DNA of 64,000 nucleotides. Source: Labia minor (taxonomy: Eukaryota; Arthropoda; Insecta; Dermaptera; Spongiphoridae). Under the pieces are notes generated by a model. That model saw only the letters and a program-made list of their open reading frames with translations. It ran no database searches and was not told the origin of the DNA. Position 1 is the first letter of the stretch; every line of letters begins with the position of its first letter. The position numbers were made by a program, and so were the translations under genes. The stretch is taken from contig OY720346.1 in the NCBI GenBank assembly GCA_963082975.1, positions 38,219,787 to 38,283,786 of the forward strand, read 5' to 3'. Of this stretch, positions 1-64,000 are shown in pieces.

Positions 1-1130
1 ATTTTGGGGTGAACAAGTTAAAAACATTTTTATAATGTAATACAAGAAAGACTGGCGTATTAGGTATTACCCACTAAGCCCACTAGAAAGGGCCTCAAAA
101 TTTAAATATATTAAAAATATTTCCTAAATAAAAATTTTTAAAAATATTGTCTTATTTTTGTTTATATTCACTCAAGAAATGAGTAATTAAATTTTTATTT
201 TAAAACAAACAAGTATAAAGTAAAAATTTTAAATACAAACACTTCTAAAAAAAACTATTAAATAAATATATATTTTTAAAATTTTAATTGGGTAGTAGAA
301 CAAAAATAATTGCATATACAATATCAAGGGGATGGCCCCATACACACTAAATAAATATTTTATACACGAATGAGTATATATATTATTTTGTTAAAATAAT
401 TCATTCATTGAATTACATTCTATATATATATATATATATATATAATTATAAAAATGTTTATTTTTTTATTGAAAATAATTTTAATTATTTTTTATAATTT
501 ATAAACCTATGTATAGGAAATAATAAATTAAAAGAACAATTTTCCAACTTCAAAATGTAAATGTTTAAAAACTATTAAAATATGAAATAAATCCTCCAAT
601 TTATAATTTATCATTCAATTAAAAATTTTAATTGAATTTATTTTAAAAATATTTAAATAATTAAACTTAAATTATTGGTCAATATACTTATTTATCGATA
701 TATCGAATGTCATATTATTCATTATGCAATACAACGATAGAATGTAAATATGTAACCCATCTCATTTTCTCTGTCATATTATTTTATAATTTAATAAAAT
801 TAATATTTAAGTAGCAATTAGATTTATAATTAATTACTTAAACCTTTTATTTTGAATTATTAGAAATATTGATTTAATATAGGATTTCATTTGTATTCTA
901 TTTGAATCAATTATTTTATAGAAATAATAATTTATTTAATATCTGCCTTTAAGTGAACACATTATTTGTAGTGACATACTCTTCAAATAAGAATATGGAA
1001 CTATCATTGATTGTTATATTGGGATAAATATAATGATTATTATATTTGGTATATATAAGTCTATTTTTATTTATTTAGATGAATTAAATTAATTAATTAA
1101 TTTCAATTAGAATTTGCGAATAGACTGAGG
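1..1130. other. AT-rich stretch, no gene seen
   Basis: Very AT-rich sequence with a (TA)n run at 421-444. Open frames are short and low in complexity, and I see no coding signature on either strand. Confidence 0.6.
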
Positions 1131-1169
1131 ATCACACAGAACTTTAAAGATTACTTTTAATTATTGAAT

Positions 1170-1245
1170 TTTTTTAGGCCCTAACTCGTCTTCAGTGTGG
1201 TAGACTGTCGTGTTAACCACTAAACCACTGATGAGTCTAAAGATT
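1170..1245 (-). other. tRNA-like fragment (possible SINE or tRNA relic)
   Basis: Read on the minus strand, the stretch TGGTTTAGTGGTTAACACG resembles the A box and D-loop of a tRNA gene. It is followed by anticodon-arm-like sequence. The expected B box (GGTTCGAATCC type) is only weakly matched, so this is at best a decayed tRNA-derived sequence. Confidence 0.3.
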
Positions 1246-2273
1246 AATTATTAAACATTAAAATTTTACATTTTTTTTAAGTTTAAATACTGAAAATTAT
1301 TAATTTAATATGTATTTTATATTATTAATTTTTTCTTTTAGTTATTTGATTTACAGTGCAGCTACATAATTATTAATTGTAACAAGTATTAATTTAATTA
1401 ATTTAAGCATTAATTAGCACTTTTCTTATAAGGTATCTACATTTTATTTTTATTTATTTATTTAGTTAGTTATTCTACTTCGCCCCTTTTGGGGTTTGGA
1501 GAAGGTTGTTAATAAATATTATTACTAATTTTAAAAAAATTTGATTTTTTTCTCTTCTAAGGATATAAACTCAGTTGAACAGGAACGTATTATATTCAGC
1601 TTTCAAACTATCAGCAAATTGATATACATGTTTGCATTGTATGTTACCTTCCCTCTTCCATTCACTCTTCCAATAGGAATACGTTGAGATGTGGGGTTGC
1701 ATTAGGGTGGGGTATGAGTGAGATTAAAGGGTTGCAAAAGGGCGGTCTGTCCGAGTTGATAGGTCACGATAAACAACATCCGTGAGGCCAGCATGTGTGA
1801 AACCTCCCTAACAAGTGATATATGGTCAGGGGTTAGTGCTATTTAATGGGGTTGAAATTAAATTGGTTACGTCTCGTCCACCCTTCTCTTTTAACATTAA
1901 AATGGAAATAAAGCGAATTGTTTCTTGTGTGAACTAGTGACAGAAAATGGTAAACTGAGATGGTAGAGAAAACCTGTAAAAGGATTCAAAGATTCTTTGA
2001 TCTCTCTCCATACACGTATAAATATATAAAGATAAAGGAATAGAATGGAAAGTAAAGTGATGAGGATAATTATTCTTGGAATAGGTAATTTAGGTATTTT
2101 AAAACCCAATTTAGAAAAACTTTCAAGGGGAATATGAAAAGCTTTGAGCTATACTATATATATATATATTAAATATTCAGTATGGTAATAAGTTTTAATC
2201 CTTTATATGTATACAAAAATCATAGATTAAATATAAAAATATAAAATAATTTTATTCAAAATATTTTTCAGCT
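1246..2273. other. AT-rich spacer with a GC-richer island at 1670-1890
   Basis: No gene is seen. About 1670-1890 is visibly less AT-rich and not repeated elsewhere in the window. Both strands are interrupted by stops, so it may be conserved non-coding DNA rather than an exon. Confidence 0.45.
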
Positions 2274-2306
2274 GATGGACAAAGATTGTCGTAATCTTTG
2301 TCCATC
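2274..2306. repeat. Perfect 14-bp-stem hairpin
   Basis: GATGGACAAAGATT and its exact reverse complement are separated by the 5-base loop GTCGT. The hairpin lies 15 bp outside the end of the family B copy that starts at 2322. It may be a terminal structure of a mobile element or a foldback scar. Confidence 0.7.
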
Positions 2307-2321
2307 TTTCTGAATTTTAAA

Positions 2322-2898
2322 TTTTACTATCTCGTCAGATATAGTATTGAGATCTTGAAAATTTTCGAAGTCGAGATTTTGATGTTTTTATACGTTTTGA
2401 AGATCCCAAAGTCATGTGTGTGTGTGTATGTAGACAAGATTACGCAAAAACGGTTTGAGCTAGAATAATGAAATTTGGTACACGGGCATTATTCAAAATT
2501 TGTAGTTTTCTAGCAACTTTTAATAAATGGAGCTCATTCGGAAGAGGGCCATTACCTACCACGTTTTCATTTTTTTTCAACTAAACTAACCGTAAAAATA
2601 AAGATATATGTTTGATAGTTTTTCACATGATTAAAAATTGTATAAAACTGCTATATATTCATGCAGAATTTCAGTTTGATTGAATCGTTGAAAATACGGG
2701 AATTAATTTTTTAATACTTTGACTGCAAATCACGCGCCAGCACGTGACGTGGTGCTATCAACAAAAAGCCAAACACGCGCTGGTTTAATAAATATTATTT
2801 ATTAATTATTATTTATAATTAATTAAATTTAAATAAATATAATATATTTTATTTAATCCAATTCAAATTTGCGAGATAGTCGAGTGGAGACACTCCAG
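2322..2898 (-). repeat. Dispersed repeat family B, copy 1
   Basis: Family B is a non-coding repeat of about 0.5-0.6 kb found at least eight times in this window. One end carries GAGTG-GAGA-CACTC, a small hairpin. The other carries TACTATCTC-TGGC-GAGATAGTA, a 9-bp stem that is degenerate in this copy. Internal landmarks are a CACGTGACGT motif, a GAGCTCATT motif and a (CA)n-type run. The superfamily is uncertain. The terminal hairpins and lack of clear TIRs fit a Helitron-like or other non-autonomous DNA element better than a SINE. Confidence 0.7.
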
Positions 2899-3003
2899 TT
2901 TATTCCTTTTATTAATACTACTACATGATCTATTAGTAAATTATGTAAACTATATTCATAGATTTTCTCATTATAAATTATTTAATAACTACTATAATTA
3001 TAA

Positions 3004-3063
3004 TTAATTTTCAAATATAGAAAAAAGCTTGATTATCCAATTCAAATTTGCGAGGCACTCCAG
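3004..3063 (-). repeat. Family B end fragment
   Basis: This matches the terminal part of the copy at 9459-10054, including AAAAAAGCTTGATTATCC and GCGAGGCACTCCAG. It is a short truncated fragment in opposite orientation to that copy. Confidence 0.6.
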
Positions 3064-3933
3064 ATTTTTATGATCATTTTACCATTTTTAAAATCAATTA
3101 AAACTCATTCATATTCTTATTACTTTTATTTTGAATTTTATTAGAAATATCGTTATCTTTTAAAAATTTCTCAATTATAAATAGGAAAATATTTCAATGA
3201 AGTTAATTTATGTTTGGTATCTATAAGTATATATTGTTTTTAACTACTTAATTATTTCACAAATTGGGAAAAATAATCATGTTTTTGTACCGTAATAATA
3301 GCGTCTAAAAAGGACATTGTTATTAATCACCAGCACCATCAGAAAACCACTAGGTTGTGTGTTTATAATCAAAGCTGACATTCAAAAAAGTAATTCATTT
3401 ACGTGCCTTTTAAATAAAAAAAAAACTTAATTCATATGGTTAAATAATATCGTATATATGTATATAAAATTAAACCTTCTATATTTAAAATTTATATATA
3501 AATTTTTTAAAAAATAATATTAAAATGATGCATATCATTGAATATATTATAAAATGTAATTTAATAGTCATGTTTCGTTCCTAAACCTGACAATTCGTTC
3601 TTTAATTCTATTTATAGTTAAAAAATTTTTCATATAGTATAAATTATATAAGCACATAATATAAATTCAAATTGTATTTAAGTAAAAAATGTTGGATTAG
3701 AGAGATTGAATTTCAAAAATAATTCATGATTCTTAAATCTATATAAATAAATTCTCTAATTTCATCTATAAATAAACCAATATATAAAGAGATCAAATTT
3801 TAAGATTTTTTTAATGAATAGGATGATGGTATCTAGATGTATATCTTTTTATATTAATGTTATTGTTTTTAATATTTTTTAAAGAAGATGAAACAATAGA
3901 TATTAGGATTTTTTGGACATATTACAAAAAAAA
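3064..3933. other. AT-rich spacer, nothing recognised
   Basis: Mostly A/T runs. No coding signature, RNA gene or repeat edge could be identified. Confidence 0.5.
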
Positions 3934-4050
3934 TCTGGAGTGCCTCCACTCGAATATCTCGCAAATTTGAAATGGATTAATTAACATATATTATATTTTA
4001 ATTAAATTTAATTAATTATATATAAATTATAAATTAAAGTTAATAAATAA

Positions 4051-5050
4051 TCTTATCTTATTATGCTAGCAAAAATTGTATATATATATAGCCATGGGTT
4101 CTCAAAAACCGCTCTAACGATTTTTTTCAAATTCACACTAGATATAGTATTTATAAAGAAAAATTGATTTTTATTGATCACATCTCAGGAAAAATACATC
4201 TTAATTATTTATTTCTTAATTTAAAATTATATATGGAGACGTCAAAAATGGCATCCATTTTGAAATTTGACTCCCGCCTTTTTTTAAAGGTTATTGTATT
4301 AATATTTTTTTATATTTAAAATATTTTAAAATTTTTAATTTAATTTCGAAATAAAATTAAAAATATATATTTTAATAATATTTTATAATTATAAATTACG
4401 ATATATATTTATCATTCTTCCAATAAAAAAAATATTCATTCACACCTAAAAACATACCTAATAAGACATATTTATGTATTATTGAGGACACCAAGTTCCA
4501 TTCATTTTATTCAGATTGATGCATAGATGCAACATTTATTAATTGTAATCAGGGCCGGCCCTAGAGCCGAGCCAGTAAGGCCATGGCTCGGGGCGCTTGG
4601 CTGGCAGGGGCGCCATTATGAAAAAAAAATTAATCCTTCGCAAGATATCAGGGCTTATAAGACTTAATAGTAAATAAAAAATTATGGTACGCAATAAAAA
4701 AATTGCGTTTATTTAAAATAAGTAGTAAATTATTACATTTTTAAAAATATAATGTTGATATCATACCAAGATATCTCCTTTTTAGGAAGATAAATAAAAA
4801 TATTTTTTTAATAACAAACAAAAATATTTTAGTTGATTCTTTTTTTCTTGCATGTTAAAACATATGGGGCGAACTTTAGACCCTTGGCCTAGGGCGCCAT
4901 AAGAGCTCGGGCCGTGCCTGATTGTAATAAATAATTAAAGAATTGTATTTCAGCTCGGTGTCCCAACTATTAATATTAACAGCCAAACCCAATAATAATG
5001 AATTATTTTTTTTATCTTAAGTACCGAGCCGAGGCTCGGGGTCCCGGTAC
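4051..5050 (+). mobile_element. Helitron-like repeat family A, copy 1 (carries a nested hAT)
   Basis: It starts with TCTTATC preceded by A, and ends with a hairpin (CCGAGCC-GA-GGCTCGG, 5024-5039) about 11 bases before a terminal CGGTAC followed by T. There is no target duplication, and the insertion lies between A and T. These traits match Helitrons, except that the 3' end is GTAC rather than the usual CTRR. It has no coding capacity. A hAT MITE sits inside it at 4550-4920. Confidence 0.65.
4550..4920. mobile_element. hAT-type MITE
   Basis: The terminal inverted repeats begin CAGGGCCGGCCCTAG and end CGGGCCGTGCCTG. They are flanked by an exact 8-bp target duplication ATTGTAAT (4542-4549 and 4921-4928). 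The interior is AT-rich and non-coding. It was inserted into the family A element, so it is the youngest layer of this nest. Confidence 0.9.
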
Positions 5051-5123
5051 TATTTATTAAACCAGCACGTGTTCGGCACTTTGTTGATGACACCACGTCA
5101 CGTGCTGGAGCGTGAATGGCTGT

Positions 5124-5254
5124 TAGGGTTGCCAACTCTATAAAGTTCGATTAAAGGGGACACCCTTAAAAAATTAGGTACCCTAAGGGCAGTCGAGAGT
5201 AGTAAAAAAAAAAAAAGGACTGTCTTTTCCAAAAAAGGCCAGTTGGCAACCCTA
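5124..5254. mobile_element. Short MITE with 14-bp inverted ends
   Basis: TAGGGTTGCCAACT at 5124-5137 and AGTTGGCAACCCTA at 5241-5254 are exact inverted repeats around 103 bp of non-coding DNA. The ends resemble hAT-type CAGGGTTGCCA termini, but I could not find a target duplication. Family B copy 2 stops exactly at its left edge. Confidence 0.65.
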
Positions 5255-5329
5255 CCCTTTTTCCAAATCCCAACCTCTCTATATAGTCTAGGTTGTTTTT
5301 ATTTGTAAAGCCTTGCCTAGACAAAAAAT

Positions 5330-5985
5330 TTAAAATATTAACATTGACGGTTTGAAGTAAATTAATTTCCAGCTACAGAAACAATTTCAAATAATTTTAA
5401 TATATCTATTAATGTAATAAAAAACATATAGGCATATAACATAAATATTTTTAATTTTATTTTATTTATAATATATGTATATATTTATATGTAAGGACAG
5501 GCTGTGACGTCATGAATGGCTGGATGACGTCATATAATTTTAAATCAAGAAAAAACTAATAAATATGATTTTCCCGAGGATAAAACCAATACAAAGTGCA
5601 TGATTCGTGGTGATATATAAAAAAATATCCTCATGTGAAATTTGGTGTGAAAATAACCCTTCTCTTCCTATCGTCGATCGCTAATACTACCACTTCCGGT
5701 TCACGGATTTGCACCAAAAGTTGATCAATTCATCCCACTGATGCATTAAGTAAATATACCAAATTTCATCAAAATCGGTTGAGCCGTTCAGGCTGTACAC
5801 ATCTATACGGACGGACAGACGGACAGACGGACGGACAGACGGACAGACGGACGGACAGACATCATGCTAAAAATACTTTTTTCTGTTTAGAAAATGCATG
5901 ATTCGTGGAGATATGTAAAAATCTCCACATGTGAAATTTGGAGTGAAAACAATACCTCCCTTACTATCGTCGGTCGGTAAAAATT
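5330..5985 (+). repeat. Dispersed repeat family C, copy 1
   Basis: A non-coding repeat of about 0.45-0.65 kb, also at 43000 and 61190. The left part has a GACGGTTTGAA motif and the right end reads TATCGTCGGTCGGTAAAAA. The related ACCRACCGACG motifs near both ends are subterminal inverted repeats. This copy has two perfect TGACGTCA palindromes (5505-5512 and 5525-5532). It also has a GGAC/AGAC microsatellite at about 5807-5860. The superfamily is unknown. Confidence 0.7.
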
Positions 5986-7589
5986 AAATATATGAATATT
6001 ATTATTATAGTAATATAATATTATTCTTTCTTAAAAATATTAATTAATATCGATTTTTAAAAAAAAGTTTCATAAATACAGAATAGCTTTAAGTTGTACA
6101 ATTGTGAGGTAAGTATTTATTAAAACAAATGAAATACATCTTCTATATTGAAATAAATACAAAGAGTTTGGTAAATAATAGTTTGGTTTTTTCTGTCTTG
6201 AGGAGAGGGGAAATTCCTCATGGACTACCCGTCATTAATCGTTGTTGTTTAACAAAGTAGGACCGGACTTTTACCGGCTAAAAACCCTTCCTCCTCAGGT
6301 CTGCAAGAATTTTTATGTCGACTTTGGATAGTAGACTTGGAAAAATAGAGACTACTTCGTTTTTTATTGTGTCTTGCCTTCTTGCACATAGTAATAAATA
6401 TTAACTGAAAGTCAAATAGGTAGACGTATTAATCCAATGCTGTTTATTACTAGTAGAATACTGTTGGAATAAGAATATTATTTGTTTTACCTTCTGGGGT
6501 AATAAATCCAAAGGTTTTTCTACTCTCCGTGTGACCAGCCATCGTAATACGACAATTATTATCCAGTGAAGATGCATGGATTTTAATAATTTATTATAGA
6601 CACACTTTTAGAGATTTTCTCTGTGTTTTGTAAATAGCCATAGCATAGCATAGCATAGCAGAATAAATATCTTGATAGATCATGCGAGTACTTTTGCTTT
6701 TTTCAATTGCAGAGCTGACCAACTGGCTTCAGCATGATGGATTCAATCATCCGGTGGTTAATATAATATAATAGACTATTTACTTGCTTAAAATGTAAAT
6801 TTTTGGAATGAAATTAAATTTTAATACAATTAAAAATTTAATTTTAAAAAATATTAATTCAATATTAAATCATAAGAAAGTTTTTTTAAATTTAAAAATA
6901 AAAATATTTTGGTTTACCTTTTTTTTGAATTATATTTATCATTTATAATTTATTAAAATTAAATTGAAATAGTATTACTATTTTAATCCAAAAATTCTTT
7001 TTTTTGTTTTCTCATAAGAAAATTAATATTCGAATAATTTCTTTGAAATTATTGATTTTTTCTGATAATGTATAAATTTTTGTTAATTAAGGTATATTAT
7101 GTTTATTATATGACAATTGTATATTATTTATACATACATTATTTAAATTAATATGTCTCCATACGCATAGAACGACGTATAAATTCATAAATATATCTTC
7201 ACTCTTATTTTATATAAATGCCGTATATATTCATTATTCATTACGATTACCTCAATTAGTTTTAAAACATTTTTTAAGCAATAGAAAATTAATATTTTTT
7301 TGTAAAAGAAACATCTAAATAAAAAAAAATCGTTTAATATGTGATATCCTAGGAAACTTTTCTTATTATTACTATAATCAATAATTAAAATTCCAAATCA
7401 CGTGATATTCTTATCTCTTCCTCTCTCTTTCTCGATAATTTAATCAGATTAGTAATTATTTATAATATTACTATTCAATTAGACTGCCTTCAGCTCTTCA
7501 CACTTAGACAGGGGGGCTCTGTCCCCTCATTTATATATATTTAAAATTTAAAAAGAAAAAACCTCTGACTTTTGTACCTCCTACACAAG
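5986..7589. other. Spacer, no gene seen
   Basis: AT-rich, with a slightly GC-richer part around 6190-6310 and a short CATAG tandem repeat at about 6640-6660. No coding or RNA signature. Confidence 0.5.
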
Positions 7590-7733
7590 GACAACGCCTA
7601 TCAAGTCGCTTATATCAATTAGGTGCCCTATGATCAGTAGATCGGGTTCTATCATCCTTTACCTTGATTTTCTTGATCGGAGGTGCTACTTTTTATCAAG
7701 TAACTTCCCAATGTTGAAATTTGAAAGATATGT
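7590..7733 (+). repeat. Repeat family F, copy 1
   Basis: About 140 bp that recurs in inverted orientation at 21591-21733 with only scattered differences. Shared landmarks are CCTATGATCAGTAG (CCTATGGTCAGTAG in the other copy), ACCTTGATTTTCTTGATCGG and AGTAACTTCCCAATGTTG. Non-coding, family not recognised. Confidence 0.65.
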
Positions 7734-7749
7734 TATAGGTACATATACA

Positions 7750-8037
7750 CAGTGGCGTACCGTGAGGTTCTTGCGCCTGGGGGCAACTGAGAAATTAGCG
7801 CCCCCTTTCTTATATATATTTAATTTAATTTTTTTTTTTTTTAATGACGAATAACGAAATAGGTTTAACAGATTTTAATAAGCATATAAATAATATTTAT
7901 TGACTTTCACAAAATACAGTTTAACTTTAAATATTAATTCTTCTTTTGTTCCAAATTGGCTTCCCTAATTTTGCGCCCCCTAAATTTGGCGCCCGGGGAC
8001 ATATGTCCCCCCTGCCCCCCCCCTAGTTACGCCACTG
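7750..8037. mobile_element. hAT-type MITE
   Basis: TIRs CAGTGGCGTAC and GTTACGCCACTG are flanked by an exact 8-bp duplication CATATACA (7742-7749 and 8038-8045). The subterminal parts are GC-rich (GCGCCCCC motifs) and the middle is AT-rich and non-coding. Confidence 0.92.
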
Positions 8038-8084
8038 CATATACATATAATAATAAAAAAATAATATAAGATAAAATAATAAAA

Positions 8085-8611
8085 TCTGAAGTGTCTCCAC
8101 TCGAATATCTCGCAAATTTTAATGGACTAATTAACATATAAGTATTATATTAAACCAGAGCGTCTTTGGTTCTTTGTTGATGGCACCACGTCACGTGCTG
8201 ACCGATGATTGCCACGTGTTAAAAAATTAATTCCGGTATTTTCAGAGATTCAATCAAGTTGAAATTCTATATCTAGCAGTTTTATACAATTTTTAATCAT
8301 GTGAAAAACTATCAAACATATATCTTAATTTTTACGGTCAGTTTAGTGGAAAAAAATGAAAACGTGGTAGGTAATGGCCCTCTTCCGAATGAGCTCCATT
8401 TCTTAAAAGGTGATAGAAAACTACAAATTTTGAATAATGCTCGTGTACCAAATTTCATTATTCTAGCTCAAACCGTTTTTGCGTACTCTTGTCTACACAG
8501 ACAGACATATTTCTCAACCTTATGTTAGTGAAAATGACTCAGGGACCTTTAAAACGTATAAAATCTCGACATAGAAAATTTTCGTGAACGCAATACTATC
8601 TCTGGCGAGTA
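8085..8611 (+). repeat. Family B, copy 3
   Basis: Full-length-looking copy from the CTGAAGTGTCTCCACTCG end to the TACTATCTCTGGCGAG end. A 75-codon open frame inside it is fortuitous. Confidence 0.7.
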
Positions 8612-9458
8612 ACAAATACGAGTACATTCACTTTCCTTTTAGAAGTTCTGACAAAATTTTTTAAAATATTTTAAATTTTTTTTATTCTTAAACATGAATT
8701 TTTGTTTTTAGTTTAAAAACATGTTTAATATAAAATATTCAATGAATCATTTAATTTTTATAGTATTACATAAGTTCTCTATTTTTTTATGTTGATTGAA
8801 AGATGAAATGTATTATTTGATTTGGGATGCATACGCCACTGTCTTAGCAGCTGTCAAGTTTATTGTTCATGCTTCAAGTACACAAACAACTAACAACCCT
8901 TCTAAATTGTTCTCTCATGACTTAATTAAACCTCACACATCATGTTGATAATCAAATCATTTAGAAAATAATCCAATCCATTTGGTTAGAAGGGAATATG
9001 GTTTTTGATCTCTCTATTTTATGCTTATAAATAGAGATGTTGACATAGTTAGTAGGGCTGATAGAGCTGTCTTGATTAGATATCTCATTTGTGCTTGGGT
9101 ACTAAGTTTACAACTTGTATACATTATACAACTTACAAAATTTATGCCACCTACTATCAAAATTCTTATTTAATTAATTAAATAATAATATATAATTAAT
9201 AAAAAAAATATTTTAATATCTAACCCGAAATAATAATTAAAAAAGTATTTTTTAATGTATTTTAAAAAATATGTCAAACATTTTTAATGAACAAATTAAA
9301 AAAAAATATTATTTTTGTTCAATTAATCGTCAATATTAAAGACAATTGAAACTTACATAATTGTTTGATTGATACTACAATTAATTTTAAACTAATTATG
9401 GATTTTACAAAGTATAATAGCCTGATAATAATAATAGTTTAAAATAAAAAAAAAAAAA
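8612..9458. other. AT-rich spacer, nothing recognised
   Basis: No coding signature or repeat edge found on either strand. Confidence 0.5.
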
Positions 9459-10054
9459 TCTGGAGTGCCTCAACTTGACTATATCGCAAATTCGAATTGG
9501 ACAATCAAGCTTTTTTCTGTATTTGAAAATTAATCCTATCTTAGAATTTAAGGTTTTTAACTTAATTTTCACTGATAACATTTTATTGAAATAAGAAGGC
9601 AATCAAATAATATCAACATTTAAGTCAACGTGTTAAAAAATTAATTCCGGTACTTTCAGCTATTCAATCAAGCTGAAATTATATATATAGCAGTTTTATA
9701 CAATTTTTAATCATGTGAAAAACTATCAAACATATATCTTTATTTATACGGTCAGTTTAAAGAAAAAAAAATGAAAATGTAGGTAATGGTCCTCTTCCGA
9801 ATGAGCTCTATTTCTTATAAATTGATAGAAAACTACAAATTTTGAATAATGCCCGTGTACCAAATTTCATTATTCTAGCTTAAACCATTTTTGCGTAATC
9901 TTGTCTACATACACACACACACACACACAGAGAGAGACATTTTTCTCAAACTTAGTGAAAATGACTTTGGGATCTTCAAAACGTATAAAAACATCAAAAT
10001 TTCGACATTAAAAATTTTAATGATCGCAATAGTATCTCTGGCGAGATAGTAAAA
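9459..10054 (+). repeat. Family B, copy 4 (variant left part)
   Basis: It begins CTGGAGTGCCTCAACTTG and ends with the TCTGGCGAGATAGTA hairpin arm. Its left 170 bp differs from copies 1-3 and matches the fragment at 3004-3063, so there are at least two subfamilies. A (CA)n run lies at about 9909-9930. Confidence 0.7.
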
Positions 10055-11454
10055 ATTTAAAATTAAAAATTTCAATATCAATTTAAACCCTAAAAATATA
10101 TTTCATTACTTGCCCGATTTTATTAAGTAAAACTAACACCAAATACTTAGATAAAATAGTTTTTATTAATTTATTTATTATAATTAATTCACTAATATTA
10201 CTAACTTATACCTTTACTATAAATCATTAATATAAATCTCAAAATTTTAATAAGTATAATATAATAAAAAATTTTGAATATTTATTTCAAATATATATGA
10301 ATAAAATAATTCTTGTTTACAAATGAATAAATAATTTAAATTCCATTCCATCATAATTTTTATTCTTAACTTAATAGACATATGAATATAACTAGAATTG
10401 GTAACTCTGAATTAATTATATTATTTAAAGAGCTAATTTCATGTTTAATGGTAAAACATTATATTATATGTATAGCTAATTTCATCTTCGTATGTAACAA
10501 TAGATATTGTGTCTTATTTCATCTTCAAAAGTTATATAATCCAATCAATCTCAATAGTATATATATATATATATATATTTAATTTAATTTATACCATGTA
10601 ACATGAAACAATAATTCAATCCTTATATTATTCCCATATTTCCAATTTTAATTTAAAAAGGTGATAGAAATATAATTAGTAATTATTTATAAAAAAAAAG
10701 TCAACTTCCTTCTCTTATTTCCCCCTCCCCCCAACCCTCCCCACCCATTTTTTCCATGTTCTCATTTCATTTCCACGATATCGAATAGTTTTAAATTTGT
10801 TTTTGTCAGGCATTAGTAATTTAAGTTGTTACCATGAATCCTATTTTGTAATATAATTCAAACTCAAGCCATTTATTAAAAGATTTCGTTTGATAAGTAA
10901 TTAGTTGCTCCAAGACGAGAATTTAATTAAAGTTGCAACAACGATAGATATACGTATACATATGTAGTATATATATCGAGGTTTGTGCTCGTGTGATATT
11001 TTAATAACGAAACATTTTATATTGTTGGCATATTCTTAAATGGGCGGACGCTATAAGAACAAGAAAGAGAAGACTATCTAAAAGGCGGCGAGTAACGAGG
11101 AGAGCGTCAACTAAGTATAATTTGCGTTCTAACTTTTAATTAACATGGCCTTAGTCTTGTGTTATTTTATTGTTATTTCCATTTGGCTTCTTCTTTTTGT
11201 ACATTTGGTCCCTTTTATATTTGCTCCTCATCCTACCCCCCTACAGGAAAGATACCACCACCACATATACTATAAATTCACCACTAATTTTATAACATTT
11301 AAACAAGACGCTTTTAGATGAATTACTTAATGAACTTTTGATTTATTGATATTAGAACATTGCAGATATCCTTCTCCAACCTATTAATTTTAATTATAAA
11401 ATTTATTAGGTCAATTTTTCAAATTTACCAGAAAATTCATCCAAATAGCAAATT
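10055..11454. other. AT-rich spacer with a (TA)n run and a GC-richer island
   Basis: A (TA)n run lies at about 10557-10579. The part around 10960-11260 is GC-richer and appears only once in the window. No open frame there looks coding, so it may be unique non-coding DNA. Confidence 0.45.
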
Positions 11455-11640
11455 TGGATATACCTTCTTGTTTTTCTTCTTCAAGTGCCATGTCCGCTCC
11501 AGACGTTGGCTATCTTCATAGCTTTTGCTGCCTTGTTTACTGCTCTTCGGAACAATTCCACTGAAGAAAGGCCATACCACTCTACAAGACTCGCCGTCGT
11601 TTTTGTCCCTTCTTTCTGTAGATCTACATCAGTTAGATTT
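11455..11640 (-). repeat. Possible retroposon 3' fragment
   Basis: The minus strand has an unusually coding-like composition here, with open stretches such as VEWYGLSSVELFRRAV. It reminds me of the C-terminal tail of LINE ORF2 proteins, but I cannot assign a family. This is an inference from composition. Confidence 0.25.
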
Positions 11641-11885
11641 CTCATGACATGATAGAAGTATTGAAATTAAAGATTGCAATACAGCTGCCCAAATTTATAT
11701 TAGATTCAATACTTTTTAAAACGAATACCGGAATACCGGTATTAATGAGTTTCAGAAATTTTTTTTAATAAACTAGACTGTTGTGAGTTTGCCAAATCTT
11801 GATTTATTTTAACATAAAAATCATTATCATTTATCAATATCAATAATAATATTATACATATTAACCTATAAATATATATATATAT

Positions 11886-12633
11886 CAGTGGCGTACCTAG
11901 AACTTTTGCCGCCCGGGGCGATCTCCAGTTTGCCGCCCTTTTTATTATAAGTCAATCAAATAGTGGTATTTATAAATTAATGCACATAAATAAATTATTA
12001 AGTTATTTAATCAATATTAATTAATATACAGAGTAAATTTTTTTACACATATTTGTATGCACTCGTAAACATATTAATATAATATTTACTCTTCTAGCTT
12101 TCATACTAGAAAAATCGTGTATAATGCTCTCAAAATTTATATTTTATTTTCCGCCGGCCCTGCTTTTCAAAAGAAAAATCGATTATTTAAAAAAATATTG
12201 GTATATCACTTCAAAGTAATCATATAAACTTTTCAAAATAAATGACATTTATAAACTGGTATCAAAAAATTTTAGTTAGGAAAAATTGCTGAACAAAATC
12301 GTAAAGATGCGTTTACGAATTCAACGAATTTTAATGAATACAATAAAATAAAATTATTATCCTGTTCTTGGAATTAGAATTCAAAATTTAGACTAAAATG
12401 CATTTATATACACCGAGGAATAATATTCGAAATCATATAGTTAATCATAATTTATATAAATCAAATAGTAAACTTATAATAATCATAATAATCATTTATT
12501 ATTCAAGAAAGAAAAAAAATAAATATGAAATGAATAAGTTGTTTTTTACAACTATAACGAAATACATATAAAAAATGCCGCCCCAAGATAAGTGCCGCCC
12601 GGTGCGGACCGCACCCCCCTAGATACGCCACTG
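11886..12633. mobile_element. hAT-type non-autonomous element
   Basis: TIRs CAGTGGCGTACCTAG and CTAGATACGCCACTG. The flanks give an 8-bp ATATATAT duplication, but as it lies in a TA tract this is weak evidence. GC-rich CCGCCC subterminal motifs face each other and the interior has no transposase frame. The ends resemble the MITE at 7750-8037, with a different interior. Confidence 0.8.
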
Positions 12634-14290
12634 ATATATATATATATATATATATATATAACAATAATTGTAAATAATCATATAAACTAAAAAAAAAACA
12701 ATTTAAAAATAAGAACATAAGACAATTACTTAAATTAATAGAATAATAGAAAATATATTATAGAATTAAATATTAAAGGCTTTTTATTAAATTGACATTT
12801 CTGTTTGTTAATAATTTGTAATTGGATTTTAGCCCAGTTCTAGTTGAGCGATTTTGCTCAAATATGAAACGTATATTGAAAGTCAATGACACTGCAATAA
12901 TCAAAAACAAATATTTTGAACTCTTGAAAAATACAGTTTTTTAAAATTTGTGAATTTAATTGACAAATCATTTTGTTTTTTATTTTATTTCTTTCTGTCT
13001 CTTTCTCTTTCTTTTCTTTATTTTGAGTTAGTTAAGATACAAAAAAGGGTATAAATAAATAAATAAAAAAATGTTAATATAATGTTATATTTATATTTAT
13101 ATTTACAATTATTTTATATTTTATATACAATGTGCTTGTGTTGTTCTGTGATTCCCAAAAGAACTCAGTGCCGCATGCAGTATGCAGATGGCTTAATAAT
13201 CAATGTCATCTAGAAAAGACATAGAAACTTCGCGAAGAATCTAATATACTGGATGATGGAATTGTAAGAAGGGAACGATATATTAATTCTAAATATTTTC
13301 CTTCAAAGCCTTCTTCTTCAAACAATTTAACCTCCCTTTTAATAATTTTTAATAAGTCTTTTTGTTCCAGCTCCTGAGCATTATTTTTCTCTAATGTTTT
13401 TCCATTAATGGGGCGCACTTTTCTAGTGACATTTCCACTTCTTCATTTTACATGTTATCGCCACTACTTAAATTAGTTTCTCGTTCTATATTGGTCTCTT
13501 TTTTATAAAGTCATTAATTGCAATCTTCTTTACTTGATGTTTAGCTCTCTCTTCTTTACAACTCAGCGTACAATCTCAGCACTGGTCGCGTGGTCCGCCC
13601 AAGATATAGATATACCTATATTAAATAAAATTAATAATATATATTTATTATAACTAAGGTTTATTATATATTTGATTAAAAATAATTTAAATAAAAAAAT
13701 GTAAAATATTGGAGTATAATATCTTAAATAATTTAAAATATGCTTATAATAACATAAAATATGAAAAAATTGATTATTACAAAAATGTGATAAAATTAAA
13801 TATTAAATTCAATTATTAATATGTAATAATAATAATTAATTTATTCGAGAAATATTTTTAAAATACTAATTTTTATTTAATTTTAATCGAAAATTAGGCA
13901 ATATGGCATATTTATTTTATTTTTTTTTTCAAATTTTCTTTCTTTTTTTCAATTTCGCTTATCAATTTGAAAAGGAGATGATAAAATAAAAAATTTAACA
14001 TTTATTTTTTTCTGAAATTTAAAATTTTTCCTTTATTCAAATTGAAACGATTGAAAGAAAAATTCAAAAATCCGGAAGTTAGCTCTTATAAATCTTTTCC
14101 CCGCCTACATATCCTCTTCTTTCCATTTCTTTGTCCCATCCTCTTCAACCCTATTCGGTTTTCTTTTTCTCTCTCTCTTTCTCTACTACCCCTTTATGGT
14201 GGCTTGAAACTGATTATTCTTTTTGAAAATAAAATTCCAACTGACATTTCCAGAAGTTTTTCCCTCCCTTTTTTTCTCCTTCCTTCTTTC

Positions 14291-14321
<31 letters not shown>

Positions 14322-16234
14322 TTCTTCATTTCTACGCTCGTTCTTTTCTCGAATAATGAATACCCTTTGTGCACGAATAAAATAGAGGATAATGAATGAA
14401 ATTTGCTGATGGCTCGGGAGAATTTTTACCACTTCTTTTCTATTCTCACACACACTTTCCAAGAAATCTTGTATCATTATAAGCTTTGGCTTGGAAAGAT
14501 TTACGGAAAACTTTTCTTCTTGATAAGGAAAAACCTCTTCAACTTATAATAAAATAAATAAAAGAAATAAAAACTATTAGAAATAACCAGGGTTGCTAAA
14601 TTCTTTAAAAAATCAATTTATTCTATTTGTTTAACATAAATAATTTAATAAAAGTAAAAACGAAAAAATTAATTCAATTGTAAAATTGTTTAAATCAATT
14701 TATAGCTATATTAATTATTTATAGTGTAATTAATTATATATGGTATTGCTTTCACCTTTTCCCCTGTACTATTATTATTTAAATTTAAATTCGCATTTTT
14801 AGGTTAGACATTGTTGGATTTTTTTTATATCTTGTATATATTTTGGATATTATTATTCTTACATGTTATATGTCAATTCTAATTTATAAATTAATTTAAA
14901 TGGGGATACTTCTTCGTTATATTAAAATTTAAATATAGAGTCCATATGTTGTTTGCAAATATTTTATATATAATATCGTATATTTATAAACTCTAATTTA
15001 TAAAGTCTATTTTAATAAAGAAATAATATAATACATTATTAACTGAAATAAATCGAAGAATCTAACTCTAAAAAATAACATTCCTTTTAATTTATTATTT
15101 TTTATTTTGATATGTTACGAGTAAAACAAATTTCAAAATTATCAATTTTAAATATTTTAAATATTTATATACCCAAATAATAATAGCTATGTAGAACACA
15201 GTCTCATATGACAACTAATAAACATGAAAGCAACTAATTTTCATTGAAATCTTTCAATAAGTTTTGTCCATTTAGATAAATCCTTTTTTTTAGAATTTTA
15301 AAGATAAGTAATTATATTTAATGTAGAGGCTGTTTTAATTATAAACACGGTCTAATTATCTATGAATATGACATCTAATTAATTAATTAATAATATTAAT
15401 AATTAAATATGGAAATATATACTCATAATTCTGTTTGTGGCTTTTTGAAGAGGAAAATATAGTATCATCATTATCCAAATATATTAAATCAAACTATTTT
15501 TCTAACTATTGGTGATAATTCATTATATTCTTGACAAATTTAATTATATTATGTTATAATAATTTATATTTATTTATATATACATAATTTGTTTGCAGAT
15601 TAATATTAATATTATAGACCACAAACCAGCTTAATTAATCGATGTAGATATATATCCTTTTTACCTCTTTTACTGGAATTTTTAATATCTGGTTGATGTG
15701 AAGCAAATAGAAGATGATAAATTAAATCAACAGTCATTTTGGGTAAGATAAATGTGAAATCAATTCTTTTTTTTAATAAATGTCAGACGTATGCTTCCAT
15801 ATTAAAAAAAATTTTAAAAAGTATGTATAATGATTCAATATTGGAAATTCATTAAGTTAAAGTGGCGGTTGTAGGGCTGAATTCGATTAAAATGTTAACA
15901 ACGAAAAAGCTAACCGTTTAAGATTGAAAAAACAATTTCGATATTCATATAAAATATTTTATTTTATATTAATGTAATCCTAGTTCTAACCATTTTTTTT
16001 ACTGATGGTCATTTTTAAATAAATATTAAAGAAAAGAAAATAGTCCGCCTCAAGTATATGCAACCCGAATATCTTATATATAGTAAATAAATAAAAATAA
16101 ACAAATACTGTTAAATTAAATGTTTGATAGTTGGATGAAAAAAATCATCGAGTGAGAAAATAAAAATTTTATTTTTCAAAAATTTGAAAATAAGTATAGT
16201 TTGTTTGTTCTATTCAACAAAATGTTAGTAAATA
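12634..16234. other. Long AT-rich stretch, no gene seen
   Basis: Contains (TA)n at about 12634-12660 and 14291-14313 and a pyrimidine-rich part at 14100-14300. Open frames over the latter come from simple sequence. One short repeat (family H) is listed separately. Confidence 0.55.
12810..12962 (+). repeat. Repeat family H, copy 1
   Basis: Matches 26478-26640 in inverted orientation. Shared landmarks are TGTAATTGGATTTTA, TTGAGCGATTT, and TGACACTGCAATAA. Non-coding. Confidence 0.6.
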
Positions 16235-16400
16235 TTTTTACACGCTTTTATTTAGTTTCAGATCGTGTCCTGTCGTTAAATCTTGCTAGGTGAATTTGAC
16301 CCACTTCCAATGTTCGATTAAGCTGAAATTTTGCATACATATGTAACTCCGATGACAATGCATTATTCATCCCAGGTCATAGGTGAACTCGGATGTATTA
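16235..16400 (+). repeat. Short SINE-like or MITE-like segment
   Basis: A compact non-coding segment including ACACGCTTTTATTTAG and GATTAAGCTGAAATTTTGC. The first motif recurs in the foldback element just downstream, and the second resembles part of family B. Identity uncertain. Confidence 0.35.
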
Positions 16401-16561
16401 TTAATTAATAATAATATTATTATTATTAATATAATTAAAATATTATTAATTTATTATTAATATTATTAAAATTATTAATAGATTTATTAGTTATTAACAC
16501 TATAACCTGAAATCATAAACCGGGCGAAATTTCTTTCAAGACTAAAAATTTGGAAATAAAA

Positions 16562-16933
16562 AAAAATATAAAAAATCTTTTTAAAAACACGCTTTTATTT
16601 AAATGCACTAAAAATGATAAAATTTCTCCACAAACAACACGATTTCCTTACAATTAATCATATCTAAAAAATGAAAGCGTGGGCGCCTAACATGCAGGGA
16701 AAGGAAAAGAATACGAAGGATATTTCATTGTATATGCACAAACCTTTCTGTTTTTTTTTCCTTTTCCACTATATTTGATAATTATGTTTATTTGAAGTAG
16801 AATTTGTATTGTTCCCTACATGTGTTTGGCTCCCACACTTGATATGATCGTGGTGTGTGTGGATAAATTATTTTCTCCTTTTTTTAGTGCATTTAAATGA
16901 AAGCGTGTTTTTAAAAAGCTTTTCTATATTTTT
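16562..16933. mobile_element. Foldback element (long imperfect inverted repeat)
   Basis: Outer arms of about 53 bp (16562-16614 and 16881-16933) are inverted copies with few mismatches, containing AAAAACACGCTTT and AAATGCACTAAAAA. The inverted similarity continues inward. Examples are TCCACAAACAACACGAT against TCCACACACACCACGAT, and GTGGGCGCC against GTGGGAGCC. Most of the 372 bp could therefore form one hairpin. It is non-coding, and no clear target duplication was found. Confidence 0.7.
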
Positions 16934-18256
16934 AATAATATAATATTTTTGCATATTACGAATTTGAAAATTTTGGAGTAATTCTCGATGAGTATAATTA
17001 TTACAGTTGAAAGTTAAAGGACATTAACGGAAATGACATCAGCTACACTCATTTAAACTATTATATACTAAATGAAACATTTCCATAATAGCAATCTCAT
17101 CCATTATCTATTCTATTTTAAGGTGAGAACCTCTTTTTTTAATTACCGTATTTAAATATATATTCAGATTTATTATTAAACTTATTCATATTTTGAATTA
17201 ATATTTCTTTAGTAAAAACTTTTTAATGAAGCACTCGATAAATGGCCGTTAATTAATCAATTTCAAGACGCACAATTGTCCACTCTTGCAATGGCTTTGT
17301 TTATATTTTTAAACTCAGAATAATTTAGTATATTAATCAAAGCCAATGCGAATCTTTTCTTTATTCCCTCTGCTAAATGCAATTATATACAAGGTATATA
17401 TATATGGTACATGGTTTTTTAATTTCCCTTAAACATTAAAGCTGGACTATCGTTTGCTATTTTCGCAGGCAGCATAAAGACATTAACCATGAAGTTGATT
17501 ACAATGTCGTTAGCCGTTGTTAATGACAGTTCTCTGTAGACATAACCTCTGATAAGTCACTAGTTAATCACCCGTCGACCTGGCGCTTCTACATAAACAG
17601 ACACGATTATTTTCAGACATTTTTCCTTCTCAGTTCGGCCCTGAATGATTAAAATAGAAATCGTGACTAGAGATGAATATTTTACAACGTCCACCCCACA
17701 ATTACTAATACAACGCTTAGTTATATTGTAATCGGATGGTGATAAATGATATTATATTAAACAGCGTAAAAGTAATTATTTCTCTATAGTATGTAAATCA
17801 ATAAAAAAATGTAATATATTATGAAAATACATTAACAATATATATATATATATATATATATTAATAATTTATTCAACTATATTTACCAACAGTTAATAAT
17901 GTTTTTTTTTTAATTATTTCTCAACTTAGAATAGAAATTTTTTTTTTTTTGTAATTACAAAGAATATTTTATTTATTATAATTAGACTTTAATAAATAAA
18001 CCAATTTATATTTTCTTTATTTATAAATATTATTGCATTTTTTATTTTATTTTTTCAGTTATATTTGTTTTCTAGTTTATTTATTAATTTTTAATGCATT
18101 TAAATCAATAAAAAAAAATTAATTAAATTAAAGGGGTTTACAGTTTAATTATTTATTTTTTTCATTTGTTATTGAAAGTTTCAATTAGTTAAATTTTTTT
18201 CTGATCTGGGTCATAAACGTTATGGCTTAGGTGTTTTACCCTCTATTTTTTTAGAA
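16934..18256. other. Spacer with a GC-richer island at 17425-17660
   Basis: A (TA)n run lies at about 17838-17861. The island is unique in the window and GC-richer than its surroundings, with no plausible exon, which fits a conserved non-coding element. The rest is AT-rich. Confidence 0.45.
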
Positions 18257-18543
18257 TATAGGTTCCCAAACTCTTTTGTGTCGTAGACCTCTTGCCATGT
18301 TTTTCGTTTTTGGGTAGACCCCCTACTTAACCTGAAATTGATTTTTTGTAAAAAATATTTTACCTTTTTTTAGAGCCATATTGAATTATAAGATAGTATA
18401 ATGTAAGTAAATAGGCTTGAGATCCACTATCGTAGACGCCCATTTTCATTTCATGGACCCCAAATTTTTTATTCGCTGACGTAGACCCCTTGCAGGCCGC
18501 CATAGACTCCTGGGGTCGATATAGACCACTTTGGGAACCACTG
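18257..18543. mobile_element. hAT-type MITE
   Basis: The ends read GGTTCCCAAACTC and TTTGGGAACCACTG, a common hAT TIR pattern. They are flanked by an exact 8-bp duplication TTTTAGAA (18249-18256 and 18544-18551). Internal repeats of GTAGACC sit near both ends. Non-coding. Confidence 0.9.
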
Positions 18544-18599
18544 TTTTAGAATAATAATATTTCATAAAATCTCATTGAATATGTAATATGTAAACTTAA

Positions 18600-19300
18600 A
18601 TGAGAAAAACGAAATATATAAATCTATCTATTTCTGTGACTCTACGGAATTCGAAAGTACTTCGCTGCAGCAACCATATTTCTCCATATCCTGAGCTATG
18701 TGGTGATTGTATCTTTCTTTGGTCCAAAAATGCTGTAACTAATCCTATTTTCAAATTCTCTAAAATTACTCTTATCTCCCAAGTTCATAGACACTTAACA
18801 CCCGTATAGTACAACAGGCAAATAATTGTTTTATTTATTTTAATTTCACCCTTGGATAATAATTTTGACGATTTAAGCCTCTTTACTGCAAAATATAACC
18901 GGTGTTACCCAATTACAATCTTAATTTAAATTCTTCTTCAATATTGTTTTTCTTGGTGATTTCAAAACTTAATTTTTAAAATTTCTCTACTTTCTAATTC
19001 TACGTTTTGTATGTTATGATTTTTTTAATTTTGTTCCTCTCTGATACAAAATATTTTATCTTAGCACTATTAATTTATAGTCCAACAACTTTTCATGTCT
19101 CTATTAATTTTCCTATGCTATTTTTAATTGCATTTGTCGAGTCTCCTATTATATTTAAATCGTCCGCGTAATCTAATCTTTAAATTTTTTGGTCTAATTG
19201 GATTACGTTCGATTTCTTCCCAATAATTCTAATTACGAATTCTCATTATAAAATAAATAAAATTGGTGATAGTGTGTCTCCTTTCATTAATAAATGCTTT
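18600..19300 (-). pseudogene. LINE reverse-transcriptase C-terminal relic
   Basis: On the minus strand, in several frames, remnants appear in the order expected for a non-LTR retrotransposon ORF2. A KGDTLSPILF-like motif corresponds to the family's QGDPLSPLLF. Next comes a YFAVKRLKSSKLLSKGEIK-like stretch, matching the family's ALKxLLKSxLLSRKTK. A degenerate YGxExW region follows. Several stops and frame shifts show it is dead. The same tail recurs at 54119-54250 and 26217-26275. The clade is uncertain. Confidence 0.6.
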
Positions 19301-20491
19301 ATTTTAAATATTGTAAATATACTCTCGACTCCCTAAGTCATTGATCACGCCTATTTATATATTTAAATGAATAGTATATATATTATTATAATATTTTCTT
19401 TTTCATATTTAATTATAATAATTAATTTACAACATGAAGATGTAATTAATCAATTTTTCTTGTAAATAATTTATTATCTAATTCCCTACCTCCTAATTCT
19501 ATATTTAATCAACCAAAAGCATGATTACGTTTATAGATTATTCTTGTTTTAGTTCAAATATCATCAAATGTCATTTCAAGATTATAAAAAAATAATCAAA
19601 GCAGATTAGTGATATAATCATGTATTCAAACAATTAAAGTAAGTATTTGAAATTGAATATTTTATAATACAATTGCATGATTAATAATTATAGTTATAGG
19701 AGTATTTTTGTTTCAATGTTGAAATAATTATTATTTAATACTAATAACGCCACCCTTAGAGAATGCCGAATAAGCCACATGGCAATTTATAGTCAATAGA
19801 AATTCAACGACCAACTTATTTTATTATAGATAGAAAACTAATTGAATTCGTATGATGAAATATTTCCAAACCATTTCAATTGATCCTGTAATTAGTTTTC
19901 AGTTCTTCATTTCAAACTCAGTGCTCTTTTACAAATGTTTTTAATAACATTCATAGATTCATCTACTATCAGTAATTTAATTAATGTGTATCATCCGTTT
20001 AATATTTTATTTATTAAAGGGAGAAACTAATTTCCTAACCACAACCCACCTCCTCCCTATTCTCTTTATAATTAATGTATATTTCTAAATCGAATGTATG
20101 CTAGAAATATTATATCTCCCGTTTGCTTTTATAACAAATCCAAATTGCGAATTAGTTTATATCTAAACAACATCTAGTGAATACATTTTAAATAAAAACC
20201 CATCTATTTGTATGTTTATCTATTCACATTTATATATCTATATATTATATCACTCAGCCTTAGGATACCATTTCATTTCTGTGTTTCCTAATTTATCTCT
20301 TCATAGTTAAAGAATTTTCATTCTATTCAGTTAATGTATTATTATTATTTGATTAATAAACAAAGAAGAGAATTCACAGGATTAAAATACTATTCAATTT
20401 TTATATACCTATTTATACCTACATAATAATTTTTAATATTAGGATTATTTTCCTATTTATCATACGTATATTATAAACAAATATTATTGTT
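19301..20491. other. AT-rich spacer, nothing recognised
   Basis: No coding signature or repeat edge was identified. Confidence 0.5.
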
Positions 20492-20928
20492 GTTTGGATT
20501 TTTGTCTATTGTATCCAATGACTCTTTCATAGTTATAAACAGAAGGTTATTTATTAATAAAATACACATTAATATTTTATGAAATATTTTACTTGTTAAT
20601 AATAATAATAATAGAATATATGTGAATGGATACAGGATGAATAATTAAAAACAACTTGCCACTCTCTAAGTACAACCTGCTTATACGGATACATGTTCAA
20701 TAATATATTAATATTTTTTTATAAAATATATAATTCTAATTATACAAATATTTAATTTTAGCTATAAAAAATATTTTATATTTATAGAATAATATTTTTT
20801 ATTTTTATATTTATAAAATAATATTTTTTTATTTAATATAATAATTTAACTTTCTAAATAATTTTAATTTTTATTAAACATATATTTAATTTTTTACAAA
20901 ATAATTTAAATTTAACAGACGCGACAGT
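20492..20928 (+). repeat. Repeat family G, copy 1
   Basis: Matches 48341-48676 in the same orientation, from TTTGGATTTTTGTCT through CATAGTTATAAACAGAAGG to an end near TTTAACAGACGCGACAG. Non-coding and very AT-rich. A (TAA)n-type tract lies inside. Confidence 0.65.
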
Positions 20929-21354
20929 TGTATATCTACCAAAAATATTTTTAAAGATTAAGTATTATTAATTAAAATGATTAATTAAATGTAATCTTTG
21001 AATAAATTTATTTATATTGTGAAATTTTTATATGACATTTATAAAAATAAATTATTATAAAAGTTAAAATATTTAATTTTATTATAAGTTTGGAGAAGTA
21101 GGGAGGCGTGGGTAATAACTTTAACAAAAGAGCAAAAAATTGAATGTTTTTACTTATTGAATCTCTTAAACATTTTTTAGACAATAATTAATGATAGTGA
21201 TTGAGAAAAGGTGATAATTACATAATGGAGATATATATTATTATTAATAACTTATACATGCATATATCAAGGATTATAAAATATTTAGGTTATATGTCAT
21301 TAATAAATAAATAGAAAGATCCCATGTTTATTGGCATTAAATAATACGAGAACA
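20929..21354. other. AT-rich spacer, nothing recognised
   Basis: No gene or repeat edge seen. Confidence 0.5.
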
Positions 21355-21563
21355 GGTCGATAAGCCAGTGACTTTTTGGATTTTCTATTTCTTAAATGAA
21401 ATATGTTATGATGTCAGCAGGCAATTATCAGCTGACCCCTGTCGATATTTGAACCAGCTGGGTCTTTTAGTTTTTGTTTGACAACCATCCTCGTGATTTG
21501 AGAAGAAAATGGAAAAAAGTGAATTTATGCCTGAATCTTCGAATTCTTTTACAGTGCCCCGAA
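21355..21563 (+). mobile_element. Mariner 5'-end fragment
   Basis: It begins GGTCGATAAGCCAGTGACT, which matches the terminus of the deleted mariner at 34721-35222 (read on the minus strand). The shared untranslated part contains GTCAGCAGGCAA and CAGCTGGGTCTTTTAG. An ATG follows in the MEKSEF context typical of mariner transposase starts. The element is cut off soon after the start codon. Confidence 0.65.
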
Positions 21564-21590
21564 GGTAGTTTAAAAATTATCATATCTTTA

Positions 21591-21733
21591 AAATTTCAAC
21601 ATTGGGAAGTTACTTGATAAAAAGTAGCGCCTCCGATCAAGAAAATCAAGGTAAAGGTTGATAGGGCCCGTTCTACTGACCATAGGACACCTAATTAATA
21701 TAACAGACTATATAAGCGTTGTATTTGTCAAAG
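21591..21733 (-). repeat. Repeat family F, copy 2
   Basis: Inverted copy of 7590-7733. It lies between a mariner fragment and a family C end, so this is a cluster of truncated elements. Confidence 0.65.
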
Positions 21734-21745
21734 GTTTTGTTGTTG

Positions 21746-21788
21746 TTTTTTACCTACCGACGATAGTCAGGGAGGTATTATTTTAATA
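21746..21788 (-). repeat. Family C end fragment
   Basis: TTTACCTACCGACGATAG is the reverse complement of the family C right end (CTATCGTCGGTCGGTAAA type, one base different). Only the terminal 40 or so bases are present. Confidence 0.55.
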
Positions 21789-23131
21789 TGTATAGTGACG
21801 GACAAAAGAGAATATCAATCTAGCGCAGTGCCTTTCTCATTACCATTAATATATAAATCAAAAGTAAAGAAATTAATTTTTAATACCAATTTAATTTTAA
21901 ATGATTGACAGTTTTGTTTTGGAATATGGTAAAAAATTAAATTTATTTAATTTTTATTCACATATTAATCTTTTTGAGAAAGGCGCTGCGGTAAATTGGT
22001 GTTTTCTTTTTACGTCACACTGGACATAATTACATTTTAGAAATTATTAACACTTTCAATGATTAATACAAAAAATAATATCTTTTTTATCATTATTCGA
22101 TTTCTTTAATTGTAAATAGATTCGTATTAAGGTAATACAAGAAGATTGTAGTAGTATAGTAAGTTTATCCTTTGTCTTGAGATTCAATTTCTAATATCTG
22201 AACAATGATAGGTGTAAGTTAAATTATTGAATGGAAGATAATGAATGCATTGGAAATCGAAGGGCGTATCTATTTAATTGTTCCGAATATTGGGTTTCAT
22301 AGGGATTTTAATTTTTGACAGATGTAATTGAATCGATGAAAAAATACTATCTATACTAATTATATCGTCAAATAAATTAGATAGGGATATTGAATTTTAT
22401 ATTATAGATTATTATTTTTATCAAATTGCAATAGAATTTCTTCGATTGAATAAGTATCTATCATTTATTTCCTCATTTCTTTATGTATTCATATTTTATG
22501 AAAAATTCCTTTATAAAATACGAATTTAATAAAATTAATCTATAGAATATGATTTTTTATTATTATATACCTATTATTCTGAATTGATTTTTCCAATCGA
22601 TTTACTCCTCTCCTCCCCATTTACTCATTGAATCATGCATGTATGCACTTCCTACCCCCTCCACATCTCCCCACGATCATGCAGCGACGAATGTCATGAC
22701 TAGAGATGTTGCAGCTCTGCAACGGACCAGTGGCTACTTTGCATTACATGCACCAGCGATTTGTTTGCCCTTCTATTCTCGTATCCGTCTCTCCCCTCAA
22801 CTTAACCCACCCTCACTTTCCTCCCGTCGTCAATTCTGAAATTATGCATCAAACAACAACACTATTCGATGGAGATGCTGAGGTGATTATATTTACAAAT
22901 TGTTAACAATTCTACATTATTACAATCTACCTTTCAGATTACTCAGATCAATAAGAATAATGATACAAAAAATAAGAATTTTTCTGATATTATTATTTAT
23001 TTTTAGTTATAGTTATTTTGATTAATTTTTTTATTTAAATTGAAATATTATAATTTTTACTTTAAATTTATGTTTTTTTTAAAAAAAATAGACATATGTG
23101 TACAGATTAAATAAAATAAAACTAATATTAT
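21789..23131. other. Spacer with a GC-richer island at 22590-22900
   Basis: The island has ATGCAT motifs and two overlapping short open frames without recognisable similarity. It occurs once in the window. The rest is AT-rich and ends at the LTR element. Confidence 0.45.
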
Positions 23132-23647
23132 TGTGGGAATGGAGCCTTTTGGCTCATCACCGTCCGAATCATCAAAAGCCTGGCACATCTTACTGCCTCA
23201 GGGTCGGCCATTCTCAACCACAATATCGTCGGAGTTGGTGCTTCCTCTCAACGCCGCTCCAAGCAGCGAGCGCCCCAGACGCCGTCGCCGCCCCCCCACC
23301 ATGCGCTACCATCACCGTCGCCGCCATTCTCCCACTCCACGCCACCGACCAATAGAAACCGAGTTCCAGCTGTTTGGACTTCCTTTTAAAAGGGACACCG
23401 GCACGATTCGAGTTTAGTTGTACAGTTTCAGTTTAAGTTTTAGTTTTATAGTTTTTACAGTCGACACTTTACAGTCCTTTGTACATCGCCAGAAGTATTC
23501 AAGAAACGAAGAAGTTACATTTTCATTTATTTTTACACTGTATTTTTATCTTGTTCATCTTTATTCAATAAAACGATATTTTTGCAACCATTTAAACAAA
23601 ACAGATATTTTTTGCTAAACAACCCCTAGACAACGAAATTCCCTACA
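23132..23647 (+). repeat. 5' LTR
   Basis: 516 bp, TG...CA termini. The first 280 bases (U3) are strikingly GC- and CpG-rich for this window. They end with a CCAAT box (23349-23353) and a TATA-like TTTTAAAAGG (23384-23393). An arthropod-type initiator TCAGTT lies at 23428-23433. An AATAAA polyadenylation signal lies at 23567-23572. The start, polyadenylation and U3/R/U5 limits are inferred from these motifs only. Confidence 0.92.
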
Positions 23648-23650
23648 AAT

Positions 23651-23668
23651 TGGAGGCTCAGTCCGTGA
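23651..23668 (+). other. Candidate primer-binding site
   Basis: TGGAGGCTCAGTCCGTGA begins three bases after the 5' LTR. It starts with TGG, as expected for pairing with a tRNA CCA end. It resembles the tRNA-Pro-type site used by some retroelements (TGGGGGCTCGTCCGG). The tRNA assignment is tentative. Confidence 0.5.
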
Positions 23669-23706
23669 TTGAAAACAACTCGTTTATCGTTCGGGCAAAA
23701 GAAGAT

Positions 23707-23960
23707 TCCTAGACTTGTTCACTCTCAAGATTTTATGTGAATAATCTTCAAGAAAAGATACAAGATTCAAGATTCAAGTCTTATTCACTTTCAAGATTTT
23801 TGTGAATAATTCTTACGAAAACGATACAAGATTCAAGATTGAAGATTTATTTACTCTCAAGATTTTTGTGAATAATTGTCAAGGAAAAGATTCAAGATTT
23901 AAAATTGAAAACTTATTCACTTTCAAGATTTTTTTTTGTGAATAATCAGCAAGAAAGAAA
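23707..23960 (+). repeat. Leader tandem repeats
   Basis: About four imperfect copies of a roughly 65-bp unit built on CAAGATTCAAGATT, TTATTCACTTTCAAGATT and TGTGAATAAT. They lie between the primer site and the ORF. They are AT-rich and non-coding, and might act in packaging or translation, but this is a guess. Confidence 0.7.
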
Positions 23961-24008
23961 ATACAAGATTTAATACAGTAAAGATTAAAGAAATAAAAAT
24001 ATATTAAG

Positions 24009-25754
24009 ATGATGAATTTGGTTTTTTTTCCAAAAATCGCAAAAAACATCAATGAGGCCAAACCATATGAACTGAAAGGATTAAAAACGATAATAACGGG
24101 TGACGCAACATGCCGCCTCAGTAGAAAAACCCTACTCAACTTTGAAGGGTTCAACTTTGTTGAAGGTTCTGAGGAATACGAAAAGAAAAATGAAGAATTA
24201 AAGGAAAAACTTACCAGTAAGCAACTACGTCGAACATCTAATATACTCAATCTTCCTGAGCAAGACAGCGACGAACTAATCAGAGGTAACATTCTATCTT
24301 GGTTATGTACACTGGACGAAGATGATGAAGAAGAAGAAAAAGAAGAGACTGATAAGAAAGAATCTAATAAAAAAGAAGAGACTGAAAAGAAAGAATCTAA
24401 TAAAAAAGAAGAGACTGATAAGAAAGAATCTGATAAAAAAGAAGATACTGAAAAGAAAGAATCTGATAAAAAAGAAGATACTGAAAAGAAAGAATCTGAT
24501 AAAAAAGAAGATACTGAAAAGAAAGAATCTGATAAAAAAGAAGATACTGAAAAGAAAGAATCTAATAAAAAAGAAAAAACTCAAAAGAAAGAATCGGAGA
24601 AAATAGAAGAGACTGAAAAGAAAGAATCTATTAAAAAAGAAAAAACTGAAAAGAAAGAATCGGAGAAAATAGAAGAGACTGAGAAGAAAGAATCTAATAA
24701 AAAAGAAAAAACTCAAAAGAAAGAATCGGAGAAAATAGAAGAGACTGATAAGAAAGAATCTGATAAAAAAGAAGAGACTGAAAAGAAAGAATCTAATAAA
24801 AAAGGAGAGATTGAAAAAGAGGAAGTCAAAGAAGAAAAGAATGAAGTTAAAGAATCTCTAACGACTGATAATGAAAAAAAGACCGAAAGTGAAGTTAATG
24901 AAGAGGATAAAGTAAATGACGATGAATCAATGGAAGTTGATAAGGATGAAAGCACTTCAGAAGATCGAAATAAAACAATTCGTGAAGAAGAGATTGATCC
25001 CAATGATAAAATTTTTTATCTTGATGAAACAATGCCTGAAAGTGAAGATGGTGAGAAAGACAGTGAAGAAGATGACGTTACTAATTTAAAATTCGCCTGG
25101 AAAGTTTTAAAATTGGCAAAAGTGATTTATGAAAAACAAGCAAATGAAGGAAATAAAGAAGCAAAATTAAATTTAGCAAATGTCCTTTTAAAATTAGACG
25201 AAATTAAAGAAGAAAGTTTTAAAGATAATGATAAAACACAAACTGCAAGTAAAGTTGAAACTGAAGATAGTGTTTTAAATAAAGAAAATGAAGATTTTAA
25301 TGTGGATTTAAATTTAGAAACAGGCATAAATGATTTATCCAAATCACAAGATATACTATTTTACGTGAAGAAAAAAATCGATAAATATCGAAAAACGAAG
25401 GCGAAGTGGAGAGATAAGGAAAAGAAGATTAACGTATTCGAGGCCGAATACATCGCAGGACGGCCGAATGTGGGAATGGAGCCTTTTGGCTCATCACCGT
25501 CCGAATCATCAAAAGCCTGGCACATCTTACTGCCTCAGGGTCGGCCATTCTCAACCACAATATCGTCGGAGTTGGTGCTTCCTCTCAACGCCGCTCCAAG
25601 CAGCGAGCGCCCCAGACGCCGTCGCCGCCCCCCCACCATGCGCTACCATCACCGTCGCCGCCATTCTCCCACTCCACGCCACCGACCAATAGAAACCGAG
25701 TTCCAGCTGTTTGGACTTCCTTTTAAAAGGGACACCGGCACGATTCGAGTTTAG
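24009..25754 (+). CDS. DEK-like / NASP-like chimeric protein encoded in the LTR element
   Basis: A 581-codon frame that is fully open. Residues about 15-100 resemble the SAP-type region of DEK. The key stretch is FEGFNFVEGSEEYEKKNEEL, against FSGFPFEKGSVQYKKKEEML in human DEK. It is followed by an ILNL...DELIRGNILSWL helix, like DEK's VLDL...SELVKRILNFL. Residues about 108-280 are a K/E-rich tract of 11-residue repeats. Residues about 290-350 are acidic. Residues about 350-400 (DDVTNLKFAWKVLKLAKVIY, then a second helix) resemble the NASP SHNi-TPR start EIGNLELAWDMLDLAKIIF. DEK and NASP are both nuclear chromatin proteins with histone-chaperone activity. Residues 401-486 are unrecognised. The last 95 residues come from the 3' LTR and include an Arg-rich RPRRRRRPP stretch. 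Whether it is made or functional is unknown. The similarities are from memory. Confidence 0.7.
   Translation: MMNLVFFPKIAKNINEAKPYELKGLKTIITGDATCRLSRKTLLNFEGFNFVEGSEEYEKKNEELKEKLTSKQLRRTSNILNLPEQDSDELIRGNILSWLCTLDEDDEEEEKEETDKKESNKKEETEKKESNKKEETDKKESDKKEDTEKKESDKKEDTEKKESDKKEDTEKKESDKKEDTEKKESNKKEKTQKKESEKIEETEKKESIKKEKTEKKESEKIEETEKKESNKKEKTQKKESEKIEETDKKESDKKEETEKKESNKKGEIEKEEVKEEKNEVKESLTTDNEKKTESEVNEEDKVNDDESMEVDKDESTSEDRNKTIREEEIDPNDKIFYLDETMPESEDGEKDSEEDDVTNLKFAWKVLKLAKVIYEKQANEGNKEAKLNLANVLLKLDEIKEESFKDNDKTQTASKVETEDSVLNKENEDFNVDLNLETGINDLSKSQDILFYVKKKIDKYRKTKAKWRDKEKKINVFEAEYIAGRPNVGMEPFGSSPSESSKAWHILLPQGRPFSTTISSELVLPLNAAPSSERPRRRRRPPTMRYHHRRRHSPTPRHRPIETEFQLFGLPFKRDTGTIRV
24337..24810 (+). 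repeat. In-frame 33-bp minisatellite
   Basis: Tandem units encoding an 11-residue EKKESDKKEDT-type repeat, some nearly identical (24424-24556) and others diverged. Because 33 is divisible by three, copy-number change keeps the frame. The opposite strand is also open here, but only as a low-complexity shadow. Confidence 0.9.
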
Positions 25755-25984
25755 TTGTACAGTTTCAGTTTAAGTTTTAGTTTTATAGTTTTTACAGTCG
25801 ACACTTTACAGTCCTTTGTACATCGCCAGAAGTATTCAAGAAACGAAGAAGTTACATTTTCATTTATTTTTACACTGTATTTTTATCTTGTTCATCTTTA
25901 TTCAATAAAACGATATTTTTGCAACCATTTAAACAAAACAGATATTTTTTGCTAAACAACCCCTAGACAACGAAATTCCCTACA
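25469..25984 (+). repeat. 3' LTR
   Basis: Direct repeat of 23132-23647 at an offset of 2337 bp. Its polyadenylation signal AATAAA is at 25904-25909. The internal frame runs into it and stops at 25754, just after the TATA-like sequence. A purine-rich stretch lies at about 25407-25430, but no polypurine tract directly abuts the LTR. Confidence 0.92.
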
Positions 25985-26216
25985 TTATTTAAAATATTTT
26001 TTATTTATATATAATAAAATAAATTAATAAAAAAACTTTTTAATATATACGCTTTTTAATAAAAAATGCCCTAAAAACAGAAAATAAAATATTAATTAAA
26101 CCTTGAATATTATCCTTTACATATGCCCAACAAAAAAGCGTGGACGCATATAAACATAAGTAAAAGGTAAAGAATGAAATATTATTATATGCGCTGATAA
26201 GTGTATATATATATAT

Positions 26217-26275
26217 ACTTGGAGGGGTGTGGTTGCTGCGGCCAAGAACTTTCGAGTTCTGTAGAGCCAAAAAGT
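26217..26275 (+). repeat. LINE-tail fragment
   Basis: Encodes GGVWLLRPRTFEFCRAKK, closely matching GEIWLLQRSTFEFRRVTE from the minus strand of the relic at 18600-19300. It is only about 60 bp long. Confidence 0.5.
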
Positions 26276-26477
26276 TGATATATTTTTTTTATTATTATAA
26301 ATTGACAAGTTATCAGTTATATAAAAATATTTAACATTATGAAAAATTAATTATTTATATAATATTATTCATTATTAATTCTTTCAAATATTTTAATAGT
26401 TTTAATTTTATTAAAATGAATTTATAATTGGAATTTAATTAAATTTTCTTTAATAAAAATTTTTTATTTTTATTATT

Positions 26478-26640
26478 TTTTTATTTTAATTCACAAATTT
26501 TAAAATTCCGTATTTTTGATAAATTTTAAATATTTCTTTTTGGTTATTGCAGTGTCATCGATTTTCAATATACTTTTCAAATTTGAGTGAAATCGCTCAA
26601 TTAGAAGTGGGTTAAAATCCAATTACAAATTTGAACATTA
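26478..26640 (-). repeat. Repeat family H, copy 2
   Basis: Inverted copy of 12810-12962, including TTATTGCAGTGTCA and AAATCGCTCAATTAG. Non-coding. Confidence 0.6.
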
Positions 26641-27180
26641 CAGTCAGGCAAAAAAGTGAATTTGATAAAAAGCATATAATTATTTTAAATTAGTTGTATT
26701 TTATATTTTTTTGTTTTAAAAAGTAAATATAATGTTAGATTAATATAACGTTAGATTCTAAATAACCGTGATTATTAGGATCTATGCAGTATATATTCAG
26801 TCATGTGCTTTTATTTATTTATTTGCATATCACCTATTATTGTTATTTGTTTGTTTGCAATGCTATATTCAAGCTGATATGTTTGTTTATTAATTCAACC
26901 AAATTAATTAATATTTATATTTGTGTTCTAGATTTTATTATTTCAAATCCATACTTTATTAGTTCAACCTAATCAGTAGAGATTGATATATGTATACGTA
27001 TATTGTAATCAGCATATATTACATAAATTTTATTAATTTATTATGATTTTAATAATTTGTTTCAAAATTATTTTTTCGTAATTATAAATATGTAATAAAT
27101 AAAATAAAAAAATATATTTTACATATTCTAAATTTATTTTAAAATTAAATGTAAATATATAAATATAATTAATAAATTCA

Positions 27181-27918
27181 TTTTGAAGTGAAACTTCTTT
27201 AGCGGCGTCCTGACATTTGGTTGAGAATGGAGAGTGAATTGAAAAATTGAAATTTCGTAACGCGTTACGAAACGCAAGAGAGAAAAAAGATATAGATATA
27301 ACGAGTGAGAATGAGATAGCCTCTATCTCTGTCTCTCTTTTGTGCGGTGTTTCGTTTTTGAGAGAGAGGCTATCTGGGTCTTTCTTTTGTCCGGTCTTTC
27401 GTCTTTGAGAAAGAGGCTATCTGCGTCTTCGTTTTATGCTGTCTTTCGTTCTAATACCCTGTCGCTAGGTTGAAAGTCCACGGCGCGCATGCGCACTAGT
27501 ACGTTGACGCGGAATAATATTTCTTAGCCTCTGCTGGGTGAAAGAATAAAAATTAGTATGTGACCTCACAGTTACCGCCTTTTAGATATATATCTATTCT
27601 TAAAATAAAATTAAAAATATTTATATTATATTCATATATATGTAAAATAATAATTATATTATTTTTTAATATTAAAAAATATTTAATTTGAGATTAATTA
27701 TATGTAAAAAGATCAACTATCAAATAGATTCAAACTTTTATATTCTTTGATTAGATTATAATTAAATATTATTTATATTATTTAAAAATTATTATTTTTC
27801 TATTTATTAAGGATGTCTATTAAAAAATTGTAATTAACCTTATCATATGTCAAATATTATAGCTAAGTTTTTTTGAATTTTTTAAAATTTTTTATATAAT
27901 TAATCTCAAATTAAATAT
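27181..27918 (+). repeat. Repeat family E, copy 1 (palindrome-bearing)
   Basis: First of two tandem copies. It starts TTTTGAAGTGAAACTTC, whose GAAGT-GAA-ACTTC is a small hairpin. It has a perfect 20-bp palindrome TTTCGTAACGCGTTACGAAA (27253-27272) and a hairpin GAGATAG-CCT-CTATCTC. Two to three degenerate units of about 50 bp contain GAGGCTATCTG. GCGCATGCGC (27485-27494) is the core of an NRF1-type site. The right half is AT-rich. The GAAGTGAAACTTC end matches GGAAGTGAAACTTCTTA beside the endonuclease fragment at 30940-30957, which hints at a Helentron-related element. No coding frame is recognised. Confidence 0.65.
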
Positions 27919-28574
27919 TTTTGAAGTGAAACTTCTTTAGCGGCGTCCTGACATTTGGTTGAGAATGGAGAGTGAATTGAAAAATTGAAATTTCGTAACG
28001 CGTTACGAAACGCAAGAGAGAAAAAAGATATAGATATAACGAGTGAGAATGAGATAGCCTCTATCTCCGACTCTCTTTTGTGCGGTGTTTCGTTTTTGAG
28101 AGAGAGGCTATCTGGGTCTTTCTTTTGTCCGGTCTTTCGTCTTTGAGAAAGAGGCTATCTGCCTCTTCGTTTTGTGCTGTCTTTCGTTCTACTACGCTCT
28201 CGCTAGGTCTAAAGTCCACGGCGCGCATGCGCGGTAGTACGTTGACGCGGAATAATATTTCTCAGCTTCTACTGGGTCAAAGAATAAAAATTAGTATGAC
28301 TTATGATCAAAAGAGGGCGAGATCTCCACCTTGTCCAGTAGATATCGCAATTAAATACAATTTGAATTTAAATATATATTAATTTCAAAATTTGCCTAAA
28401 CATTTATAAAAATAAATATACATATGAAATTTGTTATTTTTTTTTAATATTAAAAAATATTTAATTTGAGATTAATTATATGTAAAAAGATCAACTATCA
28501 AATAGATTCAAACTTTTATTTTCTTTGATTAGATTATAATTAAATATTATTTATATTATTTAAAAATTATTATT
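27919..28574 (+). repeat. Repeat family E, copy 2
   Basis: Tandem copy offset by 738 bp, with the palindrome at 27991-28010 and the NRF1-like core at 28223-28232. It diverges from copy 1 for about 150 bp after 28298 (GACTTATGATCAAAAGAGGG) and then rejoins it at TTTAATTTGAGATTAATT. A 100-codon frame crosses it but shows no similarity I know. Confidence 0.65.
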
Positions 28575-29125
28575 GAATTTAATTAATTATAAATTATAAA
28601 TAATAAATAATAAATATTAAACCAGCGCATGTTTGGCTTTTTGTTGATGGCACCACGTCACGTGTTGGCGCGTGAGATTTGCAGTGTTAAAAAATTAATT
28701 CTGGTAATTTCAGCTAATCAATCAAGCTGAAATTCTATATATAGCAGTTTTATACAATTATTAATCATGTGAAAAATTATCAAACATATATCTTTATTTT
28801 TACGGTCACTTTAGAGGAAAAAAAATCAAAACGTTGTAGGTAATGACCCTCTTCCGGTTGAGCTACATTTCTCAAAAGTTGATAGAAAACTATGAATTTT
28901 GAATAATGTCCATGTACCAAATTTCATCATTCTAGCTCAAACCGTTTTTGCGTAATCTTGCCTACATACACACACACACACACACACACACAGACACACA
29001 CACACAGACATTTTTCTCAACCTTAGTGAAAATGATTCAGGAACCTTCAAAAAGTATAAAAACATCAAAATCTCAACATCGAAAATTTTCGTGATCGCAA
29101 TACTATCTCTGGCGAGATAGTAAAA
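28575..29125 (+). repeat. Family B, copy 5
   Basis: Runs from AATATTAAACCAGCGCATG to the full TACTATCTC-TGGC-GAGATAGTA hairpin at its right end. It contains a (CA)n tract at about 28966-29008. A family A copy abuts its right edge. Confidence 0.7.
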
Positions 29126-30160
29126 AATGATTCATTATTATTGGATTTGGCTGGTAATATTAATACCTGAGACACCGAGCTCGCTCTACCCTTTAAAAAA
29201 TATTGATATACAATTCTTTAATTATTTATTACAATTATTAAATGTATTAAATAATATTTTATTGAAAAAATATTAAAAATTATAAAACTATCTAAAACTT
29301 AATTAATAAAAGAACAATGAATAAATAAATCACGAAAATAGATAAAAAAAAAATGCACGCGGCGAGTTTCGATCCTTCGAACTCGGGGAGTAAAAACAAT
29401 TGTTCTTACTGCTGGTCTATGATATTTTGATAATTACAAAGATATTTTTACCATCTTTCAAAGACATTTATTTGTTTTGTTGTTTTTTTTTGAGAGAGAT
29501 TAATAAATATATATATATTTTATTAAAAATAAATATTTTTAATTTTATTTCGAAATTAAATAATGAATTTTAAAATATTTTAAATATAAAAAAATGTTAA
29601 TACAATATCATTTAAAAAAAAGCGGGATTAATAAATATATATATATATTTTATTAAAAATAAATATTTTTAATTTTATTTCGAAATTAAATAATAAATTT
29701 TAAAATATTTTAAATATAAAATTTCGAAATTAAATAATGAATTTTAAAATATTTTAAATATAAAAAAATGTTAATACAATATCATTTAAAAAAAAAGCGG
29801 GATTAATAAATATATATATATATTTTATTAAAAATAAATATTTTTAATTTTATTTCGAAATTAAATTATAAATTTTAAAATATTTTAAATATAAAAAAAA
29901 TATTAATACAAAATTAAAAAAAGGCGGGAGTAAAATTTCAAAATGGATGCCATTTACGTCACCCATATATAATTTTCAATTAAGAAATTAATAATGAAGC
30001 TGTAAGTTTCAAGAGATGTAATCAATAAAACTCAATTTTTCTTTATAAATACTATATCTAGTGTGAATTTGAAAAAAATCGTTAGAGCTGTTTTTGAGAA
30101 CCAATGGTTATAGATAAATAGATAGATATATACAATTTTAGCTAGCATAATAAGATAAGA
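29126..30160 (-). repeat. Family A, copy 3 (inverted, lacking its hairpin end)
   Basis: On the minus strand it starts TCTTATCTTATTATGCTAGC (30141-30160) and runs to the CCAAATCCAATAATAATG region. The terminal hairpin seen in copies 1 and 2 is absent, because family B copy 5 begins there. Within it are a tRNA-like stretch (about 29350-29425) and AT-rich subrepeats of 177 bp period (29490-29930). Confidence 0.65.
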
Positions 30161-30397
30161 TATATATCGTGAAATAATTAAAATTCTCAAGTCAAATATA
30201 CAGCGTGCACGCATACCGACGCATGTAATTGTGTGTGTGAACATGGTCGGCGATTCACACGCCAACACATACAGTTATGTGCGTCGATGACCATTCACGT
30301 TATTTATCCGAATCTCAACATTACTTTAACACTACTAAATCAATTTAAAATTATTATTGCATTTAAAACTGCTTTTCTCTACTCCACAGATTTCACT

Positions 30398-30802
30398 ATG
30401 CCGAAAAAAAATAACGACCAAAATTTAGACGATATTATTTATTTCATACACCTTTCACTACTGGTTTATAGCCACACAGGTGCTAATGCACTTGAACGAG
30501 GCGAAGATAAAATCCCTCTAATTCTCGGGGGAGATTTTAATGTAAATTTTGGATCTGATGATTCGTTGCCGTTGATCAACTTTCTTCGAGAAACATTTGG
30601 TCTGCTTATAAATAACGATCCCAAGGAATCAACAACAAAATCTGGAACTACAATAGATGCTGTTTTTACACGTTATATAGAAAATATCGAATCACGAACA
30701 TATATATCTTATTTTAGTTATCACAAGCCATTAATATCAGTATTACCAATTGAAGCACCAACCGACAATAGTACAGGCAATGTAGATATGATGATAGAGT
30801 AG
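30398..30802 (+). pseudogene. Helentron-type endonuclease fragment, copy 1
   Basis: The open frame extends upstream to 30233, but coding similarity begins near the ATG at 30398. It has the C-terminal part of an endonuclease/exonuclease/phosphatase domain: LGGDFNVNF (GDFN motif), GTTIDAVFTR (SxID-type motif) and SYFSYHKPL (in place of the family's SDHxP). The N-terminal catalytic QxxE part is missing, so it is truncated. This variant (SYHKP, IDAVFTRY) is what I recall from endonucleases fused to Helentron Rep-helicase proteins. TTTCTCTACTCCACAG just upstream looks like a 3' splice site, so this could be a terminal exon remnant. The frame ends TAG, followed by a (TAA)n run. Confidence 0.6.
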
Positions 30803-31061
30803 ATAATAATAATAATAAAGCGAATATTTGTTACGAAAATTTTATACTGTTATATGTCTTTCGAAATGATCCCTTTATTTTTCTCTATTTCTCTCTCACT
30901 CACACTCTCAACTAAAATTTATCTTATTCTCTAGATTGTAAGAAGTTTCACTTCCGCCACGTGTACGATGCTGCACATTTTGCTTTTTTTTAATATTAAA
31001 AAATAACAAATTTCATATGTATATTTATTTATTTTTAATATTAAACGTATTTCATATTTTT

Positions 31062-31908
31062 TGAGAGAGATTAATAAATATATATATATTTTATTAAAAA
31101 TAAATATTTTTAATTTTATTTCGAAATTAAATAATGAATTTTAAAATATTTTAAATATAAAAAAATGTTAATACAATATCATTTAAAAAAAAAGCGGGAT
31201 TAATAAATATATATATATATTTTATTAAAAATAAATATTTTTAATTTTATTTCGAAATTAAATAATAAATTTTAAAATATTTTAAATATAAAATTTCGAA
31301 ATTAAATAATGAATTTTAAAATATTTTAAATATAAAAAAATGTTAATACAATATCATTTAAAAAAAAGCGGGATTAATAAATATATATATATATTTTATT
31401 AAAAATAAATATTTTTAATTTTATTTCGAAATTAAATAATAAATTTTAAAATATTTTAAATATAAAATTTCGAAATTAAATAATGAATTTTAAAATATTT
31501 TAAATATAAAAAAATGTTAATACAATATCATTTAAAAAAAAAGCGGGATTAATAAATATATATATATATATTTTATTAAAAATAAATATTTTTAATTTTA
31601 TTTCGAAATTAAATAATAAATTTTAAAATATTTTAAATATAAAAAAAATATTAATACAAAATTAAAAAAAGGCGGGAGTAAAATTTCAAAATGGATGCCA
31701 TTTACGTCACCCATATATAATTTTCAATTAAGAAATTAATAATGAAGCTGTAAGTTTCAAGAGATGTAATCAATAAAACTCAATTTTTCTTTATAAATAC
31801 TATATCTAGTGTGAATTTGAAAAAAATCGTTAGAGCGGTTTTTGAGAACCAATGGTTATAGATAAATAGATAGATATATACAATTTTAGCTAGCATAATA
31901 AGATAAGA
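31062..31908 (-). repeat. Family A, copy 4 (right copy of the duplication)
   Basis: Same family A part as copy 3, with three GCGGGATTAATAAA subrepeats instead of two. It ends at GCTAGCATAATAAGATAAGA (31889-31908). Confidence 0.65.
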
Positions 31909-32145
31909 TATATATCGTGAAATAATTAAAATTCTCAAGTCAAATATACAGCGTGCACGCATACCGACGCATGTAATTGTGTGTGTGAACATGGTCGGCG
32001 ATTCACACGCCAACACATACAGTTATGTGCGTCGATGACCATTCACGTTATTTATCCGAATCTCAACATTACTTTAACACTACTAAATCAATTTAAAATT
32101 ATTATTGCATTTAAAACTGCTTTTCTCTACTCCACAGATTTCACT

Positions 32146-32550
32146 ATGCCGAAAAAAAATAACGACCAAAATTTAGACGATATTATTTATTTCATACACC
32201 GTTCACTACTGGTTTATAGCCACACAGGTGCTAATGCACTTGAACGAGGCGAAGATAAAATCCCTCTAATTCTCGGGGGAGATTTTAATGTAAATTTTGG
32301 ATCTGATGATTCGTTGCCGTTGATCAACTTTCTTCGAGAAACATTTGGTCTGCTTATAAATAACGATCCCAAGGAATCAACAACAAAATCTGGAACTACA
32401 ATAGATGCTGTTTTTACACGTTATATAGAAAATATCGAATCACGAACATATATATCTTATTTTAGTTATCACAAGCCATTAATATCAGTATTACCAATTG
32501 AAGCACCAACCGACAATAGTACAGGCAATGTAGATATGATGATAGAGTAG
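32146..32550 (+). pseudogene. Helentron-type endonuclease fragment, copy 2
   Basis: Near-identical to 30398-30802, with one amino-acid change (FIHRSLL against FIHLSLL). The GDFN, IDAVFTR and SYHKP motifs and the stop are the same, and it lacks the same N-terminal half. The enclosing open frame begins at 31981. Similarity beyond the duplicated block ends near 32681. Confidence 0.6.
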
Positions 32551-32689
32551 ATAATAATAATAATAAAGCGAATATTTGTTACGAAAATTTTATACTGTTA
32601 TATGTCTTTCGAAATGATCCCTTTATTTTTCTCTATTTCTCTCTCACTCACACTCTCAACTAAAATTTCTCTTATTCTCTATTTTTTAA

Positions 32690-34718
32690 TTAAAAATATG
32701 ATAATATACAGTATATATATATAAATATACTTATATAAATAATAACAATACTTGAGTATAATAACAAACAACTCACATATAACAATCAATTACCTTAATT
32801 TATTTTTTTTTTATTTTTTTGTTCTTAAGTTTTGATCTGTTCGAACACCTCAATTCAGATTAATTATCTCAATAAGTTGATTTAAATAATTATCTTTTTG
32901 TTACTTACAAGTTATATTTATGTATAAATGAAGTCACACATTAAGATGACCACCTTAGACCGATTAATGGCAATTAAACAATAAACGAAATGAAACGAAA
33001 TTTCATGACTTTGATTATGATTGTGCATGATTCTGTAGCAGATTTTTGATGAGCGTTCATTATTTTATTAAAATCATAAATTTATATATATTGTAATATA
33101 TAACCATAAACTGCCTTTTAATAGGGAAATGTCATTAAGACACCATAGATAAACATTTAAGACAAATATTGAAAACCTCACGTACAACCATTTTACCTAA
33201 AAAGAGAACATTGTAATTGAAATAGGATCACTTGATGAATGGGACATTCTATCATGTTTCCGACAGAGTCAAGCGTTTATAAATTACACATTTATTTCGT
33301 AAAATTATCGATAATATTGATCACCTTAATGTAGGGTGTGAGTTATTGGAAAAGTAAACAAGGGCTGCTAAGAAGGGGTAGAGAGGCGTTCTGCTGGATA
33401 GAAGGAAGAGTGTAAGATAATTCTTCAGAATGGAGAGGATGTATCATTGAATGCCTGGAAGGAACTCCAGAGAACGCCACTAGGAGGATCAACACTATTC
33501 TCGCCTTGCCCCGAACACTATATACTATTTATAATAAACAGTTAACCCTTTATAATTTGCAATTGCTAAATAATATAAAATTTGATATATCAATAACATC
33601 ACAATTTTTCGAATTTTCAATTTAATTCAGATTGGAAATATATTAAGCTCCTGCAATCTGCTTCTGCATAACTAATATACTATTAATTCATCTTCTAATA
33701 TTATCCCCATTTCACATAATTACAAATAGATAGTTATTATTGTGAAATTGCAACTCCTGTCTAAATTTAAATAAATACCTATGGATCATATTATATTCAT
33801 AAGATGTGGTGGATGTGGAAAGGGAGAAAGCAGGAGAGATATTTTCGGTCAATTCATAATCCATCTATTTTACCTGTCAATAATATTAAACCCGATTGGA
33901 TTGGAACAGGGCCACGAGCCCTTATCAAATGATCCCACGTGACCTTTCGCACGATCTATCAAGATGGTGGCATTTGCTTAATTACCCGGGTCCAGATATT
34001 AATAATTAAGCCAGAGCCTAATAAGATATTGATTTGCACGATTCAGTCACGCTAACGAAACTTATTATTATTATGATTAACATTAGTAATATTATTCGTA
34101 GTAATAACGTTATCGTATGCTACATTGCAATTGGATCAAGATTGTTAATGTTATATTATAATGTTTGTTAATTACATGCCGGTTGATGAACTGTCAAATT
34201 TTATGTTTATGAAAATTAATTAACAAGTAAATTCAAATCTAAATTAATATATGTATGTGATAAGGAATTTTATTCGATTAAATTTCGTATATTTTGAACA
34301 AAATTACTTCACTGTTTACACTTCGTAAAGGCTTAATTCACATTTTCAATGAATATTCATTTACACACATAATAAATTAATTAATTATCTGATTTCAATT
34401 GAATTATTATGAAATTATAAAATTTTATTTATATATTTATGACTTCGGGTTTTAAAGGTGTTCTAGAAATTATTATTATTATCAATTTATTGTAAGTTCA
34501 AATTTTGTAGATCCATATTTTATGTAAAATTAATTTAGTTATTATTATTATTTTTAAATTCGGAAATAACTATTTTGATATTAATATTTCAAGTTTTAAG
34601 TCACTCATCCCAAAAAATAATAAGAATAATAATACATAAATCACTAATAAAAAAAGGAATTACAACACTCTTCGACACTTTTAACTAATTCATCATATTT
34701 AACTGCAAGTTACGATGA
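32690..34718. other. Spacer with GC-richer islands at 33330-33520 and 33800-34060
   Basis: No gene or repeat match. The second island combines a CACGTG E-box (33936-33941), a TTAATTA homeodomain-type site (33978-33984) and GATTGGATTGG. Both islands are unique in the window. They look like candidate regulatory or conserved non-coding DNA, but this is only an inference from composition. Confidence 0.45.
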
Positions 34719-34720
34719 TA

Positions 34721-35222
34721 GGTCAGTAAGTCCGTGACTTTTTGAATAAAACAGGTTTTTAGATAAAAAATTATTTTATTTTTCAACTTTATCCCCTTGA
34801 GTTGTATCACTTCGTCCAACGTTTCTCCAAATTTTTTAACCCTTCCAAAAAATAATATTTGTCGAGAACATCAAAATAGGTATTTGTTTATGAGATGATT
34901 TCATCGTTGGAGTCAAATCTCTTTCTACCGAGCCATTTCTTAAGATTTGGAAACAAGAAATAGTCATTCGGGGCTAAATTCGGAGAATAGGGCTGATGAT
35001 GGAATAATTCGTATCCCAATTCATGGACTTTTAAGGAAATTCACTTTTTTTCTTCTCAAATCACAAGGTGGTCTGCTATTATTGGATGTCCAACAAAAAC
35101 TAAAAGACCCAGCTGATTCAAATTTCAACAGGGGTCAGCTGATAGTTGCCTGCTGACAGAAGCAGTGTTGCAATTTCATTTAAGAGACGAGAAATTCAAA
35201 AAGTCACGCGGACTTATTAACC
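34721..35222 (-). mobile_element. Internally deleted mariner
   Basis: The ends GGTCAGTAAGTCCGTGACTT and, on the other strand, GGTTAATAAGTCCGCGTGA form TIRs flanked by TA (34719-34720 and 35223-35224). On the minus strand a degenerate transposase C-terminus reads YSPNLAPNDYFLFPNLKKWL, the family's YSPDLAP(S/C)D block with the first Asp replaced by Asn. The 5' untranslated part joins directly to this C-terminal part, so most of the coding region is deleted. Confidence 0.8.
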
Positions 35223-35224
35223 TA

Positions 35225-36503
35225 CCCTCGTATTTTTACTGTCCGAAATCCACAAAAGAATGTAAAGAAAACTAATGTGATTATTATATGTTGTTAGGTA
35301 CTACTTTATGTTTTAATGTCCCAAAAATTTATTTTTGAAATTTGAATGGTTTCTAGCTTTTTTGTTCGTATAAGTTTGAATCTAAACATTTTATTTTTAA
35401 TTTTTTTTTTAGATTAAAATTGTTTTTTATTTAATTAATTTGATTGTGGCATTTTTTCTCTTATTGAAAATATAAAAATCTATCATTTAATTACCATTTC
35501 AAGGCCTAACATCCCACAATATTGCCTTTGTGAAAACTTTTTAAACCATTTTATTTCAAACAGCACATATTGTCCACTGATGTCATTTTTATTGTTATTA
35601 TTTTTCTTTTATTATTATTATTATTAATAATATATGGATTTTTGAACCAGATGGAAGACACCCATGTCGCTACCCTTCACCCTTCTTTTTCACCCACCCC
35701 CTCTTTCTACCCATCATCACCCGATGACTAATCTGTACTGTTGTTTTTCTACACATGTCCAATGTCTTCTTACGGGCTTCAAAAATCACACGGGGACCCG
35801 ACCAAATCCATCACCATTTGTAGGCTGTCAAACCGGCTGACTCCATTTCCCAATATCAGTTTCAATCAATCAAAATCAACTTTTAATTATTAGCTTTTAT
35901 TTGTCCGGAGGTTCCAATCATTCGGCTTAGGGGTTTGTAACTTCATTCCTACCCCTCTCCTCTCTTCCTATCTACCCACTAGTCATCTGCTTGGGGCGAA
36001 TACTTGTCCAAAATATGTAAAAGCACACACCTTATCCTCGCACCTGGCCTCTATTTCCAAACACAACATACTATACAAGCCCTTCGACATGAAAATGAAA
36101 AATAAACAAATATCCCCTTTTATATATTAATATTATCATTCGATTTATTATATATCTATTAATATAAATTAATTTAAGAAACTAGCTAAATTTATTTCAT
36201 GTTTTTAAAAAAAATACCCAATAACCTATAGAATTTGAATATATTTTATTTAAATTAATATTATGACGAATAAAAAAATTAATAAATATAGAATTATATA
36301 TTTCATAATAAGTTGATTTGTATATATAATAATATTTTATATTATAAAGACATATAACATATATATTATATAAGACATATAGTTTGACTAATTCTAAAAT
36401 ACTTATCTTTCCCTTCTAAAAATTTTATAATGTGTTATTATTAAATTATTAAAACTTTGGTGGTTATGTTTATTCATAAGGGAATTTTGTAAATAATCTT
36501 GTG
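35225..36503. other. Spacer with a GC-richer island at 35640-36080
   Basis: The island is C-rich, unique in the window and lacks a convincing exon. It contains ATCAATCAAAATCAAC and CAAACCGGCTGAC motifs. The rest is AT-rich. Confidence 0.45.
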
Positions 36504-36888
36504 AAGGAAAGGGAAAAAAAATCAAAATGTGATAGGTAATGACCCTCTTGCGGTTGAGTTACATTTCTCAAAAGTTGATAGAAAACTACGAATTTTGAAT
36601 AATAAATTTCATTATTCTAGCTCAAACCGTTTTTGCGTAATCTTGTCTACATACACATACACACATACACACACAGACATTTTTCTCAACCTTAGTGTAA
36701 AATGACTAGGGACCTTCAAAACACATAAAAATATCAAAATCTCGGCATCAAAAATTTTCGTGATCGCAATACTGGCGAGATAGTAAAAAAGTGTTCCAAT
36801 CCATCCACTACATATTCAAAAATAAAATATAATAATTATTAATCGAAAATTTTCGTGATCGCAATACTATCTCCGATGAGATAGTAAT
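36504..36888 (+). repeat. Family B, copy 6 (partial, with a second end fragment)
   Basis: The right half of family B lies at 36504-36790. A separate terminal fragment at 36842-36888 carries the hairpin as ACTATCTCCGATGAGATAGT. The 36789-36833 flank is repeated in inverted form beside copy 7. Confidence 0.65.
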
Positions 36889-39800
36889 AATCCCCATTGG
36901 TTGTTTATTTTCCTTTGTTTAATAAAGTTGTAGAACGAAAGTGAAATGTATTACTTTTCTTTTATACTTATATGTATATAATATTCTCAGTTTATCTTGC
37001 ATGAGCATTCTGTTAATTTAATACTAGCGCCAGGGTATACCCATAGTTGTGATTTTCGTAAAAATCAATCAATTTTCGTAATATTTTTTTTTTTTATTAA
37101 AATTTTTATTTTTTGGGATAAATTAAAAATGAATCTACTAAAAAAAAGAGGAATTTTAAATAAGTCATATATAAATTTGCCACGATTTTCATTCATGTAG
37201 CAGCCAACATCGAGCTTCTTTTTTGTAAACTGCTCTTTTCAAATAATTTCAAACTGTCATGTTTATAAACGAACAGAAAACATACATTGCATATTGAATA
37301 AAAGTTTAAAAATTTATTCGAAGGGTTCATTTTATTTCTAAGTTTACGTTCGCATTTTCAATGTCATTTTAACCCAGAAGGTGTATTGAAATTCATTTAT
37401 AGATACAAATGATAATATCTTATAGTTAGATATTGAACAATAATATTTATAATTTCTTCCAGTGATTAATCAATGTGTCAAAAAAAATTCTATATAAATT
37501 CTAAAATCGTTATGAAATTTTAATTCATCTCATACTTTTGATCCTAATCTCTAATCATCTATCGAATCTGAGATTTAATTATTCGTAGATACAATTTTAT
37601 TTCAACAGATCATTATTTTATTAAATTGGACAGCCGTTTGATTTATTAATATCAAAGCCATACCATTTGTCTATTTGTGAATCCGATAATACATATATAA
37701 ATAATATATAATATATATATATATAATTAAAATAAACTCGGTCCAATAAATAAATAAAAATACTTCAAGGCAATCATTTTTCATCAATCAATTCAATATT
37801 GATGAAAATAGCCCCAAAATCATTACAATCCATCTATTTATTTTATAGACAATAATAAGAAATTGGACTAAATGAGACATCGTTTAAGGGTGATAAATAT
37901 TAAATAATATTATCCAAACATTTATAGAATAGAAACCTATTACAATAAAATATAATAGTAAAATAAGTTTAATTTAATTTATTTTCAATAGTTTAATATA
38001 AAATATAAACAAATATCTTTATGATTTTATATTCTATTCATATTTACTTATAATAATTGTATTTCTTTTCTAATGGAGTGGGAAATGGAAAAAATTAAAG
38101 TTTGGGTCAAGGAGGAATGAGTGGTATATTAAAAATCAATGAAGTGTAAAATGACTATTAAGCAAAGTGCTGTAGTTTAGACTCGAAATACGCATAATAT
38201 ATCTTCAAAATAAACAAGAAATAAAAAAGATATACGAGTATATATTAAACAAAAGAAACAAATGAACTGGAAAATATTTTTTTCTTTTAAGAGAACTAAA
38301 AAAAAATCAAAAATACACACAAAAAAAAGAATGGTTCCGTAAACACTTAAAAAATAAAGAAAGAAAAAATCAAAACAAATTATTTAATTAACTTTGGTAA
38401 TTTTTTATTTATTTCAATTTACGCTAAAAAAGAAGAATGAATAACCGGAGTTTATAATAGGTCATATAAAATAAAGTTTTTTTCATGTCGTATCCAAACA
38501 TCAAGTCTTTTTGTAAGTTACTCTTTTCAAATAATATCAAACTGTCATGTGATTGATATTTACTACCACTTTTATTTTCTGTCAGTTTGCGTGCTATTCC
38601 TGCTCCACCAGTTGCAAATATTCATCGAGAACTTGTAGTAGTTATATTTTTACTAGTTGAACCCGTTGCAAACGGTGTTTGCAATTTCAGTTTAAAATGA
38701 ATTTATCCTGGTTTGCAGCAATTAATTAAATAGTTATTTGAAAACAAAATTTTTCGTACACTCAATGATCATTTTTTAGTAATAGTGAGCGGAGTTTTCT
38801 TTAATTTTTGTTTTGATGTTGTCCTGATCGTGGATATTAAAAAATTAAAAAAACGATCTCTTTTGTCGATAAGTTCATGTTTAATATTGACATTTGTTGG
38901 TTGCGCTAATCTTTGGGCTGTTTCCTGTGTATATATATAAATATATATTAATAATTTAAATATTTAAATAAAAATCAAAATGAGTGATTATAGCTTTTAT
39001 ATATATAATTTTTTAAATAATTAAATTAATTAATTAGGTATATATTTAACAAAATAAAATAAATTTTATTCTATTTCTTATATTTGTTTTTTCAAAATGT
39101 ATCATCATTTACATTTGAAAGGATATACAAACATAATAATAAAATATATCCAATAAACTTTTATATTTATTTTTTTTAAATACCTAATGTTTATTTTAAG
39201 TATTATGTATAAAAGTTTTTTTTTCTAGTTTACTTTTATTAGAGCTCAATAAACAAAGAGTTTATTACAAAAAAAAATCTCTCCCAAGTACTGAAAATAG
39301 AGTCGGATTAAAAGATTTTCTGTCGTTTCTGTTTATTTTCAAATAAACACATTGCAGTATTATATATCTAATATCCTTCTCCCATTTCAAATATATATAT
39401 ATATATAGTATAAATTATATATATAGTATAAATTAAAAAAAAAACTACTTAAATAAAAAAATAAGCTCTTGAAGTTGATTTAGGCAAATAAATGGCTTTC
39501 TCTTCTTCTTGAGTTGTGAATCAAATCCTTCTTTGTTAACTAAACTAATACTTTTTGAAAATTATTTATTTTTTTTCTCATTATATTAAAATTTTTTACT
39601 TAACTTTTATTAACTTAATATTAAGAAGGATAAAAGTATAAAAAATACCTTAATATTACGTAGACGTCGTGAAAAAGTTTTGGGCAGATTGAACTCGATA
39701 TTTGATTTTTTTTTCATTTTAACCAACTAACTGGCATCAAATGACAAAAACAATTTGTTAAACGTTCATAAAAAATGAAATTTTCACAATTATTTTTAAA

Positions 39801-40790
39801 ATTAGTCATAAGGGTAGTATGAAAATGATTAAAATCGATAGTTGCCTATTGTTACAAGATTCATAACGCTTTTCATATCACTTTTCAGAAAGATATTAAA
39901 TTTAAAATAATAAAGCATTCAAGTATAAATCTCTATATATCACTTGAAAAATAAAAAAAATTACAATTTTTGGGGTAATTCATTGATTTATTTTTGTAAA
40001 AGCTTGATTTAGATTTCATCAATTAAAATGACAATTATTTAAACAAAATTTCACCTTAAAACGAATTTTTTTTTTGGCATCCACCTCCTTTTCTCTTTAT
40101 CTTTTCCACTTTTATTCATTCTATTTTTTTTTCTTCTTTCTCCCTTTCGTCTGTAAATGACGTTTTTTCACTGCAAAAAATAATAAAAAAAGAAATGAGA
40201 ATACTTTCATTGAATAATTGTAATTAATTAAAAAATAGCAATAAATCTTTCTGAAATATTGATCGAATTAATTTTATTAAGATAGAAAAAGATGGCCCAG
40301 AAGAATAATCGAATCCGATGAAATGGAGTGGGAGAGGAGGATGAACTTTGGAGGCGTGGATGGGGGTTGCCTGCCAACTTCACAGACAGACATTGCTTAT
40401 TTACGGGAAGACGCCTTTAGGACCTTTTTGGGTGGCAGAAAATGGAGTTTGGGCAACTAAGTCCGTTTTCAGGGTGGGTTGACTGCCAAGTCACAAGGGC
40501 CCTGGCCCCAAGCCAAAATAGTACCCATCCCCATCTTCCACCACGAAAGTGGTATTGTTCACTAAATGACGTGTCACCATGCCTCTCACTACAACCTATC
40601 TTAATCTCCTGTTAATTAATATTATAAAGAAATCACGATTTATTCCCTTTCTTAATTCTAACACGTTATTTTGATAACCTAAATTTCTTCTCAATTCATA
40701 CATTCCTTTTTGTTTTTTATTCATTTTATTTATCTTTTTTGCTATTGAATTTAATTATAAAAAATTATTTATCTTAAAATAAAATAATAA
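36889..40790. other. AT-rich spacer with a GC-richer island at 40290-40590
   Basis: No gene. Two short direct repeats (about 37205-37265 and 38495-38552) share TACTCTTTTCAAATAAT and AAACTGTCATG-type sequence. The island at 40290-40590 is the most GC-rich unique stretch in the right half. It contains CAAGGGCCCTGGCCCCAAGC and has no evident exon. Confidence 0.45.
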
Positions 40791-41770
40791 TTATTATATT
40801 TTATTTTTGAATATGTAGTGGATGGATTGGAACACTTTTTTTACTATCTTGCCAGTATTGCGATCACGAAAATTTTCGATGTCGAGATTTTGATGATTTT
40901 ATGCGTTTTGAAGGTTCCTGAGTCATTTTACTTTAAGAGGTTGAGAAAAATGTCTGTGTGTGTGTATATGTGTGTGAGTGTAGACAAGATTACGAAAAAA
41001 CGGTTTGAGCTAGAATAATGAAATTTGGTACACGGGCATTATTCAAAATTCGTAGTTTTCTATCAACTTTTGAGAAATGTAGCTCATTTGGAAGAGAGTC
41101 ATTACCTACCATGTTTTCATTTTTATTCCTCTAAAATGACCGTAAAAATAAAGATATATGATTGATATAAGAGTAACCCAGTTAATAATTAAGAATAAAA
41201 ACATATCTACAATTGCGCCTTTCGAAATTCTCATTTGAATAACATTTAAGTATAGTAATGCAATTTCATTTCAATTAATTATTCTTTATCGTATCACATA
41301 AATAACTCCAAAATATTTTTTTAAATAATATAATATTATAGAATTAATCATATAATATATTTATTTTAACAAAAAAAGGAACAAAATTTAATAATAGAGT
41401 TTTAGCCAGAATTGGTATTCTTTATTTTAGTTAATTTAATCAATGTTATACTATATAATTATAATAGAATTGTAATGAAATGATATCTAGTGGAGGGTTC
41501 ACATGATTAAACATTGTATACAACTACTATATATAAAATTTCAGCTTGATTGAATCGTTGAAAGAACCGGAATTAATTTTTTAACACTGTAAATAACGCG
41601 CCAACAAGTGACGTGGTGCCATCAACAAAGATACAAACATGCGCTGATTTAATAAATATTATTTATTCATTTTAATTTATAATTTATAATTAAGTAATTA
41701 AATTTAATTTAAATATAATATATGTTATTTAATCCAATTCAAATTGCGAGATAGTCGAGTGGAGACACTT
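40791..41770 (-). repeat. Family B, copy 7, with an internal insertion
   Basis: The hairpin end is at 40842 and the other end at 41770. About 315 bp of unrelated AT-rich DNA (41169-41486) interrupts it, with TGATAT at both edges as a possible 6-bp target duplication. The 40791-40841 flank is the inverted counterpart of the flank of copy 6. Confidence 0.65.
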
Positions 41771-42884
41771 TATAATTTTTTTATATTGATAAATTGTCCA
41801 AAATTTAACCTAGTTCAACCTTATCATAAATTATAAAATAACCTTCAATCTCAAGTTCATAATAGAAAAATGTGAAGAAAATATTTAATCTATTTATTGT
41901 ATCATGCCCAAGTTTATAGTTAAATATAACAGTATAATAACATTACAATTTTTTCTATAAAAAAAAAATATTTCAAATAATAATGAATTAAAAGTAAATT
42001 TTGTAAATAAAAGTTAACTTGGCATATTTTATGTCCCAATACAAATGACCAAATAAAATTTTTGAAACTTTAAAATTCCATACTGATAGCTTTACTACGA
42101 GAACAATTATTATACGTGATTTTTAAACAAAAAAGTTTAAAAAATGTCATTATAGTAGTACATTTATTTCAAAATATTATTATTAAAAATTTATACTTTA
42201 TAAGGTACCAAAATTTTATACGAAATTGATTAGGCTTTGAAAATAAAAATCAGATTAAATATTCTTATCCTTTCTCTACATCCGCAAGAACTAAAATTTA
42301 ATTTAAAATTAGGGGAAAAATCTAATTGTCCCAAGATGAGCTACTCTCTACTAATTATTATGTATATTTTTCAAATTGTTTCTTTATATATACGATATAT
42401 GTATATCTTTGTATTGTTTTTGACTCGAATTTTTGAATTTGAGATTTCAACTAATATACATAGTTTAAGATCCCCCGAGTCATACCTTAGACGTGGTTGA
42501 TGACGAATCGCTCAATTGAATCATTGATAAGATTAAAACCCGAACCAAAGCAAACAAATATTCATGTCTTCAGAATATATACAATATACATATAAACCTT
42601 CAGACGTTCTTTTTTTATAAAATTCTTTTTAATAAAATTATTGAAATTTGGTGAATTTAAAGATATATAATCTATGTAAGATTGTTAACACATTGAATGC
42701 CAACAATATTTTTGGTTTCTACCAAGGAGCCAACATATTTTTCCGAATATTTTTATTTTAAAAAGCTAATAGTTATGAAGCACTTCGTGTTCTAAAATAG
42801 TTTTAAGGAAAAATATTATACAAAATAAAAAAAAATAAGAAAGCATTCCGATCGGAGTGTCCGACACAAAAATTTTTCCGGTCG
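41771..42884. other. AT-rich spacer, nothing recognised
   Basis: No coding or repeat signature apart from low-complexity open frames. Confidence 0.5.
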
Positions 42885-42990
42885 GTGCCATAAACCTACT
42901 CCCATCCTGGCCCCATCTGATTTTTACCTGTTTGGACCATTCAAAGACGCCTTAAGTGGAAAAGATGGACAAAGTCTTCTAAATATAAAA
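42885..42990 (+). pseudogene. Mariner transposase C-terminal fragment
   Basis: Encodes PILAPSDFYLFGPFKDALSG, the family's YSPDLAPSDFxLFGPLKDxL block with its third catalytic Asp. It is only about 35 codons long. The same kind of mariner is more fully preserved at 59613-60230. Confidence 0.65.
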
Positions 42991-42999
42991 ATAATAAGT

Positions 43000-43612
43000 T
43001 GACCTGTGGCCAGGTCCGAACCAACCGACGGTTTGAAATAAATTAATTTCCAGCTACAGAAACAATTTCAAATAATTTTAATATATCTATTAATGTAATA
43101 AAAAACAGATATGGATAGAAAATAAATATTTTTAATTTTATTTTATATAAAATATAAATATGTATATGTAAGACCAGGCTGTGACGTCATATAATTTTAA
43201 ATCAAGAAAAAACTAATAAATATGATTTTTCTCTTGGATAAAACCAATACAAAGTGCATGATTCGTGGTGATATATAAAAAATCTCCTTATGTGAAATTT
43301 GGTGCGAAAATAACCCTTACCTTCCTATCGTCGATCGCTAATACTACCACTTCCGGTTTCCGGATTTGCACCAAAAGTTGATCAATTCATCCTACTGATG
43401 CATTAAGTAAATATACCAAATTTCATTAAAATCCGTTGAGCCGTTCAGGCTGTACACATCTATACGGACGGACGGACGGACAGACATCATGCTAAAAATA
43501 CTTTTTTCTGTTAAGAAAATGCATGATTCGTGGAGATATGTAAAAATCTCCATATGTGAAATTTGGTGTGAAAACAATACCTCCCTTACTATTGTCGGTC
43601 GGTAAAAATTAA
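43000..43612 (+). repeat. Family C, copy 2
   Basis: It begins GTGGCCAGGTCCGAACCAAC and ends TTGTCGGTCGGTAAAAATTA. It has one TGACGTCA palindrome and a short GGAC microsatellite. It follows the mariner fragment directly. Confidence 0.7.
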
Positions 43613-44612
43613 CAAAAAATTAAAAAAACAGTAATTATGTTTGTTATATAAATTAACTAAATTATACCAAAAAAAATAATTTAAAATGTCCTTTCTTATT
43701 CCTCTTCTCTTGTTTGAGGTGAAGGATTTATTTATATTTTCTTTCTATTTATCTGTCCCTTGATTTTGCTATTATTATATTAAAATACAATTTTCAGGGT
43801 AGTGTTGCGTGCGCCAGACCTCAAAAGCTGATAAGCCTCTTAACTGCCCAATGAAATATATCTTATATAAATATTTCATAAATTAATTACAAGTAAAGCG
43901 GTTTAAGACAAGAATGATTTGCTATAGAGGGGATAATTGAAGGATAGATTCCTATCTGAATTCAATAATTGCTATTTTATTGGATTATTATTATTATATT
44001 TATATTATGATGAGGGAATAAGTGAATGGTAATCACTTAGTGAGAGGTGGATTTTTGTTCTATAATTGAAATTTTCAATCCGAGAATCACCACGTTTTTC
44101 TCTCCTCCCTTGTGCACTTTATAAATACTCTTAGTTTAAATTAACAAATCATTATTAATACAGATTGGTGATGTATATTTTATAGAAGGAATACATAATT
44201 TATTATCAAAGAGTCTTTTTCAACATCTAGAATAGAAACTGATTATATTATACAACTACAAATGTAAATAGAAACTGTTAATAAATAATATACTTAAATA
44301 TAAATCCAAATCAATTAAAGCCAATCTACTCAATTTATTAATAATCATATAAATAGTAACTTCTAGTTAAACATAGATTAGATATTGCCTAAATATAATA
44401 TATAATTTAGGGGGTTTCCCAACCTTTTTTCTACTTTCTAAACCGCTATTTGTTGATGAATTATAAATATATTATTAACGTTTAATATAGATCTATGAAC
44501 ATTTAATATTGTATATTTTGTATTAGTATATTTATAACTATATTACAACAAAAGTAAATATTTTTATTACATTGGGGGGATATTAACAAAAATAGAGAGG
44601 GATTCCCTCATA
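43613..44612. other. AT-rich spacer, nothing recognised
   Basis: No gene or repeat edge identified. Confidence 0.5.
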
Positions 44613-44614
44613 TA

Positions 44615-45509
44615 CGGAGTGTGTTCAAAAAGTAAGATGACTTTGTATTTTTAAGAAAAAATATTTATTTATTTATCAATATTTATGTTTTCCCCTTCAA
44701 AGTAATCCCCCTTAGATACAATACACTTATGCCAACGGTTTTTCCAATCCTCAAAGCACTTCTCATAAGCACTTTTCGGTATAGCCTTGAGCTCTTTATC
44801 TTTATCTCCTCAATCGTTGCAAATCTCCGTCCCTTTAGTTTTGGGAACAAGAAAAAGTCACATGGGGCCAAATCCGGTGAATATGGTGGCTGAGGCATGA
44901 TTGTGGTGTTGTTTTTGGCCAAAAAATCTCTCACAAGCAAAGATGAGTAAGCAGGGGCATTATCGTGATGCAAAAGCCATGAATTGTTTTTCCACAATTC
45001 TAGACGTTTTCTTCGTATTGCTTCTCGCAAACGGCGCATAACTTCAAAATAATACTGTTTATTGACCGTACGACCATATGGTAAGAACTCCTGATGCACC
45101 ACGCCATGGTAATCGAAGAAAACAGTGAGCAAAACTTTGACATTTGATCGAACTAGGCGTGCTTTTTTCGGTCTTGGCTCACCTGGGCTCTTCCATTGGG
45201 AACATTTTTTTTTACTCAGAACAGTTTCACCGTATGCCACTGTCAACATTTAAAGTGCTTCGGAGCACTTTATTTTATTTTTTACACAAAATTTGATGCA
45301 AATCCTTTGATCCATATTTTACTATAGCAAAATATCCTCGACCACGTAAAACACTTATAACCTTTACGCATCTCACAACCAAACAAAAAATGCGATACAC
45401 TTGAAACTTGGTACTTCGGGAAGACTGTACCAACATAACAAATCAAAAAAATTGATAATCTAAATTGCTCGCGAAATTTGAAGTCACTTTATTTTTCGAA
45501 CACACCTCT
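44615..45509 (-). mobile_element. Mariner element with both TIRs, internally deleted
   Basis: 895 bp flanked by TA. The TIRs are GGAGTGTGTTCAAAAAGTAA and, read from the other end, GAGGTGTGTTCGAAAAATAA. A full mariner is about 1.3 kb, so roughly a third is missing, mainly the transposase N-terminus. Confidence 0.88.
44683..45249 (-). pseudogene. Mariner transposase, C-terminal part
   Basis: 188 codons covering about the last 55% of an irritans-type mariner transposase. Visible blocks are SQWKSPGEPRPKKAR, LLTVFFDYHGVVHQEFLP, WLLHHDNAPAY (second catalytic Asp) and YSPDLAPCDFFLFPKL (third catalytic Asp). The second and third Asp are spaced D34D. The N-terminal helix-turn-helix region and the first catalytic Asp (GDETW) are absent. 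A few residues seem deleted after FPKLK (family FPKLKRPMKGRRF). It cannot encode an active transposase. Confidence 0.88.
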
Positions 45510-45929
45510 TATACATATTTTATTTAGATTGGAAATTTAAAATAAGTTCCTTTAAATTCCTTAAAACAATTTTTTAAACATGGACGAAAAGTGTAATAAA
45601 TAAAACTTTAATAAATACTACTACTATGGGGACTAGCAAGACTCGTTGGTAATTGTTTACTTTCTTACTTTAATTTACTTTTTTATTAAGTTTTTATTTC
45701 AGAAAGAAATATTTTACTTTTTTAGTAATTGAAAAAGGAAATTTCTCCATCTACCCTCAATAACCCTCTCAGTTTTAATTTTTGCTGGAAATTTAACTCC
45801 ATATTCACGACCTGGGGTTTTAGATACACAAGGGGAAAGCTATTATAAGAGCTAATCTGAACTAATAAAATGGTAATGGCAAAACAGGTGAAGAAGGAAG
45901 TCAAATTTCTTATCTAGATCTTACCTTTT
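45510..45929. other. Spacer between the mariner and the LINE relic
   Basis: No recognisable gene. A 60-codon minus-strand frame at 45722-45904 has no similarity I can name. Confidence 0.4.
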
Positions 45930-46705
45930 ATACAAAAACCTTGGTGGAAAAAGAATTGAAGATGAAACTCTGAGTGAGTGATCATAGATATATCACATAC
46001 TAACTTTTAACAAGAATCAAAGAGGAACTTACAGAAAATAGAGAAAAATGGATAGTTAATACAAGAAATTTTGAACAATTTCTCAATATACAAACTGTTC
46101 TATGAAATAGAAAAGATATAAAATCACTAGATAAGCCACAAATAATAACAACAATTATTACTGAAATTTGTGATTGTTCCTTTAAAAAAACTAATATAAA
46201 TTAGAAAAAACATTTCAAATATTAGTGGAATGGAGAAATAGCTTTAAAAAGAAAATATTGGATAAGAAAACTAATCCGGAAAAATAAAAAATATTATAAA
46301 AACTCTAAAGAAAATATTAAAGAAAAAATAGCGAAAATAAAAAAGAGCATACAGAAGCTAGGAAAGTACTAAAAAGTAAAACAAAATTCTAAAGAAATCA
46401 CATCACATTTATTAATGAACTAGAAAATGACTCTTGATGTCAAACATATTATTTCATAACAAAGAAAATGAAGCTACAAAAAAGAATAAATTTAAATACT
46501 GGAAAAAATTGCTTAAGAACCGTTCTCTGAATATTCAATTACTAATTAGAAATAGGGCGATGATAATTACCTGTTTCTAAAGAAAGTTTAAAAAAAGGAA
46601 AGTTCCTGGATTAGTTATTACAACAAATGATGTTATAAAAATAACGATCAACGAAATATCAGATATTGTGTTGGACGTTCTGAATAAATGTTTAACTCCT
46701 AAAGC
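45930..46705 (+). pseudogene. LINE ORF2 relic (linker and start of reverse transcriptase)
   Basis: Broken plus-strand frames match the part of non-LTR ORF2 between endonuclease and reverse transcriptase. These are WNGEIALKRKYWIRKLIRKN (family WWNEEI...R) and KVPGL, in place of KAPGPDGI. Then comes ISDIVLDVLNKCLTPKAFP, matching the family's ILxVLNxCLxxGxFP. Several stops are present. A mariner relic on the opposite strand begins where the similarity ends. Confidence 0.55.
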
Positions 46706-47160
46706 TTTTCCAGAATATGACCTTAAATATTCCGCTTCGGTGACATTGTGGATTAATTCCTGGACCAATCCATGACATTTTACGCTTAGGATTGTTGTAC
46801 TAGATCCATTTTTCATGGCCAGTCACAATACGCCTCTGAAAACTATTCTTTTTTTGCCTGGCAAGCAATCAAATAACATTTACCGTTAATTTTCCCTTTC
46901 TTTGGATCTTCGTCTCAAAACAGTAAACATTAACTGCTAAACTGTCTGAAAGTAAGTCTTTGTTATTTGAATAAAAATTACCACTTTTAAATTGTTGAAA
47001 CCTAAACCGACAATTGAGATATGACGGAGCAGAATCATCATAAGTTTCTAAAAGTGTTTGATAGGCTTCAGTAGCACATTTTTTCAAATCAAAGAAAAAA
47101 CTAATGAATGTCGAAAATGCAATTTTGAGCATTCCATGATTAGCGTCTATATATACTGAA
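46706..47160 (-). pseudogene. Mariner transposase relic, N-terminal half
   Basis: On the minus strand an open frame (46869-47168) encodes LKKCATEAYQTLLETY and FRFQQFKSGNF. This is the mariner helix-turn-helix region (LKKTAAEAxRxLxExYG, WFxRFKSGDF). It is followed by RRIVTGHEKWI, in which the family's first catalytic Asp (GDEKW) is His. A NPKRKMSWIGPG stretch follows. Stops and frame shifts occur. The C-terminal half is not found here. Confidence 0.7.
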
Positions 47161-47319
47161 TAACTCAATAATATTAAATTGAAAACTGTTGTTTTATATA
47201 AAGAAATATCAAAACCATCAAATTTAATAGTTTAGATTGTTTGGATTGATACCTCGCATCTTAACCAAAATCTGATCTGATCAAAATACATCCAAGGACT
47301 TATTTTAAATACTTTAGTG

Positions 47320-47784
47320 CAGAGGTTCTTAAACTGTGGTCCGCGGACCCCTGGGGGTCCGCGAAGACTTTACTGGGGGTCCGCAAAGCCATCGTACAGG
47401 TGCACGAGAAAATTATGAGTCAGTTAAAACTTTATTTAATATAAAAGGAGCGATGGGATGGCTTTGTGAGGAAACAGAGATCAAATACCCAAATTCAACG
47501 AAATGTGCAAGAAAACTATTGCTACCGTTTCCATCTTCATATTTAGCTGAATTTTCATTCTTCAATATTATAATTTCTAATAAAATGTGTTCTACAATAT
47601 GCAAAAAAATCGTTATTTACCAATCACTGTTAGAAATATTCAACATATATCCTTGTTCTTATGAGATCGTAAACCAGAAATTAACTAATAAAATGACGTA
47701 AAGTACCTAAAGTTGGGATGGGGTCCGTCAAAAAAAATTTCTCCAAGTGGGGGTCCGCGGAGTACATAAGTTTAAGAACCTCTG
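47320..47784 (+). mobile_element. hAT derivative with a transposase tail
   Basis: The TIRs CAGAGGTTCTTAAACTGTGG and TTTAAGAACCTCTG are flanked by an exact 8-bp duplication CTTTAGTG (47312-47319 and 47785-47792). The interior plus strand encodes KYPNSTKCARKLLLPFPSSY and LAEFSF. That is the hAT C-terminal block (ALKLLLPFPTTYLCExGFS). It is an internal-deletion derivative of an autonomous element. Confidence 0.9.
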
Positions 47785-47792
47785 CTTTAGTG

Positions 47793-48340
47793 TAAAGTGA
47801 AAATTTAAATTTTAACTGAATATGAAAATATTATTATATGAATGTGATAAATAAATTCATTAAATCTGCTCGCAACTATTACTATTATTTAATTAGACAT
47901 TAGTTTCATTTATGCAATTTTAGTCATCATAACATGCATATATTGACATTTAAATTGGATTATCATAATCAAATAAATGATCAATTCAATGTTTTGGTTG
48001 GTGGCTTTGTTAGATGGAATACGTCGGTCACCATTATTATAGATTGTCAGTTGCTGACTTTTGCATACTAAAACTTCAATTCATCCTTTGTTTCCAAAAA
48101 TCAAATTAACATACATCTTTTTGGAATGAGCTTGAGTGGTTATAATTCTCATAGAGGAAATTGTTAACCTGTCATTGGTATCATTGTAAAAGTACGCCAC
48201 GGTTTCAGAATAACCTGCGAATTGAACAATATGCTGAAATGCCTTTGTTGTGCGGCTGAGTGTATGTAAATGAGTCTCTTTTTGATGAAAAAAAGAAAAG
48301 AAATTAATTTAATTTAAAATACGTAGCATCTTATTATGGA
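47793..48340. other. Spacer, nothing recognised
   Basis: Moderately AT-rich without repeat match or coding signature. Confidence 0.45.
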
Positions 48341-48676
48341 TTTTTGGATTTTAGTCTGTTGTTTAATCCAATGACTCCTTCATAGTTATAAACAGAAGGT
48401 TATTTATTAACAAAACACATTAATATTTTAAAAAATATTTTACTTGTTAATAATTAATAGAATATATCTGAATGGTTACAGGTTGAACAATAAAAAAAAA
48501 TTTAATTTTAGCTATAAAAAATATTCAATTCTTTTTAAAATAATATTTTTTATATTTATATTTATAAAATAATATTTTTTATTTAATATAATATTTAACT
48601 ATGTAAATAATTTTAATTTTTATTAAACATATATTTAATTTTTTACAAAATAATTTAAATTTAACTGACGCCACAG
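48341..48676 (+). repeat. Repeat family G, copy 2
   Basis: Same orientation as 20492-20928 and slightly shorter, ending near TTTAACTGACGCCACAG. Confidence 0.65.
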
Positions 48677-50403
48677 ATTATACATGTATTTTATGCCACA
48701 GAGAGATACATAGATATTTAAATCATATTATCCACCTATCCAAAAATAGTCTTTAAGAACTTTACTCACGAAGATTACATTTTTCAAACTTATAAATTAA
48801 TATAAAATAGTGTTAAAAGATCTTGTGATTTCACTCCTTCCTCCATTCATTCATTTCTGAAATTCTTTTTGATGAAAACAGAGTTCGAATGTTGTAGATT
48901 GCATTATCTCTATGCATCACCACAATTAAAAATACACAATATAAAAATATATTATTTATTTATCTCAATTATTTCTGGTAAATTTAATTATTATGTAAAT
49001 TATTAATTAAATGATAAAAGATAGATTTAGTTAAATATTCTTTTTTTTATTTGAGTTAATCTATTTATAATTACAATCTTTGAAAATTTTCTTTAATGAA
49101 AGTAACTAGAAAAGATTAATTCAACAGAAAAATTGTTATATATATATATATATATATATATAACTTAATTAATATATATATATATATAACTTAATTAAGG
49201 AAAATGTAGAATGGATAGAAAGAAATGCGTAAATGAAACGTATGTTTTTTTTTTCATTTTTATATTTTAATCAAACTTTAATCTAAACATAACCTGTTAT
49301 TTTTCCAAGATGTTTTCTTCCTTGTACAATTGGCGGTCATATTTTCATCCCTATTCGTTTCGCTCTTAAAATAATAATAATAATAATAAAAAAATTCCTT
49401 AACTCTTATCCTACCGTGACCACATCCATATATTATTCGCTATTTAACCACCATCCTCCATTTCTCTCTGCATCCCGCACCATCCATTCTCTTTCATTTT
49501 CAACGAGAGATATAAAGGAAATGCCTGAGCTAATCTAAAAAAAGGTAAAAAAAAAAAATAAAATAAAAGAGATTTTTCGCGGCTATTCCAGACGATATAA
49601 CCGCCATAACACTTTGGGCTTAATCATTCTAAATCATGCGTTTATTTATTATCTCCTATACAAATAATTAGACAATATAAATTACAGAGAAACATTACTA
49701 TCTGTGTATCATCAACAAATGAATTAATGAGTTTTTGTCAGAGAGAAATGGAGCGAGGATTGTTTTAAATGTGCACAACAAAGACAACACGTGACAAAAA
49801 CACAACCCCTTTAATAATTATTATCAATCAATTACTAGTAGATGGATAATAGAGAGAAATTGAAACATGTGTTTTTTTTTTAATTTCAAATATATTTATG
49901 CTCATTAGAGGGGAAATTTACAGAAATTACAGAAATTTTCTTTTTGTTTTTTTCTTCCTCTTTTGCAATTTAAATTTAATAAATATTGACTCTAAAAATT
50001 AAAATAATTATGTTTCAATGTGTAATGTTCTTTTATTAAAATTATTGAGCTTGATGAGAGAGAGAAAGAGAGAAAAACAATATTCCATAAATATACAACA
50101 ATATTATATTTTCGAATAACGAATGTTCTCCAATTTTCAAATGCGCACAATTTAAATCGGACTATACACTTCGCAGTTTGAACTGTATAAAAACTGTATA
50201 ATAAACTGAAAGAAAATATATGGATTAGTCCATATTTTCTTTACATTTTTTACTCAGACTGTATGAAGTTAATATTTGAATCATATAATGAGTGAAGCTT
50301 CAGTTTGCATTTTAATTTACTAGTTCAACTCTTTTCTAAACGTAGATCTCATGTTATTAATTTTTTCACAACACTTTCTCGCGTTTCGCTACCATTTGGT
50401 TCA
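48677..50403. other. AT-rich spacer with paired (TA)n tracts
   Basis: (TA)n tracts at about 49137-49162 and 49171-49188 are each followed by ACTTAATTAA, so the pair is a local tandem duplication. A (TAA)n-type run is near 49371-49390. No gene. Confidence 0.5.
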
Positions 50404-50687
50404 CAGGCCTGAGTTTGTGGACCTTATTTTGCTCCGATAAAACTGTACAGGTATTGGTTTGAATTGATCATACCCAGCTGCCTTTTTGACTCTATTAAAA
50501 TATTCTGAACTTTGTGCATCCCAAATATCAGGAAGCAAACGTTATGATCCTATAAATTCGAGGAGCAAAGATTTCTTTGTTGATGAAGTCATGGAAAAGG
50601 CTAAGATGGAACTGTCAGAACTGATCGATATAATGAGCGACATGTGCAGTTTATCTAAGCATAACAAGGTTCACAAACTCAGACCTG
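50404..50687. mobile_element. MITE-like element with 22-bp inverted ends
   Basis: CAGGCCTGAGTTTGTGGACC at the left and CAGGTCTGAGTTTGTGAACC read from the right are near-exact inverted repeats. The CAGG-type ends suggest hAT, but no 8-bp duplication is visible. The interior has a coding-like stretch (VDEVMEKAKMELSELIDIM) that may be a remnant of the parent's transposase. I cannot confirm this. Confidence 0.6.
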
Positions 50688-50936
50688 AAAATTGAGTGGT
50701 GTAATCACAAAACTGCACACTTGATACAAGCTACTTTCCAGTAGTCGGTGAAATCGAAAAAACATTGCTTTATCCTTTCTCCATGTCATTTCGAATACCT
50801 CATTCACGTCATCATTAAATTCGGTGAGTCTAAATGGACATTGGGTCATTAATTGGACATTTATCAAATAAATAAAAATGGCGACTGAAGAGGTTCATAT
50901 CTTTGATCACTCTAATAAGTATAACATCTTATCTTA
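50688..50936. other. Short spacer
   Basis: No gene or repeat recognised. Confidence 0.4.
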
Positions 50937-52623
50937 TTATGCTAGCTAAAATTGTATATATATATAGCCATTGGTTCTCAAAAACCGCTCTAACGATTTT
51001 TTTCAAATTTACACTAGATATCGTATCTATAAAGAAAAATTGAGTTTTATTGATCACATCTCTTGAAAAATACATTTTCATTATTAATTTCTTAATTAAA
51101 AATTATATATGGAAAACGTCAAAATTGGCATCCATTTTTATTTTTTAACTGAAATTGTATTAATATTTTTTTTTATTTAAAATATTTTAAAATTTATTAT
51201 TTAATTTCGAAATAAAATTAAAAATATTTATTTTTAATAAAATATATATAGATATTTATTAATCTCTCTCAAAAAAAAAACAAAAACAAAAACAAAAAAA
51301 CATACGTCTTGTTAAGAGAGTAAAAAATGTCGCTTTCATCATCTAAGTATTATTAGTCTATTGGGTAGAGCGACTGTCTGACAATTCAACTTCGCAGGAT
51401 CGAAACCGGCGGAAAATAATTTTTTTTTTTTTTTTAATCTATTATTTTTTAATAAATTACTATTTTATATTTATTTATTCATTGTTCTTTTATTTTATTT
51501 TATTAATTAAGTTTTAGATAGTTTTATAATTTTTAATATTTCTTCACTAAAATATCATTTAATATTTATTAATATTATTTATTTATTATTATTGAGTACC
51601 CGAAGTTCCATTCATTTTAATCAGATTGATGCAATGATGCAACATTTAATAATAGTAATATTGTAATAAATTTCTATCTTGAAAATTGTTACATATTATT
51701 TAGGATATTTTAAAAACAATTTCTTTCTTTAATATATATATATATTCTTAAAATTGAATTTGTTTAAATTTTAACACATATATTCAATAATATAAATATA
51801 TATAAAATAATATTAAATTGTATATAATATGTGTGTGTAACGGGCGGACCATTTATTTTATTTGTAATTATATTTAAACCTGGTGAACTCATCCACTGGA
51901 ATTGGCTCCCAGGAGGTGCTGCTCAGATGGAGCCCGCCCAAACTAAAAGGGATTCCCCTAAAGATCTTAGCAGCCCTTGGCTCGCTATGATAGACAGTCG
52001 TTGGAGTCGTTGTGAAACCATTGAGCTGATGAGATAGGGCATGGTACTCAATCCTTAAATTTATGTTTATATGTTCCATGTTCTGAAATATTTGGTAAAT
52101 TTATCTTTATTTTTGTTTTCTTTCTTTCTATTAAACCCGTTAACAATATACAAATATTTTGTGAAAGTTTATTTTTATCAACCCTTATTATCTTGGCGCC
52201 CAAATTAAAGTTATATCCTTTATCAAATCATTATTATTTATTATTACAATTGTATATAAAAGAATATTTGAATTTGTTTAAATTTTAACACATTTATTCA
52301 ATCAAGCCACCGCTTCTTATATCTTATTATTTATATTATAATTATTAAATAAAATTAAAAATATTTGTTATACCGATATCTGTTTTCATTGCATGAACAC
52401 ATATATCCATACATTAAACTTTTTGTTTATATTTTTTTATTTTTAATTTTTAATAAATTTTCTTTTTTGATATGAGATTTTATTAAAAAATTGTATATCA
52501 ATATTTTTTAAAGGGTCGAGCAATAGCTCGGTGTCTCAGGTATTAATATTTCCAGCCAAATTCAATAATAATGAATCATTTTTTTTAACTTAAGTACCGA
52601 GCCGAGGCTCGGGGTCCCGGTAC
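50937..52623 (+). mobile_element. Helitron-like family A, copy 2 (long form)
   Basis: It starts TCTTATCTTATTATGCTAGC after an A. It ends with the CCGAGCC-GA-GGCTCGG hairpin and CGGTAC before a T, with no target duplication, exactly like copy 1. It is longer because of a tRNA-like domain at about 51343-51415 and an extra segment at about 51664-52500. The extra segment includes a GC-richer part (51830-52075) with no known similarity. No Rep/helicase coding region is present. Confidence 0.65.
51343..51415 (+). pseudogene. tRNA-like sequence inside family A
   Basis: TTGGGTAGAGCG matches a tRNA D-arm and the end of the A box. GCAGGATCGAAACC matches a B box and T-loop (GGTTCGAAxCC) with one base changed. 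Spacing is roughly tRNA-like, but I could not fold a good acceptor stem. The corresponding place in copy 3 (minus strand, about 29350-29425) carries GGATCGAAACTC. Confidence 0.45.
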
Positions 52624-53998
52624 TAATAGTAACAAAAGAAGATGCTAAAAGTACAAAGACATATAATTATTTTAAATAATAGTTAAGTAATATTAAAACT
52701 AATTTTAGTGTATATTTAACAGTTATTGGGACTTCTTTTATATATCCGTTAATAACATTATTAACATATTTATTACCATTGAGTGTTCGCGCATTGCGCA
52801 AACAGATTTTGGCAAATTTCGAATTTTATATATTTTTATTTAAAAATTTATTATATTTAATAATTATTAAGTATTTAATAACATTAATAAATTTCATTAT
52901 TATAAAGGATGGTAATTCTCAGAAAAGCAAAGAGAACTTTCAGGGGTTGCCATTTTTTAATAAAACTCCCACACCTCATTTTTATAATTCAGCTGAGGGC
53001 TTCATTAGGTTTCTTGTTCTCGTTCTTGGTTCAACCTGCTTTTGGGTTAACAAGGGAGGCTCCGTCAATACTTTGTACGGGAGTATATTATTGTATTAAA
53101 CAAGATTTAGTTTCATGACTATTATTTTTGGACTTAATCTTATTTTAAAATGAATTTTTGTATAATTAATTCTAGCTTTAGATTTACTATACAAAGGGCT
53201 TATTTATTTGCTAATATTGTTTTTCTTCTCAATATATTAAACAAATCCGATTCCATCATTATAAATTTTTCAATCATTAAATTTTCACGGAGTTTTATTG
53301 TTTTTGCCATCAGAGATTACTGTTTGCTCATATTGCTCATATTATTCTCATAAATCACTATTATAATTATTTTTTCTTTGTTCGAAATTGTTTGTTTTAT
53401 TATAAAAAATCAAATCCTATTGTTTTATTATTTTAAATCCTTTTTTTTCCTTTTCAATAATTTTAGATAAATTATTTTAATTTAATTGTTCCGCTGGATC
53501 CATCCCAATTTTCTTTGACGAAGCCCAAAGTCATTATTTTTCATATTCGACACACACTGTCAAAATCTATTCCTATTAATTTAACTCATTATTTTATTTA
53601 ATTACCCCTTATTCCAAATGTGGATGACCTGTTTTGACCAGTAACTCTTATTGTTCTATTATCACATACGGTCACAGGTGTTTTTTCCCAAAATTTCCTT
53701 TGGTACCATTAGTTTTGTTCTTTGCTTTAGCCCTTATGCCCTTTCATTGAAAATGTTTTCTAAAAAAATTATTTTCTTTGTAAGTTAAGCATCTTATAAC
53801 GAACGTAACAAATCAAGAAGAACATGCCTCAAATGCTAAATAAACTGATGATGTGTTAACAATAATAAATTTTATAAATACCCTTCTCTTTTTTGGAATT
53901 TGAGGATAATAGTTAGGTAGAAAAGGATATCCTGAATCTGGTCAACAATGCTCATAAAAATGTAGATCTTTACAAGTCATACTTTAAAAAGTCATACA
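52624..53998. other. Spacer, no gene recognised
   Basis: GC content rises slightly at 52900-53100 and 53480-53750. Overlapping open frames there have no similarity I know and could be decayed element sequence. Confidence 0.4.
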
Positions 53999-54118
53999 AC
54001 ACACACACAGACACAGAGAGAGAGGGAGAGACAGACAGACACACACACAAACATTTTTCTCAACTTTAGTGAAAATGACTCAGGGACCTTCAAAACGTAT
54101 AAAAACATCGAAAATGTT
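53999..54118 (-). repeat. Family B fragment (copy 8)
   Basis: Read along the plus strand it has the (CA)n-type run, then CATTTTTCTCAACTTTAGTG and GACTCAGGGACCTTCAAAAC. The order follows the right half of family B, so its true orientation is plus relative to copies 3-6. It is truncated against a LINE scrap. Confidence 0.5.
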
Positions 54119-54250
54119 TTCATCTCCTTTGATAATAATATTGACGAATTAAGCTCCTTTACTGCATGATAACAGGACAAGGATTGCAACCTCGTTTTAA
54201 ATTCTTCTCGAATATTATTATCTTTCATAATTACAGAATCTAAGTATTTA
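54119..54250 (-). pseudogene. LINE ORF2 fragment
   Basis: The minus strand encodes EEFKTRLQSLSCYHAVKEL and NSSILLSKEMKT, the family's EIKxRIxxGNxCYxALKxL and LxSxLLSRKTK region just before the YGxExW block. It is homologous to part of the relic at 18600-19300. Confidence 0.65.
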
Positions 54251-54290
54251 AATTTTTTTTATAATATATTTTATTATTAATTATCTAACT

Positions 54291-54513
54291 CAGTGGTCTT
54301 CAAACTTTCTGGAGTCGCGGAACCCTATACGGCAATATATTTTTCAACGGAATCCTATAGAATTAATATTAATATTAAATTAATACTTAAAAAAAGTTCC
54401 TTATATTCGAGTTATACGGTATTTTACTTTTATTATTATACCAAAAAACGATAATGTTAAAAAAAATTACATGTTACCCCAGGGTTCCGCGGAACCCTGT
54501 TTGAAGACCAGTC
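54291..54513. mobile_element. hAT-type MITE
   Basis: The ends are CAGTGGTCTTCAAACTTTC and GTTTGAAGACCAGTC, with facing CGCGGAACCCT and CAGGGTTCCGCGGAACCCTG blocks. The right terminus is degenerate and I could not find a target duplication. Confidence 0.75.
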
Positions 54514-55528
54514 AAGTTACAATGCTTATTTATTTATTCTTGTCTAGTGACGGGAAATAACCTATAAGAAGTCCTCGTAAGTCAAATATATAAACATCGT
54601 TTATTTTTATACTCTAAACGAGTATACGTTTTGGATTTAACTTCAATTGATTTAGAAGACCCTACATACATGAAATAAAAACAACACGAAAATATTTCCA
54701 ATTAAATATTAAATCAATTCAACTATAATTTCTATTTAATTGAACCAAAATTACATGAGGGGAAAAAATAAATAGTGTTTCAAAATGCACATTCGTGAGT
54801 TAAAATAAAAAAAAAAAATTGATTGATTCTCAGGTGGCCGGTGATATATGGTAGATAGACGATTTGTTTTTAACCCCCATTCAGTAATCGAATGAATCGT
54901 TATTGGATGCGTGTTTGCTTACAACTTCCCCCTTCCCCTCCCTTCTTTGTTCTCTCGTCTACTACTCTCATAGACTGACTGATCCACCTCCTCCTGGTAA
55001 TGGATAATTGAATTTCTATCGAGTCGCTTTTACAATTATTGTGCCTAAATTTCATTGATATTGCTCTCATTAAGTGAATTTGTAATCGAAGAATGCACAT
55101 TCATCCATCCAACATTTTATTAAAATCATCAATAATAATAATTATATATCTCGTATGCAACACAATGATAGTGAGTACAGAAAAAAATCCATTTATTGCT
55201 ATTGCACGTTATTTAAATACAAATGATATATATATATATATATATATGGATATGGATGATTAAAATTCATAAAAAAATGTCATTACAATTGAATTTTGGC
55301 GCAGTTCAGGGAGGAATTGAAATCGAATATATTATGGATCTATTTCACTTATATATAAGTTTCAATTTATTTAAAGATTATTATTTATTTTACTAATATT
55401 AAACTATTATATAATACATTAATATATTATTAAATTTATTGGCCTATTATATTTAATGATCAGTAATCCAATTTATTTTTATAAAGTTCAAGTCATTTTC
55501 ATCAATTCTAATCCGTTAATTGGACCGT
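54514..55528. other. Spacer, no gene seen
   Basis: Contains a pyrimidine-rich part near 54920-54990 and (TA)n at about 55226-55248. Nothing coding is recognised. Confidence 0.45.
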
Positions 55529-55531
55529 TTA

Positions 55532-56646
55532 TTTTGAAAGTGGTGTAAGTCCATTTTTTAAAAAAATGAGATATGACGTATTTCATGTTTAATTTAATGT
55601 AAATTTTTATGTATAATTTCTTAATTTCTTTTATGTTTAATTTCTTAAAAAATTCCCATGTTTTTTACAACTTAAAATCGGTCGGTAAATGAAATTGCAT
55701 ACTTATCGATTATGAAAGTGGTGTAAGTCCAATTGACAAAAGTAGGTTTTACTTTCTGGGCATTCATATCTTCCGAATGATGCAGATTTTGGCATCATAG
55801 AAATGGCATTGCGAAAAAAGAATTATCTATACAAACCACAGGATTATTATGATGAGATAAAACAATGTAGAAAACATAACATATTCATTTTACATGGAAT
55901 GAGACGAGAGGATTTTGTTTCAATAAAAAATCTTAAAAATGCGATTAAAAAACAGGTAAAGAAAAACACTAATGGCGAACAAGTCAACTGGTTGCAAAAA
56001 TGTTGGTTGAGATTTCTCAAAAGTGCACCATATACTATTTTTTATAAAACATCAATGAAACATGCAGAATTTAAAACTATAAATTTATTACCCACACATC
56101 CTGGAAGACCGCTAAAGTTTGAAAAAATCGCCCTAGCGCCCTTGTACGAAAAAATGCCAGGCTTATTACTTACGAAAAATATAAAGACATAAAGCAGTTA
56201 CTACCCTATATATCTCCGGTGCATCATGCATATTTCGAAACACTGCTACATGCAGAGCATAAGTAAATACTATCACTATCATTTAATTTTGACAATGTAA
56301 TTAGTGTCTAAAATTAAATTTTATGTCTTGTAACGAGTATTTGTAAAAAAAATTGGATTAGAATGAAATATATTTTAAGTGCTTTTTAATTTTTTTTAAA
56401 TTGAAATTCAACGATTTTTACAGTTGCCTAATTTTGAAAGTGGTGTAAGTCCATTTACAGCCCATAAATATGTATTATTGTAGTCTAATTCACCTTAAAC
56501 AAATCTATTTAATGAAATTAAATATTTATAAAACAATAGAGATATTGCCAGACTTCATACAACCTGCCTGAATTTTTTAATTGACAGATATGCTAACATC
56601 TAATTTTCTCGAAACAAGAGAATATGGACTTACACCACTTTCAAAA
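55532..56646 (+). mobile_element. TIR transposon J with four copies of its terminal motif
   Basis: Termini TTTTGAAAGTGGTGTAAGTC at 55532 and its exact inverse ending at 56646, flanked by TTA (55529-55531 and 56647-56649). A 3-bp TTA duplication is typical of PIF/Harbinger elements, but the ends do not look like theirs. Two more direct copies of the motif lie inside, at 55713-55730 and 56432-56452. The 1115-bp element carries one small ORF and no recognisable transposase. Confidence 0.75.
55803..56266 (+). pseudogene. Small protein of transposon J, one frameshift
   Basis: The frame from ATG 55803 runs 129 codons to a stop at 56190-56192. In another frame, coding-like sequence continues as ITYEKYKDIKQLLPYISP then VHHAYFETLLHAEHK and stops at 56264-56266. 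The two meet near the A run at 56149-56154, so a one-base indel there seems likely. The intact product would be about 154 residues. It is basic, with a central NWLQKCWLRFLKSAPYTIFY block, a HPGRPLKFEK stretch and a C-terminal LPYISPVHHAYF motif. From memory, similar small proteins are scattered in insect genomes beside transposons, but I cannot name a domain or a function. Confidence 0.6.
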
Positions 56647-56649
56647 TTA

Positions 56650-57354
56650 TATTTTATTATTTTTACTTTTCAATCGAAAAAATTTCTAAGTTTTTTGACA
56701 GTAAAGTATTTATAATAGCGATTCATTTCTGTTATACGTATTTACACAGATCTCCACATTTCAAGTTGTTTTATGTATCTGTGTATCATAATTCGTATGC
56801 GAAATATCTGTCAAACGTTAAGACCATTCATAATCAAATTTTATATTTAACCCTTTAATTAGGGTTATAATGACCGGACAACATTTTTTCTTAAATACTT
56901 TGATAATTAAATAAATAAATATTCAAAAAGTAAAATGGTCATATTTCATAGACTATCATAAATATTTGTATAAAACACAATTTATCATTAGATACTTTTA
57001 TTCGACAAATTTTTCATCATGTCAGAATTTTTAAATAACAAAGAAGAGGAGAGTTGGTTTAATTCACTTGCCTATAATTTTATTTTATATTTTTGAATTT
57101 GTAGTTTTGAACCCACGTTCTTATTTTCACTATCTTAGTATTGTTTATTATACGTTTTAATATTGTAGGTACAATATTATTGTGTAATCAATCAATCAAT
57201 CTTAGTTTAAATGTAACTTGGGCAACAATATTTCGATTTAGAAATAATTATAAAAATTACTAAAGTATTCAAAATCGTAGGAATATTAATATTAATATTA
57301 TTAAGACATTTTTTTTAATATATTTGTTAAATACCTCTTGTAAATATATAGAAC
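56650..57354. other. AT-rich spacer, nothing recognised
   Basis: No gene or repeat edge seen. Confidence 0.5.
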
Positions 57355-57836
57355 CTGGAACACCGAGCTCTCGCTTGACCCATTATTAAATTTATACAAT
57401 TTATTATTATAAACTTTAAAAGTTTTACAATTTTTTAATTATTTATTACAATTGTTAAATGGATTTTCTAAAAATGACCCATCAAAAATTTGTTTCCTAA
57501 AATGGTACAAATTAATTAAAATAACTTGATTTCCATTTCAAGATTAAAAATATATTCAAATTTACCTGATAAAATATTTGACCCTATATTATATATACAT
57601 ATATATACATTTTTAGTATTGATGACATAATTTGTGACGTCATATAAATTTACTATTTTAAATTAAGAAAATACTAATAAAGTTGATTTTTCTCGAGGCT
57701 GAAACCAATACAGATCGATTTTTCTTTATAATTATCATCTGTGTGACTTTCAATAAAATCCATCTAGCGGTTTAATATCTGAAAAATATACATATATATA
57801 TATATATATTGCTAGATTAGATAAGATAAATTAGAT
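57355..57836 (-). repeat. Family A, copy 5 (diverged)
   Basis: The left part (ACACCGAGCTC, ATTATTTATTACAATTGTTAAATG) matches family A on the minus strand. The right end has the GCTAGATTAGATAAGATAA variant of its terminus. The middle has a GTGACGTCATATAA stretch shared with family C, so families A and C exchanged or share a module. Confidence 0.5.
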
Positions 57837-59612
57837 AAGATTTTCTTGATATTTGATTGTTCCAATAATATTATGGAAAGCTTTGCTTTTTTTATTTGTT
57901 TTTATTTCAATTCAATTAGAATAACTAATAATTCTCTATTTTCTTTTAAAGGATTTCATTTTTAATTTATTCAAATATTATTTTATTTTATTATCCCTTT
58001 TAAATATTTAATCAAATCTTTTTAATAAATTTAATTTTATAGTTAACTTGGCTGATATATATTAAATTTGATTGATTTTATAATGACATTCCAAGTTAGT
58101 CAAAAAGACCATCATAAATTAGATTTAAATTATATATAAATATATCATACTACAATATATGTTTATACAATATATTATATATATATATATATACACGTAT
58201 ATGTCCCTTTCACATTTTAATCATTAACTAACTATCTCTTGAATCATAAAATAATAATGAATTAAATTATAATTATAAAAATAAATATATAATTAAAAAA
58301 AACATCAAATAAATCTATATTAAATTAATACAGATTAGAAATAAATATTAAATTTAATGAAAAAACATAATAAATGTATTGATTCTATCCAAAACTCTCT
58401 TCTCATTTTAAATAAATATATTTTCATTCACTAAACAAATTGAATGAATAATAATTTAATAATTTAACAGTAAAAAATTTACTTTGATTTCTGTCTTGTC
58501 TATAATATTTGTAATTGAACGGTACTATTATATTAATAATGTATCTATTATTATTAAGCCTAAGATATACAATATTTAATATCACTAATACATATAATTA
58601 TGATTTTATATCTATATTCATATTCATAAATTAAATATATATAGATATACATATATATATATATATATATATATGATAAATTTTATTTATTACATTTATA
58701 TTTGTTTGTGATTTATTATCATATCATTTAAGTATTTTGAATTTTGATTTTAAATGTTGACATCGAATTTAGTTTATAATCCCTTTTTGAATGTTTACTT
58801 CCTTGAAGGGATGCAAATCCTTAGAAAATTTATCATTAGATTGGATCATGCTACCCTTGAATGTACTTATCATCACCCATTCTGTGTTGTGTTGGTAGTA
58901 AAGTGAATAAGAAAAGGTGGGGTAGAAGGGGTGGACTAAATGATTATAGATGAAGGGTGAATTCTTGGATTTCCTCCTACATTTATACCTTAATTAATGG
59001 CTGTCGAAAACAAAACGATCAACTACAGCTTCTCTGAACAGATTATTATTATTCGTTTAACGTTTTGTATTGAAATTATAAATCATTGAAAATTATGGCC
59101 ACACTAGGCAAACGAGAGTGTTATTGAAGTGAAGGAATATAACGCGTGGAATAATGAAAAAGCATTTCAAGTTGGAGTTTATAGTTTTAATTGGACTCCT
59201 TCATAAATATTCTAAACGACTTTAATAATAATAATATTATTATTATTATATTAATAAAATGAATGAATAATAATTAAAAATTCAATTAACTAATATATGA
59301 ATAAATATATATTATATAAAATATATTTTTCTTATATTTTGTAGAGAAAATTTTGAAAATATTCTGAATATATTTTCAAAAAGTAAATAGTGGTGATTCA
59401 CATACATACCTAATTTATCAAATTAAAATTGCACTAAAAAGAATAAACTAATATTAATATAAAAAAATTTTATAAAATAACGTTTTTCCAATGGACTAAA
59501 AAGAATAAAATTATTTTTCTATAAGCCTGACAAAGTTTATGGATGAATTGCTTCATATTCAACGAAAAACGTTGGGCGCATTTAGTTTTATTTATTCATA
59601 TGAAAAATCAAG
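57837..59612. other. AT-rich spacer with a GC-richer island at 58800-59060
   Basis: (TA)n tracts lie at about 58173-58194 and 58648-58674. The island is unique in the window and non-coding. Otherwise nothing is recognised. Confidence 0.45.
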
Positions 59613-60230
59613 TCAAATTTTTGTAATAAGAAAAATTTTATTAAACACACACAAACACAGTTGGGAACTTGACAAAGGATTCTTTTGATTGATCCCGAAG
59701 CCACTTTTACACCGCTTCCTTAACTTCCTCATTGTTAGCAAATCTTTTTCCATGTAGGGAGTCTTTGTGTGGTCCAAACAGGTAAAAATAAGATGAGGCG
59801 ATGTCGATGAGGTAAGATCACCCAACCCAATTTTTGAAGCTTACCATGGGTCAATTAGGCTGTATGTATCTTACCAAAGAATGGCTCCTTTTGACAAGAT
59901 TCCAAGGAATTTGGTCCTGATAGCTTGTCTAACCTTGTGTTCTAGCATCTCAGAGTAGTATTGTATATTGATAATTCCTCAACGAGGGACCCGAAACTTC
60001 CACTGGACGTCCACATCGCCTACACTTATTCGGCCACTTTTAAACCGATCAATCCACTTGTAAAAATTCGCTCGGTTCATTAAAAGTTCTTTTAAAGTAC
60101 TGTATCAACATTCTAGAAAAAAATTATCTTGGTTTTACACCCTCTGTGACTAAAAATCTAATGACATAGCGCTGCTCGTCTAAGGTGGAATCTTCTAATA
60201 GACTTACCAGAGTGAACTAAAAATTTTGAG
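59613..60230 (-). pseudogene. Degenerate mariner transposase
   Basis: On the minus strand pieces appear in transposase order. First is DEQRYVIRFLVTEGVK (N-terminus), then FYKWIDRFKSGRISVGDVD (helix-turn-helix, family EWVxRFKxGRxSVxDD). HKVRQAIRTK follows, and a diverged FxLFGPHKDSLHGKRF-type C-terminus. Frame shifts, stops and a missing central catalytic part make it dead. TIRs were not identified. The fragment at 42885-42990 has the same C-terminal type. Confidence 0.65.
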
Positions 60231-61187
60231 GTTATGTTAACATACAAAGATGAAACAGCTGATCAGAGCATATCCCAAGACTGCCAACTAATACCCGGAA
60301 AAGATTGTACACATTCATTGAATAGTTTTAAAATTATAAAAGTTGTCTCTTTATTAAAAAAAACTTTTAGGTAAAGTTCAACTTTTCAACTATTTTTAAA
60401 TAATTTTTTTTTTTTTTTTTGTATAAACAAACAAATTTAACATTCCGAATTATTATATCAGAAGCATATGATAATGATTTATTGAAGGTTATTTTAAACT
60501 TTATTTTATAACATTTTATTATAATACTATTTTGTTAACATTATATAATTTTTAGGTGAGTTTTAAACTCTTAATTGTTTTTTAGTTTAGAAAATATTTA
60601 ATTTTGGATAGTAATCACACACTGTTTGCTTGTTGACAAATATTCTTTATACGGACGGTAGAAGAGTCAACTTACTTATCTAACTAGAAAGTAAATATGA
60701 TATTAATTAATATTAATGGAGTATTGGGACTTAAAACGGTGCGGTTGGTGGCTTTTCCAGTTCGAGCTTGTGCCTGGTTTTCGGCCCAGACTAGGCACTA
60801 TTGTTTGTTTAGCATAATTCTTCGACCTGGATGAGCCGCTTTTAATGAATGCAAATGTATTTCGTTCGTTCCGAATGGCAAACAACCTCGCAAAACAACT
60901 TGGGCTCCATTGTCAAATAAAACCAAAAAACTTGAAAAACTTTCAACTAGCTTGTAGAAAATGACGAAGGACGATTGTACAACTTTCTACTTCACTCTGC
61001 CATTTTGAATTCAACAAAAAAAAAAAAACAATTTGTTATGTTATTATAACAATTTGCATATTTATTTATGTAGATATGTCTATAGATAGTAAAATGTAGA
61101 TTTAATTAAACATACACATTGAATAGAAAAATTGATTTCATTAATAAAAAGTTATTTTTTGAAAATAAATTAATAAAAATATGAGCT
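60231..61187. other. Spacer with a coding-like GC-richer patch at 60700-60960
   Basis: The patch has a 60-codon minus-strand frame (60703-60885) with balanced composition, but I recognise no protein. A decayed mobile-element gene is the simplest explanation. Elsewhere AT-rich. Confidence 0.4.
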
Positions 61188-61632
61188 GTGGCCAGGCACA
61201 GAACCGACCGACGTTTTGAAATAAATTAATTTCCAAACATTATATATATACCTATATGTATAAAGTATAAAAAAAAAATTCAAAACTTGAATTAAAATGA
61301 GTAAATTATATTATCTTGATTTTTATTTTTAATTTAATTACTCACTTATTCATTACTACTATATTTTAAGTGAAATATTTTCCGACAATGAATATAAAAT
61401 TAATACTTTAAAAACTACCATTTCCCGTTTCCGGATAAAAGTTGATGAATTCGTGGTACTGATGCATTAAGTAAATATTCCAAATTTTATCAAGATCCGT
61501 AGAGCCGTTAAAGCTGTACAGGTCTATACGGACACACGGACAGACGGACGGACAGACATCATGCTAAAAATACTTTTTTCTGTTAACAAAAAGCATGATT
61601 CGGTGTGAAAACAATCGTCGGTTGGTAAAAAT
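61188..61632 (+). repeat. Family C, copy 3
   Basis: It starts GTGGCCAGGCACAGAACCGA and ends ATCGTCGGTTGGTAAAAATG, with a GGAC/AGAC microsatellite near 61525-61555. It has a shorter middle than copies 1 and 2 and lacks the TGACGTCA palindromes. Confidence 0.7.
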
Positions 61633-64000
61633 GACATCAATAAGGATTTTTTAAGTTCAATTTGATTATAAATATTTTTCTTACTTTAAAAATCCTGTAT
61701 ATGTTCATTTGAAACGAATTTATTTTTATTTAAATAAAAAATAAATTATTAATTAAAGAAAAGAATACGTTAGGGAAATAATTTAAAAATAAGAAAGGAG
61801 AGAATAGGAATTGGATGGAGGTGGATCAATATTCATTCAATTATACAGTATACAGTTCAGTAGCAGCACAGAGATAATAAATAATTTAATTTTTTTTTTA
61901 ATAGATTTTTCGGCAATTTAATAATATATAATTAAATCATATAATCGTGAATATCCATTATATTATTAAGTTTGTTTTAATATTATTCTATTTAACAACC
62001 TTAAATTTTTATCTAATAAGTATTTGTGTGTTCATCAAAAATTTATACTTTATTTTAATTACAATTAATTAATTTATTAAATTTTTTTAAATATATATAT
62101 ATATTGATATTTAGAATTCAGTAACAACTCTATCTCTTTGCATGATTTTCAATCATATTTTGTCATTAAAATAAAATTCTAATAAAAAACCTTCCAATTA
62201 ATTCATTACACATTTATAAAATATTATCATTATAATAATTATATAATTATCTCTCGATATACATAATTGAAATGAATTATTAATTACATTGTACTACCTA
62301 TTTAAATGAATACAAATAAAAATAAAATTAAAATAACAAGCAGATAATAAACGATATTTTTTGCTTTTTTTATTAAATTGGGAAAATATAAATATGCTTA
62401 AAATTTTTGTTAATAATTTAATTTTGGTGTATTTTTAATGAGAAATATGACCACACAAAACACTTGAACCAGTTTAATAATATTAATTCACTTAGTTATA
62501 TATACTATACTTATTCATTTTCTATATTATATTTGATTAATAAACAATTCGGCTACCTTTGAACAAATAAGGATTTTAATAACAAAACTTAATCGCAAAT
62601 TATATGAAACCAGCCTTTTATGACTTTTCAATCGATATACGATATGGTACGTATATTCAGTAGTTATATAATTATAATTTTCTTTTTTAAATTAAAAATA
62701 TTAAGAAAAAGTAATATTATTTAAATTATAAAAATTAAAAAACAATTTTTTAAAATAGTCTAAAATGTAAAACAAAAAATATTTATTACAGAGGACATTA
62801 AAAACCATTAATTAAAATAATTGAATCTAACAATCAAAATAATTGAAAAAGTAAAAATGAGTGAGCGATTAAAAGTAAAGTGATTTTGAAAAATGAAATT
62901 ATGATAATAAAGTTTGTAGAGTGAGGAGGGTGATTAACAAAATTTCTTCCTCACACACACACACGTATACGTATACGTCAACGCGGGAAAACTACTTTTT
63001 TGAAATAAGAATGACTTGAAATGTGGAGATGTGTGAAAAAATGCATATGTATTGTGTGAATCGGGATTATAATATCTTTACTATCAATAAATTTAGAAAA
63101 AAATTTTACGTTTGAAATTAAAATGGAAAAAAGGGAATGAATCATTCTTTTCCAATTATACCTATTCATAGAGAAACGTCTTAAATAATATAAAATTAAT
63201 TATTTTTAAGTGGTTTGATAAAAATGTACAACAAGAGAAGACTACCATATAGTAGAGTGGAGTCATTTAAGGGTGAATAGCCCTTTGACCCAACCCCGTC
63301 ATCTCTTGGATAATAGTTAAGGGGAGAGAGTTTCCGAACTTGAGACAATGGCTTAATATACTGTTGAGATAATTAGCCTCTACTTAGAATTGAAGAATTG
63401 AATGGCTTTATGGGGGATGTTGGGGTAAGGGTGCAAGCAATCTCACCCCTGTTGAGGGTCTATTATAATTAAGCTCTAATCAAGTCACAAATTAATTGGT
63501 TTTTAATTAAACCGATCGCGAGGATTATTTCATCTACGCAGTTTTCATAAATAAAATAAATATAAAAAAAAAATATGTCATAAACAGAAAGTTTTTTCTC
63601 AATTGAGGGTTTTTTTGGTCTAAAGTATTTTTAAATTTGTTCTCTATGATGAATGAATTACACAGAACAATCGAGAAATATTTATTTATTTTTCTTATAT
63701 CCTAACTATTTTCAATTATGTTATATTTTTAAACTTTTAATTTTTTTGTGAACTTGGTAAAATTTAAATCTTCATCTTCAAGTTAATATAAGTGAATTTT
63801 TATTGATTGTTAAACTACCTTGTTTATATATATATTTATATATTGGATAGAATCTTAAAATTGTATGGACTTTAGTATAAAAATTATTATATTTAAAAAA
63901 AAATCATTGAATTTAAATTTATTATAATATCTATATTTGTTAAAGGGAGATGATGTTAAAGTTAACCAGTGGTATTTTTATTTTATTCCTCCTCTTATAC
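61633..64000. other. AT-rich spacer with a GC-richer island at 63220-63540
   Basis: A CA run and GTATAC repeats occur at about 62953-62978. The island at 63220-63540 is unique in the window, non-coding, and has TTAATTGG and CTAATCAAGTCACAAATTAA motifs suggestive of homeodomain sites. No gene. Confidence 0.45.

Follow-up and report, generated by a model that had tools for sequence, protein, structure and literature searches.

The only frame of a short LTR element in the window (the whole stretch of 64,000 nucleotides that was analysed, G000:C4:38219787-38283786) joins a DEK-like Gag domain of a Ty3-type retrotransposon family to a piece of the host's own NASP gene. Set side by side, its relatives establish at the level of sequence that the element is a member of this LTR family carrying none of the family's enzymes, that the parent Gag-Pol frame of 1398 aa starts with the same DEK-like domain, and that in one branch everything from reverse transcriptase (RT) onward has been replaced by the NASP piece, comprising the acidic tract and first SHNi-TPR helices, and by a tail. 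We regard this account of anatomy and origin as very likely. The whole explanation that we prefer, running from the parent through the NASP replacement and the short form to a partner in trans and a fusion protein that aids its own element, we would place only a little above even.

First, the anatomy of the element (23132-25984) is that of an LTR retrotransposon, with paired LTRs, TG..CA ends, a short target-site duplication (TSD) and one frame, and the earlier note was right to describe an LTR element with a target duplication. The 5′ LTR (23132..23647, plus strand, TGTGGG...CCTACA) and the 3′ LTR (25469..25984) are 516 bp each and 100% identical, and they are bounded by TTAT on the left (23128..23131) and on the right (25985..25988). 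Between them, a 361-bp leader (23648..24008, plus strand), which holds a primer-site candidate and a 66-bp tandem repeat at about 23718-23933, precedes a single ATG frame of 581 aa (24009..25754, plus strand) that crosses the junction into the 3′ LTR (window 25440-25469) and reaches its stop codon 286 nt into it. By eye, the bases just before 25469 contain no polypurine tract directly before the 3′ LTR, and purines predominate in a stretch about 45 nt upstream of the LTR start. Along the frame, all on the plus strand, follow the DEK-like pseudo-SAP/SAP head (residues 14-99, 24048..24305); a K/E-rich charged tract (residues 103-329, 24315..24995), most of which resembles the acidic region of host NASP and which includes a 33-bp repeat array at about 24337-24817; the SHNi-TPR helix NLKFAWKVLKLAKVIYEKQ (residues 359-377, 25083..25139); and the tail (25221..25466), part of which is common to the C-termini of another Gag clade and which is not found in the Gag-Pol parent. 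The segment matching the host NASP gene in DNA spans 24328..25205. Pfam found no retroelement enzymes in the frame and 0 families in the whole 581-aa product; submitted as two parts, the frame gave matches below the curated cut-offs only, one of them TPR_19 at E=0.12.

The window also contains other repeats and frames. Downstream of the element, two pairs of direct repeats lie within 27171-28574, one of 300 nt at 96% identity and one of 171 nt at 91%, spaced 738 and 778 nt, and two near-identical 206-aa frames with an endonuclease-type look by eye lie 1.7 kb apart at 30182-30802 and 31930-32550. On the minus strand, 44683-45249 carries a 188-aa frame, which by its motif looks like a mariner-type transposase remnant.

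Second, the similarity of the head to the DEK pseudo-SAP/SAP region, as judged by sequence comparison, is real but weak, and it is specific. Searched against the PDB by phmmer, the first ~100 residues matched DEK (2jx3, E=1.9e-4); the top three matches were all DEK, and the next, a non-DEK protein, came at E=0.17. A three-sequence head profile matched DEK at E=1.1e-4, and hhalign gave 92% probability for the head against human and host DEK. Smith-Waterman scores were 87 against human and 70 against host DEK, and none of 2000 shuffles each reached the real score (best 57 and 66, respectively). The AlphaFold single-sequence model of the head (pLDDT 42) was unusable, and Pfam found no match to the DEK C-terminal domain (PF08766) in the frame. 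Protein identity between the head and host DEK is ~26%, against 41% between the DEK proteins of host and human. Searching the genome with the human DEK segment yielded 123 matches with E values of 1 or below, from 150 scored candidates out of 175; the best listed is the exon of host DEK itself (C1:104778193), and the DEK_C exon lies ~750 bp further on. Of these rows, 104 could be placed: 76 beside the NASP of the window family, 6 in Gag-Pol frames and 22 with an other-clade capsid. The best listed element match to human DEK (E 6.5e-6) is a 783-aa Gag-like frame at G000:C4:50813422, and a DEK-like stretch containing a stop was seen at C10:52491000. Host regions picked by their DEK_C domain as candidate sources of the head gave no tblastn match to the element frame. 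One of them (L036) contains the DEK exon that the human segment later found; tblastn missed it because the head is too diverged from host DEK for this method. No recent host source for the head was found.

Where, then, does the head come from? In six Gag-Pol copies a single frame of 1398-1399 aa encodes head, capsid and RT, and the RT segment is 100% identical in all six. One copy read in pieces (L055) runs in a single frame from the head to the start of RT, with a protease between Gag and RT (by eye, in this one of the six). Pfam recognised the RT in L056, which is closest to Ty3 (4ol8, E=2e-51), and Gag, zinc knuckle and aspartyl protease in L051. By these alignments the parent family's Gag begins with this head as its N-terminal domain. 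The earlier note had read the frame as two host transcripts captured by one element, and this part of its reading falls. Both similarities are real, as independent captures of host DEK and host NASP would require, but the head forms the start of Gag in the parent and also in divergent clades, an uninterrupted head-Gag-PR-RT frame contradicts a separate capture, and the head stands at ~26% to host DEK (protein) against 93% for the NASP core (nucleotides); we consider a double capture highly improbable. The note had also named the same ORF serving as an ordinary gag in related elements as an outcome that would speak against it, and this holds for the head and not for the NASP half.

The tables of DEK, capsid and NASP matches, paired by place for all 80 NASP rows, place the head's later partners in sequence. 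At 58 of the 59 short places, head and NASP share one frame (370-619 aa); at 12 of the 17 long places, head, capsid and NASP do; among the remaining rows, three belong to another Gag clade and one is the host gene. The long form is exemplified by L051, whose single 1123-aa frame comprises head, acidic linker, capsid, knuckles, protease, NASP and tail between the same LTRs, and L050 has the same order in a broken frame. As no Gag-Pol frame turns up in the NASP or tail tables, whose candidates were scored in full, NASP and tail occupy the place of RT onward. The order of steps can be read from INTERMEDIATES, the L051-type head-capsid-protease-NASP frames of up to 1123 aa: a second deletion, from capsid to protease, would have turned the long form into the short one. 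Short DEK-NASP frames lacking the capsid are the most numerous form among those found, exceeding the Gag-Pol form by about ten to one (59 to 6 in the tables examined).

With no enzymes, and with an LTR and leader in common with an autonomous copy, the window element is non-autonomous. The evidence on its putative partner, for which one copy was sampled, covers 68 nt of LTR, 32 nt of leader start and 207 nt of leader. Over the final 68 nt of the LTR and the 32 nt that open the leader, the window element and the Gag-Pol copy (L057) do not differ, so that the stretch adjoining the LTR, with the primer-site candidate, is the same in one Gag-Pol copy; 207 nt of the leader of this copy (L055) are 96% identical to the window. 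Given the shared LTR end and leader, the sampled Gag-Pol copy appears to be the natural partner in trans. Such copies would supply capsid, RT and integrase, which would act on the shared LTR, primer site and leader.

Third, the NASP piece can be traced to its source. Residues 350-404 match NASP in the PDB (7v1k, E=1e-5), and together with the 2jx3 match of the head (E=1.9e-4) this bears out the junction of DEK-like and NASP-like parts that had been noticed by eye. The profile searches proposed for the two halves fail formally, Pfam staying below its cut-offs and the SHNi-TPR model matching a single gene in the genome, host NASP (C1:91120670), and nothing in the element frame. The DNA match to the host gene nevertheless settles the identity of the piece: the element is 79% identical to host NASP overall and 84% in 24540-25205, and a 109-codon core reaches 93% nucleotide identity (dN 0.066, dS 0.092). 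On these figures the NASP part is a capture from the host gene, as had been proposed. Loss of introns is unusable as a test of the capture, since the host NASP frame is itself open over 707 codons without interruption. The DNA alignment covers the charged tract through the first TPR helices, and close similarity ends after KL(G/D)EI. Matches to host NASP begin downstream of TPR1 and stop short of TPR4; the element lacks TPR4 and the capping helix and does not show the full architecture of four TPRs, an acidic interruption and a capping helix. The 33-bp repeat array seems to have arisen by expansion of a K/E-rich tract that host NASP already contains.

The joining of these parts may have a longer history, as suggested by a second Gag clade. 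Among 150 capsid rows, 38 with a capsid identity of 33-38% were paired, leaving aside the window clade, a 52-59% group, the 750- and 833-aa groups and others; capsid and tail lie in one frame in 26 of the 38, and head, capsid and tail in 15. A DEK-like head precedes the capsid in other Gag clades that are 33-38% identical in capsid. Frames of the other Gag clade lie at C1:115719587, C2:14951889 and C9:40526734. Of the 113 rows found with the tail query, 36 belong to elements other than the window clade; they show 50-89% identity, in most cases 68-85%, across 23-67 residues, so that tail identity between the clades exceeds capsid identity. Three elements outside the window clade also carry NASP-like sequence, 58-64% identical to the window and 59-60% to host NASP. 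A tail common to two old Gag clades, plus NASP in three cases, suggests exchange between them, and the recent NASP core of the window clade may be a refreshed copy, which we offer as a lead. Taken together, these observations permit a broader reading, which we find rather doubtful: a Ty3-type lineage with an old, DEK-derived, chromatin-binding Gag head would have taken up NASP more than once, so that another clade would retain an old NASP (~60% to the host protein), and the recent one (93%) would be attached where the old NASP already met the tail; recombination with the host gene may have renewed the captured module, and the fusion would be a chromatin effector favouring its own copies.

Fourth, the element has multiplied recently. 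The search for other copies that the earlier note had called for, across 604 Mb of genome, returned at least 57 matches to the window element (40 of 303 candidates scored), and 28 near-full-length copies among the listed matches (L001-L008, L012-L031) were read. Every one has an open frame of 550-594 aa. The LTR pairs are identical in 27 (that of L006 differs at one base), which indicates that the copies are young, and an exact 4-bp TSD flanks 27 (the exception, L021, has a shortened LTR match); the 28 look like recent, independent retrotransposition events. TATA accounts for 17 of the 27 exact TSDs and for 1.9% of window positions, and insertions at these loci strongly prefer TA runs. At L040 (C5:65614000-65623999), four copies of the 514-aa class stand in tandem, their LTRs shared head to tail. 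A search for the TTAGG telomere pattern, by a scan that passes over simple repeats, gave 0 matches.

Is the frame maintained by selection, or is it open simply because the copies are young? The evidence from sequence variation is mixed. All eight indels in the ORF are multiples of three, compared with one of 18 in LTR and leader (Fisher 6e-6); five of the eight are 33- or 66-bp repeat units, without which the contrast stands at 0.003. The 111 variable ORF sites include no nonsense change, an outcome with a chance of about 0.003; most of these sites fall in the repeats, and for the 42 changes in the DEK and NASP/tail parts the chance is about 0.13. In the head, the window differs from the parent Gag of L055 by dN 0.05 and dS 0.21 and from L051 by dN 0.08 and dS 0.19, whereas constraint is not apparent between L051 and L055 (dN 0.054, dS 0.047) or between the window and L003 (0.016 and 0.016) or L031 (0.020 and 0.031); the NASP core compared with the host gene (0.066 and 0.092) likewise counts against selection. 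Among the 28 copies, the DEK part shows 4 synonymous and 9 replacement changes, close to a neutral mix, and the NASP part with tail, counted in 27 copies with one of differing length left out, shows 10 and 19, again near neutral. It is quite possible, though short of probable, that the frame is a passenger: a handful of recent source copies would have happened to be open, the copies would have had too little time to decay, and the protein would be inert. The 27 identical LTR pairs, the near-neutral ratio among copies and the head comparisons with dN about equal to dS all fit this. Yet the copies do diverge, at 111 ORF sites without a single nonsense change, and their ORF indels keep the frame while those of LTR and leader mostly do not. 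Both domains are retained in one frame at 58 of 59 short places, and the long head-capsid-NASP form (12 of 17) and the second Gag clade likewise retain long frames that end in the same tail.

If the fusion protein is made and serves its own element, it would more plausibly act through nucleic acid or chromatin than as a histone chaperone. Of nine DEK positions reported to touch nucleosomal DNA (PMC12263440), six are basic in the window, and R116, R153 and R168 are replaced by G, T and E. The histone-binding region of DEK (human 52-68) has no counterpart, only 13 residues preceding the head. For human NASP, it is reported that helix alpha4 (E177, W180, D181, D184) binds H3 alphaN, that alanine at E177/W180/D181 abolishes this binding, that the H3 alpha3 groove requires TPR3, TPR4 and the capping helix, and that the acidic region is dispensable for H3-H4 and reported needed for H1 (PMC9122598). 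Host NASP has E at both the D181 and D184 positions. Among 42 element helices found, K occupies D181 in 35 and D184 in 41 (K,K in 34, E,K in 7 and K,E in one), and W180 is present in all 42, also with a search pattern that does not require W; one element locus, L047, lacks a match to the helix pattern. With the acidic H3 contacts lost and TPR4 missing, canonical chaperoning is unlikely, and the NASP piece has probably ceased to act as a chaperone of H3-H4.

These changes weaken the suggestion of the earlier note that the product might bind histones, and they bear on the idea of a working chaperone, or a decoy that loosens silencing at the element. A DEK-like head, a NASP-derived acidic tract and a helix that keeps W180 in all those found are what such a protein might display, but lysine replaces both D181 and D184 in 34 of the 42 helices, where alanine at E177/W180/D181 is enough to end H3 alphaN binding in human NASP (PMC9122598). 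Absent, too, are TPR4 and the capping helix, both needed for the H3 alpha3 groove; the head leaves no room before it for the DEK histone-binding region, and no DEK_C is matched; we judge this idea clearly unlikely. We favour instead, tentatively and at well under even confidence, a nucleic-acid- or chromatin-binding accessory protein that is not a canonical H3-H4 chaperone. Its DEK-like head would bind nucleic acid or chromatin to the benefit of its own element, and the NASP piece would form a long charged arm that possibly contacts linker histone. Such a function in cis is directly testable, as the short form is the commoner one although capsid and protease are lost and the two chromatin-related parts are kept.

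Finally, a family of selfish DNA has here built and spread a chromatin-protein fusion, and a Gag that starts with a DEK-like domain would give a retroelement a simple route to chromatin. With parent, intermediates and end product in one genome, the steps that led from Gag-Pol to the fusion can be followed and put to the test. How does the element compare with known systems? It resembles Ty3-type elements (Metaviridae) in its LTRs and 4-bp TSD, and its parent does so in Gag capsid and RT and, in those parts that were read, in zinc knuckle and aspartyl protease; it differs in that the parent Gag begins with a DEK-like domain and the window copy has no retroelement enzyme. Open-licence PMC titles and abstract starts yielded no precedent for a DEK, SAP or NASP domain in a retroelement Gag. 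The two halves resemble the DEK SAP region (2jx3) and NASP SHNi-TPR (7v1k) in sequence; unlike DEK, the element has no C-terminal domain and no histone-binding region, and unlike NASP, its piece is truncated and changed at the H3 contacts. LARDs and TRIMs are non-autonomous LTR elements, with which it shares LTRs, primer region and the leader of an autonomous relative, along with the lack of RT or integrase; it departs from them in retaining an open frame in which a Gag domain is linked to part of a host gene. Maize Bs1 is a gene-capturing element, and gene capture by LTR elements has usually been seen as isolated fragments. Capture by mobile elements is also reported for Pack-TYPE elements (PMC8903248) and Turmoil-1 (PMC2572040). 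In all of these, as in the window, a mobile element carries and multiplies a fragment of a host gene; what sets the present case apart from them is that the carrier is an LTR retrotransposon, that the fragment is fused in frame to the element's own Gag head, and that the parent and the intermediates persist in the same genome.
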